DNA from: Streptomyces nigrescens
GTDB lineage: Bacteria; Actinomycetota; Actinomycetes; Streptomycetales; Streptomycetaceae
Length of the DNA stretch: 64,000 bases
Reading direction: 5' to 3'
NCBI GenBank assembly: GCA_024349765.1
Contig: AP026073.1
Coordinates: 2,976,001 to 3,040,000 of the forward strand
Part shown: positions 1 to 64,000 of the stretch, in pieces
Layout: each line of letters begins with the position of its first letter
Position numbering within the stretch: the first letter of the stretch is position 1
The notes under the pieces: generated by a model
Database searches by the model: none
What the model saw: the letters and a program-made list of their open reading frames with translations, nothing else
Told to the model about the DNA's origin: nothing
Position numbers and translations under genes: made by a program

Positions 1-268
1 ACACGGCGAGGTCCTCCATAACCGCTATCGCGTGCTCGTCCTCGAAAGCTCCACCATCTCCAACGCACTGGCCGCGCTGCTGCTGCACGTCCGCGACGAG
101 ACGGGCAAGCGCCCGCACATCTACTTCGAGTGGACCGAAGGCAATCCCTTCGCCCAGTTCCTCCGTTTCTTCCTCTTCGGCCAGGGCGAAGTCGCCCCCG
201 TCACCCGCGAGGTCCTCCGCGAGGCCGAACCCGACCGTTCCCATCGCCCCCGTGTCCATGTCGGCTGA
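1..268 (+). CDS. C-terminal end of a probable amino acid permease (APC-type), 5' truncated
   Basis: An open frame enters from the left edge (first full codon at base 2) and stops with TGA at 266-268, giving about 88 residues of C-terminus. The visible part begins HGEVLHNRYR and contains an FEWTEGNPF segment; it is soluble rather than membrane-spanning. I recall a similar cytosolic tail at the end of large Streptomyces amino acid transporters, so that is the best guess, but the transmembrane part lies outside the window and the assignment cannot be tested here. The next gene is convergent and ends 3 bp away, so the two transcripts meet without room for a separate terminator. Confidence 0.5.
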   Translation, partial: HGEVLHNRYRVLVLESSTISNALAALLLHVRDETGKRPHIYFEWTEGNPFAQFLRFFLFGQGEVAPVTREVLREAEPDRSHRPRVHVG

Positions 269-271
269 CCC

Positions 272-1936
272 TCAGCGTGTGAACGGCTGGATGGACTGGG
301 CATGGCGGAAGACGTTGCGTGGGTCCCAGTACTCCTTGACCTCCTGCAGACGTGTGTAGTTGTCGCCGTAGTACAGACGGTGTGAGGGTTCGCCGGAGGT
401 GTTCCACTCGGGATCGTCGAGATCGGTGTCCGGGTAGTTGATGTAGCAGCCGTCGGTCACCGGTGCCGGCCGGTCCTCCACCGCGGCGCTGTCCGGCGCC
501 AGCACCGGAACACCGCCGGTGTCCGCGTAGACATCGCGGTAGAACTCGCGGATCCAACGGAGATGCGGTGCCGCGATCGAGGGGTCGACATCGGCATCGT
601 GCTGGTCGGCGACACCGTCCTTGTTGACGTCCCGCTTCCAGCTCCAGTACGTCTGGTACTGCAGCTTCAGCACCGAACTGCGCTGGTAGACCGCCGTGTC
701 GGCGCTGTCGGGGAGGTTGATGGCACCGCCGTAGGAGTCGACCTGGAGCAGTGCCTGCGGATTGTCGTAGTCCGCGCGGGTCAGGTGGCTGAAGAGGGCG
801 TCGAGCTGCTTCTCGGTGAATCCCCGCGTCATGTACGCCGACTTGTATTTGCCGCACTGGTTGTCACCGGAGCCGTTGAGCGTCTGGGTGGCCGTCAGCC
901 AGGGCAGCCGGGTCGGCACGTGCAGTCCGCCCATGGGCGCGTGTTCGCCCATCCGCCGGTCCAGCGGCGTCGGGTCGACGCCGAGGTCCTGGGTGATCCA
1001 GTCCAGGAAGGCGTTGAGCCGCTGCACGCTGTCGGGGCGGGTGGCGTCGAGTTGGGTGATCAGGCCGATCTTGCCGTTGGCGCGGTGGTTCAACTTCAGC
1101 AGGGTGAACATGTCGGTGTAGTCGGCGCGGAGCGATTCCGGGAGCCGCGGGGTGTTCTCGTACTCGAAGAACAGCCCGTAGTTGCGCACCAGGGACTTGA
1201 AGCGCTCCGGCTGGCCCTTGAGCTTGTCCCACGGCCAGGCGATGGCATGCAGAAGAACCTGTGACGGGGGCTTGGGCAGTCCCTTGAACCAGTACCGCGT
1301 GACCACACCGAAGTTGCCGCCGCCCCCGCCGGTGTGGGCCCACCACAGATCCCGCAGCTCACGCTCGGGGGAGTCGCGGCGCGCGACCACCACCTCGGCG
1401 TGCTGACCGTCGCGGACCACGACGACCTCGACCGCGTAGAGATAGTCCACCGTCAGCCCGTGCTGCCGGGACAGCAGTCCGTACCCGCCTCCCGACACAT
1501 GGCCCCCGGCGCCGACGGAGTAGCACGACCCACCGGGCAGCGCCACGCCGAACGGTGCGTAGAGGTGCGTGGCGACATGCCAGTTGGTGGCGCCGGATTC
1601 GACGCAGTACGCGCCCATCTCCTGGTCCAGATAGGCCCGGTCCATCTGCCCGAGGTCGAGGATGACGCCCACGTCCTCCCCGCAGACGAAGTTCTCGTAG
1701 CAGTGGCCTCCCGAACGGACCGTGATGCGGCGGCTGAGGCTCTCGTCCGAGCGGTGATCCGCCAGGTACTTGTTGAGCGCGGCGACGGCCTCGCCGGTCG
1801 AGCCGATCACGGACACATAGTCAGGTGTCGCGATGAAGCGCTGGTTGAATCCCCTTCTCAAGGCCTCGTAGCGTGCGTCCCCGGGAACTACTTCGGTACC
1901 GCTCTCGGTGCCGGCGCTGATCTGATACGTGGCCAT
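272..1936 (-). CDS. FAD-binding oxidoreductase of the berberine bridge enzyme family (bicovalent FAD)
   Basis: Encodes 554 residues. The FAD-binding PCMH-type domain covers roughly residues 35-230 and the C-terminal BBE domain holds the YINYPDTDL and NVFRHAQS segments typical of the family. Both covalent FAD anchors are visible: the histidine of RSGGHCYE (about residue 78) and the cysteine of GGSCYSVGAGGHVSGGGYG (about 138). Such enzymes oxidise alcohols, sugars or natural-product intermediates with O2; the substrate cannot be told. I chose ATG 1936 (MATYQISAGT) because GGGAGG lies just upstream; an upstream in-frame start at 1999 has no ribosome site. There is no signal peptide. Oddly, residues about 436-451 carry a DxNxDGxxDxxD calcium-loop-like stretch inside the catalytic half. 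Confidence 0.92.
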   Translation of the reverse strand: MATYQISAGTESGTEVVPGDARYEALRRGFNQRFIATPDYVSVIGSTGEAVAALNKYLADHRSDESLSRRITVRSGGHCYENFVCGEDVGVILDLGQMDRAYLDQEMGAYCVESGATNWHVATHLYAPFGVALPGGSCYSVGAGGHVSGGGYGLLSRQHGLTVDYLYAVEVVVVRDGQHAEVVVARRDSPERELRDLWWAHTGGGGGNFGVVTRYWFKGLPKPPSQVLLHAIAWPWDKLKGQPERFKSLVRNYGLFFEYENTPRLPESLRADYTDMFTLLKLNHRANGKIGLITQLDATRPDSVQRLNAFLDWITQDLGVDPTPLDRRMGEHAPMGGLHVPTRLPWLTATQTLNGSGDNQCGKYKSAYMTRGFTEKQLDALFSHLTRADYDNPQALLQVDSYGGAINLPDSADTAVYQRSSVLKLQYQTYWSWKRDVNKDGVADQHDADVDPSIAAPHLRWIREFYRDVYADTGGVPVLAPDSAAVEDRPAPVTDGCYINYPDTDLDDPEWNTSGEPSHRLYYGDNYTRLQEVKEYWDPRNVFRHAQSIQPFTR

Positions 1937-2193
1937 GGTGGCCTCCCTACGACGATGGATCGATACGGGGTCTGACGGCTGCGAGCACCGACGCGACATC
2001 GCGCAGGAAACTCTGCGTAGCCGTGACCCTTCGCTTGATTACTATCCGTGATCGCCGTGAGGCTGTGAATGCCCGGAAGGTGTGCGTCCGGCGGCGTCAT
2101 GTTGACGCCCGGCCGCCGAGGCCCGGCCGACCCGATCCCGGCCGAGGCGACCGCCGCTCCGCCCCGGCGCCGTCCCGGTCCTAGCCTGGAAGG

Positions 2194-3309
2194 GTGGACG
2201 GTGGCCTGGTCACGGTGTTCCTGTGCGGGGATGTGATGCTCGGTCGCGGCGTCAACCAGATCCTTCCGCACCCGGGCGATCCCGCGCTGCGCGAAAGCTA
2301 CCTCCACGACGCCCGCGCCTACGTCGAACTCGCTGAGGCGGCGAACGGCCCGATCGCCCGTCCGGTCGGCTTCGACTGGCCGTGGGGAGAGGCGCTACCC
2401 GTCCTCGACGAGGCCGCCCCCGCGGCCCGGGTGATCAATCTGGAAACCAGCGTCACGCGCAGCGACGTCTTCGCGTCCGGCAAGGAAGTCCACTACCGGA
2501 TGAACCCCGACAATCTCCCGTGCTTGACCCTCGCACGCCCCGATGTCTGCGTTCTGGCCAACAATCACGTCCTGGACTTCGGCCGCAACGGCCTGGCGGA
2601 GACGCTCGACGTCCTGGCCGGCGCCGGGCTGCGCACGGCGGGCGCTGGAGCGGACGCCGACGCGGCGCGGCGTCCGGCGATCGTCCCCCTCGACGACGAC
2701 CATCGCCTCCTGGTCTTCTCGTTCGGCCTGCCGACCAGCGGCATCCCCTTTTCCTGGGCCGCGACTGAGGACCGGAGCGGAGTGGCGTTCCTGTCCGAAC
2801 CGTCGGAGACCGCGGCAACCGGCCTGGCCGCACGGGTGCGGCAGCTCAAGCGGCCCGGCGACATCGCCATCGCCTCGGTCCACTGGGGCCCCAACTGGGG
2901 CTACGGCGTCTCCCGCAGCGAGGCCGCCTTCGCGCGGCTGCTCCTCGACGGCGGCATCGACGTCGTGCACGGACACTCCTCGCACCATCCGCGCAGCCTG
3001 GAGGCCTACCACGGAAAGCTGGTGATCCACGGGTGCGGCGACTTCATCGACGACTACGAGGGGATCACCGGCTACGAGCAGTACCGGGACGACCTGCGCC
3101 TGCTCCTCCTCGTCTCGCTGGAGCAGCCGACCGGCACTCTCCACGACGTGCGCATCGTCCCCCTCCAGGCCCACAGGATGCGCCTACGGCGCCCGTCCGC
3201 CCGCGACTGCCACTGGCTGCAACGGCTGCTCGACCGCATCAGTACGGGCTTCCGCCCCTGCACCACCACGGAGGAGGGCGGCCACACGTTCACCCTCCGA
3301 CCGCTGTGA
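2194..3309 (+). CDS. CapA family protein (PGA_cap metallophosphatase-like)
   Basis: Encodes 371 residues matching the CapA/PgsA family of metallophosphoesterase-like proteins, known from poly-gamma-glutamate capsule synthesis. Visible landmarks are the N-terminal FLCGDVMLGRG motif, the NLETSVT segment, ANNHVLDFG and the HGHSSHHPR histidine cluster, all metal-site elements of the fold. There is no signal peptide or transmembrane segment, so this member is cytoplasmic. No capsule genes (capB/capC) are adjacent; it is divergent from the FAD oxidase, and in actinomycetes such isolated CapA-like proteins have no proven role. Start is GTG 2194 with a weak AAGGG just upstream. It converges on the next gene, with 27 bp between stops. 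Confidence 0.88.
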   Translation: MDGGLVTVFLCGDVMLGRGVNQILPHPGDPALRESYLHDARAYVELAEAANGPIARPVGFDWPWGEALPVLDEAAPAARVINLETSVTRSDVFASGKEVHYRMNPDNLPCLTLARPDVCVLANNHVLDFGRNGLAETLDVLAGAGLRTAGAGADADAARRPAIVPLDDDHRLLVFSFGLPTSGIPFSWAATEDRSGVAFLSEPSETAATGLAARVRQLKRPGDIAIASVHWGPNWGYGVSRSEAAFARLLLDGGIDVVHGHSSHHPRSLEAYHGKLVIHGCGDFIDDYEGITGYEQYRDDLRLLLLVSLEQPTGTLHDVRIVPLQAHRMRLRRPSARDCHWLQRLLDRISTGFRPCTTTEEGGHTFTLRPL

Positions 3310-3336
3310 CGCCGGCCGTGCAGAGGCGCGCGGGCT

Positions 3337-4614
3337 TCAAATGTGCAATGTCAGCGGCGGATGTGTCCCGTTCAGATAGTGGTCGCCGATGTCGCGCAGC
3401 CTGTGGGTGGGCGAGCCCTGGGCGGTCAGCACACGGGCATTGCGCCAGAAGCGGTCGAATCCCGGGCCGTCCGCGGGCGAGTCGGCGCCGTCGGTGAGTT
3501 CCAGGATGCGGGTGGTGATCTCCAGCGTGGACTTGCTCGTGACCGCCTCGGCCGCGGCGACGAGCACGGCGATGTCCGCGCGCTGGTCGACATCGAGCTC
3601 CCGCCCCGTGAGGAGCCCCCTCGCCAGCGCTTCGGTGGCGGGCTCGACGACCGCCGCGGCAGTGTGCGCGGCAGCCACCAGCTCCCCGTAGGCGAGCAGG
3701 AGATACGGGTCGCTACCGGGGCGCCGCTCGAAGGCGCCGCCGTCCGGGTCGGAGGGCGGCCAGTTGCGCGGCGCGGTACGGCTGAAGTCCCGGGCCTCGG
3801 CCAGCGTTCCTTCGGCGATGCCCAGACAGACGTGGACCAGGGCGAGCCGGAGCGCCAGCGGGGCGAGCGTGGCGAACGGGGAGACGTCGTGTTCGTCGTG
3901 CGGCACGGTTCCGAGGATCTGGTCCGGCTGCACCGGTACGCCGTCGAAATCGACACTGCCGGCTCCGGTGAGCCGCTGGCCGAGGCGGTCGTGCGCCGGG
4001 ACCGCCGAGACGCGGGGATCGGCCGGGTCCACCCGTGCGATCAGTGTCTCCCCGGTGCCCGTGCAGACCGCGCCCACCACCAGTTGGTCGGCCACCGTGA
4101 CGCCTGCCGGGAAGACCTGGCGACCGTGGAGAAGGTATCCGCTCCCGGTTGGCGTGAGGGTGAGTTCGGGTCCGGTCTCCGTCTCCTGCTCCGGTTCCGT
4201 CCCCGGCAGATCGATGCTCCCGCCCCAGAGCCAGTGCCCGGTTCCCGCTTGGCGCTCGATCCGGTCGGCCTGCTCGGGGGAGCCGAAGAAACGGGCGCTC
4301 CATGAGAGGGCGTAGTGCCGTCCGAGGAGCTCGCCGATGGAGCTGTCGGCCGCCGCGATCTCCCGGATGACCGCACACGCCGTACGCCAGTCGGTACCCC
4401 AGTGGGACGGCCCCGGCGGCATGAGCAGGGTCGGCAGGCCGGCTTCGCGCAGCCGGGAGAGCTCGTCGAACGGAGGCTTGCCGGCGCGGTCGCGGGCGAT
4501 CGCGTCGACGGCGAGATCCTCCGCGACCTCACGGGTGACGCGAGGCCAGATGGCATCGCCCGTGGTGGCGTTGACCTGTGGGGCGGCGGTGCATGCTGTG
4601 GCCTTCTTCGGCAT
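3337..4614 (-). CDS. Acyl-CoA dehydrogenase-type flavin monooxygenase (DszC/SfnB-like)
   Basis: Encodes about 425 residues of the acyl-CoA dehydrogenase fold, closest in character to DszC/SfnB flavin-dependent monooxygenases used to obtain sulfur from organosulfur compounds. Recognisable stretches are the helical N-terminus, SSIGELLGRHYALSW, the beta-domain WGGSIDLPG segment and the C-terminal helical bundle with PTHRLRDIGDHYLNG. It would need FMNH2 supplied by a separate reductase, which is not nearby. I place the start at ATG 4614 rather than GTG 4671, because the latter falls inside a palindromic operator and has no ribosome site. An Rrf2 regulator lies directly upstream on the same strand, suggesting control by sulfur or redox state. 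The exact substrate is unknown. Confidence 0.85.
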   Translation of the reverse strand: MPKKATACTAAPQVNATTGDAIWPRVTREVAEDLAVDAIARDRAGKPPFDELSRLREAGLPTLLMPPGPSHWGTDWRTACAVIREIAAADSSIGELLGRHYALSWSARFFGSPEQADRIERQAGTGHWLWGGSIDLPGTEPEQETETGPELTLTPTGSGYLLHGRQVFPAGVTVADQLVVGAVCTGTGETLIARVDPADPRVSAVPAHDRLGQRLTGAGSVDFDGVPVQPDQILGTVPHDEHDVSPFATLAPLALRLALVHVCLGIAEGTLAEARDFSRTAPRNWPPSDPDGGAFERRPGSDPYLLLAYGELVAAAHTAAAVVEPATEALARGLLTGRELDVDQRADIAVLVAAAEAVTSKSTLEITTRILELTDGADSPADGPGFDRFWRNARVLTAQGSPTHRLRDIGDHYLNGTHPPLTLHI

Positions 4615-4664
4615 GGCGCCGGTCACCGTCCTGTCGGGTGGTCTGCGGGTCGGTTTCCCTAGTT

Positions 4665-4686
4665 TTCCCACTGGATTAGTAGGGAA
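4665..4686. promoter_or_regulatory. Candidate Rrf2 operator (interrupted inverted repeat)
   Basis: TTCCCACT at 4665-4672 and AGTAGGGAA at 4678-4686 form an inverted repeat with a 5-bp spacer; one extra base in the right arm is the only imperfection. A further half-site TTCCCTAGT lies just left (about 4656). The element is AT-richer than its surroundings and sits about 50 bp upstream of the monooxygenase ATG. The string GGAATAATGCG next to its right arm recurs in reverse orientation 7-17 bases before the Rrf2 gene start (about 5281-5291), which suggests autoregulation. The family of regulator (Rrf2) is known to bind such dyads; the pairing here is inferred. Confidence 0.55.
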
Positions 4687-4815
4687 TAATGCGCCCGTAC
4701 TCCCTTGGCGGCAAGGGCCGTTCGAGGCGTGGACAGCCGAATCTTGCTATCCGGACGGAGTCGAAGCTCCCCTACGACCCGTTCCCGGCGTGCAGTGGCG
4801 CCGAGGGCTACGGCC

Positions 4816-5274
4816 TCAGGGGTTGGTCCAGGAGGCGGGGTCTTCGGCCAGTGCGGATACCCGGGTGGGCAGTTCCGCCGAGGCGACATCGGCGAGCGAA
4901 ACGCCGTCGAGGATCTGCCGGACGTTGGCGCGGAGAGCGACCCAGAGTGGCAGCAGGGACTCTGCCGGGCCGGTGTAGGACAACTCCGGCGGACGGACGC
5001 CGCGTACGGAGACCAGGGGACCGTCGACGACGCGGATGACGTCGGCGATGCTGATGGACTCCGGTGCCTTGGCCAGGCGGTAGCCGCCGTTCCCGCCGCG
5101 CTGGCTGAGGACGAGTCCGCCGCGGCGCATGTCGTTCAGAATGCCTTCAAGGAACTTGTGCGGAATGTCCTGGGCGTCCGCGATGGCCTCCGCCTTGAGC
5201 GGTCCTGCGTCCCGGGCGTGAGCGAGTTGCAGCGCGGCGCGCACCGCGTAATCCGCTCTGGCTGAAATCCGCAT
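4816..5274 (-). CDS. Rrf2 family transcriptional regulator
   Basis: Encodes 152 residues with the Rrf2 start MRISARADYAVRAAL and a winged helix (IPHKFLEGILNDMRRGGLV, then QRGGNGGYRLA). The region where IscR and NsrR carry three Fe-S cysteines holds no cysteine here; the whole protein has none. It is therefore a CymR-like, cluster-free Rrf2 protein, a group known to sense cysteine metabolism through partner proteins or small molecules. Its gene lies upstream of, and co-oriented with, the DszC/SfnB-like monooxygenase, with a 200-bp spacer that holds the palindromic candidate operator. A role as repressor of sulfur scavenging is an inference from this context. Confidence 0.9.
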   Translation of the reverse strand: MRISARADYAVRAALQLAHARDAGPLKAEAIADAQDIPHKFLEGILNDMRRGGLVLSQRGGNGGYRLAKAPESISIADVIRVVDGPLVSVRGVRPPELSYTGPAESLLPLWVALRANVRQILDGVSLADVASAELPTRVSALAEDPASWTNP

Positions 5275-5330
5275 GCCCGCATTATTCCGCAGTGCTGCAG
5301 GGGGCCTGGACGGGTGGGCCGGGAGGCCGG

Positions 5331-5678
5331 TCAGTGGTCGACCGTCACCTCGAAGTGCTTCGGAGCGGCCCCCTCCGCGGTCACGGTGAAGGACGCGGTG
5401 CCCGTCGCATCACCCGCCACCAACGGCGGGGTCTGTGCGTACCCCTGGGAGTCGGTGTCCACCGTGACAGTGGGTGCTCCGCCTTCGAAGAGGACCTGCT
5501 GGGTCGTGGCCAACCAGGCGAACGTCACTGTCGCGTCGGCCACCGGGAGGCCGCTCCTGCGGTCGACGAGTCGCGCCTTCAGCGGGTTCGAGAAGGTCTG
5601 GTGGGGTCCGGCATGCTGTCCCGTGCCCCCGGCCGGCTCGATGGCCACCGTGAGGTCCATGCCCGCTTCCGTACTCAT
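5331..5678 (-). CDS. Small bacterial Ig-like (Big-1 type) domain protein
   Basis: Encodes 115 residues that make up essentially one immunoglobulin-like beta domain: SNPLKARLVDRRSGLPVADATVTF is followed by a VTVDTDSQGYAQTPPL turn and a C-terminal FTVTAEG strand. This spacing is that of invasin/intimin type Big-1 domains. No signal peptide, lipobox or anchor is visible, so it would be cytoplasmic unless exported by another route. The start ATG 5678 is preceded by a strong AGGAGG. The gene stands alone; the 254 bp upstream are AT-richer and may hold its promoter. Function unknown. Confidence 0.75.
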   Translation of the reverse strand: MSTEAGMDLTVAIEPAGGTGQHAGPHQTFSNPLKARLVDRRSGLPVADATVTFAWLATTQQVLFEGGAPTVTVDTDSQGYAQTPPLVAGDATGTASFTVTAEGAAPKHFEVTVDH

Positions 5679-5932
5679 TGCGCCTCCTCATTCCGGGACC
5701 CTGAACAGTCTGCTTGGCCGTCGGTCACTCACTCCGCTGTCACTCGAACGGGTGTTTCCTGCCTCGATCGCGGCAGATTGCTTGCGCACGCGGGCTTTTT
5801 CGATGCAGGCTTTACGGCGGATGCAATCAATTGATGAGAGGGAGAGGGACATGGGCAACACCCTTGAATGCGGGCGCAGTTACCTGACCATGGGGCCGCG
5901 GGCGCAGTGCAGGCGGGCAGCCGTGACGCCGG

Positions 5933-6259
5933 TCAGCGGCCGAGGGCCTTGCGGAGCTCGTCCTTGTTCATCGAGGAGCGGCCGTCGATATTGCGCTTCT
6001 TGGCTTCCTCGTAGAGCTGGTCCTTGGTGGGGCCCTGGGCGCCGCGGTGGGAGCGCTCGCCGCCGCGCTGCGGCGCGGACTTCTTGTCCCGGAGGGAAAC
6101 CTTGCTGGCGGTCTCCGACTCGCCGGACCGGGCGCGTTCCTTGTTCACGGTCCGCGCGGCAATCTCCTTCGCGCGCTTCGTCGACTCGCCTCGCTGCTCG
6201 GCACTCTCCTTGATGTGCTCGTACTGACGCTCACGCTTCTTGCTCGAACCTGCGGGCAT
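5933..6259 (-). CDS. Small basic protein with Rho-N-like C-terminus (plasmid stabilisation protein-like)
   Basis: Encodes 108 residues, highly charged and basic. The N-terminal half (SSKKRERQYEHIKESAEQRG, then KRAKEIAARTVNKERARSGE) is a predicted long helix; the C-terminal 35 residues (TKDQLYEEAKKRNIDGRSSM, then NKDELRKALGR) look like the SAP/Rho-N-like helix-extended-loop-helix fold. Streptomyces homologues are annotated as plasmid stabilisation proteins, a name without experimental basis; nucleic acid binding is the likelier function. Start ATG 6259 follows AAGGAG. No partner gene of a toxin-antitoxin type is adjacent. Confidence 0.85.
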   Translation of the reverse strand: MPAGSSKKRERQYEHIKESAEQRGESTKRAKEIAARTVNKERARSGESETASKVSLRDKKSAPQRGGERSHRGAQGPTKDQLYEEAKKRNIDGRSSMNKDELRKALGR

Positions 6260-6530
6260 GACGGCTCCTTGACCGGTCGATGTGTCGTTCGTCTGCCGGC
6301 CTCGTGTCGGGGCGGTCGACGGCCACTCCTTCAGTTCACTCCGTTCGGCGGCAGCGCGCGAGGCGGAACGGCCGATCGGGCGGGTGCGTCTCCTGCGGCG
6401 AGAACCGCTGGTGGCGAGCTCGCGTGCTGCCCACCCGCGGACCCTGGCACCGCGCGAGGCATCGGCCGGGCGATGGCGAGTGCGGCGTGGGAGAAGAGGT
6501 GTCGGGCCGGTGCGTGTCGGAGTGGTCGGG

Positions 6531-6947
6531 TCAGCCGGAGGAGAGCGCGTCGAGGAGCTCGCCGACCTGGGGGTCGGGGAGGGCGCGGGCCACATCGGCC
6601 AGGGCCACCACGCCGACGAGGCGATGACCGTCGATGGCCGGCAGGCGGCGGACCTTGTGACGGGCCATCGTCGCGAAGATCTCGTGGGCTCCCTCGTCGG
6701 CACCGATGGTGATCGCTTCGCCCTGGGCAAGTTCGTCAGCCTTGGTCTGCTACGGGTCCAAGCTCTTGCCCAGCACCTTGACGACGACGTCCCGATCGGT
6801 GAGGACGCCCTTGAGCCTGTCGTCCGTGCCGCAGATCGGCAGCGCTCCGACGCCGAGGGAGGTCAGCTTGCGCGCCGCTTCGAGAATGTTGTCGTCGCCG
6901 CCGATGCATTCCGCGGCCGGCGACATGATGTCGCGTGCCACAGGCAT
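6531..6947 (-). pseudogene. Two-CBS-domain protein broken by an in-frame amber codon
   Basis: The frame starting at ATG 6947 (MPVARDIMSP) encodes a typical Streptomyces CBS-pair protein: first CBS to about residue 64, then a second CBS with ADELAQGEAITIGADEGAHE and GHRLVGVVALADVARALPD, stopping at TGA 6531-6533. The only defect is TAG at 6750-6752, codon 66, at the linker between the two CBS motifs. The downstream 72 codons stay in frame with normal GC-rich third positions and no other stop, so the change is recent and could be a single C-to-T at a CAG codon. Alternatives are sequencing error or amber readthrough. CBS pairs bind adenine nucleotides. The gene lies 59 bp downstream of the hemerythrin gene, probably in one transcript. 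Confidence 0.85.
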
Positions 6948-7006
6948 GACTGTTTGTCCTTCCTGGAGGAGGGACCTTGATGTGAGGAGGTGCATTTCCG
7001 TGCCGG

Positions 7007-7564
7007 CTACCGGCCTCGACCGGTGACGTAGTCGCGCACCCGGTCGACCAGCCCCAGGCCGGGCGAAAGCAGCTTGTTGGCCGGTGGCGTGCTCGGGGCC
7101 ATGGGGTGGGCGCGGGTGGGGGCGGTCTTCTTCGCCTCGCGGACCTTCCGGCCGAGGCTTTCCAGGACGTAGGGATGGACGCCGTCGCGCAGCTGGGGGA
7201 AGAGCTGGTTCTCCTCGTCCTCCACGTGCGCGGTGACCTCGATGCGCAGTTCGCGTACGAGGCGGTCGAAATCGGTGTCGTCGGCCTCGCGTCCTTCGAG
7301 GTCCTTCAGCAGCTGCTCGACGCGGAGGTGGTCGGCGATCTCCTTGTCCGCCAGCATCCCGCCGTTCTCCAGGTGGTCGCGTACGGCCGGGTAGAGGTGC
7401 TCCTCTTCCGCGACCGAGTGGCGCACCAGCTCGATGGTCAGGGCGTCCAGGAGTCGTTTGCGGGCGCTGCTGCCGGGCGCCGCGTTGTCGAACTGCTCGA
7501 AGAGGTCGTCGACCTCCCGGTGGTCCGCGGTCAGCTCCGCGATGACGTCCTCGCCGTGCTCCAT
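7007..7564 (-). CDS. Hemerythrin HHE domain protein
   Basis: Encodes 185 residues. The first about 135 form a hemerythrin-like four-helix bundle with iron-ligand candidates in the order LTADHREVDDLFE, VRHSVAEEEHLYP, ADHLRVEQLLKD and THVEDEEN-like AHVEDEENQLFP. The tail ends LLSPGLGLVDRVRDYVTGRG. Such proteins bind a diiron centre and O2, NO or peroxide; in actinobacteria many are stress induced. A close paralogue of nearly the same length and with the same tail lies at 25465-26031, and the two share an upstream sequence block (7627-7686 here). Start ATG 7564; the CBS gene follows 59 bp downstream. Confidence 0.92.
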   Translation of the reverse strand: MEHGEDVIAELTADHREVDDLFEQFDNAAPGSSARKRLLDALTIELVRHSVAEEEHLYPAVRDHLENGGMLADKEIADHLRVEQLLKDLEGREADDTDFDRLVRELRIEVTAHVEDEENQLFPQLRDGVHPYVLESLGRKVREAKKTAPTRAHPMAPSTPPANKLLSPGLGLVDRVRDYVTGRGR

Positions 7565-7626
7565 GATCTGTCCTGTCCCTCCGGTGGCCCGGGCGCTGCC
7601 GGCCCGTTGCCGGGTGCACCCAGAGC

Positions 7627-7686
7627 AACGGGTTCCCGAGCCGTCCGGCGGATAACGCCAAGTCCGGGTAATTGCGTCGGATGCCG
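7627..7686 (-). promoter_or_regulatory. Upstream block shared by the two hemerythrin genes (copy A)
   Basis: On the minus strand this 60-bp block reads CGGCATCCG, then GCAATT, GGCGTTA, CCG, and ends GGGAACCCGTT, about 65 bp before the hemerythrin ATG. The same words in the same order and nearly the same spacing occur before the paralogous gene at 25356-25417. Flanking sequence is not conserved between the two loci, so the block looks retained by selection and may be a promoter/operator region for a common regulator. I cannot match it confidently to a known sigma factor consensus. Confidence 0.6.
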
Positions 7687-8103
7687 GGATTGATGGCCGT
7701 GGTGGAGAGGGGGAGGGGAGCGGGGCGGGGGAGGGGAGGAGGGGGTAGGGGAGGGGTCGGAGAGGGGGAGGAGAGTGCGGGGTGGGGCCGGAGTGGGGGA
7801 GGTGGAGAGGTGGTGCGCCGCGGGTGTCGGGGGCGTGGAGGGTTGGGGTGTCGGGGCACCGCCGCTGCTGTGGTGGGCCCGTGGCGGGTTTCCGGCGCGG
7901 CGCGGAGCTGGCCGCGCTACTGGGCGCGGCCGACTGCTACCTGCCACCGAGTGCGGACTGCTGCCGCCGCCTCGACGTGGGGATGTGCGGGACGTGTGGG
8001 ATGTGCGGTACGTGCGGGGTGTGCGGGATGTGCGCCCAGGGGCCTCGCCGCCAGGTGGTGCGCCGCGGCCAGAGGTGTCTGAGTGGGGGCGCGGTGGCTC
8101 GGG
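7687..8103. other. Gene-free stretch: G-run tract and 9-bp tandem repeats
   Basis: No convincing gene. From 7695 to about 7855 the plus strand is a purine tract of repeated G runs (the minus strand is C-rich and G-poor). From 7980 to 8033 six 9-bp units related to GGGATGTGC follow one another; read on the plus strand they spell Gly-Met/Thr/Val-Cys triplets. The block separates DUF6480 from the hemerythrin gene, both on the minus strand, so its transcript would be an unstructured C-rich RNA of the kind that can load Rho. Confidence 0.6.
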
Positions 8104-8334
8104 TCAGCGCGCCATGATCACCGCGTAGGCGATGAAGAACGCCGCGCAGAGGACGACGACGATGCCGAGGATGATGGCCGGGCCCTTGGCCCATCCGCGG
8201 GTGGGAAGGTCGCGGGGGCCGGTCTCCGAGCCCGTGCTGTCCTCGCCCGGCGGGGTTTCGCCCGGCGGCACGCCGCCTCCGGGACCGAGGCCCGGGGATT
8301 CGCGAGGATCCGGATCAGGGTGGTGAGTGCTCAT
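8104..8334 (-). CDS. DUF6480 family small membrane protein
   Basis: Encodes 76 residues. The N-terminal two thirds is Pro/Gly/Asp-rich (MSTHHPDPDPRES, then GGGVPPGETPPGEDSTGS) and the C-terminus is a single transmembrane helix (AIILGIVVVLCAAFFIAYAV). This layout, including the near-invariant NPDPDPRE and GGGVPPGETPP type motifs, is that of the DUF6480 family common in Streptomyces; its function is unknown. The start at ATG 8334 is set by the family N-terminus; the ribosome site is weak. It lies among other single small genes facing the same way. Confidence 0.85.
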   Translation of the reverse strand: MSTHHPDPDPRESPGLGPGGGVPPGETPPGEDSTGSETGPRDLPTRGWAKGPAIILGIVVVLCAAFFIAYAVIMAR

Positions 8335-8584
8335 ACCGGGAGTTTGCCCCAAAAAGGCCGATTTCACCGGTGGGGATGGAGTGGCGGTAGGGCGGTGTGG
8401 GTGAGGGTGGCGGGTGATGGGTGGTCGGGGCCGTCGGGGTAGTCGGGGTGGGGGAAGCGGCGGGGAGGGGGGAGGGGTGGGGGAAGCAAAGAGGAGGGGA
8501 AGGGGGAAGAGGGACGCGGTCTTGTTTGCGTCTCGTGCGCTTGTGATCAGCGCTCCGGGTGCCGCGATGGGTGCTCCGCGCATC
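8335..8584. other. Gene-free purine/pyrimidine-asymmetric tract
   Basis: The plus strand from about 8395 to 8515 is almost pure G/A with runs of four to six G (minus strand C/T). No open frame with coding-like third positions is present. The tract sits between the DUF6131 terminator hairpin and the DUF6480 start, so on the minus strand it would be the 5' leader or promoter-proximal region of DUF6480. Confidence 0.5.
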
Positions 8585-8626
8585 CCGCAATTCCTCCGCC
8601 ACCGTGTGGTGGCGGAGGAATTGCGG
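8585..8626. terminator. Perfect 18-bp hairpin, probable terminator of the DUF6131 gene
   Basis: CCGCAATTCCTCCGCCAC (8585-8602) is exactly complementary to 8609-8626 with a 6-nt loop. It lies 43 bp past the DUF6131 stop. No U-run follows on the minus strand, as is common for Streptomyces terminators. The equal arms mean it could act from both directions. Confidence 0.8.
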
Positions 8627-8669
8627 ATCCTTGGCCCGCGGGCCGCATTCCGTTTGCGGGCGTGCGGCG

Positions 8670-8825
8670 CTACCAGTAGTGCCGTCGGCCGGCTACTGCG
8701 TGACCCATTGCCCCGAGGACCCAGAGGATCGCCCCGATGACGGCGAGGATGATTCCGATGGTCCACAGGATGCCGATGCCGGTCAGGAACCCAACGACCA
8801 GCAGGATAATTCCGAGAACGATCAC
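8670..8825 (-). CDS. DUF6131 family small membrane protein
   Basis: Encodes 51 residues, nearly all hydrophobic: two transmembrane helices (MIVLGIILLVVGFLTG and WTIGIILAVIGAILWVLG) and the family-typical ending AVAGRRHYW. I set the start at GTG 8825, which gives the standard DUF6131 N-terminus and has GGAG nine bases upstream; longer frames to 8888 add a non-homologous lead. These proteins are abundant in actinomycetes, of unknown function, and often appear near stress genes. A perfect hairpin follows the stop. Confidence 0.88.
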   Translation of the reverse strand: MIVLGIILLVVGFLTGIGILWTIGIILAVIGAILWVLGAMGHAVAGRRHYW

Positions 8826-9217
8826 GATGTGCTCCGATCTCGCATATGTTTCCCTCTTAACTGTGATCCCGGTCTGACACACGGGCAACTTCTGCCGTCG
8901 GCGGATTGCGAAGCCCTCAGGAGGGGGGGCGGCGCGAGGGGCGGCGGTGTGATCACGTGGTGAGCGGGTGGGTGATTCTGGGGTCGGCCGGCCGTTGGTG
9001 GCTGGCTATCGGGAAGGCAACGCGAGGGGCTGCCGACCGCTGGCTGCAAATTCCCTATGGCGGCCGCGGGTCGGCCGTGATGCGCCGCATTCCGTTTTTA
9101 CTATCCCGTGGTGGCGATGAGTCTGGTGATGTCGGTGTTCGCGGGCGGGTCAGGGGTCGGGCCGGGAATGGGGGGACCCGGTGAGTGCTGCCCGGCGCGC
9201 GGCTGGGTGGAGGGGCC
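8826..9217. other. Intergenic region without recognisable gene
   Basis: This is the divergent spacer between DUF6131 (minus) and a small membrane ORF (plus). It is less GC-rich near 8840-8870 and 9095-9115, where promoters may sit. Open frames crossing it have no coding-like codon use. I see no repeat or RNA gene. Confidence 0.4.
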
Positions 9218-9415
9218 GTGAAAAGGGGGCCGTATTCGTTCAGCGCTGCCGCGGTATGGCGTCGTAAGTATCCCGTGGTGATCGCGGTCGGCTATGCGGT
9301 TGCCGCTCTGGGCGTGGTGTACGGGCTATGGGTGTTCCTGGTCGGCCTGGGGGTTCTGAGCGGTGGGGTCTTCGGCTTCACTTTTCAGCATCGGGAAGGT
9401 GAAGGTGAGGACTGA
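9218..9415 (+). CDS. Small hypothetical membrane protein
   Basis: Encodes 65 residues from GTG 9218, preceded by GGAGGGG. After a short basic lead (MKRGPYSFSAAAVWRRKYP) come about 35 hydrophobic residues (VVIAVGYAVAALGVVYG, then WVFLVGLGVLSGGVFGF), enough for one long or two short membrane helices, and an acidic tail. Third-position GC bias is moderate, not as strong as in neighbouring genes. I do not recognise a family. It could be spurious. Confidence 0.4.
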   Translation: MKRGPYSFSAAAVWRRKYPVVIAVGYAVAALGVVYGLWVFLVGLGVLSGGVFGFTFQHREGEGED

Positions 9416-9594
9416 CTGACGTTCCTCAGGGCGAAGGCGAGACTGCCGTGGCTGCATTGCGAGGATGCACGGCGAGGAATGGCGTAGCGGGCAAGGCAGG
9501 GCAGGGCGTGGCAGGCCAGGGCAGGAGACGTGCCGGGGAGTGGTTGACGGGCCGTCAAGTTGGTGTGCAGGGCCGGGCCAGGCGGGCCTGGGGG

Positions 9595-10005
9595 CTACGG
9601 CGCCTCGGGGGTGTCGTTGGGGGTTGTCCTGTGGTGGTGGCGGGAGCGGTGGTTGCTCCAGTTTGCCGCGGCGTCGATTTGCAGCAGGTTGAGTCCGGTC
9701 TCCGCGACCAGCCGCTCCCGGGAAAGGCCCTCCGGGTGGCGGCGCAGCGCTCGGGCGATTTTCCCGGCCCACAGTTCGGCATTCACAAAAGGACGTGCGT
9801 GGTAATGCTGCTGCAGTTCGCCGAGGTGCGCCGTGGAACAGGCCGTCAGTGACCGGTTTCCGTCCAGCGCGGGATCGTGGACATGGATCGCCGAGGAATC
9901 CGGAACGATGGCATGGACCCCGGTCCCGTCCACCACGCTCGCGCCGCACAGTCCGCACAGCCGAGGAAGCGGTTCCGCTTCCTCCGGCTCAATCGCCTCA
10001 ACCAC
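9595..10005 (-). CDS. Hypothetical protein with a CxxC pair (zinc-ribbon-like)
   Basis: Encodes 136 residues. An N-terminal LCGLCGASVVDG knuckle is followed by HVHDPALDGNRSLTACSTAH and HARPFVNAELWAGKIARAL, then a short helix-turn-helix-like C-terminal region (LSRERLVAETGLNLLQIDAA). The second pair of metal ligands could be the Cys/His of ACSTAHLGE. I recall similar short proteins in many Streptomyces genomes, all uncharacterised. The last 20 residues are His/Arg-rich and may be variable. Start is GTG 10005. It is divergent from the sigma factor gene, sharing a 215-bp upstream region. Confidence 0.7.
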   Translation of the reverse strand: MVEAIEPEEAEPLPRLCGLCGASVVDGTGVHAIVPDSSAIHVHDPALDGNRSLTACSTAHLGELQQHYHARPFVNAELWAGKIARALRRHPEGLSRERLVAETGLNLLQIDAAANWSNHRSRHHHRTTPNDTPEAP

Positions 10006-10220
10006 AGCGTTGTTCTACCTCGCGTTGACTGCTGTTGTCGGTTCGGCACGCCGCACCATCCGTACCTTCCGCCGCGCCCGCAACGTTCGGGCGGGGCGTC
10101 AACAGTCTGACGACAACGAGGCGGTGACAGATTTCGGGACATGTCTCGGGAGTCGTCGGGTAGGGGCGGCTCGAGGGGGGACTGCAGACGGGGGCCGAGT
10201 CAACAGCTAGGAGCCCGAGC

Positions 10221-11138
10221 ATGACCAGCACCGGCACCATGACAGCAGGGACTGCGGTAGCGAGCCGGGCCACCACTACGTCTACCCGGGCCACCACTAC
10301 GTCCAAGGGGAACGCTGTCCCGGCCCCGTCGGTGCCGCTGCCGCCGATCGATGAGCCGCAGCGCCTTGCGCCGAGTGAAGCCAGGGAATTGTCGAGGGCG
10401 TTCTTCGAGCGACTCGCCGTCCTTGAAGAGGGCACCCCCGAGTACCAGTACGTGCGCAACACACTGATCGAGATGAATCTGTCCCTGGTGCGCTACGTCG
10501 CCCGGCGCTTCCGCAGCCGGGGGGAGAGCACCGAGGACGTTCTGCAGGTGGGCACCATAGGTCTCATCAAGGCGATAGACCGCTACGACGTTTACCGGGA
10601 CGTGGAGTTCACCACGCTGGCCGTGCCGTACATCCGTGGGGAGATCAGGCGTTTCTTCCGTGACGCCACCTGGGCCGTCCATGTGCCGCGCCGGCTGCAG
10701 GAACTCCGCATCGACCTCGCGCGCGCCTTCGAAGACCTGGAGGCCGCCAACAACCACGATCCTTCGGCGGCAGAGCTCGCCGCTCATCTGAAGCTGCCGG
10801 AGGACGAGGTGCGGGAGGGGCTCATCGCCTGCAACGGCTATGACACCGACTCCATCGACCGGCCGATCCAGACCGCGGGAAAGCAGCAGACCGGGCTCGT
10901 CGCGGACCTCATGGGAAGCACCGACCCCGCGCTCGACCTCGCCGAGAACATCCAGGCACTCAAGCCGCATCTCGCACAGCTCGACGAGCGGGAACGCACA
11001 CTGCTCCGGCTCCGGTTCGGGGCGGAGATGACCCAGGCCGAGATCGGCAAGGAGCTCAACCTCTCCCAGATGCACATATCCCGGCTGCTGAATCGAGCCT
11101 GCACCAAGTTGCGGAAGGGACTGCTTGCCGAGGTGTGA
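10221..11138 (+). CDS. RNA polymerase sigma factor of the SigB/SigF/SigG family
   Basis: Encodes 305 residues. Region 2 (YQYVRNTLIEMNLSLVRYVA, then DVLQVGTIGLIKAIDRYD and FTTLAVPYIRGEIRRFFRD) occupies about residues 85-160, region 3 about 165-225, and region 4 with its helix-turn-helix (RTLLRLRFGAEMTQAEIG, then LNLSQMHISRLLNR) the last 60. This is a group 3, SigB-type factor; Streptomyces has many, used in osmotic, oxidative and developmental stress and usually held by anti-sigma factors. No anti-sigma gene is adjacent. The first 75 residues are a Thr/Ser/Ala-rich extension containing a 21-bp duplicated segment. ATG 10221 follows TAGGAG. Confidence 0.95.
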   Translation: MTSTGTMTAGTAVASRATTTSTRATTTSKGNAVPAPSVPLPPIDEPQRLAPSEARELSRAFFERLAVLEEGTPEYQYVRNTLIEMNLSLVRYVARRFRSRGESTEDVLQVGTIGLIKAIDRYDVYRDVEFTTLAVPYIRGEIRRFFRDATWAVHVPRRLQELRIDLARAFEDLEAANNHDPSAAELAAHLKLPEDEVREGLIACNGYDTDSIDRPIQTAGKQQTGLVADLMGSTDPALDLAENIQALKPHLAQLDERERTLLRLRFGAEMTQAEIGKELNLSQMHISRLLNRACTKLRKGLLAEV

Positions 11139-11230
11139 GTGAGCGCGGCCGTGGCACCCCCGAGCGAAGAGGGTGGACCTGGAGCCAGGAGTGAGGGGAG
11201 GCAATCGGAGCGGGAGGCAATCGAATCGAA

Positions 11231-11258
11231 GGGCCGGGGTGTTAAGGGGCCCCGGCTC
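11231..11258. terminator. Probable terminator hairpin after the sigma factor gene
   Basis: GCCGGGG at 11233-11239 pairs with CCCCGGC at 11250-11256 across a 10-nt loop; one G-U and one G-C pair extend it outwards. It lies about 95 bp past the sigma factor stop and before the convergent pseudogene. No T-run follows. Confidence 0.5.
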
Positions 11259-11349
11259 CGTCGCGTTCGTTGCGGGTCGCCGAGCGGATCTGCGGAATGA
11301 GTCGGAATGAGCCGGAATGAGCCGGGATAGGTCGTGATGAGCGTGGTCA

Positions 11350-11676
11350 TCAGTACGTCGCGGTGGGCGGTGCGCGCTGGGGCCAGCGGGCGGATCGGGA
11401 TACGCCGTGCAGGGTGTGCGGTCCCAGGAGTGCCAGTACGGCGCGCAGGACGGGGTCGGCTGTGAAGGCGTTGGTGAGGGGCGGGAAGTACCGGTCGACG
11501 CCGTCGTGGTAACGGTCCGGGGAGAGCTCTTCTCAGTGCGTGGCGAAGTGTGCGCAGGCTGCTCCGTCGGCGTCGAGCAGGGACCTCGTGACGGCTGCGG
11601 GCAGGAGAGGGGCCCCGGCCGTTGCCAGGGAGGTGCGGGCGGTGGCCAACGGGGTGGCGACGGCGGTCTCGTCCAT
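11350..11676 (-). pseudogene. Remnant of a probable 2OG-Fe(II) dioxygenase family gene with an in-frame TGA
   Basis: ATG 11676 has a strong AGGAGG and opens MDETAVATPLATARTSLATA. After codon 47 (ACAHFATH) comes TGA at 11533-11535, exactly where TGG would restore the frame, followed in the same frame by EELSPDRYHDG, then FPPLTNAFTADPVLRAVLAL and a stop at 11350-11352. Codon use remains coding-like on both sides of the TGA. The N-terminal pattern and the PLTNAFTADPVLR segment resemble what I recall of the roughly 240-residue 2OG-Fe dioxygenase family (PF10014), of which the middle and end appear missing. So this looks like a gene shortened by deletions plus a nonsense change. Family assignment is tentative; the broken state is seen directly. 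Confidence 0.65.
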
Positions 11677-11785
11677 GTGCGGACACCTCCTGACGGCCGG
11701 CTTCGGGCTCTTGAAGGAGCGGCTCTGAAGGTCGGGTTCTTGAAGGAACGGGTCCTTGAAGGGGCTGATTCTTGAAGGGTTCTGA

Positions 11786-12967
11786 CTAGCGTTCACCGGT
11801 GACGGCGAGTGGGGTGCGTAGTGCGGTGCGGTCGTGGCGCCAGGCGTCGAGGAGGTGGGCGGCGAGTCGGTCCTCCAAGTGGACCGTGGCGGCGATGCCG
11901 AAGGCCACATCGGGTTCGAGGCCCGGTTCGTCGGTCAGCAGGCCGTCGACGACCTCGCGGCGCACCACCTGCTCGTGCACCGCGTCGGCCTCGACGTGTT
12001 CGTCGTAGAACCGCTCCGCCGCCGGGCCGGCACCGGTACGGCGCATGGCGTCCGCGAGGCGCCGCGCGGCGGGTGAGGAGGTCACCTCGACGGTGGCGAA
12101 GTGACCGACCAGCGCCCCGCGCAGCGAACGGTGCAGACCGAACAGGGACATCAGGGTGACCGTGGCCAGCGCCTCGGCGGGCGCCAGGTCGAGGTAGTGC
12201 CCGTAGGCGGTCTCCAGGCCGAGGTCCGCCATGAGGTCGGCGAACAGCTGGGCGTGGATGTCCTCGGCGCGTCCGGCGCCGAACTCGTCGAATTCGACGG
12301 CGACCATCCCGGCCTTCGCGCGGCCGCGCAACCGGGGGATGACCCAGGCGTGCGGGTCGGCCTCCTTGAGGTGGTACAGCGAGCGCAGGGCGGCGTACTC
12401 CCGCAGTTGCCACAGCCGGCCCGCGCGCAGCAGATGGTGGCTCACGCTGGTGCCGTCGTCGGCGACCGGTTCGACCAGCAGTCCGTCCAGCGCCTCCGCC
12501 GCGCCGACGGACGGGACGTCCGCCCGCAGCGCCCGGAGGAACACCTCTTCCAGCGCGCGCCGCACCGCCAGCAGCGCGGGATCCCATTCGCGGTCGTCGT
12601 CCACGCCGTCGAAGCCCTGGTAGTGGAGCTCGTAGAGCACGTACAGGGCGAGCTGGAGGTCGGCTCCGTAGGGGTCGGCCTGCTGGATTTCCGCCCCCGT
12701 GGGGGCGAGCAGCGGGTCGGGTCCGGGGGTCCGGAGGGAGGGGAGCGGTGAGTGGGGGAACGGCGAGAGGGGGGTGGGTGTGGAAGGGGAGGAGAGTGCG
12801 GAGAGGACTGCGGTCGAGAGCTTCCCCTGGGGGCGGGGCAGCCGTGGCCGGTCGCCCGGGCGGGGCGGCATGGTGGCGGACGAGGTGCTGGAGGGTGATG
12901 TGCCGGAGGGTGATGCGCCGGACGGTGATGTGCCGGATGGCGTGGTGGGGCGGGCTGCCGACCTCAT
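11786..12967 (-). CDS. Iron-containing redox enzyme family protein (heme-oxygenase-like diiron protein)
   Basis: Encodes 393 residues. The last about 290 belong to the heme-oxygenase-like diiron (HDO, PF14518-type) proteins: ligand-bearing segments are visible as LYELHYQGFDG, VEFDEFGAGRAEDIHAQLF and RFYDEHVEADAVHEQVV, matching the Glu/His/Asp pattern of the family. Relatives carry out O2-dependent C-C or C-N chemistry, but this branch is uncharacterised. The first 90 residues are low-complexity Thr/Pro/Ser with 15-bp DNA repeats (SPSGTSPSGA). The start ATG overlaps the CDGSH gene stop as ATGA, so the two are translationally coupled, which suggests the CDGSH protein hands electrons to this enzyme. 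Confidence 0.88.
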   Translation of the reverse strand: MRSAARPTTPSGTSPSGASPSGTSPSSTSSATMPPRPGDRPRLPRPQGKLSTAVLSALSSPSTPTPLSPFPHSPLPSLRTPGPDPLLAPTGAEIQQADPYGADLQLALYVLYELHYQGFDGVDDDREWDPALLAVRRALEEVFLRALRADVPSVGAAEALDGLLVEPVADDGTSVSHHLLRAGRLWQLREYAALRSLYHLKEADPHAWVIPRLRGRAKAGMVAVEFDEFGAGRAEDIHAQLFADLMADLGLETAYGHYLDLAPAEALATVTLMSLFGLHRSLRGALVGHFATVEVTSSPAARRLADAMRRTGAGPAAERFYDEHVEADAVHEQVVRREVVDGLLTDEPGLEPDVAFGIAATVHLEDRLAAHLLDAWRHDRTALRTPLAVTGER

Positions 12968-13239
12968 GGCGCGTCCTCTTCCGGGGCGGGCGTGGGGCGG
13001 GCGCGGCGGCGGTGGCTGGTGTCGCACCAGGGGTAGCAGTGGCTGCGCCGGCAGGTGCAGAGGGCGACGACGAAGCGGTCGGAGACGGCGACCGAACCGT
13101 CGTCGCAGACCACCTCCACCGGGCCTTCCACCAGCATCGGGCCGTCCCGGGTGAGGGTGACACGGCGTCGCGGGCGCTCAGGGACGTTCGGCGTGGATGG
13201 CGTGGATGGCGTGGGTGGCGTGGATGGGACGTTCGGCAC
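12964..13239 (-). CDS. CDGSH iron-sulfur domain protein
   Basis: Encodes 91 residues. The cluster motif is CTCRRSHCYPWCDTSH near residues 62-77, giving three Cys and one His for a [2Fe-2S] cluster of the mitoNEET type, preceded by LTRDGPMLVEGPVEVVCDDG. Start GTG 13239 is the longest in-frame option and lies inside the end of the methyltransferase gene (62-bp overlap); the ribosome site is weak, and the first 20 residues (STPPTPSTPSTPN) are encoded by a 9-bp repeat array, so the true start is uncertain. The stop overlaps the next ATG. Conserved neighbours imply a shared electron transfer role. Confidence 0.88.
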   Translation of the reverse strand: MPNVPSTPPTPSTPSTPNVPERPRRRVTLTRDGPMLVEGPVEVVCDDGSVAVSDRFVVALCTCRRSHCYPWCDTSHRRRARPTPAPEEDAP

Positions 13240-13969
13240 GGATGATCACCAATTCTTCTGTGTACGGCGAGTCCTCTGTGTACGGCGAGTCCTCTGTGTG
13301 CGGCCGGTCCTCTGTGTGCGGCGAGCTGTCCCCCGGCACGTCGAGCAGCCCGTTGCGGTGCAACCACGCAATACGGGAGCGCAGGACCGGGCCGAACGGG
13401 ATGTGCGCACGGTCACCGACCTCGGCCCGCAGTCCGGACCGGGACAGCCGCGACAGGGTGTCCCCGGTGCCGCACAGCCCGGAGTGGACCATCAGCAGCA
13501 CCCCGCCGGGGCGCAGCGCCGCCGGTGCGAGGTCGCAGATCCGGTCGATGAGCAGCCGCCCGTCGCGTCCGGCGTCCCAGGCCCGCGCCGCTCCCCGGGG
13601 TGGGCGGCGGCCGGGCGCGGGTACGTACGGCGGATTGCTCACGAGCAGGTCGAAGGTGCGGCCGCGGGCGGCGGTGGCCAGATCGCCGCGGCGGACCGTG
13701 AGGGGCAGGCCGGCGAGCCGGGCGTTGAGCCAGGTGGTCAGCACCGCCCGCCAGGCGATGTCCACGGCCGTGACGTGGGCCCCGCGGCGGGCGGCACCCA
13801 GGGCGAGGGCACCGCTCCCCGTACCCAGGTCCAGCAGTTCGGTACCAGGGCCGATCCCTTCCCGGTACAGGGCGTGCAGAAGGAGCCGGGTGTCGTCCTG
13901 TGGCGCGTACACACCGGGCAGGGTCATCAGGGGACGGGGCCGGACGAGCGCGGTGGTGTCGGGGGTCAT
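13178..13969 (-). CDS. HemK2/MTQ2-type protein methyltransferase
   Basis: Encodes 263 residues. The SAM-binding motif LLDLGTGSGALALGAARRGA lies near residue 45 and the catalytic NPPY near 115, the signature of N5-glutamine and related N-methyltransferases (HemK/PrmC, MTQ2). Relatives methylate release factors; the target here is unknown because the gene is separate from any release factor gene. ATG 13969 has AAGGAGGTG upstream. The C-terminal 55 residues are unusual: four hexapeptides of the form SPYTED encoded by an 18-bp tandem repeat (13257-13328), then IHATHAIHAIHA from a 9-bp repeat shared with the next gene. It heads the three-gene unit with CDGSH and diiron genes. Confidence 0.88.
   Translation of the reverse strand: MTPDTTALVRPRPLMTLPGVYAPQDDTRLLLHALYREGIGPGTELLDLGTGSGALALGAARRGAHVTAVDIAWRAVLTTWLNARLAGLPLTVRRGDLATAARGRTFDLLVSNPPYVPAPGRRPPRGAARAWDAGRDGRLLIDRICDLAPAALRPGGVLLMVHSGLCGTGDTLSRLSRSGLRAEVGDRAHIPFGPVLRSRIAWLHRNGLLDVPGDSSPHTEDRPHTEDSPYTEDSPYTEELVIIRAERPIHATHAIHAIHAERP
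13191..13226. repeat. Four 9-bp tandem repeats inside overlapping genes
   Basis: Four units of GCGTGGATG (one with GGG for GGA) lie in the zone where the methyltransferase end and CDGSH start overlap. On the minus strand one frame reads Ile/Thr-His-Ala repeats and the other Thr-Pro-Ser repeats, so both proteins change together when the copy number changes. Confidence 0.9.
13257..13328. repeat. Four 18-bp tandem repeats in the methyltransferase C-terminus
   Basis: Units at 13257, 13275, 13293 and 13311 start TCTGTGTACGGCGAGTCC; the first two are identical and the others differ at a few bases. They encode the hexapeptides SPYTED, SPYTED, RPHTED and a SPHTED copy at the protein end, outside the catalytic domain. 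Confidence 0.9.
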
Positions 13970-14206
13970 TTCCGCACCTCCTTTCACGGCGTTGTACGGG
14001 TCTGGTACGGCCTTGCACGGCGCCGCGGCCAGCCAGGGCTCCCGCGGCTTCGGTTCCAGCGTTGCGGCAATCGGGTGAGGCGACCACTGGGGGAGCGGAC
14101 CGGCCCCGGATGCGGGCTGAGGTGCGGACGGCCCGGATGGCGCTCAGCCTGGAGACAGGGGGCGGGCGAGCGCGGCTCGCCGGGACGCCTGATCCGAGGA
14201 GTGGAA

Positions 14207-14578
14207 GTGGCCAAGCACCGGAAGTCCTCGCACCCGAAGATGGGCGAGGGCCACAGCATGCACAAAGGCACCGAGCAGCACGGTTGGTCGCCGGATGTCG
14301 ACCAGTCCGAGCAGCACGCCAACGAGAGTGCGCACCGCTCGTTCCACCCCGAGCGCTACGCGCCGAAGCGGGACCGCAGCAAGGAGACCAAGGACACCGG
14401 GCAGGAGAAGGTCTCCCCGGCGAGCGAGGTCAAGAGCGAGTCCGAGCCGGGTGAGCGCCGGGCCGCCCGGACCAGCGAGAAGGGGATGCACCGCAAGGAG
14501 CCCAAGGGCCCCGCGGGCCGGCCCAGCGGTGGCCGGGACGCCGACGCGCACACGGGCGTCGACCCGCAGAATCCCTGA
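14207..14578 (+). CDS. Hypothetical hydrophilic protein
   Basis: Encodes 123 residues from GTG 14207, preceded by GAGGAG. The sequence (MAKHRKSSHPKMGEGHSMHKG and onward) is rich in Lys, Arg, Glu, His and Ser, has no hydrophobic core and is predicted disordered. I do not recognise a named family, though similar short disordered proteins are common in Streptomyces. Third-position GC bias supports coding. It is a single gene between the methyltransferase trio (divergent) and an SDR gene. Confidence 0.65.
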   Translation: MAKHRKSSHPKMGEGHSMHKGTEQHGWSPDVDQSEQHANESAHRSFHPERYAPKRDRSKETKDTGQEKVSPASEVKSESEPGERRAARTSEKGMHRKEPKGPAGRPSGGRDADAHTGVDPQNP

Positions 14579-14640
14579 CACTGGAAAGCCGGGAAACCGG
14601 GAAGTCGCGAGGGCGAAAGTCCGGAAGCGCGAGCCGGGAA

Positions 14641-14709
14641 GTCGGGAAGCCGGACGTGGGGACGCCGGGAGCCGGGAAGCCGGACGTGGGGACGCCGGGA
14701 GCCGGGAAG
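14641..14709. repeat. 30-bp direct repeat, two copies plus a partial third
   Basis: Bases 14641-14670 and 14671-14700 are identical except for one base, each ending GGACGTGGGGACGCCGGGA, and the first 9 bases recur at 14701-14709. The surrounding 14579-14933 is intergenic, repetitive (many GCCGGGAAG and GGTGCCGGC words) and holds no gene that I can support. Confidence 0.85.
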
Positions 14710-14933
14710 TGGGCCTGGATCGGTGGTGCCGGCTCGGGGCAGTGGTGCCGGCCTGGATCAGCGCTGCCGGCCCGGGTCAGTGGTGCCCGTATGCGGTGTC
14801 CGGGGGCCGAATCAGGTCCGGTGCCGCACACTGCGCGAAATGACCAGTGGTACGCGGCAGATGATCGGCGGTACGCGGCAATTGACCGGCTGTAGGCGGC
14901 CCGCTCGCCGTGCGCGCACCAGGAGGTCGCGAA

Positions 14934-15860
14934 ATGGCAGACGGAAAGGAAGGAACGGAGAGCCGAGAACGTCCCGAGGGCCCCGCGAACGTCGAGAATC
15001 CGGTCACCCGATATCCGCGGCCGGAATTCCCGGCGCAGGACCAGGAGCCTCCCGGGTGGACCGGACCGATGGACCCGCCGCCCGACCACGGCGAGGAATC
15101 GTATCGGGGAAGTGGGCTACTCGAAGGACACAAGGCGCTGCTGACGGGCGGGGATTCCGGTATCGGCCGGGCCGTCGCGCTGGCCTTCGCCCGTGAGGGT
15201 GCGGACGTGATGTTCACCTTTCTCCCCGAGGAGGAGAAGGAGGCCGAGGAGACCGCCCGGCTCGTCACGGACGCGGGTCGTACGGCCGTGCCGCTGGCCT
15301 GCGACGTCCGGGAGGAGGAGCAGTGCCAGCTGCTCGTCCAACGCGCGGTGCGGGAGTTCGGCCGGATCGACATCCTGGTGAACAACGCGGCCTATCAGAT
15401 GTCGCAGCCGGACGGGATCCGGGCCATCACCACGGAGCAGTTCGACCGGGTGGTGCGGACCAATCTGTACGCCATGTTCTGGCTGTGCAAGATGGCGCTG
15501 CCGCACATTCCCCAGGGTGGGGTCATCATCAATTCCGCGTCGGTGCAGGCCTATCGGCCCAGTCCGCATCTGCTGGACTACGCGATGACGAAGGGGGCCA
15601 TCGTCACGTTCACCCAAGGACTGGCCCAGATGCTCGCGCCCGACGGCATCCGGGTCAATGCGGTCGCTCCCGGGCCGGTCTGGACCCCGCTGATTCCGGC
15701 GACACTCCCGGACACCACGACATTCGGCAAACAGGCCCCGCTGGGCCGCCCGGCACAGCCCGCGGAAATGGCCCCCGCTTATGTCTTCCTCGCCTCCCCG
15801 CAGGCGAGTTACGTCACCGCCGAGATCGTCAATGCCACCGGCGGGACACCCCTGCCCTGA
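14934..15860 (+). CDS. SDR family oxidoreductase (YghA/YhdF-like)
   Basis: Encodes 308 residues. After a 60-residue N-terminal extension rich in Pro/Glu (PEFPAQDQEPPGWTGPMDPP) comes the Rossmann motif TGGDSGIGRA, then NNAAYQ, the active-site serine of INSASVQAY and YAMTKGA (YxxxK), and VNAVAPGPVWTPLIP. The extension and the WTGPMDP motif are typical of the YghA/YhdF NADP-dependent aldehyde/alcohol reductase branch, often stress-regulated. ATG 14934 has AGGAGG at good spacing. It appears to be a single gene; the next SDR downstream is broken. Confidence 0.9.
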   Translation: MADGKEGTESRERPEGPANVENPVTRYPRPEFPAQDQEPPGWTGPMDPPPDHGEESYRGSGLLEGHKALLTGGDSGIGRAVALAFAREGADVMFTFLPEEEKEAEETARLVTDAGRTAVPLACDVREEEQCQLLVQRAVREFGRIDILVNNAAYQMSQPDGIRAITTEQFDRVVRTNLYAMFWLCKMALPHIPQGGVIINSASVQAYRPSPHLLDYAMTKGAIVTFTQGLAQMLAPDGIRVNAVAPGPVWTPLIPATLPDTTTFGKQAPLGRPAQPAEMAPAYVFLASPQASYVTAEIVNATGGTPLP

Positions 15861-15983
15861 TGCCCCCATGCCCGTATGCCCTGATGCCCTGACGTTCCTG
15901 CCGTGGGCGTTCCTGCCCTTTCGTGGAGTGTGCTGAGGAGTGTGCTGAGTGAGTGAGTGCGATGAGGGAGTGGGTGACGTGAG

Positions 15984-16561
15984 ATGACCGGTCGGCGGCA
16001 GTCGCTCGCGGGGCGCATCGTGGTCGTGATGTCACCGACGAGGCCGCGCTGGCCGCCGTCGCCGACGGGGCCCGGCGCAGCCTCGGGCCGCCCTCCGTAG
16101 TGGTAGCCAACGCCGGTGTGGCGGCCGGCGGCCCCTTCCTGGAGTCCGACCCCGACGTCTGGCGCCGGGTCATCGAGGTCAATCTCCTGGGCAGTTCGCT
16201 CACCCTGCGCGCCGTCCTGCCCGGACTGCTTGCCACCCGCGGCTACTTCCTGCAGATGGGCTCCCTGGCGAGCATCACCGCGGCGCCCATGATGTCGGCG
16301 TACTGCGCCTCCAAGTCAGGGGTCGAGGCGTTCGCCCACACGGTCCGGGCGGAAGTGGCGCACCGCGGCGTCGAGGTCGGTGTCGCCTATCTGAGCTGGG
16401 CGGAGACCGACATGATCGACGCCGCGGTGCTGCGGGAGCTGCGGCTGCGGTTGCCGTGGCCCGCCGGGGAGATGGCGGCCCGCGGCGACGTCACGGCCAC
16501 CGGTGTGATCGGGGCCGGCGGGCGGGCGGACGACCTGGCCCGGACGGCCGCGCTCGGGCGG
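15984..16561 (+). pseudogene. SDR family gene with the cofactor-binding segment deleted
   Basis: ATG 15984 begins MTGRRQSLAGRIVVV, a normal SDR start leading to beta-strand 1, but the next bases jump to a different frame that reads DVTDEAALAAVADGARRSLG, VVANAGVAAGG, then NLLGSSLTLRAVLPG, the catalytic YCASKSG and VGVAYLSWAETDMI. About 45 residues including the TGxxxGxG dinucleotide loop are missing and the frame is shifted at about 16033, so no functional enzyme can be made. The 3' end runs into the convergent hydrophobic-protein gene and also looks truncated. Annotation programs may call an internal start at 16100. Confidence 0.8.
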
Positions 16562-16732
16562 CTACCAGCGGTACCAGCGGGCGCGGCCGCCGCCGGCGCC
16601 AGTCGACCGCATCAGGAAGCCGAGCAGCCAGAAGGCCAGCACGACGACGGCGGCGATCCACAGCGCCTTGAGCGCGAAGCCGGCGCCGAACAACAGCAGG
16701 ACGAGCAGCAGGACGAGTAGCAGGGGTGCCAT
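16562..16732 (-). CDS. Small hydrophobic membrane protein
   Basis: Encodes 56 residues: two hydrophobic helices (LLLVLLLVLLLFGAGFALKA and LWIAAVVVLAFWLLGFLM) and a basic aromatic end GGRARWYRW. This layout with the final RWYRW is shared by a family of Streptomyces hydrophobic proteins of unknown function. ATG 16732 follows AGGAGG at ideal spacing. The gene is too short for many ORF cutoffs. It is convergent with the SDR remnant and immediately follows the gas vesicle cluster on the same strand, separated by the 15-bp repeat array. Confidence 0.85.
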   Translation of the reverse strand: MAPLLLVLLLVLLLFGAGFALKALWIAAVVVLAFWLLGFLMRSTGAGGGRARWYRW

Positions 16733-16792
16733 GGGGTTCCTCCTGTGGTGAACGAAGAGTTCGTGAGTACGTCGGTGGGAGCAGCCGGAGTA

Positions 16793-16852
16793 ACGGATCC
16801 GAGGAAAGGGGATCTGGGGAAAACGGATCCGGGGAAAGCGGATCCGGGCGAC
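16793..16852. repeat. Four 15-bp tandem repeats
   Basis: Four units related to ACGGATCCGGGGAAA start at 16793, 16808, 16823 and 16838; the third is the cleanest and the last diverges at its end. They lie between gvpK and the hydrophobic-protein gene and overlap no coding frame. Confidence 0.85.
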
Positions 16853-16862
16853 TCAGGGCGGC

Positions 16863-17183
16863 TCAGGGCGAGTTCTGCGGGAGCAGGGAACCGAGGGGGC
16901 CGAGGTCGAGGTTGAGGTCGTCCATCGTGAAGCCGTAGCGCTCACACAGTTCCGACATCCGGTCGTGGAGGATCATCAGCGTCATACCGACCCGCTCCTC
17001 CTGATCCTCCGTCAGATCACCCTGGTCCGCCCGGTGCAGCGCGGTGCGCTCCATGAGTTGCCGCAGCAGCTCGACGATCGTCAGCACGAGCTTGATCAGA
17101 TCGCGTTCGACCGTCTCCGGGTCGCTCTCCAGCCGCTGGGCGAGGGTCCCGGGCGCCGTCGGCCCGGTGGAGTCCTGCCTCAT
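16863..17183 (-). CDS. gvpK: Gas vesicle protein GvpK
   Basis: Encodes 106 residues with the GvpK pattern: VERDLIKLVLTIVELLRQLM, then ERTALHRADQGDLTEDQEER and a C-terminal LNLDLGPLGSLLP. GvpK is an accessory protein needed for gas vesicle assembly in bacteria that have the full cluster; its precise step is unclear. It is the last gene of the gvp operon here. Its ribosome site AGGAGG sits inside the first unit of an 18-bp tandem repeat, and the gvpS frame runs on through its first half in another frame. Confidence 0.95.
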   Translation of the reverse strand: MRQDSTGPTAPGTLAQRLESDPETVERDLIKLVLTIVELLRQLMERTALHRADQGDLTEDQEERVGMTLMILHDRMSELCERYGFTMDDLNLDLGPLGSLLPQNSP

Positions 17184-17463
17184 AAAGAGATGCCTCCTGA
17201 CAAAGGGATGCCTCCTGACAAGGGGGTGCGTCCTGACAAGGGGGTGCGTCCTGCTGCACGATCGAATGGATGACGGCGCGGAGGCTGATCCGGACCAGGT
17301 CCACGTCGGCGATGGACAGCACCAGGTCTCCGGTGAGGACCGCGCCGCCGTTGAGGAGCCGGTCGAGGAGATCGATCAGGGCGATCTGCGGACCTGTCAC
17401 CCCGGCGGGTTCGCCGAGCCCGGACGGGCCGCCGGCCGGCTCCGCGACGTCACGGCCCGTCAT
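17017..17463 (-). CDS. gvpS: Gas vesicle protein GvpS/GvpJ-like, C-terminus extended into gvpK
   Basis: The first about 65 residues are a GvpA/GvpJ/GvpS-type domain (IALIDLLDRLLNGGAVLTGD, then LSIADVDLVRISLRAVIHSI), the fold of the vesicle shell and its minor relatives. After that the frame continues through PPCQDAPPCQEASLCQEASL, encoded by 18-bp repeats, and on for 60 Arg-rich residues out of frame with gvpK, stopping only at 17017. Homologues stop shortly after the domain, so the natural stop seems to have been lost at the repeat array. Protein length 148 by this reading. ATG 17463 has a weak ribosome site. The domain should still fold; the tail is probably meaningless. Confidence 0.8.
   Translation of the reverse strand: MTGRDVAEPAGGPSGLGEPAGVTGPQIALIDLLDRLLNGGAVLTGDLVLSIADVDLVRISLRAVIHSIVQQDAPPCQDAPPCQEASLCQEASLYEAGLHRADGARDPRPAAGERPGDGRTRSDQARADDRRAAAATHGAHRAAPGGPG
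17184..17255. repeat. Four 18-bp tandem repeats at the gvpS/gvpK junction
   Basis: Units at 17184, 17202, 17220 and 17238 are variants of AAAGGGATGCCTCCTGAC. On the coding (minus) strand every unit carries GTCAGGAGGCATCCC or GTCAGGACGCACCCC, that is, copies of the gvpK ribosome-binding sequence. The array is coding in gvpS and is the leader of gvpK. Confidence 0.9.
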
Positions 17464-17493
17464 GTGCCGCCGCCCGTCCTGTGTCGTCGCCCG

Positions 17494-18282
17494 TCATGCC
17501 GCGCCGCTTTCCGCCGGCCGGGTCGCGAAGGAGTACGGCGCCCACGGGCCGGTGATCTCGACCCGTACGCCGGCGTCGCTCCCGGTCAGACCGGCCAGCG
17601 CCTGGTGGAATTCCCGGACCCGGGTGCGGGGGACGAGATACGCCTCGTTGGCGACGTTCTCGCCGGGGCCGGAGGCCAGTTCGCCCTGCTGGGGCCGGTG
17701 GGCGACCACGCCCCGGGTCAGCGGGGCCACCGTGTCCCGTACGGCGCCGGCCACGGCCCCCGCCGCCCGGTACGCGTCATCCCGCAGACGCCGCTGGTCC
17801 CGGCGTTGGCGGAGGTAGGCGCGGCCCGAGCCGGCCGTCGGCGCGGCGGGGGCGGCTTCGGCCCGGGCGCGCACCGGGTCCGCGTAGACCTTCACCCCGA
17901 GCTCGGCGTGGCCGTCGAGCCAGGACAGCAACTCGCTGAATTCCGCGGCGCGTTCGGACAACACCGCGCGCACCCGGGCGTCGTCGAGGTACACCGTCGC
18001 CAGCCGCATCGGCAACACCGTCGTACGGGCGTGGGCCGCCTCGACGACCTCGTGGTGGACGCGGGCCAGCGCCTCCAGCTCCGCCAGGTCCGCCATCCGC
18101 TCGGTGAGTCCGTCCGTGCCGAAGTCGTCGGCCGGGACGGAGGACACCAGGGCGGTGAGGCCGTCCCCGGCGACGGTCCGCAGGGGCGCACCGCCGAACC
18201 CGGTCAGCGCGGCGGCCGCCGCGTCGAGATCGCCGCCGTCCCGCCCGACCGCGTAGACATAGCTGTGCCACGGGCCGTTCAC
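17494..18282 (-). CDS. gvpL: Gas vesicle protein GvpL (GvpF/GvpL family)
   Basis: Encodes 262 residues: MNGPWHSYVYAVGRDG at the start, TVLPMRLATVYLDD in the middle and the C-terminal RVEITGPWAPYSFA, all hallmarks of GvpF/GvpL, whose crystal structures show an N-terminal beta domain and a C-terminal ferredoxin-like domain linked by coiled coil. These proteins act with GvpA early in vesicle nucleation. GTG 18282 follows GGAGGAGAACC and overlaps the gvpJ stop as GTGA, so it is translationally coupled. It is clearly distinct from the first GvpF at 19007-19720. Confidence 0.93.
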   Translation of the reverse strand: MNGPWHSYVYAVGRDGGDLDAAAAALTGFGGAPLRTVAGDGLTALVSSVPADDFGTDGLTERMADLAELEALARVHHEVVEAAHARTTVLPMRLATVYLDDARVRAVLSERAAEFSELLSWLDGHAELGVKVYADPVRARAEAAPAAPTAGSGRAYLRQRRDQRRLRDDAYRAAGAVAGAVRDTVAPLTRGVVAHRPQQGELASGPGENVANEAYLVPRTRVREFHQALAGLTGSDAGVRVEITGPWAPYSFATRPAESGAA

Positions 18283-18683
18283 CGGTTCTCCTCCTCTCGC
18301 CGGTGCTGCTCCCACCCGGCTTCTCGTCCGGCTTCTCCTTCGACCGCCGGCTGGTCCTCGCCGGCGGGGACCGGTCGGGTCGCGGGCGTGCGGGCCCGGG
18401 AGGAGAGCGAGGGATCGTGCTCCCACCAGTCGATGCCCATCTCCTTGGCCTTGTCGACGGAGGCGACCAGCAACCGGAGCTTGATGGTCAGCAGCTCGAT
18501 GTCGAGCAGATTGATCTGGATGTCGCCGGCGATGACCACGCCCTTGTCGAGGACGCGTTCCAGGATGTCGGCGAGATTGGCGGAGGAGCCGGGCCCGGCC
18601 CCCGGCCGGCCGTACGGGGACGGCGCGGGGGAGGTCCTCATGGGCGAGGCGGCTCCCCCCGGTCCGGTCAGCGGGTCGGACAT
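18279..18683 (-). CDS. gvpJ: Gas vesicle protein GvpJ (GvpA-like)
   Basis: Encodes 134 residues. Residues about 35-85 form the GvpA-like core (NLADILERVLDKGVVIAGD, then IQINLLDIELLTIKLRLLVA, then KEMGIDWW) flanked by a Pro/Gly-rich N-terminus and a charged C-terminal tail (50 residues ending REEENR). GvpJ is a minor vesicle component thought to form conical ends. ATG 18683 follows AGGAGGATGACC. Stop overlaps gvpL start. GvpJ and GvpS are hard to tell apart by sequence alone; position between G and L supports J. Confidence 0.9.
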   Translation of the reverse strand: MSDPLTGPGGAASPMRTSPAPSPYGRPGAGPGSSANLADILERVLDKGVVIAGDIQINLLDIELLTIKLRLLVASVDKAKEMGIDWWEHDPSLSSRARTPATRPVPAGEDQPAVEGEAGREAGWEQHRREEENR

Positions 18684-18689
18684 GTACGG

Positions 18690-18944
18690 TCATCCTCCTC
18701 GTGGTTGACGCCGGCGGGCCTGGAGCCACTCCAGCCGGTCCAGCAGTTCGTCCTCGCGGGCGTCGAACTCCTCGGGCCCGATCCGGCCGTCCACCAACTC
18801 CCGTTCCAATTCGGCGAGTTGGTCACGCACCGGCTCCGGGTCGTAGAACTCGTCCTCCGCGGTGAGCAGTACCTGGTCGAGGACCCAGACCGTGCCCCGG
18901 AGCGGGGCGATCGGCAGGGTCAGCAGGTGGGTGAGCAGCCCCAT
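18690..18944 (-). CDS. gvpG: Gas vesicle protein GvpG
   Basis: Encodes 84 residues: MGLLTHLLTLPIAPLRGTVW, then QVLLTAEDEFYDPEPVRDQL and a charged helical C-terminus (AELERELVDGRIGPEEFD, then EDELLDRLEWLQARR). GvpG is an accessory assembly protein of about this size in all bacterial gvp operons. ATG 18944 follows GGGAG. It lies 6 bp upstream of gvpJ and 62 bp downstream of gvpF. Confidence 0.94.
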   Translation of the reverse strand: MGLLTHLLTLPIAPLRGTVWVLDQVLLTAEDEFYDPEPVRDQLAELERELVDGRIGPEEFDAREDELLDRLEWLQARRRQPRGG

Positions 18945-19006
18945 CCGGATCTCCCGCTCGGTCGGTTTCCCGGTCCCGGCGCCAAGGGCCCGGCCCGGGC
19001 ACGCGG

Positions 19007-19720
19007 TCAGACGAAGCTGTACGGCGGCAGCGGGCCGTAGAGCCGGAAGGTGTAGTGGTCGCCGCGCCGTTCCGCCTCGGTGTGGACCGCCTGGGAGAAG
19101 GTGGCGGCCTGGTCCTGCGCGACGAGGAACGAGGTGGTGAGGAAGTGGCGCTTGGTGGGTTCCCCGTCCTCGATACGCACCGCGGCCGGCGCGAGCCGGG
19201 CCAGGATGTCCGCGCGGGCGCCGTCCTGGCGGGCCCGGACCTCCTGCGAGATCAGCTCGCCGAGCGCCAGTTTGTCCTCGTACGCCCCGGAGTTCCGCCG
19301 GGTATGGTCGTTGAGCCGGCGCACCTCGGCGCAGTCCCGCACGATCTCCCGCAGCAGGTCCTCCTCGTCGCGCGTCACCTTCAGGTGGTACTCCCGGCAC
19401 CCGGCCAGCTCCCCGAGCCGCTGGGTGTAGGTGTCGTGCTGCTCCTCCAGTACGGCGGCGACCTGCTCGTCGTCCGGACCGACCAGCCCGAAGCGCATCG
19501 GCAGACAGCTGCCGTCGGCCAGCAGGCGTTCCTGGACGTCCTGGTGGGCGGCCACGTCCCGGCGCTTGGCGCGCAGCTCCGCCGGGGCGTCGCTGACCAC
19601 CGCGCACAGGTCCTTGGCCCGCACGGTGCGCAGCGGCGCCGCGGGGTCGCCCACCCCGGCGACACCGGACAGCCGCAGCGGATGCCCGGCGTCGGTGATG
19701 GCGTAGACGTACGTCGTCAT
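19007..19720 (-). CDS. gvpF: Gas vesicle protein GvpF
   Basis: Encodes 237 residues, MTTYVYAITDAGHPLRL at the start, LCAVVSDAPAELRAKRRDVA, LPMRFGLVGPDDEQV and the family end YTFRLYGPLPPYSFV. GvpF contacts GvpA and is thought to start vesicle growth. It directly follows gvpA with 3 bp between stop and start. Together with GvpL it gives the cluster the usual two members of the family. Confidence 0.95.
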   Translation of the reverse strand: MTTYVYAITDAGHPLRLSGVAGVGDPAAPLRTVRAKDLCAVVSDAPAELRAKRRDVAAHQDVQERLLADGSCLPMRFGLVGPDDEQVAAVLEEQHDTYTQRLGELAGCREYHLKVTRDEEDLLREIVRDCAEVRRLNDHTRRNSGAYEDKLALGELISQEVRARQDGARADILARLAPAAVRIEDGEPTKRHFLTTSFLVAQDQAATFSQAVHTEAERRGDHYTFRLYGPLPPYSFV

Positions 19721-19723
19721 GGG

Positions 19724-20167
19724 TCATTCCTCCCGGCGGGCGGTTCGGCGGCCGGCGGTCGACGACGTCTTGCGCGCCGGGCGCTTCTCGGTTTCCTCGG
19801 ATTCGTCATGGCCCTTGCGGAGGGATTCGCCGATCGCTTCCACGGCTCCTGAGAGGGCGCCCTTCGACTTTCCCTTGGCGCCGCTCTCGGTCGCCGCGCC
19901 GACGAGATCGGTGAGCTGTTCCGGCGCCTTGCGGCCCGATTCGAGATCCAGCCGGTTGCACGCCTCCGCGAAGCGCAGATAGGTGTCCACGCTCGCGACC
20001 ACGACACGTACGTCGATCTTGAGTATTTCGATGCCGACGAGGGAGACCCGGATGAAGGCATCGATGACCAGCCCGCGGTCGAGAATGAGCTCCAGGACGT
20101 CGTAGAGAGTGCCCGAGCCGCTGCCGCCGGCCGGTGTCGCCTGCGTCTGTTGCTGAATGGCAGTCAC
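19724..20167 (-). CDS. gvpA: Gas vesicle structural protein GvpA with long C-terminal tail
   Basis: Encodes 147 residues. The core ([20 protein letters not shown], then [20 protein letters not shown], then [14 protein letters not shown]) is nearly identical to the GvpA rib protein that builds the shell. Unlike the about 70-residue cyanobacterial protein it has a 75-residue charged tail ([20 protein letters not shown], then [20 protein letters not shown]), a feature of Streptomyces GvpA proteins. I chose GTG 20167 ([10 protein letters not shown]) with GGAAGGG upstream; an upstream ATG at 20206 adds 13 non-family residues. First structural gene after gvpO. Confidence 0.93.
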
Positions 20168-20242
20168 GGTCTTGTGTGTCCCTTCCAGTTGACTGGAGCG
20201 GGCCATGGCCGTGTGGGGAATTGCGGGTGCGCCGCAGCCGTC

Positions 20243-20599
20243 CTAGCGGTCGATCTGACCCCGCCCGTAGCGGCGCATGCGCGCGTATTCCATGAGATGG
20301 CCCTGCTCGTCGAGGCGGACGCGGTAGGACGCCATCACGCTCGCGGTGTCCGGAACCCTTTCGAGTTCCAGCACTTCCACGTCCGCCAGCCAGCCGTCAC
20401 CGGCGGCCTTCAGCGCGGACACCGAGCCGGGTGCGCAGTTGAGCATCTCGGCAAGTTGCCCGGCGGCGAGGCGCATTGCCGCGGGAGCGGCGATCCGGTC
20501 CGGTCCGCCGCTCGCCGTTTCCGTTCCGTTCGGCGCGAGGCTTTCCTCACGTGCCACGTCCGCTTCCACCTTTTCCACGGTGCTTTCCTCGGTCGCCAT
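20243..20599 (-). CDS. gvpO: Gas vesicle protein GvpO
   Basis: Encodes 118 residues. The conserved part runs from LAAGQLAEMLNCAPGSVSAL to YRVRLDEQGHLMEYARMRRY; the first 40 residues are an acidic, variable lead. GvpO begins the gvp operon in actinomycetes and is required for vesicle formation in haloarchaea, possibly as a regulator. ATG 20599 has AGGCGGG upstream. The cluster order O-A-F-G-J-L-S-K lacks the gvpY and gvpZ genes that many Streptomyces clusters carry between G and J. Confidence 0.92.
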   Translation of the reverse strand: MATEESTVEKVEADVAREESLAPNGTETASGGPDRIAAPAAMRLAAGQLAEMLNCAPGSVSALKAAGDGWLADVEVLELERVPDTASVMASYRVRLDEQGHLMEYARMRRYGRGQIDR

Positions 20600-20644
20600 G
20601 ATCCCGCCTGTCGTGCGTCTAGAGGTCATCTGCCGAAGGTGATT

Positions 20645-20658
20645 CCGTCGAACGACGG
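20645..20658. promoter_or_regulatory. Short inverted repeat upstream of gvpO
   Basis: CCGTCG and CGACGG separated by AA form a 14-bp inverted repeat 46 bp before the gvpO ATG, in the only sizeable gap upstream of the gas vesicle operon. It may be an operator. Evidence is position and symmetry only. Confidence 0.35.
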
Positions 20659-20736
20659 TTGGCCGTTCTGTGGCGATGAAAAGGCGGGTGCCCGCGAAAG
20701 CCGGACGTATGCGCGAGCGGGAAATCCAAGGAGGCG

Positions 20737-21516
20737 TCAGCCGGTGGTGACCGTGAAAAGGCCGCCGTCGGGGTCGCGGATCAGCACCTGGCCGACCCCG
20801 GGGTCGGCGGGCGGGGTCAGATGGGTGGCCTGGCCGCCCGCCGCGAGGGCGGCCGCGGCGACCTTCTCGACGTCCTCGACGGGGAACTGGACGTGCCAGC
20901 GGGGCCGGATGTGGGGGTCGGGGGCGGCCTCCATGACGCCGCCGCGCACCGTGGCCACCACCTGGTCGCCGTCCCGCACCAGCACCTCGCCGCGCTCGTA
21001 CGCGACCTCGACCCCGCCGGGCTCCTCCGAGGCCCAGTCGAGCACCTCGGCGTAGAAGATCGTGGCGTCGAAGGCGTCGCGGGTCCGCAGCTCCAGGGAG
21101 ACCGGGGCGCTGCCGCGGCCGATGGCCCAGGCCGGGGTGTGGCCCTCCCACACGCCGAAGACGGCGCCGTCCCGGTCCGCGGCGAGCGCCACCCGGCCGG
21201 CGCCGAGCCGCAGCGGGCCCACCGCGATGGTGGCGCCGCGTTCACGGATCCGTCCCGCGGCGTCGTTCGCACTCGCGACCGCGAAGTACGGGGTCCAGGC
21301 CACCGACACCTGCCAGTCCGCGGCCAGTGCGCCGACCCCCGCGATCGGCCGGCCGTCGGTCAGCGCCACGGTGAACTCCTCGCCCAGCCCGCCCGGCCGG
21401 AAGGTCCAGCCCAGGACCTGTGCGTAGAAGTCCTGGGCACGCCGGAGATCGTGGGTGGTCAGGCTCACCCAGCACGGGGTGCCGCGTACGGCGACGGCGG
21501 ACGGTGTGACCGGCAT
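20737..21516 (-). CDS. VOC family protein (two glyoxalase/bleomycin-resistance domains)
   Basis: Encodes 259 residues forming two vicinal oxygen chelate domains. The first begins GTPCWVSLTTHDLRRAQDFY and ends DRDGAVFGVWEGH; the second begins SLELRTRDAFDATIFYAEVL and ends IRDPDGGLFTVTTG. Metal-ligand positions of true glyoxalases are not all kept. Streptomyces relatives are annotated as hydrolases or antibiotic-resistance-like without proof. ATG 21516 has AGGAGGAGC upstream; the 60 bases further upstream in frame are not coding-like. Confidence 0.88.
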   Translation of the reverse strand: MPVTPSAVAVRGTPCWVSLTTHDLRRAQDFYAQVLGWTFRPGGLGEEFTVALTDGRPIAGVGALAADWQVSVAWTPYFAVASANDAAGRIRERGATIAVGPLRLGAGRVALAADRDGAVFGVWEGHTPAWAIGRGSAPVSLELRTRDAFDATIFYAEVLDWASEEPGGVEVAYERGEVLVRDGDQVVATVRGGVMEAAPDPHIRPRWHVQFPVEDVEKVAAAALAAGGQATHLTPPADPGVGQVLIRDPDGGLFTVTTG

Positions 21517-21639
21517 GGCGATGCTCCTCCTGGAACGGGTGCCACCGTCCACTCTGCCAGGACTTTGCGTCCGCATCCTTCTACGGCTCGGCCGAGTGCG
21601 TGCGGGGACTGCCGGTGCGGGGCGCCGGCGGCCGGCCGG

Positions 21640-22824
21640 TCAGGGCTGCAGCAGCGTCTTGATCATGCCGTCTTCCTTGGCCTGGAAGGTCTTGTAGGCC
21701 TGCGGTCCGTCCTCCAGCGGCAGCTGGTGGGTGGCGAAGCCCTCGACGCCGAGCGCGTCCTCGTCGTCGAGCAGCGGCAGGATGTCGTCCACCCAGCGCC
21801 GCACGTTGGCCTGCCCCATGCGCAGCTGCACCTGCTTGTCGAACAAGGTGAGCAGCGGCAGCGGGTCCATCGCGCCGCCGTAGACGCCGACCACGGAGAT
21901 CGTGCCGCCCCGGCGGACCACGTCCACGGCGGCGTGGAAGGCCGCCATCCGGTCCACCCCGGCGCGCGCCATCAGCTTCTCCGCGAGCCGGTCCGGGAGC
22001 AGCCCGACGAACTGCTGCGCGGCCTTCGCCACGGGTGCCCCGTGGGCCTCCATACCGACGGCCTCGATGACCACGTCCGCGCCGCGGCCGTCGGTGAGCC
22101 GGCGGACCTCGTCACCCAGGTCGCCGCCGAGCTCGTCGACGTTCAGGGTGTGCACGCCGCGGGCCCGGGCGCGGGCCAGCCGCTCGGGCACCAGGTCCAC
22201 CCCGATCACCTGCCGGGCCCCGCGGTGCAGGGCGATCCGGGCGGCCATGTCGCCGATCGGGCCCAGCCCGAGGACCACGACGTGGGCGTCCGGCGGCGGG
22301 TCCGCGTAGGCGACCGCCTGCCAGGCGGTGGGCAGGACGTCGGAGAGGTAGACGAACCGTTCGTCCGGCGGGCCGTGCGGGACCTTGACGGGCAGGGTGT
22401 TGCCGAAGGGCACCCGCAGGAACTCCGCCTGACCGCCCGGCACCTGGCCGTAGAGCTTGGTGTAGCCGAACAGCGAAGCGCCCATGCCGTGTTCCCTGAC
22501 CTGGGTGGTCTCGCACTGCGAGTGCAGCCCCCGGTCGCACATCCAGCAGGAGCCGCAGGAGACGTTGAAGGGCACCACCACCCGGTCGCCGGGGGCGAGC
22601 GCGGTCACCTCCGGCCCCACCTCCTCGACCAGGCCCATCGGCTCGTGGCCGAGGATGTCGCCGGGCTCCAGATAGGGCCCCAGCACCTCGTAGAGGTGGA
22701 GGTCGGAGCCGCAGATGCCGGTGGAGGTGATCTTGACCAGGACGTCCGTCGGTTCGGTGATCTTCGGATCGGGGACCGTGTCGATCCGCACGTCCCGCTT
22801 GCCGTGCCACGTCAGTGCCCGCAC
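21640..22824 (-). CDS. Zinc-dependent alcohol dehydrogenase (formaldehyde dehydrogenase-like)
   Basis: Encodes 394 residues of the medium-chain dehydrogenase family. Catalytic zinc ligands lie in TGICGSDLHLY and GHEPMG; the structural zinc lobe has four cysteines in CGSCWMCDRGLHSQC; the Rossmann motif is VVVLGLGPIGDMAARIALHRG. The sequence resembles the glutathione-independent formaldehyde dehydrogenase-like group (MVREHGMG-type loop, FGNTLPVKVP). Substrate is uncertain. GTG 22824 follows GGAGGACAGG. It is a single gene, divergent from the phosphatase gene. Confidence 0.92.
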   Translation of the reverse strand: MRALTWHGKRDVRIDTVPDPKITEPTDVLVKITSTGICGSDLHLYEVLGPYLEPGDILGHEPMGLVEEVGPEVTALAPGDRVVVPFNVSCGSCWMCDRGLHSQCETTQVREHGMGASLFGYTKLYGQVPGGQAEFLRVPFGNTLPVKVPHGPPDERFVYLSDVLPTAWQAVAYADPPPDAHVVVLGLGPIGDMAARIALHRGARQVIGVDLVPERLARARARGVHTLNVDELGGDLGDEVRRLTDGRGADVVIEAVGMEAHGAPVAKAAQQFVGLLPDRLAEKLMARAGVDRMAAFHAAVDVVRRGGTISVVGVYGGAMDPLPLLTLFDKQVQLRMGQANVRRWVDDILPLLDDEDALGVEGFATHQLPLEDGPQAYKTFQAKEDGMIKTLLQP

Positions 22825-23208
22825 CCTGTCCTCCTTCGCCGCCACCGGTCGCCAGGAACCGGCTGGTTCCGGGACGACCGATTCGCCTGACAGGTCATCA
22901 CGCCGGTCTTCCGGGCGCTCCCGGATCACGCCGGTCCCGGGCGCCCGGGCGGCCCCTCCCGCGCAGGCCGCAGGCGCGCACCGCTCGACGGAGCCGGCCG
23001 TTCCGCCCAGTCTCGGCCCGGCCCCCCGATCGTGCAAACGCCCGAACGGACCACTGCCGGCAGTGCGCACCGGGCCGCCGCCGTGACCGAGTGTGGCCGC
23101 GGACCGCGGCCCGATGCCCGCCGCCGCCCGTCGGTGCGGCTGCGCGTCCGCGCGCGGTCCGGGGGACCATGGGAAGGGCGGTGCATCCGCAGGCGGAGGG
23201 AGGGCCGG
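22825..23208. other. Divergent intergenic region with a 14-bp palindrome
   Basis: Spacer between the alcohol dehydrogenase (minus) and the SpoIIE phosphatase (plus). CACTGCCGGCAGTG at 23052-23065 is a perfect palindrome and a possible operator. Open frames across the spacer are not coding-like. Confidence 0.4.
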
Positions 23209-25305
23209 ATGTCCACAGCCGACCCCGTCGGCGCGGCGGGCGACTGGCCCGTCGGCAAGGTGCCGCAACGCAGCGGACTGCTGGACCTGCTCGGCGTCGC
23301 CGCGGTGGTCCTGGACGCCGACGGCCGGATCGTGCTGTGGAGCCCGCAGGCCGAGACGCTCTTCGGCTATTCCGCGGAGGAGGCGCTGGGAGAGTTCGCC
23401 GGGCGGCTGCTGGTCCACGAGCGCCATCTGGACCTGGTGATCAGCCTCTTCACCGAGGTCATGGCGACCGGCCAGAGCTGGGCCGGGGCCTTCCCGATCC
23501 GGCACAAGGACGGCAGCACCCGGCTGGTGGAGTTCCGCAACGTCCGGCTGCTGGACGACCGGGGGGACTACTACGCCCTGGGCATCGCCACCGACGAGGC
23601 CACCCTGAGCAAGGTGGAACGCGATGTGGCGCTGTCCACCCGGCTGGTCTCGCAGTCCCCGATCGGACTCGGCGTCCTCGACACCGACCTGCGGTACCTG
23701 GCCGTCAATCCCGCGCTGGAGCGGATCGACGGGATCTCCGCCCGGGAACACCTCGGCCGGTCGGTCCACGAGGTGCTGCCGTTCATCCGCACCGAGGCCC
23801 TGGAGGCCGCCCTGCGGCGGGTGCTGGAGACCGGGCGGCCGCTGGTCGACCAGCACGTCGTGGGGCGCACCCTCGCCGACCCCGAGAACGAGCACGCCTG
23901 GTCGGTCTCCTTCTACCGGCTGGAGGACCCCGGCGGCCGGGTGCTCGGCGTGGCCGGGGTGGTCGTGGACGTCACCGACCGGCACCGCGCGGCCGGGGAG
24001 GCGGCGCGCGCCCGCCGCCGGCTGGCCATGATCGCGGACGGTTCGGCGCGGATCGGCACCACGCTGGAGGTCGAACGGACCGCCCACGAGCTGGCCGAGG
24101 TCACCGTGCCCGAGCTCGCCGACGTGGCCACCGTGGACATCCTGGACTCCTTCCTGGACGACCGCCGCCCCACCACCTCCGGCGCCCACCCGGAGGTCTT
24201 CCGGGCGCTCGCGGTGCACACCGCCTACCCCACCGAGGCGGCCCGCGCCGCCGATCCGCCCGGCCACATCGCCAGCTACGGCGCCGACCGGCTGGTCACC
24301 CAGTGCGTACGGACCGCCCGGCCCATCCTCGTGCGCCATGTCGACGAGCAGTCCCTGGCACGGATCGCCCGCGACCCGGAGGCCGCCGCGATCCTCGCCC
24401 GGGCCGGCATCCACAGCTACCTCGCGACCCCGCTGATCGCCCGCGGCGAGGTGCTCGGCGCGCTGGGCCTCACCCGCAGCCGCAACCCCGTCCCGTTCGA
24501 CGAGGACGACCTGACCCTGGCCGCCGAACTGGCCGACCGGGCCGCCGTGAGCATGGACAACGCCCGGCTCTACCAGAGCCTGCGGAACACCGCCGTCACC
24601 CTCCAGCGCAGCCTGCTCCCGGACCGCCCGCCGCAGCGCGCCCGGCTGGAGATCGCCACCCGCTACCGGCCGGCCGGCACCACGAACGAGGTCGGCGGCG
24701 ACTGGTTCGACGTGATCCCGCTCGCCGGGGACCAGACGGCGCTGGTGGTCGGCGACGTGATGGGCAGCGGCATCAACGCCGCCACCACGATGGGACGGCT
24801 GCGGACCGCCACCGGCACCCTGGCCGACCTGGACATGCCGCCGGCCGAGGTGCTGCGGCACGTCGACCGGATCACGGCCGACCTGGAGCAGTACGCCACC
24901 TGCGTCTACGCCGTGCACGATCCGCAGCAGGCGGTCTGCCGGATCGCCGCCGCCGGGCACCTGCCGCCGGTGCTGATCCACTCCGGCCGGCCGCCCGAAC
25001 TGCTCGACCTGCCCACCGGCGTCCCGCTCGGCGTCGGCGGCGTCCCCTTCGAGGAGACCACCTTCGCGCTGCGCCCCGGCGACCGCCTGGTGCTGTACAC
25101 CGACGGACTGGTCGAGACCCGCCGGGACACCATCGACGAGCGCCTGGACCGCCTGCTGAGTCTCCTGGACCGCCCGGACCCGTCCCTGGAGTACACCTGC
25201 GACCGGCTGCTCGAGGCGCTGCGCGACCCGGACGACGCGGATGACGTCGCCCTGCTCATCGCCCGCGCCCGGCCCGGGCCGCCCGGTTCGGACGGCGACG
25301 CCTGA
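23209..25305 (+). CDS. PAS-PAS-GAF-SpoIIE protein phosphatase
   Basis: Encodes 698 residues. Two PAS domains (GVAAVVLDADGRIVLWSPQ near 30; LGVLDTDLRYLAVNPALE near 160), a GAF domain (residues about 300-460) and a C-terminal SpoIIE/PP2C phosphatase with metal-site motifs GGDWFDVIPL, VVGDVMGSGINAA, YTDGLVETRRD and DDADDVALLI. No kinase domain or transmembrane helix. Such proteins dephosphorylate anti-anti-sigma factors and so release SigB-type sigma factors in response to signals sensed by PAS/GAF. The SigB-type factor at 10.2 kb is a possible but unproven downstream target. ATG 23209 has GGAGGGAGGG. Confidence 0.92.
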   Translation: MSTADPVGAAGDWPVGKVPQRSGLLDLLGVAAVVLDADGRIVLWSPQAETLFGYSAEEALGEFAGRLLVHERHLDLVISLFTEVMATGQSWAGAFPIRHKDGSTRLVEFRNVRLLDDRGDYYALGIATDEATLSKVERDVALSTRLVSQSPIGLGVLDTDLRYLAVNPALERIDGISAREHLGRSVHEVLPFIRTEALEAALRRVLETGRPLVDQHVVGRTLADPENEHAWSVSFYRLEDPGGRVLGVAGVVVDVTDRHRAAGEAARARRRLAMIADGSARIGTTLEVERTAHELAEVTVPELADVATVDILDSFLDDRRPTTSGAHPEVFRALAVHTAYPTEAARAADPPGHIASYGADRLVTQCVRTARPILVRHVDEQSLARIARDPEAAAILARAGIHSYLATPLIARGEVLGALGLTRSRNPVPFDEDDLTLAAELADRAAVSMDNARLYQSLRNTAVTLQRSLLPDRPPQRARLEIATRYRPAGTTNEVGGDWFDVIPLAGDQTALVVGDVMGSGINAATTMGRLRTATGTLADLDMPPAEVLRHVDRITADLEQYATCVYAVHDPQQAVCRIAAAGHLPPVLIHSGRPPELLDLPTGVPLGVGGVPFEETTFALRPGDRLVLYTDGLVETRRDTIDERLDRLLSLLDRPDPSLEYTCDRLLEALRDPDDADDVALLIARARPGPPGSDGDA

Positions 25306-25355
25306 GGAATTCCTCCGCCGCATTCCGGCGGCTGCCTCCGGCAGGGAACCGGATG

Positions 25356-25417
25356 CGGCATCCGGTGCAATTCCGGCCGGTCGCGGCGTTAGCCGACGCG
25401 GCGCGGGGGAACCCGTT
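25356..25417 (+). promoter_or_regulatory. Upstream block shared by the two hemerythrin genes (copy B)
   Basis: Reads CGGCATCCG, GCAATT, GGCGTTA, CCG and GGGGAACCCGTT in the order and spacing seen before the other hemerythrin gene (7627-7686, opposite strand). It ends 47 bp before the ATG. The sequence between block and ATG is not conserved with copy A. Confidence 0.6.
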
Positions 25418-25464
25418 CTGGTGGCCGAAGGGCGGACGCGGGTACATGGGCGAGAGGTACGACC

Positions 25465-26031
25465 ATGGGGCACGGCGGAGATGTCATCACGGAGCTGGCC
25501 GCGGACCATCAGGAGATGACCGCGCTGTTCGAGCGGATCGAGGCGGCGGTCCCCGCGGCCGCGGAACGCAAAAGACTGCTGGACCGGCTGACGATCGAAC
25601 TCGTCCGGCATTCCGTCGCCGAGGAGCAGTACCTCTACCCCGCGGTCCGCGAGAAGCTGCCGAACGGCGCCGCACTGGCCGACAAGGAAATCGCCGACCA
25701 CCGGCGCGTGGAAAGGCTGCTGAAGGACCTGGAACGGATCGATGCGGAAGACCGCGCGTTCAACGAACTGTTCGTGAAACTCCGGACGGAGGTCCGGGCG
25801 CACATCCGGGAAGAAGAGAGCGAACTGTTCGCCCGATTGCGTGAGGCGTGCCTTCCCGGGGAACTCGAAGCGCTCGGGGAGAAGGTCCGGACGGCCAAGA
25901 AGCGCGCGCCCACCCGGCCGCACCCCGGCGTCCCCGACTCCCCGCCGGCGCACACATGGCTGGGCCCGGGGCTGGGGCTGGTGGACCGCGCCCGGGACCT
26001 GCTCACCGGCCGCGGCGGCGGCCCGGACTGA
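25465..26031 (+). CDS. Hemerythrin HHE domain protein (paralogue of 7007-7564)
   Basis: Encodes 188 residues, co-linear with the first hemerythrin: LAADHQEMTALFE, VRHSVAEEQYLYP, ADHRRVERLLKD and AHIREEESELFA carry the His/Glu iron-ligand positions, and the tail LGPGLGLVDRARDLLTGRGG is shared. No CBS gene follows; instead a ThDP enzyme lies 220 bp downstream. The divergence of the two copies in the middle of the bundle indicates an old duplication. ATG 25465 has GAGAGG upstream. Confidence 0.92.
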   Translation: MGHGGDVITELAADHQEMTALFERIEAAVPAAAERKRLLDRLTIELVRHSVAEEQYLYPAVREKLPNGAALADKEIADHRRVERLLKDLERIDAEDRAFNELFVKLRTEVRAHIREEESELFARLREACLPGELEALGEKVRTAKKRAPTRPHPGVPDSPPAHTWLGPGLGLVDRARDLLTGRGGGPD

Positions 26032-26251
26032 TCCGCCGGATCCCCCCGGGCCCGTACGGCCCGGCCGTCCGCAGGGGCGTCCGGGCCTTTCGCAGCGCGG
26101 AAACGGCAGACGGTGTGTGCGCCGGGCCGGGCTGGACGCGGACGTCCGGTGCTCGCCGAAGGCTTCAGCTGCCGTACCCGGATCGCCGACCGGCCGCACG
26201 TCCCCGCCGGGGTGACCGCCGCACTCAACCGACGAGAAGAGAGGAACGCCC

Positions 26252-28066
26252 GTGTCGACCAAGGTCTCCGACCACATCCTTGCCCGCCTGCGCGACTGGG
26301 GCGTCGAGCACGTCTTCGCCTACGCCGGCGACGGCATCAACGGGCTGCTCGCCGCCTGGGAACGCGCCGACAACACACCGCGGTTCATCCAGGCGCGGCA
26401 CGAGGAGATGGCCGCCTTCCAGGCCGTCGGCTACGCCAAGTTCTCCGGCCGGGTCGGCGTCTGCGCGGCCACCTCCGGGCCCGGCGCCATCCACCTGCTC
26501 AACGGCCTCTACGACGCCAAGCTCGACCACGTGCCCGTGGTGGCGATCGTCGGGCAGACCAACCGCAGCGCCATGGGCGGCTCCTACCAGCAGGAAGTCG
26601 ATCTGCTGAGCCTCTACAAGGACGTCGCCTCCGACTTCCTGGAGATGGTGACCGTCCCCGAGCAGCTGCCCAACGCCATCGACCGGGCGATCCGCACCGC
26701 CTACGGCCGGCGGACCGTGACCGCCGTGATCGTCCCCGCCGACGTGCAGGAACTGGACTACTCGCCGCCCACCCACGACTTCAAGATGGTCCCCTCCAGC
26801 CTCGGCCTCGCCTCCTACGCGCCGGTGCCGACCGAGGACGACCTCGCCCGCGCCGCGGAGGTCCTCAACGCCGGGGAGAAGGTCGCCGTCCTGATCGGGC
26901 AGGGCGCCCGCGGGGCCCGCGCCGAGGTGGAGCAGCTCGCCGACGTCCTCGGTGCCGGGGTGGCCAAGGCGCTGCTCGGCAAGGACGCGCTGCCCGACGA
27001 CCTGCCGTACGTGACCGGCGCCATCGGACTGCTGGGCACCCGCCCCTCGTACGAGATGATGCGGTACTGCGACACCCTGCTCGTGGTGGGATCCAGCTTC
27101 CCCTACACCCAGTTCATGCCGGAGCTGGACCAGGCCCGGGCGGTGCAGATCGACATCGACCCGCACATGGTCGGGATGCGCTACCCCTTCGAGGTCAATC
27201 TCGTCGGGGACGCCAAGGCGACCCTGCAGCGACTGCTGCCGCAGCTAGAGCCCAAGAAGCACGGCAACTGGCGGAAGAAGATCGAGAAGGACACCGCCCG
27301 TTGGTGGGAGGTGATGGAGCGGCGGGCCGCCGTCGAGGCCGACCCGGTCAACCCCGAGTACGTGATCCACGCCCTCGACGCGCTGCTGCCCGACGACGTC
27401 ATCCTCGCCGCGGACTCCGGCTCGTCCGCCAACTGGTACGCCCGCCACCTGCGGATCCGCGGCACGATGCGGGGTTCGCTCTCCGGGACGCTGGCGACCA
27501 TGGGCCCCGGCGTGCCGTACGTCATCGGTGCCAAGTTCGCCCATCCCGACCGGCCGGCGATCGCCCTCGTCGGGGACGGCGCGATGCAGATGAACGGCAT
27601 GGCCGAGCTGATCACCGCCGGCAAGTACTGGTCCGAGTGGCAGGACCCGCGACTGATCGTCGCCGTGCTCAACAACCAGGACCTCAACCAGGTGACCTGG
27701 GAGATGCGCGCCATGTCCGGCGCCCCGCAGTTCCTGCCCTCGCAGGCGCTCCCGGACGTGCGGTACGCCGACTTCGCCCGCTCCATCGGACTGGACGGCG
27801 TCCGGGTGGAGAAGCCCGGCGAGGTGGTGGACGCCTGGCGCACGGCGCTCGCCGCCGACCGGCCGTTCGTCATCGACTTCCGCACCGACCCGGCCGTCCC
27901 GCCGATCCCGCCGCACGCCGGCCTGGACCAGATCGAGGCCGCGGCCACGGCCCTGATCAAGGGCGACAGCGACCGCGTCGCGGTCGTCAAGCAGGGCCTC
28001 AAGGCGAAGGTCCAGGAGATGCTCCCGGGCGGCAAGCACCGGCACGGCCGGCCGGACCGGGACTGA
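26252..28066 (+). CDS. Thiamine pyrophosphate-dependent pyruvate oxidase/dehydrogenase-like enzyme
   Basis: Encodes 604 residues with the three-domain acetohydroxyacid synthase/pyruvate oxidase fold. The catalytic glutamate is in ARHEEMAAFQAVGYAKFSG, FAD-domain elements in the centre, and the ThDP motif runs from GDGAMQMNGMAEL to AVLNNQDLNQVTWE. Family members oxidatively decarboxylate pyruvate (PoxB) or are annotated thiamine pyrophosphate-requiring; the C-terminal membrane-binding helix of E. coli PoxB is not evident, the end being a basic tail. GTG 26252 has GAGAGGAAC. Monocistronic by spacing. Confidence 0.9.
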   Translation: MSTKVSDHILARLRDWGVEHVFAYAGDGINGLLAAWERADNTPRFIQARHEEMAAFQAVGYAKFSGRVGVCAATSGPGAIHLLNGLYDAKLDHVPVVAIVGQTNRSAMGGSYQQEVDLLSLYKDVASDFLEMVTVPEQLPNAIDRAIRTAYGRRTVTAVIVPADVQELDYSPPTHDFKMVPSSLGLASYAPVPTEDDLARAAEVLNAGEKVAVLIGQGARGARAEVEQLADVLGAGVAKALLGKDALPDDLPYVTGAIGLLGTRPSYEMMRYCDTLLVVGSSFPYTQFMPELDQARAVQIDIDPHMVGMRYPFEVNLVGDAKATLQRLLPQLEPKKHGNWRKKIEKDTARWWEVMERRAAVEADPVNPEYVIHALDALLPDDVILAADSGSSANWYARHLRIRGTMRGSLSGTLATMGPGVPYVIGAKFAHPDRPAIALVGDGAMQMNGMAELITAGKYWSEWQDPRLIVAVLNNQDLNQVTWEMRAMSGAPQFLPSQALPDVRYADFARSIGLDGVRVEKPGEVVDAWRTALAADRPFVIDFRTDPAVPPIPPHAGLDQIEAAATALIKGDSDRVAVVKQGLKAKVQEMLPGGKHRHGRPDRD

Positions 28067-28216
28067 CGGTGCGTCAGGCCGACGGGGGGCGGTGACCTGG
28101 TCGTCGACGCGGCCGGGGATTCACTCGACCGGCGGAGCCCGGCTCGCCGCCGCCGACCGCTCCCAGGACGCTGATCGAGGAGTCCCACCACGTCGGAACC
28201 GATGCTTAGGAGTCCC

Positions 28217-29179
28217 ATGGGCACGGCGCTTTCGCGGAATTGGCAGTGCGCGGTGGTGACCGGTGGCGCGGGTTTCGTCGGGTCGCATCTCTGCACGGAA
28301 TTGGTGGCGCGGGGAACCGCCGTCATCTGCGTCGACGATTTCAGCACCGGACGGCCGGAGAACATATCGGCCGTGCGTGACCACCCCGCGTTCACGGTCG
28401 TCGAGGCGAACGTCACCGAGCCGCTGCGGCTCGACGCGGAGCCCGATCTGGTGCTGCACTTCGCCTCTCCGGCGTCGCCCGCCGATTACCTCAAACTCCC
28501 GCTGCACACCCTGGAGACCGGCAGCCTGGGCACCCGTAACATGCTCGCCCTGGCCCGGTCGAGCGGCGCCCGCTTCGTGCTCGCGTCCACCTCCGAGGTC
28601 TACGGCGATCCGCAGCAGCACCCGCAGAGCGAGGACTACTGGGGGCACGTCAACCCCGTCGGCCCGCGCAGCGTCCACGACGAGGCCAAGCGCTTCGGCG
28701 AGGCGCTCACCACCGCCGAGGCCGGGGCGCACGGCACCGACACCGGCATCGTCCGGCTCTTCACCACCTACGGCCCCCGCATGCGCGGCCACGACGGACG
28801 CGCGGTGCCCACCTTCATCCGCCAGGCACTGGCCGGCGATCCGCTCACCGTCACCGGCGACGGCTGCCAGACCCGCTCGCTGTGCTACGTCGACGACATG
28901 GTGCGCGGCATCCTCGCGGCCGCCGCCTCCGACCTGTGCGGCCCGGTGAACCTGGGCGGCCCGGCCGAGATCAGCGTGCTCGAACTCGCCCGGCTCATCA
29001 TCCAGTTGACCGATTCGCGGTCCTCCGTCCGGTTCATCGACCGGCCGACCGACGACCCGGCGGTGGGCTGCCCGGACATCACCCTGGCCCGCGGCAAACT
29101 CCAGTGGGAGCCGCGGGTTCCGCCACGGGACGGCCTGGCCCGCACCATCGCGTGGTTCCGGGAGCGGCAGGCGTCCTGA
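28217..29179 (+). CDS. NAD-dependent epimerase/dehydratase (UDP-glucuronate decarboxylase-like) with His at the catalytic Tyr position
   Basis: Encodes 320 residues of the extended SDR type. GGAGFVGSHL binds NAD, FASPASPADYLKLPLHTLE and STSEVYGDPQQHPQ are very close to UDP-xylose synthase motifs, and GPRSVHDEAKRFGE aligns with the usual GPRxxYDEgKR. The catalytic tyrosine of YxxxK is therefore His here (codon CAC; TAC expected). The lysine is kept. ATG 28217 follows TAGGAG; ATG 28202 is unlikely. It opens a coupled operon with glycosyltransferases, suggesting supply of a nucleotide sugar, but catalysis may be impaired or altered. Confidence 0.88.
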   Translation: MGTALSRNWQCAVVTGGAGFVGSHLCTELVARGTAVICVDDFSTGRPENISAVRDHPAFTVVEANVTEPLRLDAEPDLVLHFASPASPADYLKLPLHTLETGSLGTRNMLALARSSGARFVLASTSEVYGDPQQHPQSEDYWGHVNPVGPRSVHDEAKRFGEALTTAEAGAHGTDTGIVRLFTTYGPRMRGHDGRAVPTFIRQALAGDPLTVTGDGCQTRSLCYVDDMVRGILAAAASDLCGPVNLGGPAEISVLELARLIIQLTDSRSSVRFIDRPTDDPAVGCPDITLARGKLQWEPRVPPRDGLARTIAWFRERQAS

Positions 29180-29241
29180 CCCCGCCGGAGCACCGAACAC
29201 CGAACCGCCGCCCCCGGACGAAGGAAGGCCCGCGAATCGTG

Positions 29242-29370
29242 ATGCGCATCCTCGGAATCCTGAGCCACGCCCGCGAGGCACCCGGCTTCCTCGCCCGGTC
29301 CGCGGCCCGCCGCCGGAACTTCTCCGCCGCCGGGCCGCGCGCCCCGCACGCAGCGGAGGCGGCCCGATGA
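29242..29370 (+). CDS. Possible 42-residue coupled peptide
   Basis: A short frame (MRILGILSHAREAPGFLARS and on) starts at ATG 29242 behind GAAGGAAGG and stops with TGA overlapping the glycosyltransferase ATG (ATGA at 29367-29370). The composition is Arg/Ala-rich and amphipathic. No family is recognised. It may be a leader peptide that couples translation between the epimerase and the glycosyltransferase. Confidence 0.45.
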   Translation: MRILGILSHAREAPGFLARSAARRRNFSAAGPRAPHAAEAAR

Positions 29371-30431
29371 CCGCCCCGGCCGACCGGTCCACCGACTACA
29401 CCGTCGTGATCCCCACGCTCGGCCGGCCCGGCCTGACCGCCTGCCTGGCCGCGCTCGCCGCCGCCGACGGCCCCCTGCCGCGCCGCGTGATCCTCGTCGA
29501 CGACCGTCCCTTGGGCGACGGCACACCGCTGCCCGCCGACATCCCCGGGGCGCTGCGCGAGCGCACCGTGACCGTGCCCGGCCACGCCCGGGGCCCGGCC
29601 GCCGCCCGCAACACCGGCTGGCGGGCGGGCGGCGGCACCCCCTGGATCGTCTTCCTCGACGACGACGTGCTCCCCGGACCCGCCTGGGCGAGGGAACTGG
29701 CCGCCGACCTCGCCGCCGCCACCCCGCGCACCGCCGGCGTCTCGGCCCGGATCGACGTGCCGCTGCCCGCCGGACGCGAACCCACCGACTGGGAACGCCA
29801 CACCGCGGCACTGGCCACCTCCCGCTGGAGCACCGCCGACATGGCCTACCGCCGGGCCGCCCTGGATTGCGTCGGGGGCTTCGACGAACGCTTCCGGAGC
29901 GCCTCCCGGGAGGACGCCGACCTGGCCCTGCGGGTGCTGACCACCGGCTGGACGCTGGCCGAGGGCCGCCGCAGCACCACCCACCCGGTCCGCCCCGCCG
30001 ACCGCTGGGTCTCGGTACGCCTCCAGGCCGGCCACGCCGACGACGTCCTGATGTCCCGTCGGCACGGCCGGGGCTGGTGGCACCGCGCCCGGACCCCGCG
30101 CGGCCGGTTCCCCGGACACCTCGCGGTGACCGCGGCGGCCGCCGGCGCGCTGCTGTGCGGCGCGGCCGGCGAACGGCGCGCCGCCTCGGTGCTGGCCGCC
30201 CTGTGGCTCGCCGGGACCGCCGAGTTCGCCTGGGCCAGGATCGCGCCGGGGCCGCGTACCCGGGAGGAGACCCGGACCGTGGCGCTGACCAGCGTCCTGA
30301 TCCCGCCCGCCGCCACCGCCCACTGGCTGTGCGGCCTGCTCCGCCACCACGCCACCGCTCCGGTGGACCCCTGGGGCGGCGCCCGTCCCGCGCCCGACGT
30401 CCGGCCCCGCCCGGCCCCGGAACGGGTGTGA
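29367..30431 (+). CDS. Glycosyltransferase family 2 protein
   Basis: Encodes 354 residues. GT-A features: YTVVIPTLGRPGLTACLAAL, VDDRPLGDG, ARNTGWRAGG, the DxD-type LDDDVLPGPAW, and the acceptor-site GGFDERFRSASREDADLAL. The C-terminal 110 residues contain hydrophobic stretches (LAVTAAAAGALLCG and a later VALTSVLIPPAATAHWL), which may anchor it to the membrane. In several Streptomyces clusters such a protein is followed by a HAD phosphatase domain, absent here. It probably adds a sugar in extracellular polysaccharide or lipoglycan synthesis. Confidence 0.9.
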   Translation: MTAPADRSTDYTVVIPTLGRPGLTACLAALAAADGPLPRRVILVDDRPLGDGTPLPADIPGALRERTVTVPGHARGPAAARNTGWRAGGGTPWIVFLDDDVLPGPAWARELAADLAAATPRTAGVSARIDVPLPAGREPTDWERHTAALATSRWSTADMAYRRAALDCVGGFDERFRSASREDADLALRVLTTGWTLAEGRRSTTHPVRPADRWVSVRLQAGHADDVLMSRRHGRGWWHRARTPRGRFPGHLAVTAAAAGALLCGAAGERRAASVLAALWLAGTAEFAWARIAPGPRTREETRTVALTSVLIPPAATAHWLCGLLRHHATAPVDPWGGARPAPDVRPRPAPERV

Positions 30432-30604
30432 CCGTGGACGCCCCGGCACGGACCGGCGGTCCCCGGCCCCGCGCCGACGGACCGTACCCCGCCGCGTCCG
30501 CACCGGAGTCCGGGGCGGCTCGCGGCCCGCTCACCCGTGGCCGGGCCCAGGGGGCCAGCGCGCCACGGACACCGACCGACGACGAGCGAGGGGCGCCGGC
30601 ATGA
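30428..30604 (+). CDS. Possible 58-residue coupled ORF between glycosyltransferase genes
   Basis: GTG 30428 overlaps the preceding stop (GTGA) and the frame runs to TGA 30602-30604, overlapping the next ATG (ATGA). The product (MTVDAPARTGGPRPRADGPY and on) is Pro/Arg/Ala-rich and low complexity, with no recognised family and no good ribosome site. It fills a 170-bp gap that would otherwise be empty. It could be only an accidental open frame. Confidence 0.3.
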   Translation: MTVDAPARTGGPRPRADGPYPAASAPESGAARGPLTRGRAQGASAPRTPTDDERGAPA

Positions 30605-31566
30605 ACATCCTGCTGTGGCACGTGCACGGCTCCTGGACCACCGCGTTCGTCCAGGGCCCGCACACCTACCTGGTGCCGGTCACCCCCGACCGCGGACCCG
30701 ACGGGCGGGGCCGGGCCCGTACCTTCCCCTGGCCCGGTTCGGTGCGGGAGAAGACGCCCGCACAGCTCCGGGAGACCCCCGTCGACCTGGTCGTCCTGCA
30801 GCGGCCGCACGAGGCGGAACTCGCCGAGTCCTGGCTCGGCGGCCGCCGCCCGGGCCGCGACCTGCCCGCCGTCTACGTGGAGCACAACGCCCCCGACGGC
30901 GACGTACCGCGCACCCGGCACCCGTACGCCGACCGCGACGACCTGCTGCTGGTGCACGTCACCCACTTCAACCGGCTGTTCTGGGACAGCGGCCGGACCC
31001 GCACCGCCGTGATCGAGCACGGCATCGTCGACCCCGGCCACCGCTACACCGGCCGGCTCCCGCGCGCCGCCGTCGTCGTCAACGAGCCGGTCCGCCGCGG
31101 CCGTACCGTCGGCACCGACCTGCTGCCGGCACTGGCCGCGGCGGCCCCGCTGGACGTCTTCGGCGTGCGCACCGAGGGACTCGCCGGCCATCTCGGCCTC
31201 GCCCCGGACACCTGCCGCACGGTCGACCTCCCGCAGGCCGAGCTGCACACCGCGATGGCCGAGCGGCGGGTGTACCTGCACCCCGTGCGCTGGACCTCGC
31301 TCGGCCTGGCCCTGCTGGAGGCCATGCACCTGGGGATGCCGGTGGTGTCGCTGGCGAGGACCGAGGCCGTCGAGGCGGTACCCGCCGGCGCCGGCACGCT
31401 CTCCAACCGGCCCGAGATCCTCGCCCGCGCCGTCCGCGGCTACCTGGCCGAACCGGAAGCCGCCGCCGAGGACGGCGCCCGGGCCCGGCAGGCCGCGCTC
31501 GGCCGGTACGGGCTCAAGCGCTTTCTCCACGACTGGGAAGGCCTCATCACGGAGGTACTCGCATGA
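30601..31566 (+). CDS. Glycosyltransferase (GT-B fold, short)
   Basis: Encodes 321 residues. The start NILLWHVHGSWTTAFVQGPH and the C-terminal YLHPVRWTSLGLALLEAMHL, GMPVVSLARTEAVEAVP are GT-B glycosyltransferase features, with the nucleotide-sugar site in the latter. It is shorter than typical GT4 enzymes; the middle lacks a long linker. GAGGGG precedes ATG 30601 and the stop overlaps the next ATG (ATGA). It is likely to work with the following GT4 enzyme on the same glycan. Confidence 0.85.
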   Translation: MNILLWHVHGSWTTAFVQGPHTYLVPVTPDRGPDGRGRARTFPWPGSVREKTPAQLRETPVDLVVLQRPHEAELAESWLGGRRPGRDLPAVYVEHNAPDGDVPRTRHPYADRDDLLLVHVTHFNRLFWDSGRTRTAVIEHGIVDPGHRYTGRLPRAAVVVNEPVRRGRTVGTDLLPALAAAAPLDVFGVRTEGLAGHLGLAPDTCRTVDLPQAELHTAMAERRVYLHPVRWTSLGLALLEAMHLGMPVVSLARTEAVEAVPAGAGTLSNRPEILARAVRGYLAEPEAAAEDGARARQAALGRYGLKRFLHDWEGLITEVLA

Positions 31567-32801
31567 CCACCCGCGGCACCGCCCCCCACCTGTCCATCGC
31601 GCTGGTCTCCGAGCACGCCAGTCCGCTCGCGGTCCTCGGGGGTGTGGACGCCGGCGGCCAGAACGTCCACGTGACGCGGCTGGCCGGCGCGCTCGCCGAC
31701 CGCGGCCACCGGGTCACCGTGTACACCCGCAGGGACGCGCCCGACCCGCCCGACCAGGTCGTGCTGCGGCCGGGGGTGACCGTCCGGCACCTCGCCGCGG
31801 GCCCGCCGTGTTATGTGCCCAAGGACCAACTCCTGCCGTTCATGCCGGAGTTCGGCCGGCTGCTGGCCGAGGACTGGGCACCGGGGCCGCCGGACGTCGT
31901 GCACTCGCACTACTGGATGTCCGGGCTCGCCGCCCTGAAGGCCACCCGGAAGCTGGACCTGCCGCTGGCCCACACGTACCACGCGCTGGGCACCGTCAAG
32001 CGGCGTCACCGGAAGGACGAGGACACCAGCCCGGCCGGCCGCGTCCCCGCCGAGACCGAGGTCGGCGACGGCTGCGACCAGGTGATCGCCACCTGCCGCG
32101 ACGAGGTCACCGAACTGACCCGGATGGGCATCCCGTCCCGCAAGGTCAGCGTGGTGCCGTGCGGGGTGGACGCCGCCGTGTTCACCCCGCACGGGCTGGT
32201 CGCCGACCGCGGCCCGGTACGCCATCTGCTGCTGCAACTCGGCAGACTGGTGCCCCGTAAGGGAGTCGCGCTGTCCGTCTCCGCGCTGTCCCGGCTGCCC
32301 GACGCCCACCTCGTCATCGCCGGCGGGCCGCCCGCCGCCGAGCTGGACCGGGACCCCGAGGTCCGGCGGCTGCGCGCGCTCGCCCGGGCGGCCGGGGTGG
32401 CGGACCGGATCCGCTTCACCGGCGGAGTGCCGTGCGAGGACGTCCCGCCGCTGCTGCGCGCCGCCGACGTGGTGCTGTGCCCGGCGGACTACGAACCGTT
32501 CGGGATCGTGCCCCTGGAGGCCATGGCCTGCGGCACCCCGGTGGTCGCCACCGCGGTCGGCGGCCAGCGGGACACCGTCGTCGACACCGTCTCGGGACGG
32601 CTGGTCCCGCCCGGCGACCCGGGCGCACTCGCCCGCGCCGTCGGCGAACTCCTCGCCGACCCCGAACACCGGGCCGCCTGCGGCGCCGCGGGCCGCCGCC
32701 GGGTCCTCGCCCGTTACGGCTGGGACACCGTCGCGGCGGCCACCGAGACCGTCTACCGCGGGCTGCTCGCGCACCGTGCCGCCGACACGGAGATCGCCTG
32801 A
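31563..32801 (+). CDS. GT4 family glycosyltransferase
   Basis: Encodes 412 residues. The N-terminal EHASPLAVLGGVDAGGQNVH motif is typical of the MshA/sucrose-synthase branch of GT4; the donor-binding half shows QLGRLVPRKGVA, FTGGVPCEDVPPLLRAADVV and the EX7E region YEPFGIVPLEAMACGTPVVA. Acceptor unknown; mycothiol MshA is similar in sequence but normally sits elsewhere. Coupled by ATGA to the previous gene. Convergent with the ArsR-type gene, whose stop lies 7 bp away. Confidence 0.9.
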   Translation: MTTRGTAPHLSIALVSEHASPLAVLGGVDAGGQNVHVTRLAGALADRGHRVTVYTRRDAPDPPDQVVLRPGVTVRHLAAGPPCYVPKDQLLPFMPEFGRLLAEDWAPGPPDVVHSHYWMSGLAALKATRKLDLPLAHTYHALGTVKRRHRKDEDTSPAGRVPAETEVGDGCDQVIATCRDEVTELTRMGIPSRKVSVVPCGVDAAVFTPHGLVADRGPVRHLLLQLGRLVPRKGVALSVSALSRLPDAHLVIAGGPPAAELDRDPEVRRLRALARAAGVADRIRFTGGVPCEDVPPLLRAADVVLCPADYEPFGIVPLEAMACGTPVVATAVGGQRDTVVDTVSGRLVPPGDPGALARAVGELLADPEHRAACGAAGRRRVLARYGWDTVAAATETVYRGLLAHRAADTEIA

Positions 32802-32808
32802 CGGACCG

Positions 32809-33855
32809 TCAACCAGCCGGCGGCCGGGGGCCGGTCGTGCCGTCCCCCTGCCCCTCGGCCCCCTGGACCGAGAAACCCCCGCGGTGCGACTGCTCCCGCC
32901 GCCGCACCAGCAGACCGCCCAGCGCGGTGCGCCGGTGCAGCACCGCCCGGCCCGCGCGCACCGTGGTGATCAGCCCGGCCCCGCGCAGCGCGGCGGCGTG
33001 GGCCGAGGCGGTGGCGTTGCTGATGCCCAGCCGCCGGGCGAGGTCACCGGTGGTGTGCTCGCGGGCCAGCACCCGCAGCATCGCGGCCCGGGTCCGGCCC
33101 AGCACCCCGGCCAGCGCCTCCGTCCCGTCGTCCGCCCCGGGCGGCACCAGCGGCACCCCCGGGCCCGCCGGATAGGTCACGTACAGCGGACGCCCGGGCA
33201 GATCGGCCAGCAGCGGCGGGCCGGTCCAGTGGAAGGTGGGCAGCAGCACCATCCCGCGCCCGTTCAGCGCGACGTCCCGCGTGAAGGGCGCCGGGCATTC
33301 CCAGACGTCCCCGGACAGCCGGGCCCCGGGGACGAGCCCGTCGAGCGCCGCGCCCACCCCGTGTTCGGCCACGGTCAGCGCATGCCGGGTGAACTCCGCC
33401 TGGTGCAGGTCCTGCACCAGGGACCAGACGGGCCGCAGCAGCGTCTCGAAGGCCGCGTGCTGCGCCCGGCCGACCACCCGCCAGGCCTCCGCGTCCCCCT
33501 GGTGCAGCCCGCGGATCCACGGCGGGGGCGGCCCGGGCACCGTGGCGTACACCCGCTCCATCTCGGCGCGCACCACCTCGGGGCGGGCCGACCGGACGGT
33601 CACCAGGCCCTCCTGGAGGGAGTCGTCGAAGACGTCGAGGAACACCGGCGCCCGGCCCGCCGGGACCACGTCCGCCAAGGGCTCCACGGCGGCCGGCAGC
33701 GACCGCAGGACCCGCTGCCGCCACCGGCCGAACAGCACCCCGTCGTCGCGGCGGCACATCATCATCAGCGCCGTGTTGAGCTCCAGCAGCGGCGCCGCCC
33801 GGGAGGCGAAGCGGACCCGGGCGACATCGGCGGCCGTGAAACGAATCCGGATCAC
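32809..33855 (-). CDS. ArsR-like winged-helix regulator (DUF5937-type N-terminus)
   Basis: Encodes 348 residues. The N-terminal 230 residues (IRIRFTAADVARVRFASRAA, then PLLELNTALMMM) resemble the DUF5937 module of Streptomyces regulators; a helix-turn-helix follows near residue 255 (LAREHTTGDLARRLGISNA, then HAAALRGAGLITTVRAGRAV). No metal-binding cysteine box of true ArsR sensors is visible. Ligand unknown. GTG 33855 follows GAGGGGGATGGT. Divergent from the lipoprotein hydrolase, which may be its target. Confidence 0.88.
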   Translation of the reverse strand: MIRIRFTAADVARVRFASRAAPLLELNTALMMMCRRDDGVLFGRWRQRVLRSLPAAVEPLADVVPAGRAPVFLDVFDDSLQEGLVTVRSARPEVVRAEMERVYATVPGPPPPWIRGLHQGDAEAWRVVGRAQHAAFETLLRPVWSLVQDLHQAEFTRHALTVAEHGVGAALDGLVPGARLSGDVWECPAPFTRDVALNGRGMVLLPTFHWTGPPLLADLPGRPLYVTYPAGPGVPLVPPGADDGTEALAGVLGRTRAAMLRVLAREHTTGDLARRLGISNATASAHAAALRGAGLITTVRAGRAVLHRRTALGGLLVRRREQSHRGGFSVQGAEGQGDGTTGPRPPAG

Positions 33856-33987
33856 ACCATCCCCCTCGTGACGCCATCCTTTCGGCCAGGCCCTCAACCA
33901 TGGCCGGTGCTCCCCGCCGCACGCCAGCATGCGAGGGCGCGCCACGGCACGAGGCCGCGGCGCAGGCGCCCGGAAGGGGAGTTCATC

Positions 33988-35268
33988 GTGAGCGTACGCA
34001 ACGGGGCAGGGGGCGGGGACGGCCGGCCGCAAGGGCCGGGCCGGCGGACGGTCGCCGTGTCGGCCGCGCTGGGCGCCGCCCTGCTGTTCACCGGCTGCGG
34101 CACCGCCCGGGCCCGGCCCGCGGGACGGCACCCGGACCGCGGCCCGGCCTTCGTACCGCGGCTGCCGGCGCCGACCGGCCCGCACCCGCTCGGGGTCACC
34201 ACCCTCTATCTGGTCGACGCCTCCCGGCACGACCCGTGGGACCACCGGCTCACCCGCAGGGAACTCATGATCACGGTCCGCTATCCGGCCCGGACCGGGC
34301 ACGGCCACCCCGTCGCGCCGCAGATGACCCCCGGCGCGGCGAAGGTCTTCGCGGGCCTCGACCCGCACTTCCACCCCGGCCTGCCGTTGTCCGGGGTCGA
34401 CTGGGCGGCCACCCGGACCCATGCGTACACCGGAGCGCCCGCGCAGCCCGTGCGCCGTCCGGTGCTGCTCCACACCCCCGGTGGCGGCGACCCGCGCACG
34501 CTGGGTACCGGGCTCGCCGAAGAACTGGCGAGCCACGGCTGGGTGGTGGTGAGCATCGACCACCCCGGCGACGCCAGCGAGGTCGAGTTCCCGGTCACCA
34601 CGCCGCAACGCCCGAGCCCGATCCGCACCACCGTGCTGCGGGGCGATCCCCGTACGGACCCGGACCTCTTCCGCACCATGATCGACACCAGGCTGGCCGA
34701 CACCCGGTTCGTCCTCGCGCAGCTGGCGGAGCTGGCCGCCGGCCGGAACCCCGACGCGGCCGGCCGCCCGCTGCCCGACGGCCTCGGCCGCGCGCTGGAC
34801 CTCCGGCGGGTGGGCATCTACGGCCACTCGGCCGGCGGCACCACCGCCGCCGAGGCCCTCCACGACGACCGCTGCCTGCGCGCCGCGGTCAACCTGGAGG
34901 GCTATCTGGACCACCCCTCCCGGCGGCCCGGACGGGCCGGACCGCTGTTCCCGGTGGCCTGCGACGGCGTGGACCGGCCGCTGCTCCTCGTGGGCACCGA
35001 CGGGTTCCCCGGCCGGCAGCAGCTGGACCGGTCCTGGTCCGCCCTCCTCGCCCGCTCGCACGGCCACGCCCTCCGGCGGCAGATCCGGCACACCACGCAC
35101 GCCGTGTTCACCGACTACGCCGCCTTCGCACCGCAGTTGCAGACCGCCGGCCTGATGACCGCCCGGGACCGGAACGCGCTGGTCGGCGCGCTGGATCCGG
35201 CGCGGTCGATCCCCGCCGTGCGCGGCCTGGTCCGCACGTTCTTCGCCCGGCACCTGCCGCCGCGCTGA
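33988..35268 (+). CDS. Lipoprotein alpha/beta hydrolase (PAF-acetylhydrolase-like)
   Basis: Encodes 426 residues. Signal peptide with twin Arg (GRRTVAVSAALGAALLFTGC) and a lipobox ending in Cys about residue 36 point to export and lipidation. The hydrolase core has the nucleophile elbow YGHSAGGTTAAEAL, a preceding HPGDASEVEFP loop, and a late His in HTTHAVFTDY, as in the PAF-acetylhydrolase/lipase (PF03403) group. It is probably an extracellular esterase or phospholipase-like enzyme. GTG 33988 with GGAAGGGGA. A palindromic terminator-like element follows directly. Confidence 0.9.
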   Translation: MSVRNGAGGGDGRPQGPGRRTVAVSAALGAALLFTGCGTARARPAGRHPDRGPAFVPRLPAPTGPHPLGVTTLYLVDASRHDPWDHRLTRRELMITVRYPARTGHGHPVAPQMTPGAAKVFAGLDPHFHPGLPLSGVDWAATRTHAYTGAPAQPVRRPVLLHTPGGGDPRTLGTGLAEELASHGWVVVSIDHPGDASEVEFPVTTPQRPSPIRTTVLRGDPRTDPDLFRTMIDTRLADTRFVLAQLAELAAGRNPDAAGRPLPDGLGRALDLRRVGIYGHSAGGTTAAEALHDDRCLRAAVNLEGYLDHPSRRPGRAGPLFPVACDGVDRPLLLVGTDGFPGRQQLDRSWSALLARSHGHALRRQIRHTTHAVFTDYAAFAPQLQTAGLMTARDRNALVGALDPARSIPAVRGLVRTFFARHLPPR

Positions 35269-35270
35269 CC

Positions 35271-35306
35271 CGGGGCGGCCGCCCCGGGCCCGGGGCGGCC
35301 GCCCCG
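35271..35306. terminator. Duplicated 16-bp palindrome, probable terminator
   Basis: CGGGGCGGCCGCCCCG occurs at 35271-35286 and again at 35291-35306 separated by GGCC. Each copy is self-complementary and the two together can form a longer stem. It begins 2 bp past the lipoprotein stop and is a plausible factor-independent stop in a GC-rich genome. Confidence 0.65.
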
Positions 35307-35406
35307 AGTCGCGGGCGGGGGGCCTTCGCGGTGAAGTAGGAGGAGGGGCGCGGCCTGCTCGGGGGCACCCCTACGGCTCGGGGGAGCAGAGGAAAGGGAG
35401 CCCGAG

Positions 35407-35628
35407 ATGGACCATGCCGGAAGCCCCGAGGAACCCCAGGACAAGCCGAGCAACCCGCCGCCCGCGGCCGGCCCCCTGAAACCGCCCCCCGAGCCCGGCG
35501 AGGCCCCGTCGTCGACCGGCCGGAGCCGGCCCATGAAGCTCACCGAGATGGCCCGGCGCAAGGCCAGGCAGGCCATGGAGAAGCTCAAGCCGCACGAGGG
35601 CAAGGGCCACGGCGAGCCGCACACCTAG
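35407..35628 (+). CDS. Small hypothetical Pro/Lys-rich protein
   Basis: Encodes 73 residues (MDHAGSPEEPQDKPSNPPPA, then KLTEMARRKARQAMEKLKPH). The first 40 are proline-rich and disordered, the last 30 an amphipathic basic helix. ATG 35407 is preceded by AGGAAAGGGAG. No family recognised. Codon bias supports expression. It converges with the SDR gene, 28 bp apart. Confidence 0.65.
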   Translation: MDHAGSPEEPQDKPSNPPPAAGPLKPPPEPGEAPSSTGRSRPMKLTEMARRKARQAMEKLKPHEGKGHGEPHT

Positions 35629-35656
35629 CGGGGGCTCCCCACTGCGGGGTGGGCCT

Positions 35657-36628
35657 TCAGCCCCGCTGGTTGAAGCGGCCGGCCGCTCGCTCGTTGAGCA
35701 CACCCAGCACCCGGCGGAACCGGCGGGCGGGCGGCTGCTCCTCCGCCTCGACCCGGTAGCCCTCCGCCGTACCGGGGCCGCCGTCGCGGGGCAGCACCCG
35801 GCCCACCGCCGACACCAGCCGGGTGGTGAGCACCGGTGCCACGCCGTGCGCCACCACACCCAGTTTGGCCACCGGGGTGAGCACGATCCGGGGCCGCCGC
35901 CGCTGCACCGCGGAGACGATGCGCTCCGCCGCCCGCTCGGCGTTCATCGACAGGACGGGCGCGCCGGCCAGCGCCTGGAACCAGGCGTACTCCCGGCGCC
36001 GGTCGCCGCCGAACCGCGCGTGCAGATGCGAGCCGGTCCGCATCAGCCCGGGATGCACCCCGGTGACGGTGACCCCGTACGCGGCCTCCTCCGCGTGCAG
36101 CCCCTCGGCCAGCGCGGCGACCGCCGACTTGGCGCACGAGTACGGCAGCAGGTGCGGCACCGCCAGCAGGCCGCCCACCGACCCGACGAGCGCCAGCCGG
36201 CCGCCCGCCGGACTGCGCCGCAGGTGCGGCAGGGCGGCGAACGCGGTGTTGAGGGCGCCGTGGAAGATGGAGTCCAGGGCGTCCCGGAACCCTTCCACGC
36301 CGAGGGCTTCGGCCGGGCCGACCTGGATGATGCCGGCATTGGCGATGACGATGTCCAGCCGGCCGTTGTCCCGCGCGATCTCCGCCAACCGCTGCTGGAC
36401 CGCGGGCCCGTCGCGCACGTCGCACACCACGCCGCGCACCGCGCCGCCGCCCGGCCGGCCGAGCTTGGCGACCGCCCGGTCCAGCTCGGCCGCGTCCCGT
36501 GCCAGCAGCACGACGTCGCAGTCCCGGCGCAGCAGCTGACGGGCCATGAGCAGACCCAGTCCGCGCGAGCCGCCGGTGACCACGGCGGTGAGCCCCTCGA
36601 TCGAGGGAGCGGCCGGCAACACCCGCAT
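35657..36628 (-). CDS. SDR family NAD(P)-dependent oxidoreductase
   Basis: Encodes 323 residues. Rossmann motif TGGSRGLGLLMARQL, NAG of IANAGIIQVGP, catalytic Ser in GSVGGLLAVP and YSCAKSA. The C-terminal 80 residues after the SDR core are Arg-rich with a hydrophobic stretch (GVVAHGVAPVLTTRLVSAVG), as in membrane-associated classical SDRs acting on lipid-like substrates. ATG 36628 has AAAGGG at 10 bp. Divergent from the PfpI/catalase operon with a 468-bp spacer. Confidence 0.9.
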   Translation of the reverse strand: MRVLPAAPSIEGLTAVVTGGSRGLGLLMARQLLRRDCDVVLLARDAAELDRAVAKLGRPGGGAVRGVVCDVRDGPAVQQRLAEIARDNGRLDIVIANAGIIQVGPAEALGVEGFRDALDSIFHGALNTAFAALPHLRRSPAGGRLALVGSVGGLLAVPHLLPYSCAKSAVAALAEGLHAEEAAYGVTVTGVHPGLMRTGSHLHARFGGDRRREYAWFQALAGAPVLSMNAERAAERIVSAVQRRRPRIVLTPVAKLGVVAHGVAPVLTTRLVSAVGRVLPRDGGPGTAEGYRVEAEEQPPARRFRRVLGVLNERAAGRFNQRG

Positions 36629-37096
36629 GAGGAGCCCTTTCGTCGAGCCCGTTGCCCGTGATGACGCGGGCTCCCGGCGCCTTTCGCCGCGGCGTCGCAG
36701 AGCCCTTCCTGTGGCGTGCGTGCGGACGCGGCGGGACCCGGCCACCTCGCGGGGCGGCCCGTGCGCGTCGCCCCTCCGACGCTACCCGGAGGCGTTGCGG
36801 TGCGCATGTGCGCCGGGCGGCGGCCGCTGGCCCGCGCCGCCCCGTTTCACCGGCCGCGCCCAGGGCACCCGGCTCAGGGACCGGGCACAGTGGCCGTGCG
36901 GTGGCCGCGAGCCGTTCGGTTACCGCGGGACGCATCCGGCTTAATCGCCGCGGATCCGGCATGAGCGGCCCGGCGCACCGGGAATTCGTCCTGCGCGCGA
37001 CCCCGGCGTCCGCCGCCCCGCGCCTTGCGCCGACGACCAGCGCGACTGCACGTACGGCAGCGGCCTCAGCACCGCAGCAGAAAGGAACCACGGCTC
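36629..37096. other. Divergent spacer between SDR and PfpI/catalase operon
   Basis: No coding frame with normal codon use. It must hold promoters in both directions. I looked for a GGGTAT-type SigB-family minus-10 near the operon and found no confident match. The 3' part (about 36915-36960) is least GC-rich. Confidence 0.4.
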
Positions 37097-37645
37097 ATGC
37101 AGATTGCTTTCCTGGTAGCGCCCGAGGGTGTGGAGCAGGTCGAACTGACCGGCCCCTGGCAGGCGGTCATCGATTCGGGTGACATTCCGCATCTGGTGTC
37201 CACCAAGTCCGGCCGGATCCAGGCGTACAACCACCTGGACAAGGCCGACACCTTTCCGGTGGACCGGACGGTGGACGCGGCCGACGTTGCGGATTACGGC
37301 GGCCTGATCCTGCCCGGTGGCGTCGCCAATCCCGATGTGCTGCGGATGGACAAGAACGCGGTCGCCTTCGTGAAGAGCTTCTTCGACCGGGGCCGGCCGG
37401 TGGCGGCCATCTGCCACGCACCCTGGACGCTGGTCGAGGCCGATGTCGTGCGGGGGCGCACGCTCACGTCCTGGCCCAGTCTGCAGACCGACATCCGCAA
37501 TGCCGGCGGCACCTGGGTGGACGAAAAGGTCAAGGTCTGTACGGCCGGCCCCAACACGCTGATCACCAGCCGGAAGCCGGCCGACCTGAAGGCCTTCTGT
37601 ACCACCTTCGTCACCGAATTCGCCCAGGCCGGAAGGGCAGCCTGA
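37097..37645 (+). CDS. DJ-1/PfpI family protein (type 1 glutamine amidotransferase-like)
   Basis: Encodes 182 residues. The class I glutamine amidotransferase-like fold shows a nucleophile elbow AICHAPWTLVEA with Cys, preceded by GGLILPGGVANPDVL. Relatives are stress proteases, glyoxalase III or deglycase-like enzymes; no activity can be fixed. The start ATG 37097 is preceded by AAAGGA. The stop is 1 bp before the catalase GTG, so the two form an operon. The catalase itself ends in a domain of the same fold. Confidence 0.9.
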   Translation: MQIAFLVAPEGVEQVELTGPWQAVIDSGDIPHLVSTKSGRIQAYNHLDKADTFPVDRTVDAADVADYGGLILPGGVANPDVLRMDKNAVAFVKSFFDRGRPVAAICHAPWTLVEADVVRGRTLTSWPSLQTDIRNAGGTWVDEKVKVCTAGPNTLITSRKPADLKAFCTTFVTEFAQAGRAA

Positions 37646-37646
37646 G

Positions 37647-39728
37647 GTGGCGGACGAGAAACAGGAGCAGCGCCGCGCGCATTTCGCGGACGATCCTGCC
37701 GCCGGCCCGCTGACCACCGACCAGGGCGTGACCGTCGACCACACCGACGATTCGCTGCAGGCCGGGGAACGCGGCCCGACGCTGATGGAGGACTTCCACT
37801 TCCGGGAGAAACTCACCCGCTTCGACCACGAGCGGATCCCGGAGCGGGTGGTGCACGCCCGCGGCGCCGGCGCCTACGGCTACTTCCAGCCGTACGAGTC
37901 CTGCGCGGAGTTCACCCGGGCCGCCTTCCTGCAGGACCCGGGCGTGCAGACACCGGTGTTCGTGCGGTTCTCCACGGTCCAGGGCCCGCGCGGTTCGGCG
38001 GACACCGTGCGGGACGTCCGCGGTTTCGCCACCAAGTTCTACACCTCGGAAGGCAATTACGACCTGGTCGGCAACAACATGCCGGTCTTCTTCATCCAGG
38101 ACGGCATCAAATTCCCGGATTTCGTGCACGCGGTGAAGATGGAGCCGCACAACGAGATTCCCACCGGGGCCTCCGCGCACGACACCCTCTGGGACTTCGT
38201 CTCGCTCCAGCCCGAAACCCTCCACATGATGATGTGGCTGATGTCGGACCGGGCCATTCCGCGCAGTTACCGGATGATGCAGGGCTTCGGCGTGCACACC
38301 TTCCGTTTCGTGACCGCGGCCGGCAAGGGCACGTTCGTGAAGTTCCACTGGAAGCCCAAGCTCGGGGTGCACTCGCTCGTGTGGGACGAGGCGCAGGAAA
38401 CGATGGGCCGCGACCCGGACTACAACCGCCGCGACCTCTGGGACATGATCGAGGCCGGGGAATACCCGGAATACGAACTCGGCGTCCAGCTCGTACCGGA
38501 GGAGGACGAGCACTCCTTCGACTTCGACCTCCTCGACGCCACCAAAATCATCCCGGAAGAGCTGGTGCCGGTGCGGCCCATCGGCCGGATGGTGCTCAAC
38601 CGCAACCCGGACAACTTCTTCGCGGAGACCGAGCAGGTCGCCTTCCACACCGCGAACGTCGTGCCCGGCATCGACTTCACCAACGACCCGCTGCTCCAGG
38701 CCCGGAACTTCTCGTACCTCGACACCCAGCTGATCCGGCTGGGCGGGCCCAACTTCCCCCAGCTGCCGGTCAACCGGCCCCTCGCCGCGGTACGCAACAA
38801 CCAGCGCGACGGCTACCACCAGAGCCGGATCCACCAGGGCACCAGCTACTCGCCGAACTCCCTCGGCGGCGGCTGCCCGGCCCTCGCCGGCGCCGACGAA
38901 TCCGCCTTCCGGCACCTGACGGAGCGGGTCGACGGCCAGAAGATCCGTAAGCGGAGCCCGAGTTTCACCGACCACTACACCCAGGCGGCGCTGTTCTGGC
39001 ACAGCATGGCCGACTGGGAACAGCAGCACATCATCGACGCGTTCCGCTTCGAACTGGGCAAGGTCAACGCCAAGCAGGTCCGCGAGCGCACGATCGGCGA
39101 GCTGGCGCACATCGACCACTCCCTGGCCGTCAAGGTCGCCGAGGGCATCGGCGTCCCCGCCCCGGAGTCCACCGGCACCCCGCGCCCCACCCCGTCCCCC
39201 GCGCTGAGCTTCGAGAACCTCAAGGGCGACGGCTCCATCCGCAGCCGGCAGATCGCGGTCCTGGTCAAGGACGGCGTGGACGCACAGCAAGTCAGCGGTC
39301 TGAAGCAGACGTTGGGGGAGGAGGGCGCCTTCGTCGAGGCCCTGGCGCCCCAGGACGGTGAGGTCTCCGGCGCCTCCGGCAGCCTCTCGGCGGACCGGGC
39401 GCTGCCCACCGTGGCCTCCGTGCTCTACGACGCCGTGGTGCTCCCCGACGGCGGCCTCGGGGCCGGCGACACCGCGGCCGACGCCGCCGCCCGCCGCTTC
39501 GTGCTCGACGCCTACCGGCACGGCAAGCCCATCGGCGCCCTCGGCTCCGGCATCGAGGTGCTGAAGAAGCTGCTCCCCGACCAGGTGCGCACCGTCTCCG
39601 GTGGTGCGGAACCGGTGAGCGACCAGGGCGTGGTGACCGCCGCCGTGAACGGTGACGCCTTCGCCCGGGCCTTCGCGGAAGCCACCGCCGCCCACCGGCA
39701 CCGGAACCGCCCGCCGGCGAGGATCTGA
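37647..39728 (+). CDS. katE: Large-subunit (clade 2, HPII-type) catalase
   Basis: Encodes 693 residues. Heme catalase core: distal His in [13 protein letters not shown], distal Asn in [16 protein letters not shown], proximal Tyr in [16 protein letters not shown]. After the helical domain, residues about 530-690 form the flavodoxin/DJ-1-like C-terminal domain of large catalases ([18 protein letters not shown], then [10 protein letters not shown]). The enzyme dismutates H2O2 in the cytoplasm. Start GTG 37647, with a GGAAGGG located in the end of the PfpI gene, so expression is coupled. Confidence 0.95.
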
Positions 39729-39797
39729 ACCGCCACCCGGAGATCCGGCCCGGCACCTTCGTCCCGGCGGCCGCCCGGCCGCCGGGACGACGCCGCG

Positions 39798-40877
39798 TCA
39801 GCCGATCCGCGCCCCGGTCTTCTGCAGGGCCTCGGTCACCGGCTGGTAGAGGCTCACCCCACCCGCGGCGCAGGTGCCGCGGCCGCCGGAGGTCAGGCCG
39901 AGCGCGCTGTCCCCCTCGAAGAGCGGACCGCCGCTGTCGCCGGCTTCCGCGCAGACCGAGGTCTGGATCAGTCCCTCGACGACCCCCTCCTGGTAGTTGG
40001 CCGTCACATTGAGCGCGGTGACTTCCCCGTCGTGCACATGGCTCGTGCTGCCGCTGCGCCGCACCTTCTGGCCCACGATCGGGTCGGCGGCCCGGACGAT
40101 GTGCTGCGCTCCGCCGAAGAGGTCCACCTCGCTCGGGTGCGCCATGTCCGCTGCGGTGTACCGCGCGATCCCGAAATCGTCACCGGGGAAGCTCCCCGCC
40201 TCCGACATCGCGATCGGGGGGCCCTCCTGGGCGACGGACCAGCTCGGCACCGCGTGCGTGCAGTGGCCGGCCGTCAGGAAGTACGGCTGCCCGCCCTTGG
40301 TGACGTTGAAGCCGAGTGAACAGCGTGCTTCGGTGCCCCAGATGGCGTCCCCGCCGGCGATCAATGGCTCCAGGGTGTCCGGCGACAGCTGGACGACCAC
40401 CCGGTCCCCGAGTGAGCCGGCGACCGCCTTGAGCCGCTCCAGATCGTCCCCCCGGACGGTGCGGTCGGCGGTGACGACCACCTTGTTGATCTTCGGGTCC
40501 ATGGCCCAGGACGTCCCGGGGATCGAGGCGTGCTCCTTGAGGGTCGCCCGGGCCGCGTCCAGCGACGCCAGGGAGTGCTTGACGATCCTCGCCTCGGCAC
40601 CGGCCTCCCGGGCCTTGCCGGCCGCCTCCTCGGTGGTCACGTTCACCACCAGCTTGTGGTTGTCGGGGTCGTAGTAGGAACCCGCCCCGGCCGCACCGAG
40701 CGAGGAGCCGATGACCACCGCACGCTCGGCGGCGGCGATGGCCGACGGGGGGCCGGGGGCCCGGGCGGTGTGCGCCTGGGCGCTCTGCAGGGCGAGCAGC
40801 GGAGCGATGGCCAGGGTCACCACACCGACGCCGGCGAGGACGGAACCAGGCGTGGGTACGCGCGGATGCTTCAACAC
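39798..40877 (-). CDS. Secreted S1 serine protease, streptogrisin-like
   Basis: Encodes 359 residues. Order: signal peptide (VLAGVGVVTLAIAPLLALQ ending AQA), propeptide of the alpha-lytic protease type (residues about 45-170, with TSWAMDPKINKVVVTADRTV), mature chymotrypsin-like domain with His in TAGHC, Asp in GDDFGIARYT and Ser in AGDSGGPLF. Cysteine pairs of streptogrisins are present (RCSLG/TAGHC and CAEAGD/GTCAAGG). Start GTG 40877 follows GAGAGGTTTT; TTG 40874 is an alternative. A secreted endoprotease with self-processing. Confidence 0.93.
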   Translation of the reverse strand: MLKHPRVPTPGSVLAGVGVVTLAIAPLLALQSAQAHTARAPGPPSAIAAAERAVVIGSSLGAAGAGSYYDPDNHKLVVNVTTEEAAGKAREAGAEARIVKHSLASLDAARATLKEHASIPGTSWAMDPKINKVVVTADRTVRGDDLERLKAVAGSLGDRVVVQLSPDTLEPLIAGGDAIWGTEARCSLGFNVTKGGQPYFLTAGHCTHAVPSWSVAQEGPPIAMSEAGSFPGDDFGIARYTAADMAHPSEVDLFGGAQHIVRAADPIVGQKVRRSGSTSHVHDGEVTALNVTANYQEGVVEGLIQTSVCAEAGDSGGPLFEGDSALGLTSGGRGTCAAGGVSLYQPVTEALQKTGARIG

Positions 40878-41163
40878 AAAACCTCTCGCTGGATAGCGGG
40901 CCAGCAGCGGGTCTTTGCCGTGCGCACACCTCAAGGGCTACTGGCGCCACGGGCGGGGCCGAAGGGCCGGGCGAGGCGGCGCGGGGTGTCTACTCTCCCT
41001 GCCCGTGCACCACCCCCGGCCGCCCACACTTCTCCAGGAATCACCTGTACGGCCGGGTGAACGGACCGCGCCGCCGGGCCGTACAGACGGACAACGACGG
41101 CCCGGCCCCCGAGCGGCCGGATCCGTCGCCACTTCAGTCCGCCTCGTACGGAAGGACCTTCGG

Positions 41164-42846
41164 GTGCCGTTCATCACGCAGCTGCGTCAGCTCCTGGCCA
41201 AGGGGACGAACCGGCGCCGGCGGCGGGCCGTCACGTCCGCCCTCGCCGCCGTGCTCGTGTTCGGCGCGCTCGTCCTGCCCGACGACCTGCTCCGCCTGAC
41301 GCCCGGCGCGTTCGTCCGGATACCGGTGGAGGGCATCGCCGGTGCCGCGCTGCTGCTCCTGCTGCCGCCGCGGCCGCGGCGGGTCGTCGCGGTGCTCGCC
41401 GGGGCGGGCCTGGGCCTGATGACCCTGCTCGACCTCCTCAACATGGGCTTCCGCGCGGTGCTGGTCAGGCCGTTCGACCCGGTGCTGGACTGGGGGCTGT
41501 TCGGCGACGCCGCGTCGTTCCTCGACGACTCGGCGGGCCGGACCGGTGCGATCGCCGCGGTCGTCGGGGCCGTGCTCGTCGCGCTCGCCCTGCCCGTGCT
41601 GATGGCGCTGGCCGTGCTCCGGCTCAGCCACGTCCTGGCCCGGCACAGCTCCCTGGCCACCCGCGGCACCCTCGTCCTCGGTACCGCCTGGCTCGTCAGC
41701 GCCGCGCTCGGCCTCCAGCTCGCCGGGGCGCCGCTCGCCTCCCGCACCACCGCCGAACACCTCGACGACCGCGCCCAGCAGGTGCGGACGAGCCTCGCGG
41801 ACGAGCGGGTCTTCGCCGCGGAAGCGGCCACCGACCCCTTCGGCAGCACGCCGCCCGACCAACTGCTGAACGGCCTGCGCGGCAAGGACGTCATCTTCAC
41901 CTTCATCGAGAGCTACGGCCGCAGCGCGATAGACGACCCGGGGATAGGCCCCGGCGTCGACAAGGTGCTCGCGGACGGGACCGAGCAGTTGCGGCGGGCC
42001 GGCTTCACCGCCCGGAGCGGCTGGCTCACCTCCTCGACGGCGGGCGGCGGCAGCTGGCTGGCGCACTCCACCTTCCTGTCCGGCCTGTGGATCAACAACC
42101 AGCAGCGCTACCGCACCGTCACCTCCAGCGACCGGATGAGCCTGACCCGCGCCTTCCGGCGGACCGGCGCCTGGCGGACGGTCGGCATCATGCCGGGCGT
42201 CAGCCGGTCCTGGCCGGAGGCCCGCTTCTACGGCCTCGACACCGTCTACGACTCCCGCACGCTCGGCTACCACGGCCCGAAGTTCAGCTGGTCGCGGATG
42301 CCGGACCAGTACAGCCTGTCCGCGTTCGAGCGGCTGCAGCACGGCAAGCGGGGCGGCAAGCCGCTGATGTCGGAGATCATCCTGACCTCCAGCCACAACC
42401 CGTGGGCCCCGCTGCCCAAGATGCTCGGCTGGGGCCGGGTCGGCGACGGCTCGGTCTACCGTGCCGTCGAGGCGGCCGGCAAGGACCCCAAGGACGTGTG
42501 GCAGGACGCCGCCCGGGTCCGCACCGAGTACGGCCGGGCCATCCAGTACTCGCTGCACAGCCTGCTCTCGTACGTCGAGAAGTACGGCCGGAAGAACACT
42601 GTGCTGGTCTTCCTCGGCGACCACCAGCCGGTCCCCACCGTCACCGGTGAGCACGCCGGCCGGGACGTACCGGTGGCGATCGTCGCCCATGACCCGGCCG
42701 TGCTGCGCCGGATCTCCGACTGGGGCTGGCAGCCCGGCCTCCGGCCCGGACCCAAGACGCCGGTCTGGCGGATGGACACCTTCCGCGACCGCTTCCTGAC
42801 CGCCTACGGACCCCGGTCCGGCTCCGCGCACAAGGGGAAGAAGTGA
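41164..42846 (+). CDS. Membrane sulfatase/alkaline phosphatase-superfamily protein
   Basis: Encodes 560 residues. The N-terminal 210 have about five transmembrane helices (SALAAVLVFGALVLPDDLL to LGTAWLVSAALGLQL), then an extracellular hydrolase domain: DVIFTFIESYGRSAI, the nucleophile region STAGGGSWLAHSTFLSG and metal-site FLGDHQPVPTV. This is the architecture of LtaS-like phosphoglycerol transferases and related sulfatases; some Streptomyces relatives carry the misleading name CDP-alcohol phosphatidyltransferase. Likely role: cell-envelope polymer modification. GTG 41164 with GGAAGGACC. Confidence 0.88.
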   Translation: MPFITQLRQLLAKGTNRRRRRAVTSALAAVLVFGALVLPDDLLRLTPGAFVRIPVEGIAGAALLLLLPPRPRRVVAVLAGAGLGLMTLLDLLNMGFRAVLVRPFDPVLDWGLFGDAASFLDDSAGRTGAIAAVVGAVLVALALPVLMALAVLRLSHVLARHSSLATRGTLVLGTAWLVSAALGLQLAGAPLASRTTAEHLDDRAQQVRTSLADERVFAAEAATDPFGSTPPDQLLNGLRGKDVIFTFIESYGRSAIDDPGIGPGVDKVLADGTEQLRRAGFTARSGWLTSSTAGGGSWLAHSTFLSGLWINNQQRYRTVTSSDRMSLTRAFRRTGAWRTVGIMPGVSRSWPEARFYGLDTVYDSRTLGYHGPKFSWSRMPDQYSLSAFERLQHGKRGGKPLMSEIILTSSHNPWAPLPKMLGWGRVGDGSVYRAVEAAGKDPKDVWQDAARVRTEYGRAIQYSLHSLLSYVEKYGRKNTVLVFLGDHQPVPTVTGEHAGRDVPVAIVAHDPAVLRRISDWGWQPGLRPGPKTPVWRMDTFRDRFLTAYGPRSGSAHKGKK

Positions 42847-42990
42847 CCCGGGCCCGGCTCCGGAGCGACCCTCAACCCCCTTCGAAATCCACCGGATTCG
42901 CCCTGTTGAGCATCGCTCAGCCGCTGCCTATGCTCGGCACGCATCGACGCACACCACGTGGAGTCGAGCCGCACCCCGCCAGGAGCCCGG

Positions 42991-44514
42991 ATGAGCTTCA
43001 ACCTCGCCACCGCTCTTCGTGAATCCCGCCGGAACCACCCGGACAAACCCCTGTGCCACCTCGGGGCCCGGACCGTCAGCTACGCCGGGGCCGACGAGAC
43101 CTCCGGCCGGATCGCCGCGGTCCTGCGCGCGCTGGGCCTGGAACGCGGTGATGCGGTCGCCGTCCACCTGCCCAACGTGCCGGAGTTCCTGTTCGCCTAC
43201 TTCGGCATCCTCAAGGCCGGTCTGGTCATGGTCCCGCTCAACCCCCTGCTCACGGCCCCCGAGATCGCCTACCACCTCACCGACTCGGGGGCCCGGCTGC
43301 TCCTCACCCACGAGGAGTTCGCCGACGGTGCGGTCAAGGGCGCCGAACTCGCCGGCGGCGTACCGGCGTACGTCGTCCCGCGGCCCGGCAGCACGCGGCG
43401 GATCGCCGGCACCCGGCCCTACGACGAGCTCACCACCGCCGACGACACCGGCGAGATCGAGCCGGCCGGCGCCGACGACACCGCCGTCCTGCTCTACACC
43501 AGCGGCACCACCGGCCGCCCCAAGGGCGCCGAACTCACCCACTTCCAGCTCTACATGAACTGCACCGTCACCGGCGAGGTGTTCGGCTACCGCCCCGACG
43601 ACATCGGCCTCGCGGTGCTGCCGCTCTTCCACGTCTTCGGCCTCTCCAGCGTCCTCAACCTGGCCGTGCGGCACGGCGGCACGCTGGCCCTGGTCCCGCG
43701 GTTCGAGACCGGTGCGGTCCTCGACGCGCTCGAACGGCACCGCTGCACGATCTTCGCCGGCGTCCCCACCATGTACGCGGCCCTCCTCCAGGCCGACACC
43801 GCGCACCGGGATCTGAGCGCGCTGCGCGTCGGGGTCTCCGGCGGCGCGGCGATTCCGGGCGAGACCATCCGGGCCTTCGAGGAGAAGTTCCCCGGCGTGG
43901 CGGTCCTGGAGGGCTACGGCCTGTCCGAGACGGCCAGTACCGCCACCTTCAACATCAGCCCCGAGCAGCGCAAGGTGCTCTCCATCGGCAAGCCCATCTG
44001 GGGCGTGGAGGTGCGGATCGCCGACGACACCGGCGCCGCGCTGCCTCCCGGCCCCGACCACGTGGGCGAGATCCTGATCCGCGGCCACAACGTCATGAAG
44101 GGCTACTTCCGCCGCCCCGAGGAGACCGCCGAGGCGCTGCGCGGCGGCTGGCTGCACACCGGGGACCTCGGCTACCGGGACGACGACGGCTACTTCTTCG
44201 TCGTCGACCGCAAGAAGGACCTGATCATCCGCGGCGGCTACAACGTGTACCCGCGCGAGGTCGAGGAGGTCCTGTACGCCCACCCGGCCGTCGCCGAGGC
44301 CGCGGTCATCGGCCGTGCCGACGACCGGCTCGGCGAGGAGGTCGTCGCCGTCGTCGCGCTGTGCCGCGGTGCGCACACCACCCCCGAGGAACTCACCGCC
44401 CACTGCCGGCAACAGCTTGCCGCGTACAAATACCCCCGGGAGATCCGGATCGTCGACGCGCTGCCCAAGGGGCCCACCGGCAAGATCCTCAAGAAGGAGC
44501 TGCGCGCCCGATGA
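42991..44514 (+). CDS. Long-chain fatty acid-CoA ligase (AMP-binding)
   Basis: Encodes 507 residues of the ANL adenylating superfamily. P-loop-like LLYTSGTTGRPKGAELTH, the A5 GYGLSETASTATFN, A7 WLHTGDLGYRDDDGYF and A10 catalytic Lys in LPKGPTGKILKKEL are complete. Activates a carboxylic acid, most likely fatty or aromatic, to its CoA thioester via an AMP ester. ATG 42991 has AGGAG; stop overlaps the following ATG (ATGA), so a phosphotriesterase-like gene was once its translational partner. Confidence 0.93.
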   Translation: MSFNLATALRESRRNHPDKPLCHLGARTVSYAGADETSGRIAAVLRALGLERGDAVAVHLPNVPEFLFAYFGILKAGLVMVPLNPLLTAPEIAYHLTDSGARLLLTHEEFADGAVKGAELAGGVPAYVVPRPGSTRRIAGTRPYDELTTADDTGEIEPAGADDTAVLLYTSGTTGRPKGAELTHFQLYMNCTVTGEVFGYRPDDIGLAVLPLFHVFGLSSVLNLAVRHGGTLALVPRFETGAVLDALERHRCTIFAGVPTMYAALLQADTAHRDLSALRVGVSGGAAIPGETIRAFEEKFPGVAVLEGYGLSETASTATFNISPEQRKVLSIGKPIWGVEVRIADDTGAALPPGPDHVGEILIRGHNVMKGYFRRPEETAEALRGGWLHTGDLGYRDDDGYFFVVDRKKDLIIRGGYNVYPREVEEVLYAHPAVAEAAVIGRADDRLGEEVVAVVALCRGAHTTPEELTAHCRQQLAAYKYPREIRIVDALPKGPTGKILKKELRAR

Positions 44515-44955
44515 CGCGGGTGAACGCCGCGCTCGGCCCGGTCGACAGCGCGGAGCTGGGACGCACGTACGTCCATGAGCACCTCTTCACCCTCACCGCC
44601 GACGTACATGCCAACTACCCCAAGGAGTGGGGGAGCGAGGAGGGGCGGGTGGCCGACGCGGTCGACAAGCTGCGCGCGCTGGCCGCCCAGGGCGTCCGCA
44701 CCCTCGTCGACCCGACCGTGGTCGGTCTCGGCCGCTACATCCCCCGGGTACGGCGCATCGCCGAGAGGAGCGCCGACCGCACCCTGATCGAGATGTGCCG
44801 CCGCGGATACGCGGAGAGCCTCGGAGCAGTGGCCCTACCTGCACCTCGGCGAGGAGGTCCTGCCGTACGTCCGGGCCCGCGGGGTGACGGAGGAGCAGAT
44901 CACCACCATGCTCGTCGGCAATCCGCGGCGGCTGTTCGAGGGCGCTGGAGCCTGA
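44511..44955 (+). pseudogene. Phosphotriesterase-family gene reduced by internal deletions
   Basis: ATG 44511 starts a phosphotriesterase-related sequence (LGRTYVHEHLFTLTADVHAN, with the metal-site HEH) intact for about 95 residues. It then joins directly to a C-terminal-type MCRRGYAES and, by a second jump and frame change at about 44820, to EQWPYLHLGEEVLPYVRARG, VTEEQITTMLVGNPRRLFEG, ending TGA 44953-44955. About 600 bp of the barrel, with the remaining metal ligands, are missing. No working enzyme can result. Family members hydrolyse organophosphates or lactones. The intact-looking ends suggest rather recent loss. Confidence 0.85.
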
Positions 44956-45118
44956 CCGTCGGCTGACGACCCGTGTCTCTCTGTTTATGTCTTTGGCATA
45001 TGCCAATGACCCGTGCCGTCATGCATATACAGAAAAGCGGACATAGTATCAAAAAGCGTCCAGGTTGACGTCGCAGGGCGGTTGGCGTCCGTCCGGTCAC
45101 GGGAGGAGGCGGTTCGCT
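44956..45118. promoter_or_regulatory. AT-rich promoter-like region with 14-bp palindrome before the GGDEF-EAL operon
   Basis: This stretch is markedly less GC-rich than the rest of the window. TTGGCATATGCCAA at 44993-45006 is a perfect 14-bp palindrome, about 113 bp before the TTG start, and CATATAC plus TAGTATC follow downstream as possible minus-10 boxes. It is a good operator candidate for the six-gene block that follows. Strong GGGAGGAGG ribosome site at 45101-45109. Confidence 0.5.
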
Positions 45119-48100
45119 TTGAGCCGCATACACCGCCTGATGGCCGCGTACGTCATCCTCGTGATCCCGCCCACGGTGGTCTATCTGACGGTGCCCGCCG
45201 CCCACACGTACACCTGGGCCGCCATCGTCCTCGGCAACGTATGGGCCATCATCGCCGGCATCCGCATGCACCGGCCGGCCCACGCCTGGCCCTGGCTGCT
45301 GCTCGCCGCCGCGAACCTGGCCTTCATGGCCGGCGACACCACGTACAACGTGCTCAACAGCTTCCTGCACCAGGAGAACCCGTTCCCCTCCCTCGCCGAC
45401 GTCTTCTACCTGGCGACCTACCCACTGTTCGCCGCCGGACTGCTGGGCTTCATCCGCTACCGCCGGACCGGCCGCGACGTGGCGAGCCTGCTGGACGCGA
45501 TGATCCTCACGTCCGGCCTGGCCCTGCTCTCCTGGGACTACCTGATCAACCCGTACACCACGGCCGCCGACATGACGTGGGTGCAGCGCTCCATCTCCAT
45601 CGCCTATCCGCTCGGCGACGTGCTGATGCTGGCGATGCTCGCCCGGCTGCTGACCCCGGGCTCGGTACGGACCCGCGCCGTCCAGTTCCTCACCCTCGGC
45701 ACCTTCGGCATTCTCTTCTCCGATGTGCTCTACGGGCTCCTCCAGCTCAAAGGGGCCTGGCAGGTCGGCACGCCGATGGACCTGGGCTGGGTGGTCTTCT
45801 TCACCGCCTGGGGCCTGGCCGCACTGCACCCGTCCATGGTGGAACTGACCGAGCGCACCCCCGTCCGGCAGGCCGGCATCCACCCCCGGCGGCTCGCCGT
45901 GCTCGCGCTGGCCTCGCTCATCGCGCCCGTGCTGCTCATCCAGGAGGCCGTCCGCGGCCAGCTGCAGCAGGTGCCCGTGATCGCGGTGTTCTCGGCCGTG
46001 CTCTTCCTGCTCGTGTTCGCCCGGCTGTCGGGACTGGTCGTGGTGCACCTGAGGGCCGTGACCCGCGAACGCGGCCTGCGGGTGGCGGCCGCCGCGCTGG
46101 TGTCCACGTCCGGCGTCGAGGAGATCGCCCACTCGATCCGCCGAGCGGCCGGACCGCTCTTCGGCTCCGGAGTGAGCCACGAGGTCGCCCTGCTGACCCT
46201 CGCCCCCGGCGAGACCCGGCTGCACTCCGTGCCCACCACCGCCCAGCCGCACACCTGGACCGTCGACTGGCAGGACGAGCCGGCCGACGCCTGGCGCCCC
46301 CGGTTCCTCGCCCGCGAGACGCAGATCGTGTGCGTCACCGACCTCGGCGACCAGGCCGTCGCGGAACTCGCCCCGCTGCCCAGCGCGCTGCTGTGCCCAC
46401 TGGCCGTCAGCAACGGTCCCGCCGGCAACTCCCTGATCGGCGCCCTGATCGTCGCCGGCACCGAGAAGAGCCTGGCCGAGCGGTGGGGCTCCTTCGAGAC
46501 CCTCGCCGCGCAGGCGGCCCTGGCGATGGAACGCGTCGCGCTCGGTCAGGAGATCAACCGGCGCAACAGCGAGGCGTACTTCCGCACCCTGGTGCACAAC
46601 ACCTCGGACGTCATCCTCATTCTCGACGACGACAACACCATCCGCTACGCCAGCCCCTCCGCGGAGGGCATGTTCGGCCGCACCCCGCTCAACGGAGTGC
46701 GCCTCGCCGAGCTGATGAGCGAACCGGACGGCGAACGCGCCCTGCGCGCCCTGGGCCGGATGCGCGACGGCGACTGCCAGGACAGCCGCGACGACTGGCA
46801 GGTCCTGCACCGCGACGGCGCCCGCATCGACGTCGAGGCCCGGTGCAGCAACCTGCGGCACGACCAGACCGTCCACGGCCTGGTCCTGACCCTCCGGGAC
46901 GTGACCGAGCAGCGCAAACTCGAACGCGAACTCACCCACCGCGCCTTCCACGACGCGCTCACCGGCCTGCCCAACCGGCTGCTCCTCCTGGAGCGGATCG
47001 AGCACGCCCTGCTGCGCGGCCGCCGCGACGGCACCGTCCCCTGCGTCCTCTTCATCGACCTCGACGACTTCAAGGTCGTCAACGACACCAGCGGCCACTC
47101 CATCGGCGACGAACTGCTGATCGCGGTGGCACGACGGCTGACCGGCACGATGCGGGCCAGCGACACCGCCGCGCGCCTGGGCGGCGACGAGTTCGGGGTC
47201 CTCATGGAAGGCGTGCGCGAGCCCGCCGACGCCGAGGCACTCGGCGAACAGGTCGTACAGAACCTCAACCAGCCCTTCCGGCTCTCCGAGCAGATGGTCA
47301 GCACCTCCGCCAGCGTGGGCATCGCCACCGCCCGGGACAGCGCCGACGCCGAGGAACTGCTCGGCCACGCCGACCTGGCCCTGTACGCCGCGAAGACGGC
47401 CGGCAAGCGGCAGTGGCGCCGCTACCAGGCGGGGCTGCACACCGGCATGCTCGAACGGCACGAACTCCGGGCCCGGCTGGAGGGCGCACTGGACGCCGAG
47501 GCGTTCGACGTCCGCTACCAGCCCATCGTGGAGATCGCGACCGGCGCGCTCGCCGGCTTCGAGGCGCTGGCCCGCTGGCCGCACGCCCGCCGCGGCTCGG
47601 TGACGCCCCATCAGTTCATCGCGCTCGCCGAGGAGACCGGGCACATCATGCCGCTCGGCGCCTGGGTGCTCCAGCAGGCCACCGCCAACCTCGCCCGCTG
47701 GCAGCGGGAGGTGCCCCGGCCGGACCCGCTGCACATCAATGTGAACGTCTCCGCCCGGCAGTTCCGCGACCCCGGCTTCCTCGACGAGGTCCGTGCCGTC
47801 CTCGGCGCCACCGGCGTGGCCCACGGCTCCCTCGTGCTGGAGCTGACCGAGACCGTCCTGATGCATACCGACGAGCAGATCCGCGCGGTGATGAGGGCGC
47901 TCAAGGACCTCGGCGTGCGCATGGCGATCGACGACTTCGGCACCGGCTTCTCGTCGCTCAGCTATCTCCGGGAATTCCCCATCGACCTGCTGAAGGTCGA
48001 CAAATCATTCATCGACGACATAGGTGTCGACACCCAGCAAGTCGCCCTGGTCGAGGGTATTGTGCGCATCGCCGACACCCTCGGTCTGCAGGTCATCGCC

Positions 48101-49597
48101 GAAGGCATCGAAGAGGACGTGCAACGGGACCGGCTCCTGGCCATGGGGTGCCGGTTCGGACAGGGCTATCTGTACGCCCGCCCGATGACGGTGGACCAGG
48201 CGGAACAGCTGCTGCGGAGCACGGCCGAGCGCCGGGCCCCGGCCCTGGCCGGCAGCGCGGCGACCAGCCCGGTATCCCGCCGGACCACCGCACCCTCAGA
48301 CCCACAGCGCACCGGTACCCGCCGGTCCGGGGCGGAGGAGGATCACGTGCACAAGGCACTGAGGACAACCGGCGGAGCACGGCGCGATCCGCGGTGGGGC
48401 GAGCTCGAACGCCTGCGGCAGACCAACCCCATGTGCGACGCGGTCATCGACGAGGTGGACGGCCGGCACCTGCGCAGCGGCGACCACTGGCTCATCGACT
48501 TCGCCTCCTGCAACTACCTGGGCTTCGACCTCGACCCCGAGATCATGGCCGCCATCGAACCGCAGGTACGGCGCTGGGGCACCCACCCCAGCTGGTCACG
48601 GCTGATCGGCAACCCCCGGCTCTACCCCGACATCGAGGACCGGCTCACCGCACTGCTCCACGCCCAGGACAGCCTGCTGCTCCCGACCATCACCCTCATC
48701 CACGCGTCCGTGATACCGGTACTCGGCGGCGAGGGAAACATCTTCGTCGAGGCCCGGGCCCACCGCACGGTCTACGACGGATGCCTGGTGGCCCGGGGGC
48801 AGGGCGCCACCGTGCAGCGCTTCCACGCCGACCGGCCGGACGAACTGGAGGTCCTGCTGCGGTCGGCGCCGCCCGGAGCCTCCCGCCTGGTGTGCCTGGA
48901 CGGCGTCGACAGCATGACCGGGAACCTCCCCGACCTGCCCCTCCTCGCGGGCATCTGCCGGCAACGGGACGCCCTGCTCTACATCGACGACGCGCACGGA
49001 TTCGGCGTCATCGGCGAGCGCGGCACCGACGAGACCTCCCCGTACGGCAGCCGCGGCAACTGCATCGTGCGGCACCTCGGCGAGACCTACGACGGCATCG
49101 TCCTGGTCGGCGGCTTCTCCAAGGCGTACTCCTCGCTGCTGGCGTTCCTGGCCCTGCCGACGTGGATGAAGAACCACCTCAAGGTCGCCGCCGCGCCGTA
49201 CCTGTACTCCGGGCCGTCCCCCACGGCGTCGCTGGCCACCGCGCTCGCCGGTCTCGACGTCAACGACCGGCGCGGGGACACCGTCCGGGCCGCCCTGCAC
49301 CGCAAGACCGCCCGGGTCCTGGACCACCTCTACCTGCTGGGCATCGAGACCCCCAACGAAAGCGGACTGCCCATCATCGAGCTCCCGCTCGCCCACGACT
49401 CCGACCTGGACGACGTCGGCCTGTTCATGTGGGACCGCGGCATCTACGTGACGCTGGCGGCGTACCCCCTCGTCCCGCGCGACCGGGTGGGCATCCGCAT
49501 CCAGGTCACCGCCGCGAACACCGACGAGGACATCGGCCGGCTCAACGAGACGATCTCCGCCCTGGCCGAGCGGTTCGAACTCCGGCAGAGGACCTGA
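45119..49597 (+). CDS. Membrane GGDEF-EAL cyclic di-GMP protein, in frame with a C-terminal alpha-oxoamine synthase
   Basis: TTG 45119 (GGAGGAGG 9 bp upstream) opens a 1492-residue frame. Residues about 5-320: eight or more membrane helices; 320-470: GAF-like; 480-600: PAS (NTSDVILILDDDNTIRYASP); GGDEF with RLGGDEFGVLM near 685 and an I-site RASD five residues before; EAL near 812 (FEALARW), with IDDFGTGFSSLSYL and EGIE. Both enzyme motifs look intact, so synthesis and breakdown of c-di-GMP are possible. There is no stop after the EAL domain: a low-GC3 linker (about residues 1048-1075) leads into the PLP enzyme described at 48347-49597. Either one fused protein is made or the second enzyme starts internally. 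Confidence 0.85.
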   Translation: MSRIHRLMAAYVILVIPPTVVYLTVPAAHTYTWAAIVLGNVWAIIAGIRMHRPAHAWPWLLLAAANLAFMAGDTTYNVLNSFLHQENPFPSLADVFYLATYPLFAAGLLGFIRYRRTGRDVASLLDAMILTSGLALLSWDYLINPYTTAADMTWVQRSISIAYPLGDVLMLAMLARLLTPGSVRTRAVQFLTLGTFGILFSDVLYGLLQLKGAWQVGTPMDLGWVVFFTAWGLAALHPSMVELTERTPVRQAGIHPRRLAVLALASLIAPVLLIQEAVRGQLQQVPVIAVFSAVLFLLVFARLSGLVVVHLRAVTRERGLRVAAAALVSTSGVEEIAHSIRRAAGPLFGSGVSHEVALLTLAPGETRLHSVPTTAQPHTWTVDWQDEPADAWRPRFLARETQIVCVTDLGDQAVAELAPLPSALLCPLAVSNGPAGNSLIGALIVAGTEKSLAERWGSFETLAAQAALAMERVALGQEINRRNSEAYFRTLVHNTSDVILILDDDNTIRYASPSAEGMFGRTPLNGVRLAELMSEPDGERALRALGRMRDGDCQDSRDDWQVLHRDGARIDVEARCSNLRHDQTVHGLVLTLRDVTEQRKLERELTHRAFHDALTGLPNRLLLLERIEHALLRGRRDGTVPCVLFIDLDDFKVVNDTSGHSIGDELLIAVARRLTGTMRASDTAARLGGDEFGVLMEGVREPADAEALGEQVVQNLNQPFRLSEQMVSTSASVGIATARDSADAEELLGHADLALYAAKTAGKRQWRRYQAGLHTGMLERHELRARLEGALDAEAFDVRYQPIVEIATGALAGFEALARWPHARRGSVTPHQFIALAEETGHIMPLGAWVLQQATANLARWQREVPRPDPLHINVNVSARQFRDPGFLDEVRAVLGATGVAHGSLVLELTETVLMHTDEQIRAVMRALKDLGVRMAIDDFGTGFSSLSYLREFPIDLLKVDKSFIDDIGVDTQQVALVEGIVRIADTLGLQVIAEGIEEDVQRDRLLAMGCRFGQGYLYARPMTVDQAEQLLRSTAERRAPALAGSAATSPVSRRTTAPSDPQRTGTRRSGAEEDHVHKALRTTGGARRDPRWGELERLRQTNPMCDAVIDEVDGRHLRSGDHWLIDFASCNYLGFDLDPEIMAAIEPQVRRWGTHPSWSRLIGNPRLYPDIEDRLTALLHAQDSLLLPTITLIHASVIPVLGGEGNIFVEARAHRTVYDGCLVARGQGATVQRFHADRPDELEVLLRSAPPGASRLVCLDGVDSMTGNLPDLPLLAGICRQRDALLYIDDAHGFGVIGERGTDETSPYGSRGNCIVRHLGETYDGIVLVGGFSKAYSSLLAFLALPTWMKNHLKVAAAPYLYSGPSPTASLATALAGLDVNDRRGDTVRAALHRKTARVLDHLYLLGIETPNESGLPIIELPLAHDSDLDDVGLFMWDRGIYVTLAAYPLVPRDRVGIRIQVTAANTDEDIGRLNETISALAERFELRQRT
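48347..49597 (+). CDS. Alpha-oxoamine synthase (BioF/KBL/CqsA-type PLP enzyme), probable internal start
   Basis: GTG 48347, preceded by GGAGGAGG at ideal spacing, gives a 416-residue protein of normal length for alpha-oxoamine synthases. FASCNYLGFDLDPEIMAAIE, SRLIGNPRLYPDIEDRL, YIDDAHGFGVIGERG and GGFSKAYSSLLAF (PLP lysine) are family motifs. These enzymes condense an amino acid with an acyl-CoA or acyl-ACP, losing CO2, to make alpha-aminoketones: biotin precursor, aminolevulinate, sphingoid bases, or the CAI-1/LAI-1 type signals of CqsA and LqsA. No biotin genes are near. The next gene starts immediately after the stop (TGAATG). Confidence 0.85.
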   Translation: MHKALRTTGGARRDPRWGELERLRQTNPMCDAVIDEVDGRHLRSGDHWLIDFASCNYLGFDLDPEIMAAIEPQVRRWGTHPSWSRLIGNPRLYPDIEDRLTALLHAQDSLLLPTITLIHASVIPVLGGEGNIFVEARAHRTVYDGCLVARGQGATVQRFHADRPDELEVLLRSAPPGASRLVCLDGVDSMTGNLPDLPLLAGICRQRDALLYIDDAHGFGVIGERGTDETSPYGSRGNCIVRHLGETYDGIVLVGGFSKAYSSLLAFLALPTWMKNHLKVAAAPYLYSGPSPTASLATALAGLDVNDRRGDTVRAALHRKTARVLDHLYLLGIETPNESGLPIIELPLAHDSDLDDVGLFMWDRGIYVTLAAYPLVPRDRVGIRIQVTAANTDEDIGRLNETISALAERFELRQRT

Positions 49598-50875
49598 ATG
49601 CGCGTCATGGAGGATGCGGGCCGGGCCCGCCGGGTACGGCTGCTCACCCCGCTCGCCCACCGCGACTTCCGGGTCCTGTGGATCGGGATGAGCATCTCGC
49701 TGGTGGGCGACGGGGTGCTGCTCGTCGCCCTGGCCTGGCAGGTCTACACGCTGTCCGGCTCACCCGGCGCGATGTCCGCGGTCGGCGTCGCACGGGCCGT
49801 GCCGCAGGTCGCCCTGGTGCTGCTCGGCGGAGTGGTCAGCGACCGCTTCGACCGCCGGCGCACCATGCTGATCAGCGACCTCGTCCGCTTCTTCTGCCTG
49901 CTCACGCTGGCCGCCCTGGCCCTCGGCGACGCCCTGGAGCTGTGGCAGCTGATCGTCGTGGTCATGGTGTACGGCGGCGCCGCCGGATTCTTCCCCCCGG
50001 CCTACGACGCCGTCGTGCCGACCCTCGTCCTGAAGTCCGAACTCGTCCAGGCCAACGCCCTCGACCAGTTCGTCCGCCCGGCCGCCGTCCAGATCGGCGG
50101 CACCGCGCTGGGCGGCATCCTGGTCGCCGCCATCGGCACCGGCGGGGCGTTCGCGTTCGACGCGCTCACCTTCGCCGTGTCCGTCGGCTGCCTGCTGTGC
50201 ATCCGCCCCAAGCCGCCACCGGCCGGCGACCGGGGATCGCTCTGGGCCGACCTGCTCAGCGGTCTGGCGTACGTCCGCGCCAACAGCTGGCTCTGGGCCA
50301 CCTTCGTCTCCGCCACCTTCGCCTACCTGCTCTTCCTCGGCCCGGCCGAGGTGCTGCTGCCCTACCTGATCAAGAACGGACTGCACGGTTCCGCCGCGGA
50401 CCTGGGCGTGGTGCTCACCTCCGGCGGGCTGGCGTCCGTGCTGGTCGCCCTGGCCGTCGGCCAGACCGGGGTGCCGAGCAGGTTCATCACCTTCGTGTAC
50501 GTCTCCTGGACGCTGGCCACGCTCGCCGTCGCCGGGTACGGCCTGGCCACCCACTCCTGGCAGCTGGCGATCGCCTGCGCCGCCGTCAACGGCTTCGAGA
50601 CCGCCGGCCTGGTCGCCTGGGCCACCGCGAAGCAGCGGCTCGTACCGGGTGCCCTGCTCGGCCGGGTCTCCAGCGTCGAATGGTTCGTGTCGATCTCCCT
50701 GCTGCCGCTGTCCTACGCCCTGGCCGCGCCGGTCGCGGCCGCCGCCGGCGTCCGGGCGACCCTCATCGGCGCCGGCGTCCTCGGGGCCGTCGTCACCTTG
50801 GTCTTCCTCTACGTGCCGGGCGTACGCTCGGTGGACCGGGGCAGTGCGCCCCGCACCGCGAAAGAGGGCACATGA
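49598..50875 (+). CDS. MFS transporter (enterobactin exporter-like subgroup)
   Basis: Encodes 425 residues with about 12 membrane helices. LTPLAHRDFRVLWIGMSISL and the cytoplasmic loop GGVVSDRFDRRRTMLISDLV between helices 2 and 3 are typical of MFS exporters of the MFS_3/EntS branch. It starts directly after the alpha-oxoamine synthase stop and its own stop overlaps the methyltransferase ATG. The likely role is export of the product of the flanking enzymes, or self-protection. Confidence 0.9.
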   Translation: MRVMEDAGRARRVRLLTPLAHRDFRVLWIGMSISLVGDGVLLVALAWQVYTLSGSPGAMSAVGVARAVPQVALVLLGGVVSDRFDRRRTMLISDLVRFFCLLTLAALALGDALELWQLIVVVMVYGGAAGFFPPAYDAVVPTLVLKSELVQANALDQFVRPAAVQIGGTALGGILVAAIGTGGAFAFDALTFAVSVGCLLCIRPKPPPAGDRGSLWADLLSGLAYVRANSWLWATFVSATFAYLLFLGPAEVLLPYLIKNGLHGSAADLGVVLTSGGLASVLVALAVGQTGVPSRFITFVYVSWTLATLAVAGYGLATHSWQLAIACAAVNGFETAGLVAWATAKQRLVPGALLGRVSSVEWFVSISLLPLSYALAAPVAAAAGVRATLIGAGVLGAVVTLVFLYVPGVRSVDRGSAPRTAKEGT

Positions 50876-51672
50876 AAGAGCCCGCCGAGCGCCCGCCGGG
50901 TCCGGTCCGCAACGACGACGCCGACTGGGACCACTGGCCGGTTCTGGACTACCTCGCGGAGAACTACCGCGAGATCCACCCCTGCGACGCCGCCGTCATC
51001 CGGCACCACTCCGCCTTCTACCGCCGGTTCGCGCCCGGCAGCATCGCCCGGTCGCTGGAATTCGGCGCGGGCCCCAACCTCTACCCGCTGATGCTGGCCG
51101 GCGCCGCCAGCCGGCGGGTGGACGCGGTCGAGCGGAGCGCGGCCAACGTCGCCTACCTGACCGGCCAGCTCAGCCACGGCCCCGACGAGAGCTGGCAGGC
51201 GTTCTACGCCTTCTGCCGCGAGCTGGACCCCGCACTGCCCCCGACCGCCACCCAGGCCCTGGCCCGCGTCCACGTGCTGCACGACGACGTCCGGACCCTG
51301 CCGGCCGGCACCTACGAGCTGGCGTCGATGAACTTCGTGGCCGAGAGCATCACCGAGGACTTCGAGGAATTCGCGCAGCTCTGCCGCATCTACATCGCCA
51401 CGGTGCGCCCGGGCGGCCTCCTCGTCGCCTCCTTCATGGAGAACATGCCGACCTACCGCATCGGCACCGCCCCCGCATGGCCCGGCTGCCCGGTCGACGC
51501 CACCGTCCTCCGCGAGGTCTTCGGCCCGTACACCGACGATCTGGTCCTCACCCATGTGGGCCCCGACCCGACCCGCCCCGACTACGGCGACACCGGCATG
51601 GTGCTGCTCCGCGCCCGCACCCTCGGACCGGACGGAAAAGCGGCGGCGGGCCGGCGGGACGACCGGGCATAA
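50872..51672 (+). CDS. NNMT/PNMT/TEMT-like SAM-dependent methyltransferase
   Basis: Encodes 266 residues. RSLEFGAGPNLYPLMLAGAA is the SAM site; the GxGPxxYxLL form, the upstream REIHPCDAAVIRHHSAFYR and the later VRPGGLLVASFMENMPTYRIG resemble the nicotinamide / phenylethanolamine / thioether N- or S-methyltransferase family (PF01234). This would suit methylation of an amine, such as the amino group left by an alpha-oxoamine synthase. ATG 50872 overlaps the MFS stop (ATGA). Confidence 0.8.
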   Translation: MKEPAERPPGPVRNDDADWDHWPVLDYLAENYREIHPCDAAVIRHHSAFYRRFAPGSIARSLEFGAGPNLYPLMLAGAASRRVDAVERSAANVAYLTGQLSHGPDESWQAFYAFCRELDPALPPTATQALARVHVLHDDVRTLPAGTYELASMNFVAESITEDFEEFAQLCRIYIATVRPGGLLVASFMENMPTYRIGTAPAWPGCPVDATVLREVFGPYTDDLVLTHVGPDPTRPDYGDTGMVLLRARTLGPDGKAAAGRRDDRA

Positions 51673-51710
51673 TCGGTCAACTGTCCCTATCTCCGCCCTG
51701 GGAGCCCGCC

Positions 51711-52466
51711 ACGTCCGCCGAGCCGCCCGCGCCGTCCTCTCCACCGCGCCCGCTGACCTGGGACGAACTCGACCCGCAGCGCCATCCGTTCCCCTTCGAC
51801 GCGGCGGAAGAGGCCACCGTCACCGCCCTGATCAAGGAGTACGTCCCGCCCGTGCTGTCCGGCATGTCCGGCTGGTGGCAGGGGGAGCGCTGGTGCGAGC
51901 GCCACATCGACCGGATCTTCCTGGAGCGCTACGGTCCGTGGGCCCGGCACTGGAACTGGACCGTCGGCGAGGCCGGGGGAGTGGTCGGCAGCTGGTGCTG
52001 CGGTCCCGCCTCGGTGAGCACGCCCGACGAGACCGCCCGCCGGGCCGTCGCCGCCCTCCTGGAATGGCGGGACTGGCTGGAGGAACTCGCCGTCCGCTTC
52101 GGCGAGTTGGCGCCACCCGCGAAGGCGGCCCCGGAGGAGCGCAGCTGGCACCTGGAGCGGGCGGCGGTCCGCCTGGTCACCCTCGTGCTCGACCGCACCG
52201 GCGCGGAGAGCGGCTGGTACGGCCAGTGCCGGCTGGCGCTGGAGTGGTTCCTGACCTCGACCGGCATGGACCGGGCGGCGGCCGACGCGGCGGTGGAGGC
52301 CGCCATCGGCGGGCGGTTCCGGAGCTGGGCCGCGCCCGGCCCGATGCTCATCGACTCGGTCGGCGAGGACCTGGCCGTCGGCCTGACCGGCCGTCAGCCC
52401 TACCGCGACCACCGGGAACACGCCCACCTGGAGGAGTTCCATGACCGCCGGCACACCCGCCACTGA
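51711..52466 (+). CDS. Unknown protein upstream of Fic, apparent ACG start
   Basis: A coding frame of 251 residues ends at TGA 52464-52466. Its natural beginning is TSAEPPAPSSPPRPLTWDEL, preceded by GGGAG at correct spacing, but the first codon is ACG at 51711; no ATG, GTG or TTG lies nearby in frame, the next being GTG in PPVLSG and ATG in SGMSGWWQ about 50 residues in. It either uses ACG, starts later, or is silenced. The sequence (WWQGERWCERHIDRIFLERY, then WNWTVGEAGGVVGSWCCGP, EWRDWLEELAVRFGEL) is Trp-rich and soluble; no known family. It overlaps the fic gene by 26 bp, so it is likely its functional partner. Confidence 0.65.
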   Translation, partial: TSAEPPAPSSPPRPLTWDELDPQRHPFPFDAAEEATVTALIKEYVPPVLSGMSGWWQGERWCERHIDRIFLERYGPWARHWNWTVGEAGGVVGSWCCGPASVSTPDETARRAVAALLEWRDWLEELAVRFGELAPPAKAAPEERSWHLERAAVRLVTLVLDRTGAESGWYGQCRLALEWFLTSTGMDRAAADAAVEAAIGGRFRSWAAPGPMLIDSVGEDLAVGLTGRQPYRDHREHAHLEEFHDRRHTRH

Positions 52467-53172
52467 CGCGGAGCCGGCCGCCACCGCCGGCGATGCGACG
52501 GCCGCCTGGCGCCGGACCAGGGCGCGGGTGGACTGGGCGCACACCGGCGCCTACGAGGGCACCGGCCCGGTCGTCCCGGCCACGGACGGCTTCACCGCCT
52601 GGTGCGAGGGTCCGGTCCGCCGCCGCGACCCGGTCCGCGCCGAGCGGCTGCGGTCCGCCTACACGCTGGCCCGCGCGGACGCGGCGAGCCGCGCCCCGTT
52701 CACCTTCGGCCTGCTGGCCGGCTGGCAGCGCCTGGTCCTCGGCACCGCCGACGCACCGTTCCGGACCGGCGACGCGCACGCGAAGAACGGCCGCGAACGC
52801 TATCCGCTGACCCCGCACACCCGCGCGGACCTCGCCCGCTGCCTGCGCGACAGCGACGAGCCGGGCCTGCCGCTGCCCGCCCGCGCCGCCCGGACCTACC
52901 TCGACGTGGCCTTCCACCACCCCTTCCCCGACGGCAACGGCCGGGCCGCCCTGCTCGCCCTCACCTTCGTCCTGGCCCGCGACGGCGTCGTCCTGGACGA
53001 AGTGGGCCCCCTCCAGACCACCCGCTACGCCGACGACCCCGACGGCGCGGCCGACCTCGCCGTACTGGTGGGGATCCTGGCGCGGGCGACCGTGCGCCGC
53101 GCGGCCCGCCCCCGGCCACGGCCCGACAGCCACCGCGCCCCCACGAAGACCGCCGCGGTGAGCACCAGATAA
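52441..53172 (+). CDS. Fic family protein with variant active site
   Basis: Encodes 243 residues. The Fic core motif appears as HHPFPDGNGRAALL near residue 160: the catalytic His, the acidic residue and GNGR are present, but the second Arg of the canonical HPFx(D/E)GNGRxxR is Leu. Fic enzymes transfer AMP, other NMPs or phosphate to protein hydroxyls. No S/TxxxE(G/N) inhibitory motif is obvious at either end. ATG 52441 follows GGAGGAG and overlaps the preceding gene; the pair recalls a toxin/modulator unit. Its 3' end overlaps the convergent CPBP gene by 148 bp. Confidence 0.85.
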   Translation: MTAGTPATDAEPAATAGDATAAWRRTRARVDWAHTGAYEGTGPVVPATDGFTAWCEGPVRRRDPVRAERLRSAYTLARADAASRAPFTFGLLAGWQRLVLGTADAPFRTGDAHAKNGRERYPLTPHTRADLARCLRDSDEPGLPLPARAARTYLDVAFHHPFPDGNGRAALLALTFVLARDGVVLDEVGPLQTTRYADDPDGAADLAVLVGILARATVRRAARPRPRPDSHRAPTKTAAVSTR

Positions 53173-54041
53173 CCCAGCTCCAGGACCGCGGCATGCGCCG
53201 GGGCGACGCTCGCCGACCAGCCCGCCGCGCGCTCGCGCCCCTCGAACACGACCCGGTTGACGCTCAGGAACGCCAGATGCGTACCGATCCCCGCCCACAG
53301 CGGCGCGCGGCCCGGCACGTTCCGGGCCGCCACCAGGGTCAGCCCGAACACCGTGAGCAGCACCAGATACGCCCACGGGTCCTGGCCGGCCGGAGTCGGG
53401 CCCACCGGCGGCGGGTTCCCGCCCACCACACGGGCCGTACCGGCCTGCACCACCGTGGACGCCGCCGGCACCAGCAGGAAGACCACCGTCGTCCCCAGCG
53501 CCGACACCACCCCGCCGAACCGGTCACGCAGCGCCGTCCAGGCATGCCCGCGCAGCGTCGTCTCCTCCGGCAGGGCCTCCAGCAGCAGCGCCACCAGCGC
53601 ATTGCCCGTGAGGAACGCCCCGAGCGCCGCCGCGTCGAGCCCGGACCACCGCACCCACCCGGCCGCCGTGCCCGCCCCGAGCACCAGGCCGGCACACGAC
53701 ACCGTGACGGCCAGCCCGCCCAGGAAGGCCCGTACCGCCGCGGCCGGCGGCCCCGCCCCCAGCCGGCCGCACCCGGCCCACCGCCCGGCCGACCGCAAAG
53801 CCCGTACGCCGCCCACGGCCAGCACACTCACCAGTACGGCGGGCAGCAACTGCCGCACCCAGCCGTCCACTTCGAGCACCTGGCCCAGCAGCTCACCCAG
53901 CGCATTGCCCGCCCCCAGCGCGACCGCCATCACCGCCCCGCCCAGCAGGGCCCGTCCCCACGCGCCCCACCCGGACCCCGCCGGGCGCGCCCCCGCGGCC
54001 CCGCTCCCCCTGCTGTCGGTCTCCTCCGAAACCCTGGCCAT
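53025..54041 (-). CDS. CPBP family intramembrane protease
   Basis: Encodes 338 residues with about eight membrane helices. The CPBP/Abi motif EExxxR is present in ALPEETTLRGHAW, and the second motif region is GIGTHLAFLSVNRVVFEG with His. Members are intramembrane glutamic-type proteases (Rce1 relatives) used for prenyl-protein processing, bacteriocin immunity or signalling. ATG 54041 has GGAAGGGAG further upstream. The last about 50 residues are Arg/Ala-rich and lie antisense to the fic gene end. Confidence 0.85.
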   Translation of the reverse strand: MARVSEETDSRGSGAAGARPAGSGWGAWGRALLGGAVMAVALGAGNALGELLGQVLEVDGWVRQLLPAVLVSVLAVGGVRALRSAGRWAGCGRLGAGPPAAAVRAFLGGLAVTVSCAGLVLGAGTAAGWVRWSGLDAAALGAFLTGNALVALLLEALPEETTLRGHAWTALRDRFGGVVSALGTTVVFLLVPAASTVVQAGTARVVGGNPPPVGPTPAGQDPWAYLVLLTVFGLTLVAARNVPGRAPLWAGIGTHLAFLSVNRVVFEGRERAAGWSASVAPAHAAVLELGYLVLTAAVFVGARWLSGRGRGRAARRTVARARIPTSTARSAAPSGSSA

Positions 54042-54277
54042 CGCCCTCGCGCTCCCTTCCTGCCGGCGGGTGTCTACGGGACGTACGGATGCCCGCGCCC
54101 CCGGCGAAGAAGCGGCACTCATGCGCACGTCCCGCGAACGCCCGGGCAAACCCTCCTGCGGGACGAGCCGGCGCCGGCGGGAGCTACATCCCTCGGCGGT
54201 CACCCGTGGCGCGGCGGTCGTAAGCCGTCCGCAGGAGCCGCCGGAAGAGGGCGGCGACGGAGCCGGGTGGCGGCGGG

Positions 54278-56323
54278 TCAGGCGACCTTGGCGCAGATCA
54301 TCGTCCGGCCGTCGTAGACGTTCCAGGAGTAGCGGTAGTGGCCGGGATCGGGCGGGCAGGCGCCGGTGCCCGCCGAGGCCGACAGGACGGCGGTGATCTG
54401 CATGATGTAGTTGAACGCCGCGGGCACCTTGTCGGCGTTGCAGTTCCACAGGGTGAGGAGGTTCGCGCCGCCGGGCCGGTTGCCGCTGGCCTTGGCGAGG
54501 AAGCACTGGCCGTTGCGGAACTGCCGCTCCACACACAGGTTGACGGTGGAGTAGTCCTCGGCGGAGTGCCACCAGCCGCCGCGCCCGCCGCCGGACGGGC
54601 AGGCTCCCGAGCCGGCGACGCGGGCCACCCGCAGATACGCGTTGGCCGCACCGCAGTTGACCCGCAGCGGCGCCGTCCGGCTCCAGCTCCCGTAGCCGTC
54701 CTGATAGGCGTCCAGGCAGTCACCGGCCCGCACGGCCGCGAAGGCCTGGTCGACCGGGCTGGGCGTGCGGGTCGAGGCGATGGGTGTGGGCACGCCCCCG
54801 CTCCCGCCGCTCGTGGACGTCCCGCCGGACGTCCCGCTCGACGAGCTCCCCGACGAGCTCCCCGAGGAACTGCTCGATGTGCCGCTCGACGTCCCGCTCG
54901 TCAGCCCGGAGCTGAGCCCGCTCCCGCCGCTGGTGTACGTCCCGCTCGACGAGCTCCCCGAGGCGCTGCTGGACGAACCGGACGACGAACCGGACGACGA
55001 CCCTGCGGTGTCGGCGGCCTTCCAGGGCTGCCAGATGAACACCGTGAACGCGATGAGGGCGAGCACCAGCCAGCCGCACCCGCCGGACGAGGAACTGCTG
55101 CCGGAAGAGTTGCCGCCGGAGGTGGTCGCCGGCTTCGGCGTCGTCTTCGCCGCGGGCTTCGGCGAGGGCGTCGAGGCGGGTTTCGGCTTGGGCTCGGGCT
55201 TCGCCTGTACGGGCCTGGGCCTGGGCTGGGGCGTCGGTTCGGGCTTCTGCGGTGCCGGTTTCGGCTGGGGCTTCGGCTTCGGCGTCGGCTTGGGCTTCGG
55301 CTTCGGCGCGGCGGCGCGCTCGCGCTCCCGCTGTTCGGTGTAGACCCGGGTGGGCCCCGGCGGCGGCACCGCGCGCGTGCGCGCGTCGAGGGTGCGGTCC
55401 TCGGCACCGCCCGCCGCGCGCAGTGCCCGCCCCTGTGCCTCGTACTCCTGGATCAGCGCGGTCCACCGCGGCGGCAGCCAGCGTTCGGCGCGGCGCGAGG
55501 TCGGTACCCGCTCCAGCCCTTCCTGGAACTCCCGCAGGACGTCGGCGGGCCGCGGCCGCTCGCCCGGATCGATGGCCAGACACGGGCGGATCAGCGAGCC
55601 CAGTTCCTTGGGCAGCCCGGTGAGATCGAGGTCGCCGCGCTGGACGACGGCCAGCAGCCGGATCATGTCGCCGGTCTCCGGGTACGGCGGGCGGCCGACG
55701 GCGAGATGGAACAGGGTCGCGCCGAGCGAGTAGACGTCGGAGGCCGCGGTGGAGGGCTCGGCGCGCGCCTGCTCGGGCGAGGTGAAGGCGATGGTGCCCA
55801 GCGTCAGCGAGGTGCGGGTGAGGTCGTAGGCGTGCGAGATGCCGAAGTCGATGAGGCGCGGGCCGGACAGCGGCAGCAGGATGTTCTGCGGTTTGACGTC
55901 CCGGTGCACGATGCCCTCGTCGTGCAGGGTGACCAGGGCCTGGGCCGTGCCCGCGGCGATCCAGCGCACGGCCGTACCGGGCAGCCGTCCCGCGTGGCGG
56001 ACGAGTTCGGCCAGCGACGGCGCCGGTATGTACTCGATCGCCATCCACGGCTGCTCGGCGTCCGGGTCGGCGTCGAGCACCCGCGCCGTGTGGGGGCTCT
56101 CGATCCGCCGGGCCAGCGCCACCTCGCGGGCGAAGCGCCGTCGGTCGGTGTCGTTGACCGCGCCCTCGGCGAGCAGCGTCTTGACGGCGACGAGTGATCC
56201 GTCGGCCGTGGACCGCCCCAGATAGATCCGCCCCATGCCGCCCGCACCGAGCCGCCCCAGCAGCCGGTAGTCGCCGAGCCGCTGTGGGTCGTCGCCGAGC
56301 GGCCTGATTCCGATACCGGTCAT
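54278..56323 (-). CDS. Serine/threonine protein kinase with extracellular Cys domain
   Basis: Encodes 681 residues. Kinase domain residues about 18-275: GRLGAGGMGRIYLG, VAVKTLL, IVHRDVKPQNILL, LIDFGIS, SPEQA. Then a Lys/Pro repeat linker (KPKPKPTPKPKPQPKPAP, residues about 345-410), one membrane helix (WLVLALIAFTVFIWQPW), a Ser/Gly/Thr low-complexity stretch of about 100 residues and a C-terminal domain of about 165 residues with eight cysteines (AGDCLDAYQDG, NLCVERQF, GACPPDPGHY). PASTA repeats are absent. This is a Pkn-type sensor kinase; the ligand is unknown. Confidence 0.93.
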   Translation of the reverse strand: MTGIGIRPLGDDPQRLGDYRLLGRLGAGGMGRIYLGRSTADGSLVAVKTLLAEGAVNDTDRRRFAREVALARRIESPHTARVLDADPDAEQPWMAIEYIPAPSLAELVRHAGRLPGTAVRWIAAGTAQALVTLHDEGIVHRDVKPQNILLPLSGPRLIDFGISHAYDLTRTSLTLGTIAFTSPEQARAEPSTAASDVYSLGATLFHLAVGRPPYPETGDMIRLLAVVQRGDLDLTGLPKELGSLIRPCLAIDPGERPRPADVLREFQEGLERVPTSRRAERWLPPRWTALIQEYEAQGRALRAAGGAEDRTLDARTRAVPPPGPTRVYTEQRERERAAAPKPKPKPTPKPKPQPKPAPQKPEPTPQPRPRPVQAKPEPKPKPASTPSPKPAAKTTPKPATTSGGNSSGSSSSSGGCGWLVLALIAFTVFIWQPWKAADTAGSSSGSSSGSSSSASGSSSSGTYTSGGSGLSSGLTSGTSSGTSSSSSGSSSGSSSSGTSGGTSTSGGSGGVPTPIASTRTPSPVDQAFAAVRAGDCLDAYQDGYGSWSRTAPLRVNCGAANAYLRVARVAGSGACPSGGGRGGWWHSAEDYSTVNLCVERQFRNGQCFLAKASGNRPGGANLLTLWNCNADKVPAAFNYIMQITAVLSASAGTGACPPDPGHYRYSWNVYDGRTMICAKVA

Positions 56324-56626
56324 GCCGTGCCCCCTGGTCCCCCTGCCATAGCACCGGTCAAACACTGCCATGCCGGAGGGAGTTGAGGAAGGCGAAACCG
56401 CCTCGACCAGTGGCCGGGATGCCCGGCACGGGGACCCGCGCCACGCCGACCGATCGGCCGCGACCGTATGACGTCCTCGGCACCGACGTCGACGCCGTCC
56501 ACGACGACCTGGGCGGCAACCGTGCTCTCCCGTGATCGTTGTGCTCACCGGCACCGCCGACCGCCCACCGGGTACGCGGCCGGCGCCGCCGACGCCCCTG
56601 ATTCCCGGCGCGAGGAGACAGTCCCG

Positions 56627-57538
56627 ATGGCCCCTGCCCAGCACGACGGCGGTTCCGGTTCGCCCGCACGGATGACCCGTTTCGACGACCTCTACGACCA
56701 GCCGGACCCGCGCGCGTACTTCCGTGTGCTGGGCGCGCTGGACTACCAGACGCCGCAGCACGCCCAGGGCGTCTTCCGCCGTCTCCTGCGCGCGGCCGTC
56801 GCCGCCGCCCCGGCGGACCGCGCCACCGGCGAGCGGCCCGGCACCGTCCTGGACCTCTGCTGCTCGTACGGCATCAACGCCGCCCTGCTCAACCACGACG
56901 TGACCCTGGCGGAGCTCGCGGCCCACTACACCTCGGCGGAGGCCGCCGGCCTGAGCACCGCCGAGCTGATCGCGCGGGACCGGCGGTTCTACGCCGCGCG
57001 CCGCCGCCCCGACGCGGTGCCCGTCGTCGGCATCGACATCGCCGCACCGGCCCTCGGGTACGCCCGCGCGGCCGGTCTGCTGGACGCGGCGTTCGCCGAG
57101 AACCTCGAAACCGCCGCGCCCGGCCCCGCGCTGCGCCAGGCCCTCCGCGGCCTGCGGCTGATCACGGTGACCGGCGGCGCGAGCTTCCTGTCCGCCCGTA
57201 CCTTCCGCTCGCTGCTGGCGGAGGACGCGGCGCGGGAGGGCGGCCGGGACCTGCCGTGGGTGGCGGCCTTCGTCCTGCGCACCGGCTCCTACCGGCCGAT
57301 CGCCGACGGCCTGGCCCGGCTCGGCCTGACCACCGAGAAGGACCAGACCCGGACCTATCCGCAACGCCGGTTCACCGACGCCGACGAGCAGAAGTACGCC
57401 TTCGCCGCGGTGACCGCGGCCGGTGACGACCCGTCAGGAAAGGAGTCCCTCGGCTACTTCCACACGGCCCTGTACGTCTCCCGGCCCGCCGCTCAGGCCG
57501 CCGCCCGGCCGCTGAGCACCCTGTTGCCCGCCCCGTGA
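56627..57538 (+). CDS. Class I SAM-dependent methyltransferase-like protein
   Basis: Encodes 303 residues. VLDLCCSYGINAALLNHDVT is in the place of the SAM motif but lacks the GxGxG glycine pattern; VVGIDIAAPALGYARAAGLL follows as the acidic strand-2 region. The C-terminal YPQRRFTDADEQKYAFAAVT is distinctive. Streptomyces relatives are annotated as class I methyltransferases; activity unproven. ATG 56627 with GAGGAGACAG. Divergent from the kinase over a 303-bp spacer, in which I see no repeat or further gene. Confidence 0.75.
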   Translation: MAPAQHDGGSGSPARMTRFDDLYDQPDPRAYFRVLGALDYQTPQHAQGVFRRLLRAAVAAAPADRATGERPGTVLDLCCSYGINAALLNHDVTLAELAAHYTSAEAAGLSTAELIARDRRFYAARRRPDAVPVVGIDIAAPALGYARAAGLLDAAFAENLETAAPGPALRQALRGLRLITVTGGASFLSARTFRSLLAEDAAREGGRDLPWVAAFVLRTGSYRPIADGLARLGLTTEKDQTRTYPQRRFTDADEQKYAFAAVTAAGDDPSGKESLGYFHTALYVSRPAAQAAARPLSTLLPAP

Positions 57539-57595
57539 CCGTACATCTCATGAATCAGTGGCCGCGCACCGCGCTCGTTTCATGTTCAATCCATT

Positions 57596-57612
57596 GACCC
57601 CGTGTCGGGGTC
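57596..57612. terminator. Small hairpin after the methyltransferase-like gene
   Basis: GACCCCG (57596-57602) and CGGGGTC (57606-57612) are perfectly complementary with a TGT loop, 58 bp past the stop and 105 bp before the GH3 start. It may be a terminator or an operator for the glucosidase gene. Confidence 0.4.
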
Positions 57613-57716
57613 TCGCTTAACTGCCGTACGACATCAGCGAGTTGATATGCCGTCAGTGACTTGAAGCGCCACGCCGGCACATGTCGGCGGCGTGCCCACG
57701 CAGTGAGGAGTCGCCG

Positions 57717-60026
57717 GTGTCCGGGTTCGGATCGCTCAGCCGTCGTCACATCTTCAAGGCGTCCGCCGGGGCCGCGGTCCTCGTGGGGGCGGGCGCCGGC
57801 AGGACGCTCCCGGCGTCCACCGCCGCCGCGGCACCCCGCACCGCGGCGCGGCCGCCCCGCGACCCGAAGACCGAACGCCGGGTCCGGGCGCTGCTGGCGA
57901 AGATGACCGTCGAGGAGAAGTTCGGGCAGCTCCAGCAGCTGACCTGGCACGCCGACACCGGGCCGGGCGACGGCCAGAACAAGGAGTGCGCCGAACTCGC
58001 CGCGAAGGGGCTGCTGGGGTCGGTGCTCAACCTCACCGGCGCCAAGCGGTGCAACGGCCTCCAGCGCGCGGCCGTGGAGAAGTCGCGGCTGGGCATCCCG
58101 CTGATCTTCGGCCAGGACGTCATCCACGGCTACCTCACCACCTTCCCGATCCCCCTGGCCCAGGGCAGCAGCTTCGACCCCGACGTGGTCACCGCCGACG
58201 CCGAGACCAGCGCCCGCGAGGCCGCCTCGCAGGGCATCCACTGGACGTTCGCGCCCATGGCGGACGTCAGCCGGGAGCCGCGCTGGGGGCGGGTGGCCGA
58301 GGGCAGTGGCGAGGACCCGTACCTGACCGCGAAGCTGACCGCCGCCAAGGTGCGCGGCTACCAGGGCGCGGACTACGCCGCCGTGGACCGGCTCGCCGCC
58401 TGCGCCAAGCACTTCGTCGGCTACGGCTTCCCGGAGGGCGGCCGCGACTACAACACCGCCGACCTCTCCGAGCGGCGGCTGCGCGACGTCTGCCTGCCGC
58501 CCTTCAAGGCCGCCGTGGACGCCGGCGTCGCCACCGTCATGGCGTCCTTCACCACCGTGGCCGGCGTCCCCGCGCACGCCAACCGGCACACCCTGACCGA
58601 CATCCTGCACGAGGAGTTCGGCTTCGACGGCTTCGTCGTCGGCGACTACACCGGCGTCCAGGAACTCATCGCGCACGGCATCGCCGCCGACGGCGCCGAC
58701 GCCGCCCGGCTCGCCCTGGGCGCCGGCGTCGACATGGAGATGGTCTCCACGACATACGCCCAACACGGCACGAAGCTGCTCGCGGAGGGAAAGATCAGCC
58801 GCGCGCGGCTGGACGACGCGGTCGCCCGGGTGCTGCGCGTCAAGTTCCGCGCCGGTCTCTTCGACCACCCCTACGTCGACGAGGCCGCGGAGATCACCGC
58901 ACCGAGCGCCGCGGCCCGGACGGCGGCCCGGACCGCGGCCGCCCGCTCCATGGTCCTGCTGCGCAACGAGAAGCACACCCTGCCGCTCGCCACCCGCACC
59001 GGCTCGATCGCGGTCATCGGCCCGCTCGGCGACGACACCAAGGAACTGCACGGCACCTGGGCGAGCATCGGCGCCGCCCTGTTCCCCGCGGTGTCCGTCC
59101 TGGACGGCGTCAAGCGGGCCGCCCCCGCAGCCACCGTGCGCTTCGCCCGCGGCTGCGCCGTGGAGGGCGACGACACCGGTTCCTTCGACGAGGCGGTGGC
59201 CGCGGCCCGGGCCGCCGACGCCGTGATCGCCGTGGTCGGCGAGAAGGCCGCACAGAGCGGCGAGGCGGCCGCCCGCAGCGACCTCACCCTGCCCGGCGTC
59301 CAGGCGCAGCTCGTGGCGCAGCTGGCGGCCACCGGCACGCCCCTGGTCGTCGTGGTCCTCTCCGGCCGCCCGCTCGTCCTCACCGGCGTCGCCGACCGCG
59401 CCGACGCCCTCCTCCAGGCCTGGCACCCCGGCATCGAGGGCGGTCACGCCATCGCCGACGTCCTCTTCGGCAAGGTCAACCCCGGCGGCAAGCTACCGGC
59501 GACCTTCCCCCGCTCGGCCGGCCAACTGCCGCTGTACTACGCGCACGAGAACACCGGCCGCCCCTTCGACCCGGACAACACCTACACCTCGAAGTACCTC
59601 GACATCCCGCACACCCCGCTGTACCCCTTCGGCCACGGCCTCAGCTACACCACATTCGCCTTCTCCGGCCTGGAGCTGTCGGCCGAGGTCCTGCCGGCGA
59701 GGAGCGTCGCCGACGGCGGGACGACGGTCCGGGCCGCCGTACAGGTCGAGAACACCGGCACCCGCGCCGGCGACGAGGTCGTCCAGCTCTACCTCCGCGA
59801 CAAGGTCGCCAGCGTCGTCCAGCCGGTCCGCAGACTGGTCGGCTTCTCCCGCGTCCACCTGAAGCCGGGGGAGCGGCGGACGGTCCGCTTCACCCTGGGA
59901 CGACAGGAACTGGGCTTCCACACCAACGACCCGCACGGCGAATTCCGCGTCGAACCAGGCGAGTTCGACCTCTACGCGGGCAACAGCTCGCAGGCCGGCC
60001 TGCGGACGGGCTTCACCCTGACGTAG
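57717..60026 (+). CDS. Tat-exported GH3 family beta-glucosidase/xylosidase
   Basis: Encodes 769 residues from GTG 57717 (GAGGAG upstream). The N-terminus SLSRRHIFKASAGAAVLVGA is a Tat signal. GH3 N-domain with IPLIFGQDVIHGY, KHFVGYGFPEGGRDYN and the nucleophile Asp in FVVGDYTGVQEL, then the alpha/beta sandwich and a C-terminal fibronectin III-like domain (FSRVHLKPGERRTVRFTL). The SDW usual at the nucleophile is GDY. Length and layout match BglX. It hydrolyses beta-glucosides outside the cell, probably oligosaccharides. Confidence 0.93.
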   Translation: MSGFGSLSRRHIFKASAGAAVLVGAGAGRTLPASTAAAAPRTAARPPRDPKTERRVRALLAKMTVEEKFGQLQQLTWHADTGPGDGQNKECAELAAKGLLGSVLNLTGAKRCNGLQRAAVEKSRLGIPLIFGQDVIHGYLTTFPIPLAQGSSFDPDVVTADAETSAREAASQGIHWTFAPMADVSREPRWGRVAEGSGEDPYLTAKLTAAKVRGYQGADYAAVDRLAACAKHFVGYGFPEGGRDYNTADLSERRLRDVCLPPFKAAVDAGVATVMASFTTVAGVPAHANRHTLTDILHEEFGFDGFVVGDYTGVQELIAHGIAADGADAARLALGAGVDMEMVSTTYAQHGTKLLAEGKISRARLDDAVARVLRVKFRAGLFDHPYVDEAAEITAPSAAARTAARTAAARSMVLLRNEKHTLPLATRTGSIAVIGPLGDDTKELHGTWASIGAALFPAVSVLDGVKRAAPAATVRFARGCAVEGDDTGSFDEAVAAARAADAVIAVVGEKAAQSGEAAARSDLTLPGVQAQLVAQLAATGTPLVVVVLSGRPLVLTGVADRADALLQAWHPGIEGGHAIADVLFGKVNPGGKLPATFPRSAGQLPLYYAHENTGRPFDPDNTYTSKYLDIPHTPLYPFGHGLSYTTFAFSGLELSAEVLPARSVADGGTTVRAAVQVENTGTRAGDEVVQLYLRDKVASVVQPVRRLVGFSRVHLKPGERRTVRFTLGRQELGFHTNDPHGEFRVEPGEFDLYAGNSSQAGLRTGFTLT

Positions 60027-60451
60027 GCACGCCAGGTTTTCTCCGCGGGTGTCTTCCCGCCGCGCCGCATGCTCCACCGCGTCCGTGGACAGGCTCTTGA
60101 CGCGGCTCCGGCCGCACCTCGACACTCAGGGGCGGGAACCCTGGCGAACAGGTGGGAAATCATGGGGTATGCAGGGCTGGGCATCGCTCGCGCGAACGGC
60201 GCGATCCAGCCGCTCCCCCTTCTGACGCCGCTCCCCCTTCTGACGTCGCGTCGCCACATCGATCTGCTGCGCGTCTGCAGCGCGGCGAGTTCCCTCCGCT
60301 GAAGCCGGCAGTCCGGCGGGCAGCGGTGGGGTGAGCCGGCAGGCAGCGGCCCGGCCGCGCTGTGTTGCCGTCGTTCGTGCCGCCGCCGTATCGCCCTAAG
60401 TCGTGGGCCACTTCCGCGCCCCTTCAGAGCACCCGGATCCCAGGGAGTCGT
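60027..60451. other. Intergenic region with a short direct repeat
   Basis: GCTCCCCCTTCTGACG occurs twice (about 60211 and 60230). Several short open frames exist but none has a ribosome site plus coding-like codons. The region must contain the promoter of the ECM4-type gene; GGGGTATGC near 60167 is a weak candidate for a SigB-type minus-10. Confidence 0.4.
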
Positions 60452-61330
60452 ATGTCCGCCCCGTCCCAGACCGTCGTCCCCTCCCTCCGCGGCAGGATCG
60501 GCGGTGACGCCCGCAGCGGCCACTACGCCGTGCCGCACCGCTATCGCCTGCATCTGACGCCGTCCTGTCCGCAGTCCCTGAGAATCGCCCTGACACACGG
60601 CCTGCTCGGCCTCGGCGAGACCCTCCCCGTGACGCTGCTGCCGGCCGTCCCCGACGGACCGCAGGGCGAATACACCGCCCTGCGCCCGCTGTACGAGGCC
60701 AGTTCCCACCAGCACCCCGGCCCGGCCGCCGCCCCGGTCCTCAGCGACGGCTGGACCGGCCGGATCGTCAGTGCGCACGCGCCGGACATCCTGCGGGACC
60801 TGGCCGCGCAGTTCCGCGGCGACGGACCCGAGCTGTACCCGGCCCCCGCCCGGGACGACATCGAGGAGATCGCCCGGCTCTGCGAGCTCGACCTCCACGA
60901 GGCCGCACAGCGCGCCGGCCGGCTCGGCATCGGCAGTTCCGGCCACCAGGACGCACTGGAGAACCTGTTCCGGGCGCTGGACGCGCTGGAGCGGCGACTG
61001 GCCGGCCGGGACCACGTCCTCGGCGGCGCACTCACCCTCGCCGACGTCCACGTGTGGGTCTCACTGGTGCAGCTCGACACCGTCCATCGCTGGCATCTGG
61101 ACGCCACGGCGGTGCACCGGATCGCCGGGTACCGGCGGCTGTGGGCGTACGCGCGGAGGCTGGCCGCCCTGCCCGCCATCGGCTCCCACCTGGACCTGGA
61201 CGGCATCGCCCGCCGGCACCACGCGCGCTGCCAGGGGCAGGAGGCCGCCGGCGCCGCGGTGCAGATCGTGGACTGGGCGGCGCACGTCCCGGTGACCTCG
61301 CCCTCCCGTCCGACTCAACCCACGGGTTGA
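60452..61330 (+). CDS. ECM4/YqjG-type glutathionyl-hydroquinone reductase-like protein
   Basis: Encodes 292 residues. The N-terminal thioredoxin-like half has SCPQSLRIALTHGLLGL at the place of the SCPW active-site Cys of ECM4/PcpF enzymes, and the C-terminal half is GST-like alpha-helical (RALDALERRLAGRDHVLGGA, then LTLADVHVWVSLVQLDTVHR). Streptomyces lacks glutathione and uses mycothiol, so this is probably a mycothiolyl-quinone reductase. ATG 60452 with GGGAG. Monocistronic. Confidence 0.85.
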   Translation: MSAPSQTVVPSLRGRIGGDARSGHYAVPHRYRLHLTPSCPQSLRIALTHGLLGLGETLPVTLLPAVPDGPQGEYTALRPLYEASSHQHPGPAAAPVLSDGWTGRIVSAHAPDILRDLAAQFRGDGPELYPAPARDDIEEIARLCELDLHEAAQRAGRLGIGSSGHQDALENLFRALDALERRLAGRDHVLGGALTLADVHVWVSLVQLDTVHRWHLDATAVHRIAGYRRLWAYARRLAALPAIGSHLDLDGIARRHHARCQGQEAAGAAVQIVDWAAHVPVTSPSRPTQPTG

Positions 61331-61399
61331 CGCCGCCGCCCGGACCCCGCACGTACGCTTCCTTCGTCGAAGCGGCCGGGGGCCGGGAAGGAGCGGACG

Positions 61400-62491
61400 G
61401 TGCGTCTACTGCTGGGGATCGCCGGTGCGGTCATCGTGCTCGGGGTGTTCTCCTCGGTGCTGCACTCGCTGGTGATCCCCCGGCCGACGCCGTCCGGCCT
61501 CGGCCGGATCGTCCAGCGGCTGGTCCACCGGCCGTTCCGTCTGCTGGCCGACCGGCTGCCGAGCGCGGAGGCCAAGGACCGGGTGCTCGCCCCGATGGCG
61601 CCGCTCGCCATCGTCGTCACCCTGATCGCCTGGCTGGGCTGCTTCCTGGTCGGGTACGCCCTGCTGGAGGCGGCAGTGAGCCGGCTGGGAGTCAAGGAGG
61701 CGCTGACCGAGTCCGGTTCCTCGCTCTTCACGCTCGGCTTCGCCAGCGGTGACCGCGCGACGCTGAACGCCATCGACTTCTGCGCCGCCGTCACGGGCCC
61801 GATCGTGATCGGGCTCCAGGTCGGCTATCTGCCCGCCCTCTACGGCGCCTACCAGCGCCGGGAGACCGAGGTGACGCTGCTGCAGGCGCGCGCCGGCAGC
61901 CCGCCGTGGGGACCGGAGATCCTGGCCCGCTACGCACAGGTGGAGCTGCTGGAGATCCTCACCGAGCTGTTCCGCACCTGGGAGCGGTGGAGCGCGGATG
62001 TGAGCGAGAGCCACACGACGTACCCGATCCTGATCCACTTCCGTTCCCCGAAGGCGACCCGTAACTGGTTGATCGCCCTGCTGTCCGTGATGGACGCCGC
62101 GGCCCTGCGACTGTCCTTCAACCCCTCCCAGCCGCAGGCCGAGGTGCGGATGGCGCTGCGCGCCGGCTTCGTCTGCCTGCGCGAGATCGCCACCATCGAG
62201 GGCATCGCCTACGACCGGGACCCGCACCCGGACGACGCATTGCAGCTGAGCTACGAGGACTTCCTGCGGGGTGTCGAGCGGATGGCGGCCCAGGGCTATC
62301 CCATGGAGCGCACGCCCGAGGAGGCATGGCCGCACTTCCGTGGCTGGCGGGTCAATTACGAAGCGCTCGCCTACCGCCTGGCCCGTGACATCGAGGCGGT
62401 CCCGGCTCCCTGGTCCGGGGCCCGCCGCAGGGAAGTGACCATCCGCACCCCGCTCACCCCGGTCGATCGCCGCCCGGTTACCAGTGAGTAA
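61400..62491 (+). CDS. Hypothetical membrane protein with ion channel-like pore loop
   Basis: Encodes 363 residues. Two N-terminal membrane helices (LLGIAGAVIVLGVFSSVLHS; LAIVVTLIAWLGCFLVGYAL), then a loop SGSSLFTLGFASGD followed by a third helix (FCAAVTGPIVIGLQVGYLPA). The helix-loop-helix with TLGFASGD recalls the potassium-channel filter TVGYGD but does not match it. The C-terminal 220 residues are soluble and helical. Such proteins occur in Streptomyces without known function. GTG 61400 follows GGAAGGAG. Confidence 0.75.
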   Translation: MRLLLGIAGAVIVLGVFSSVLHSLVIPRPTPSGLGRIVQRLVHRPFRLLADRLPSAEAKDRVLAPMAPLAIVVTLIAWLGCFLVGYALLEAAVSRLGVKEALTESGSSLFTLGFASGDRATLNAIDFCAAVTGPIVIGLQVGYLPALYGAYQRRETEVTLLQARAGSPPWGPEILARYAQVELLEILTELFRTWERWSADVSESHTTYPILIHFRSPKATRNWLIALLSVMDAAALRLSFNPSQPQAEVRMALRAGFVCLREIATIEGIAYDRDPHPDDALQLSYEDFLRGVERMAAQGYPMERTPEEAWPHFRGWRVNYEALAYRLARDIEAVPAPWSGARRREVTIRTPLTPVDRRPVTSE

Positions 62492-62602
62492 GTTTGGCTG
62501 ATCATCGCCTCCCGGGGTCGATCATGCGCCCGTACGCTCACCAGCACCGCAACCGGATGGGTGTCACCGTGGCACGGCGGTCAGATTTCCGATGGAGCAT
62601 CG

Positions 62603-64000
62603 ATGGCGCGATCCCGCCGTACCTCCCGCAGGCCCCACGGCCGCCGGCGCAGAGCGACAACTGCCTTACTGGTCACGGCACTTGGCCTCGGTGGCGGCCT
62701 CGCCACCTGTCCCGCGTCGGCGGCGCCGGCCCCCGCCCACCGACCCGCCGCCACCGCGCGGCTCGCCCCTCCCTCGTTCCGGCTCGCCGACATCCCCATG
62801 AAGGACGGCACCGTCCTCAAGGCCGATGTCTTCACCCCCGCCCCCGGCACCCCCGGCGCCGACCGGAAGGGCCACTACCCACTCGTCGTCCAGCCGGCCA
62901 GCTGGGGTCAGAACGACCTGGAGTACGTCGCCCAGGGCAAGCAGCTGGCCGCCGCCGGCTACCTCGCCGTCACCTACACCGTGCGCGGCTTCTGGCGCTC
63001 CGGCGGTGAGGTCGACGTCGCGGGGCCCAAGGACGTCTCCGACGTGTCCTCGGTCATCGACTGGGCCCTCGCCCACACCCCGGCCGACCGGCAGCGCATC
63101 GGCATGGTGGGGCTCTCCCTCGGCGGCGGCCTCACCCTGATGGGCGCCGCGTTCGACCCCCGGATCAAGGCGGTCGCCGCCATGAGCGGCTGGGGAGACC
63201 TCACCAACTCCCTGTACAGCGGCGGCACTCGGCACCTCCAGGCCGCCGCGCTCCTCGCCGCCATCCAGGCGCCCACCGGCCGCCGCAGCCCCGAGTACGC
63301 GCGGATGCTGGCCGCGCTCTTCGACGGGCGGGACATGCCCAAGGTGGTCCGCTGGGCGGACACCAGGTCCCCGGCCACCTACGTGAACCGGATCAACGCC
63401 CACGGCACGGCCGTCTTCCTCGCCCACGCCTGGGGCGACAGCTTCTTCAACCCCAGCCAGCTCACCGCCTTCTACCAGCGGCTGACCGGCCCCAAGCGGC
63501 TCGAACTCCGCCCCGGCGACCACGCCACCCAGGAGCTGACGAGCCTGCTGGGCCTGGACAACCCGACCTGGAAGAGCGCCCGCCGCTGGCTCGACCAGCA
63601 CCTCAAGGGCACCGGCGGCGACCGCGGTCCGCGGCAGTCGGTGGACCTGGAGGTCCGGCCGAACGGCCACCACGAGAGCTACCCGGACTGGCGCGCCATC
63701 AGTTCCCGTACCGCCCACCTCCGCCTGGGCGGCCCGGGCCCGCTGGAGACCGGTGCGCTCGGCGGCACGGCGGCCGGAACCGGCTGGCACAAGTCCGTCG
63801 TCGGCGGCACGGATTCGGGTGCGGACGGCGGCATCGCCCTCCTCGCCGGGGCGCTCGACCAGGTAGCCGCCCTGCCCCCGACCGTCCTCGTCCCCCTGCT
63901 GCCCCGCAGGTCCGCCGCCGTCTGGCAGTCGGCGCCCTACGCCGCGGCGCAGCATCTCCGCGGCGCCGCACGGGTGCACACACAGGTCACCGCCGCCGCG
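62603..64000 (+). CDS. Secreted CocE/NonD family hydrolase (peptidase S15-like), 3' truncated; contains a TTA codon
   Basis: The frame from ATG 62603 (GGAG 7 bp upstream) is open to the window end, 466 codons. Signal peptide: basic lead, then TALLVTALGLGGGLATCPAS. The hydrolase domain has the nucleophile in MVGLSLGGGLTLMGAA and ASWGQNDLEYVAQGKQLAAA, HAWGDSFFNPSQL and ELRPGDHATQEL with the catalytic Asp and His. X-prolyl dipeptidase/acylase-like. Codon 22 (62666-62668) is TTA, the only in-frame TTA I found in this window, so translation should depend on the bldA tRNA and hence on development. The C-terminal domain lies outside. Confidence 0.9.
   Translation, partial: MARSRRTSRRPHGRRRRATTALLVTALGLGGGLATCPASAAPAPAHRPAATARLAPPSFRLADIPMKDGTVLKADVFTPAPGTPGADRKGHYPLVVQPASWGQNDLEYVAQGKQLAAAGYLAVTYTVRGFWRSGGEVDVAGPKDVSDVSSVIDWALAHTPADRQRIGMVGLSLGGGLTLMGAAFDPRIKAVAAMSGWGDLTNSLYSGGTRHLQAAALLAAIQAPTGRRSPEYARMLAALFDGRDMPKVVRWADTRSPATYVNRINAHGTAVFLAHAWGDSFFNPSQLTAFYQRLTGPKRLELRPGDHATQELTSLLGLDNPTWKSARRWLDQHLKGTGGDRGPRQSVDLEVRPNGHHESYPDWRAISSRTAHLRLGGPGPLETGALGGTAAGTGWHKSVVGGTDSGADGGIALLAGALDQVAALPPTVLVPLLPRRSAAVWQSAPYAAAQHLRGAARVHTQVTAAA

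What the first reader, a model, noticed from the sequence alone, without database searches (positions are those of the whole stretch)
45119..53172. Candidate new system: c-di-GMP protein linked to alpha-oxoamine synthase, exporter, methyltransferase and Fic unit
Six coding segments follow one another with fusion, zero-gap (TGAATG), ATGA overlap, a 38-bp gap and a 26-bp overlap. Content is a membrane GGDEF-EAL protein, a CqsA/BioF-type PLP synthase, an MFS exporter, an NNMT-like methyltransferase, an unknown protein and a Fic protein. Established knowledge: alpha-oxoamine synthases make aminoketones, including CqsA/LqsA autoinducers. Inference: the block makes, methylates and exports a small amine or ketone signal or metabolite, under control of c-di-GMP or of the membrane sensor. 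I know of no described system with this set.
Basis: partly seen in the sequence, partly recalled or inferred. Interest (0 to 1): 0.8.

Follow-up and report, generated by a model that had tools for sequence, protein, structure and literature searches.

The report
Signal-maker fused to membrane c-di-GMP sensor
A soil bacterium encodes one long membrane protein that joins a sensor, the enzymes that make and destroy an internal messenger, and an enzyme that should build a small aminoketone; the pairing recurs across distant actinobacteria, which suggests a chemical signalling system in which maker and receiver travel together.

Summary
The block is real. Its core is one open frame (45119-49597, 1,492 aa): ten transmembrane helices, GAF, PAS, GGDEF, EAL and an alpha-oxoamine synthase (AOS). 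The fusion is conserved: of 25 AOS-bearing genomes among 150 Streptomyces sampled, 16 have it and 9 have the genes adjacent (one pair broken). The AOS is a clade apart from BioF, KBL, HemA, SPT and the genome's two other AOS-like genes.

Among 396 Actinomycetota genomes AOS occurs in 26; 25 also carry the sensor at E<=1e-30, and outside Streptomyces the sensor lies near the AOS in 23 of 24 loci. The constant partner is the 10-TM sensor, not the c-di-GMP output: 4 of the 24 have a histidine kinase instead, 3 have both. An MFS exporter and amine-modifying enzymes (NNMT-like methyltransferase, GNAT, Leu/Phe-tRNA transferase) accompany it by lineage. I infer a synthase-receptor signalling module, working like CqsA/CqsS or LqsA/LqsS but built from other families, mostly with c-di-GMP output. 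Product and ligand are unproven; regulated biosynthesis is the main rival. The unknown protein and the Fic gene are not part of it. S. venezuelae CdgF, of undefined function, may be a member (inference).

The parts
44993..45006 (.). TTGGCATATGCCAA perfect palindrome upstream of the operon, candidate operator
   Evidence: Sequence; the 12-bp core TGGCATATGCCA is kept in L004 and L005 and in L192 with one change; no test of function
45119..49597 (+). Fused gene: 10TM-GAF-PAS-GGDEF-EAL-AOS, one open frame of 1,492 codons plus stop
   Evidence: fused frame in 72 of 101 related locus entries, some genomes fetched twice
45119..46540 (+). Sensor: ten transmembrane helices (about residues 3-328) and GAF domain (about 333-473)
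   Evidence: AlphaFold2 model, mean pLDDT 91.5; Foldseek PDB: none at E<=0.001, the high-probability hits are mostly GAF-domain proteins; no Pfam family over it
46577..46915 (+). PAS domain
   Evidence: Pfam PF08448/PF13426/PF00989
46943..47410 (+). GGDEF domain with intact GGDEF and RxxD site (role of RxxD recalled)
   Evidence: PF00990, 153 bits; D and E of GGDEF invariant in 91 of 91 relatives
47471..48184 (+). EAL domain with intact motifs
   Evidence: PF00563, 245.5 bits; E of EAL and DDFG invariant in 91 of 91
48334..48349 (+). Internal Shine-Dalgarno-like GGAGGAGG and in-frame GTG: possible separate start of a free AOS
   Evidence: Sequence; same in L004, L005, L084, near-same in L033; a 5-6 base match at a start codon in 12 of 72 fused entries
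48347..49597 (+). Alpha-oxoamine synthase (Lys259, Asp214, His139, Arg384 in AOS numbering; their roles recalled from BioF/KBL)
   Evidence: PF00155; bioF model 163.5 bits against cut-off 426; Lys259 in 103 of 105, Arg384 in 105 of 105; model pLDDT 93.7, best PDB match ThaOS TM 0.85
49598..50875 (+). MFS exporter (MFS_3 / H+ antiporter type; EntS- and Tet(V)-like)
   Evidence: PF05977, TIGR00900 229.5 bits, below its cut-off 319.6; homologue near the AOS in 10 of 24 non-Streptomyces loci and 8 of the 80 loci
50872..51672 (+). SAM-dependent methyltransferase, NNMT/PNMT-like, nearest SCO2525 family
   Evidence: NF040568 120 bits (cut-off 240); PF01234 21 bits (cut-off 25); PDB NNMT E=0.076

Best explanation
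A self-contained chemical-signalling module. The AOS domain condenses an amino acid with an acyl thioester to make a small alpha-aminoketone. A modifying enzyme (here an NNMT-like methyltransferase) caps it and the MFS protein exports it. The 10-TM domain is the receptor for that product (or its modified form) and passes occupancy through GAF and PAS to the GGDEF/EAL pair, setting c-di-GMP. In most Streptomyces copies synthase and receptor are fused, so maker and reader are inherited and placed together. Shown: the fused frame, its conservation, intact catalytic motifs, the near-obligate pairing of AOS with the 10-TM sensor, and exchange of the output domain behind the sensor. Inferred: product class, export, that the product is the ligand, and the direction of signalling.
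For: (1) AOS genomes carry the sensor: 25 of 25 in the genus sample; 25 of 26 in the phylum sample at E<=1e-30, the last with a split, weaker copy. Sensor without AOS: 3 of 125 and 21 of 370. (2) Sensor in the fetched stretch around the AOS in 23 of 24 non-Streptomyces loci, while 21 of these 24 genomes have only 1-2 sensor matches. (3) The output changes while sensor and AOS stay: kinase and no GGDEF-EAL seen in the stretch in L169, L173, L181, L183; both in L164, L167, L171. In the sensor tree the L183 kinase and L184 GGDEF-EAL sensors are sisters (100), and the kinase and GGDEF-EAL sensors of L164/L167 fall in one 5-row set (98). (4) MFS homologue in 10 of 24. (5) In L183/L184 the AOS lies behind an AMP-ligase (fatty-acyl type in L183) and a carrier domain in one protein, pointing to an acyl substrate. 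(6) Catalytic motifs kept. (7) Synthase of AOS type beside a membrane sensor kinase is the layout described for Cqs and Lqs (passages of PMC3376566).
Against: No ligand, product or phenotype is known. The sensor family is wider than the pairing: 21 of 370 AOS-less genomes have it, and 20 fetched sensor loci from such genomes showed varied outputs and no AOS. Four Streptomyces sensor copies have neither AOS nor the NRPS-like substitute. In 9 of the 80 loci the sensor was not found: seven are of the Frankia group, six of them with another GGDEF-EAL protein, whose membrane part (L060) resembles the window sensor only weakly (24%, E 6e-4), and two are non-actinobacterial; L185 also lacks it. MFS is in only 8 of 80, three of them Streptomyces. 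Fusion is equally expected if the sensor controls the enzyme. The CqsA-type model is a distant match (64 of 428 bits). The methyltransferase assignment is below both curated cut-offs.
Confidence: 0.5

Rival explanations
1. Regulated biosynthesis: the sensor detects an unrelated cue, and c-di-GMP (or the state of the GGDEF-EAL part) switches the fused AOS on or off. The product is a metabolite, not the ligand.
For: Fusion in one polypeptide suits allosteric control; R and D of the RxxD site are each kept in 85 of 91; the sensor family is also found without AOS.
Against: In 4 of 24 non-Streptomyces loci the partner is a histidine kinase and no GGDEF-EAL was seen in the stretch; AOS and sensor genes are often separate, in either order, or on opposite strands.
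Confidence: 0.3
2. The AOS makes an envelope lipid or housekeeping metabolite (sphingoid-like base), and the sensor monitors the membrane.
For: AOS model close to serine palmitoyltransferase (3a2b, TM 0.81); ligase-carrier-AOS variants; an AMP-binding ligase gene lies just upstream in the window and, 93% identical, in L004.
Against: Patchy distribution, 25 of 150 Streptomyces; MFS_3-type exporter in some lineages. Lipid genes in the neighbourhoods were not excluded: the recurrent neighbour clusters were mostly not annotated.
Confidence: 0.12
3. The fusion is only a missing stop codon: two separate proteins are made, linked only by translation coupling.
For: The window and its nearest kin carry GGAGGAGG-GTG at the AOS start; 9 of 25 Streptomyces sample genomes have separate genes.
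Against: 72 of 101 locus entries keep one frame, and only 12 of these 72 have a 5-6 base ribosome-site match at a start codon in the stretch scanned; the distance from a motif at the end of EAL to one near the start of AOS is 72-133 residues in 52 fused loci.
Confidence: 0.1
4. The AOS is BioF for biotin, placed here by chance.
For: bioF is the best NCBIfam model.
Against: 163.5 bits against a cut-off of 426; separate clade with 100 support in a quick tree; conserved sensor pairing.
Confidence: 0.01

Closest known systems
CqsA/CqsS (Vibrio) and LqsA/LqsS (Legionella) alpha-hydroxyketone quorum sensing
   Same: AOS-type synthase encoded beside a polytopic membrane sensor; in L183 the sensor is a hybrid histidine kinase
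   Different: AOS does not reach the CqsA-type model (64 of 428 bits); sensor has ten helices, not six, and mostly GGDEF-EAL output; synthase and sensor fused in most Streptomyces copies; MFS and amine-modifying genes; actinobacterial
CdgF of Streptomyces venezuelae (10TM-PAS-PAC-GGDEF-EAL; PMC6205966, PMC13232838)
   Same: Same described domain order for the sensor/c-di-GMP half; membrane-bound
   Different: No passage that I read mentions an AOS at or beside CdgF; whether vnz02140 is fused could not be checked here
BioF, KBL, ALAS, SPT and other alpha-oxoamine synthases
   Same: Fold and catalytic lysine; substrate-binding arginine (role recalled)
   Different: Own clade; fused to or beside a membrane signalling protein
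DPO pyrazinone autoinducer (and AI-3, recalled)
   Same: DPO is made from an alpha-aminoketone by N-aminoacylation and ring closure (abstract of PMC12930378); relevant to relatives that carry a Leu/Phe-tRNA transferase homologue
   Different: DPO apparently has no dedicated synthase (same abstract); the window lineage has a methyltransferase instead

Membership tests
CqsA/LqsA alpha-hydroxyketone synthase family | Match to the curated model NF005526 above cut-off | tested here: not met
   64.1 bits against 428
CqsA/LqsA alpha-hydroxyketone synthase family | Position in a tree with CqsA/LqsA sequences | not tested
CqsS/LqsS sensor | Six-TM sensor with histidine kinase output (PMC3376566 passages) | tested here: not met
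   Ten helices and GGDEF-EAL; kinase output only in some relatives
Autoinducer synthase-receptor pair (works like) | Product is secreted and bound by the sensor | not testable with these tools
   Needs biochemistry
Alpha-oxoamine synthases | AOS fold and conserved active-site residues | tested here: met
   activity not assayed
BioF (biotin) | TIGR00858 above cut-off; groups with BioF | tested here: not met
   163.5 of 426 bits; separate clade
Bifunctional diguanylate cyclase/phosphodiesterase | Intact GGDEF and EAL motifs | tested here: met
   Motif residues kept in the window and each in 87-91 of 91 relatives; activity not assayed
CdgF orthologue group | Orthology to S. venezuelae vnz02140 | not testable with these tools
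NNMT/PNMT/TEMT methyltransferases | PF01234 above gathering score | tested here: inconclusive
   21.0 bits against 25; SCO2525 model 120 of 240

The most novel reading that the evidence does not exclude
A widespread actinobacterial signalling family in which 10-TM receptors are paired with dedicated makers of alpha-aminocarbonyl signals that are diversified by changing the amine cap: N-methyl (Streptomyces), N-acyl via GNAT (some Micromonosporaceae), N-aminoacyl via a Leu/Phe-tRNA transferase homologue (Frankia group with AOS; Streptomyces with an MbtH-A-T-reductase protein in place of AOS). The N-aminoacyl products could close to pyrazinones, i.e. dedicated, tRNA-dependent enzymes for DPO-like signals. 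In most Streptomyces copies synthase, receptor and second-messenger enzyme are one polypeptide.
Probability: 0.22. Interest if true: 0.95.

Novelty: new variant of a known kind. Interest (0 to 1): 0.78.

Why it matters
c-di-GMP governs Streptomyces development, yet the signals read by its GGDEF/EAL proteins with sensory domains are unknown (passage of PMC6205966), and CdgF's function 'still needs to be defined' (PMC13232838). A sensor that carries its own putative ligand synthase gives a direct way to find such a signal: disable the synthase lysine, compare secreted metabolites, add them back and measure c-di-GMP. It would extend synthase-receptor signalling of the Cqs/Lqs layout, which a 2012 review calls apparently restricted to aquatic gamma-proteobacteria while naming homologues in some other proteobacteria (PMC3376566), to actinobacteria and to c-di-GMP output.

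Tried and rejected
BioF identity: rejected. Unknown protein and Fic as members: rejected (1 of 80 loci). Plasmid-borne close relatives: none at E<=1e-60; 610 plasmid records at E<=1e-6, all under 60% identity. Fold of the 10-TM part: no match at E<=0.001. Paper searches: AOS plus GGDEF plus Streptomyces, and two variants, 0 papers; AOS plus Streptomyces 8, CqsA/LqsA set 25 of which 15 were listed, autoinducer synthase/GGDEF/actinobacteria/pyridoxal 9: none on this by title; Leu/Phe-tRNA transferase with Streptomyces natural products 0. The careful AOS tree did not finish and the quick tree was used; it warns of long reference branches. In one search my label for L061 is wrong (it is AOS, GGDEF-EAL, MFS) and L193 was dropped because I gave wrong coordinates. 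One search left out sensor matches shorter than 230 query positions or with stops, and no Frankia row entered it.

Full report
What is there. The six segments are real. The GGDEF-EAL gene starts at TTG 45119 behind GGGAGGAGG and reads on without a stop into the AOS, ending at 49597: 1,492 codons and a stop. Pfam finds PAS, GGDEF and EAL in the first part and Aminotran_1_2 in the AOS, MFS_3 in the next gene, a weak NNMT/PNMT match in the methyltransferase, nothing in the unknown protein, and Fic in the last. The 38-bp gap is not secure: the first ATG/GTG/TTG in that frame is at 51852. The window's genome has 9.33 Mb and two further AOS-like genes at 30-32% identity.

The fusion is conserved. 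A scan of GTDB species genomes confirmed 200 relatives and kept the best 80 loci. Of these 80, 71 hold the same sensor domain over more than 100 residues, 55 the methyltransferase, 8 the MFS and 1 the unknown and Fic genes. Of 101 locus entries with AOS and a GGDEF-EAL match in the stretch (some genomes twice), 72 have one open frame; 17 have the GGDEF-EAL gene upstream but separate (in L075 more than 4 kb away); 4 have it downstream, 7 on the other strand; and 1 labelled partly fused is separate on a longer stretch. In the evenly drawn Streptomyces sample AOS is in 25 of 150 genomes: 16 fused, 9 with the genes adjacent, one of these (G009, L107/L195) broken in both genes. In L071 the AOS region has stop codons. 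The window and its close kin have a strong internal ribosome site with GTG at the AOS start, so free AOS may be made too; a 5-6 base match at a start codon occurs in 12 of the 72 fused entries.

The AOS goes with the sensor; the sensor also occurs alone. The 25 AOS genomes of the genus sample carry the sensor, against 3 of the 125 others (Fisher p 1.7e-25). In 396 Actinomycetota genomes the AOS is in 26 (22 of 236 genera) and the sensor in 46 at E<=1e-30, shared by 25; the remaining AOS genome, G306, has a split, weaker copy. I fetched the AOS loci of the 24 non-Streptomyces genomes: 23 hold the sensor within the stretch (in L169 with two genes between); L185 does not. Of these 24 genomes 21 have one or two sensor matches, three have 3, 6 and 7. 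Twenty fetched sensor loci from AOS-less genomes (not every such genome or copy was fetched) showed mixed outputs and no AOS.

Limits of the pairing. In 9 of the 80 loci the window's sensor was not found: seven Frankia-group loci (L060, L062, L072, L075-L078) and two outside Actinomycetota (L082, L083). Six of the Frankia-group loci have another GGDEF-EAL protein in the stretch (Pfam for L060); the membrane part of the L060 protein resembles the window sensor only weakly (24% over about 210 residues, E 6e-4 in a two-sequence comparison). L072 ends soon after the AOS.

The output changes, the sensor stays. In L169, L173, L181 and L183 the sensor is joined to a histidine kinase, in L183 a hybrid kinase with two receiver matches and Hpt; L164, L167 and L171 hold both a kinase and a GGDEF-EAL protein with this sensor near the AOS. 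In L177 the sensor is split between frames and its output was not identified. In a tree of 77 sensor domains (quick method, SH-aLRT only) the kinase sensor of L183 and the GGDEF-EAL sensor of L184 are sisters (100), and the kinase and GGDEF-EAL sensors of L164 and L167 fall in one five-row set (98). This is the main reason why I prefer 'the sensor reads the AOS product' to 'c-di-GMP controls the AOS'.

Product. The AOS family is a clade of its own (100) apart from E. coli BioF and KBL, Rhizobium HemA, part of an SPT, a Rubrobacter AOS and the two own paralogues (quick tree); several reference branches are long and the program warns about their joins. The best curated model is bioF at 163.5 of 426 bits; the CqsA-type model gives 64 of 428. 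The predicted structure (pLDDT 93.7) matches ThaOS, BioF, SPT and KBL. Lys259 is present in 103 of 105 and Arg384 in 105 of 105 relatives. In L183/L184 a 39-41%-identical AOS sits behind an AMP-ligase and a carrier domain in one protein; in L183 the ligase scores best among single-function models as fatty-acyl-AMP ligase, 451 bits, below that model's cut-off of 775. This points to an acyl chain as substrate there. GGDEF and EAL motif residues are each kept in 87-91 of 91, and R and D of RxxD each in 85 of 91.

Accessory enzymes differ by lineage. Streptomyces: NNMT-like methyltransferase, in 24 of 25 sample genomes by my reading (L085 keeps an 18-residue remnant). Some Micromonosporaceae (L063, L066, L069): a GNAT protein (Pfam for L063 and L069; L066 by clustering). 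Frankia group (L060, L062, L072, L075, L076, L077): a Leu/Phe-tRNA transferase family protein (Pfam for L062 and L075; the rest by clustering), next to the GGDEF-EAL gene in five of the six. MFS homologue: 10 of 24 non-Streptomyces loci. A sister operon in Streptomyces has a GGDEF-EAL protein with this sensor followed by MbtH-A-T-reductase and the transferase homologue (L034, L188, L189, L201-L204; Pfam for L189; its transferase scores 136.5 against the aat cut-off of 143.55). The transferase family is in only 8 of 150 Streptomyces genomes, 6 of them in this operon; the other two lie near NRPS-like genes with no such sensor seen; the window's genome has none. The six sampled sensors of this operon form one group (100) within a 26-row set (97) of Streptomyces sensors plus one from Actinocatenispora. 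I read this as replacement of AOS by another maker of an amino-carbonyl (inference). Ring closure of an N-aminoacyl-aminoketone to a pyrazinol is known for DPO (abstract of PMC12930378); applying it here is inference and does not cover the window's own methyltransferase version.

The sensor. AlphaFold2 gives ten long membrane helices and a GAF domain at pLDDT 91.5. Foldseek against the PDB finds nothing at E<=0.001, and its high-probability hits are mostly GAF-domain proteins. No Pfam family covers the membrane part.

Literature. PMC6205966 (abstract, passages, sections 8 and 9) lists S. venezuelae CdgF as 10TM-PAS-PAC-GGDEF-EAL with key residues in both domains, among the least expressed and without a developmental phenotype; what I read does not mention an AOS. 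PMC13232838 (passages) says that CdgF's function still needs to be defined. PMC3376566 (passages) describes Cqs/Lqs synthase-sensor pairs as apparently restricted to aquatic gamma-proteobacteria, and names homologues in some other proteobacteria. PMC4821796 (passages) reports that the CqsS membrane domain can regulate an adenylate cyclase, a precedent for exchanging outputs behind such a receptor. PMC12096830, PMC7026642 and PMC7911125 were searched for passages only and gave nothing on an AOS. The library holds open-licence PMC papers only, so absence from it is weak evidence of novelty.

Verdict. The linkage and the fused frame are solid and, as far as searched, undescribed. The signalling role is the best reading (0.5), with regulated biosynthesis the main rival (0.3).

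Noticed in passing
window 44511-44966: Phosphotriesterase-like ORF of 151 aa that matches only the first 76 of 298 profile positions; looks truncated. It has no match in L004, where the AMP-ligase gene is followed directly by the fusion gene.
   Followed up: partly
window 42991-44514: AMP-binding ligase gene directly upstream; 93% identical gene in the same place in L004, no match in L005, L006, L007, L073, L191 or L192. Could supply acyl-CoA or be unrelated.
   Followed up: partly
window 51852-53172: Unknown protein and Fic protein (HPFPDGNGR, Pfam cut-off passed) overlapping by 26 bp; possibly a separate two-gene unit. Start of the first is uncertain.
   Followed up: partly
L188, L189, L201-L204, L034: Streptomyces operon of a 10TM GGDEF-EAL protein, MbtH-A-T-reductase and a Leu/Phe-tRNA transferase homologue; the latter family is otherwise rare in the genus (8 of 150).
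   Followed up: partly
L214 (G146), L215 (G025): Two more Streptomyces Leu/Phe-tRNA transferase homologues lie beside NRPS-like genes with no GGDEF-EAL sensor seen; perhaps tRNA-dependent tailoring in natural product clusters.
   Followed up: no
L183:4907-8251, L184:6935-10165: Single proteins of AMP-ligase (fatty-acyl type in L183), carrier domain and AOS next to a 10TM kinase or a 10TM GGDEF-EAL protein.
   Followed up: partly
L082, L083: 44-45% identical AOS outside Actinomycetota (MAGs): L082 has a Cache-HAMP histidine kinase right downstream, L083 an AMP-binding gene about 1.1 kb upstream; no 10TM sensor match.
   Followed up: no
window 41164-42846: 560-aa ORF with no Pfam match, 96% identical in the same place in L004.
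   Followed up: no
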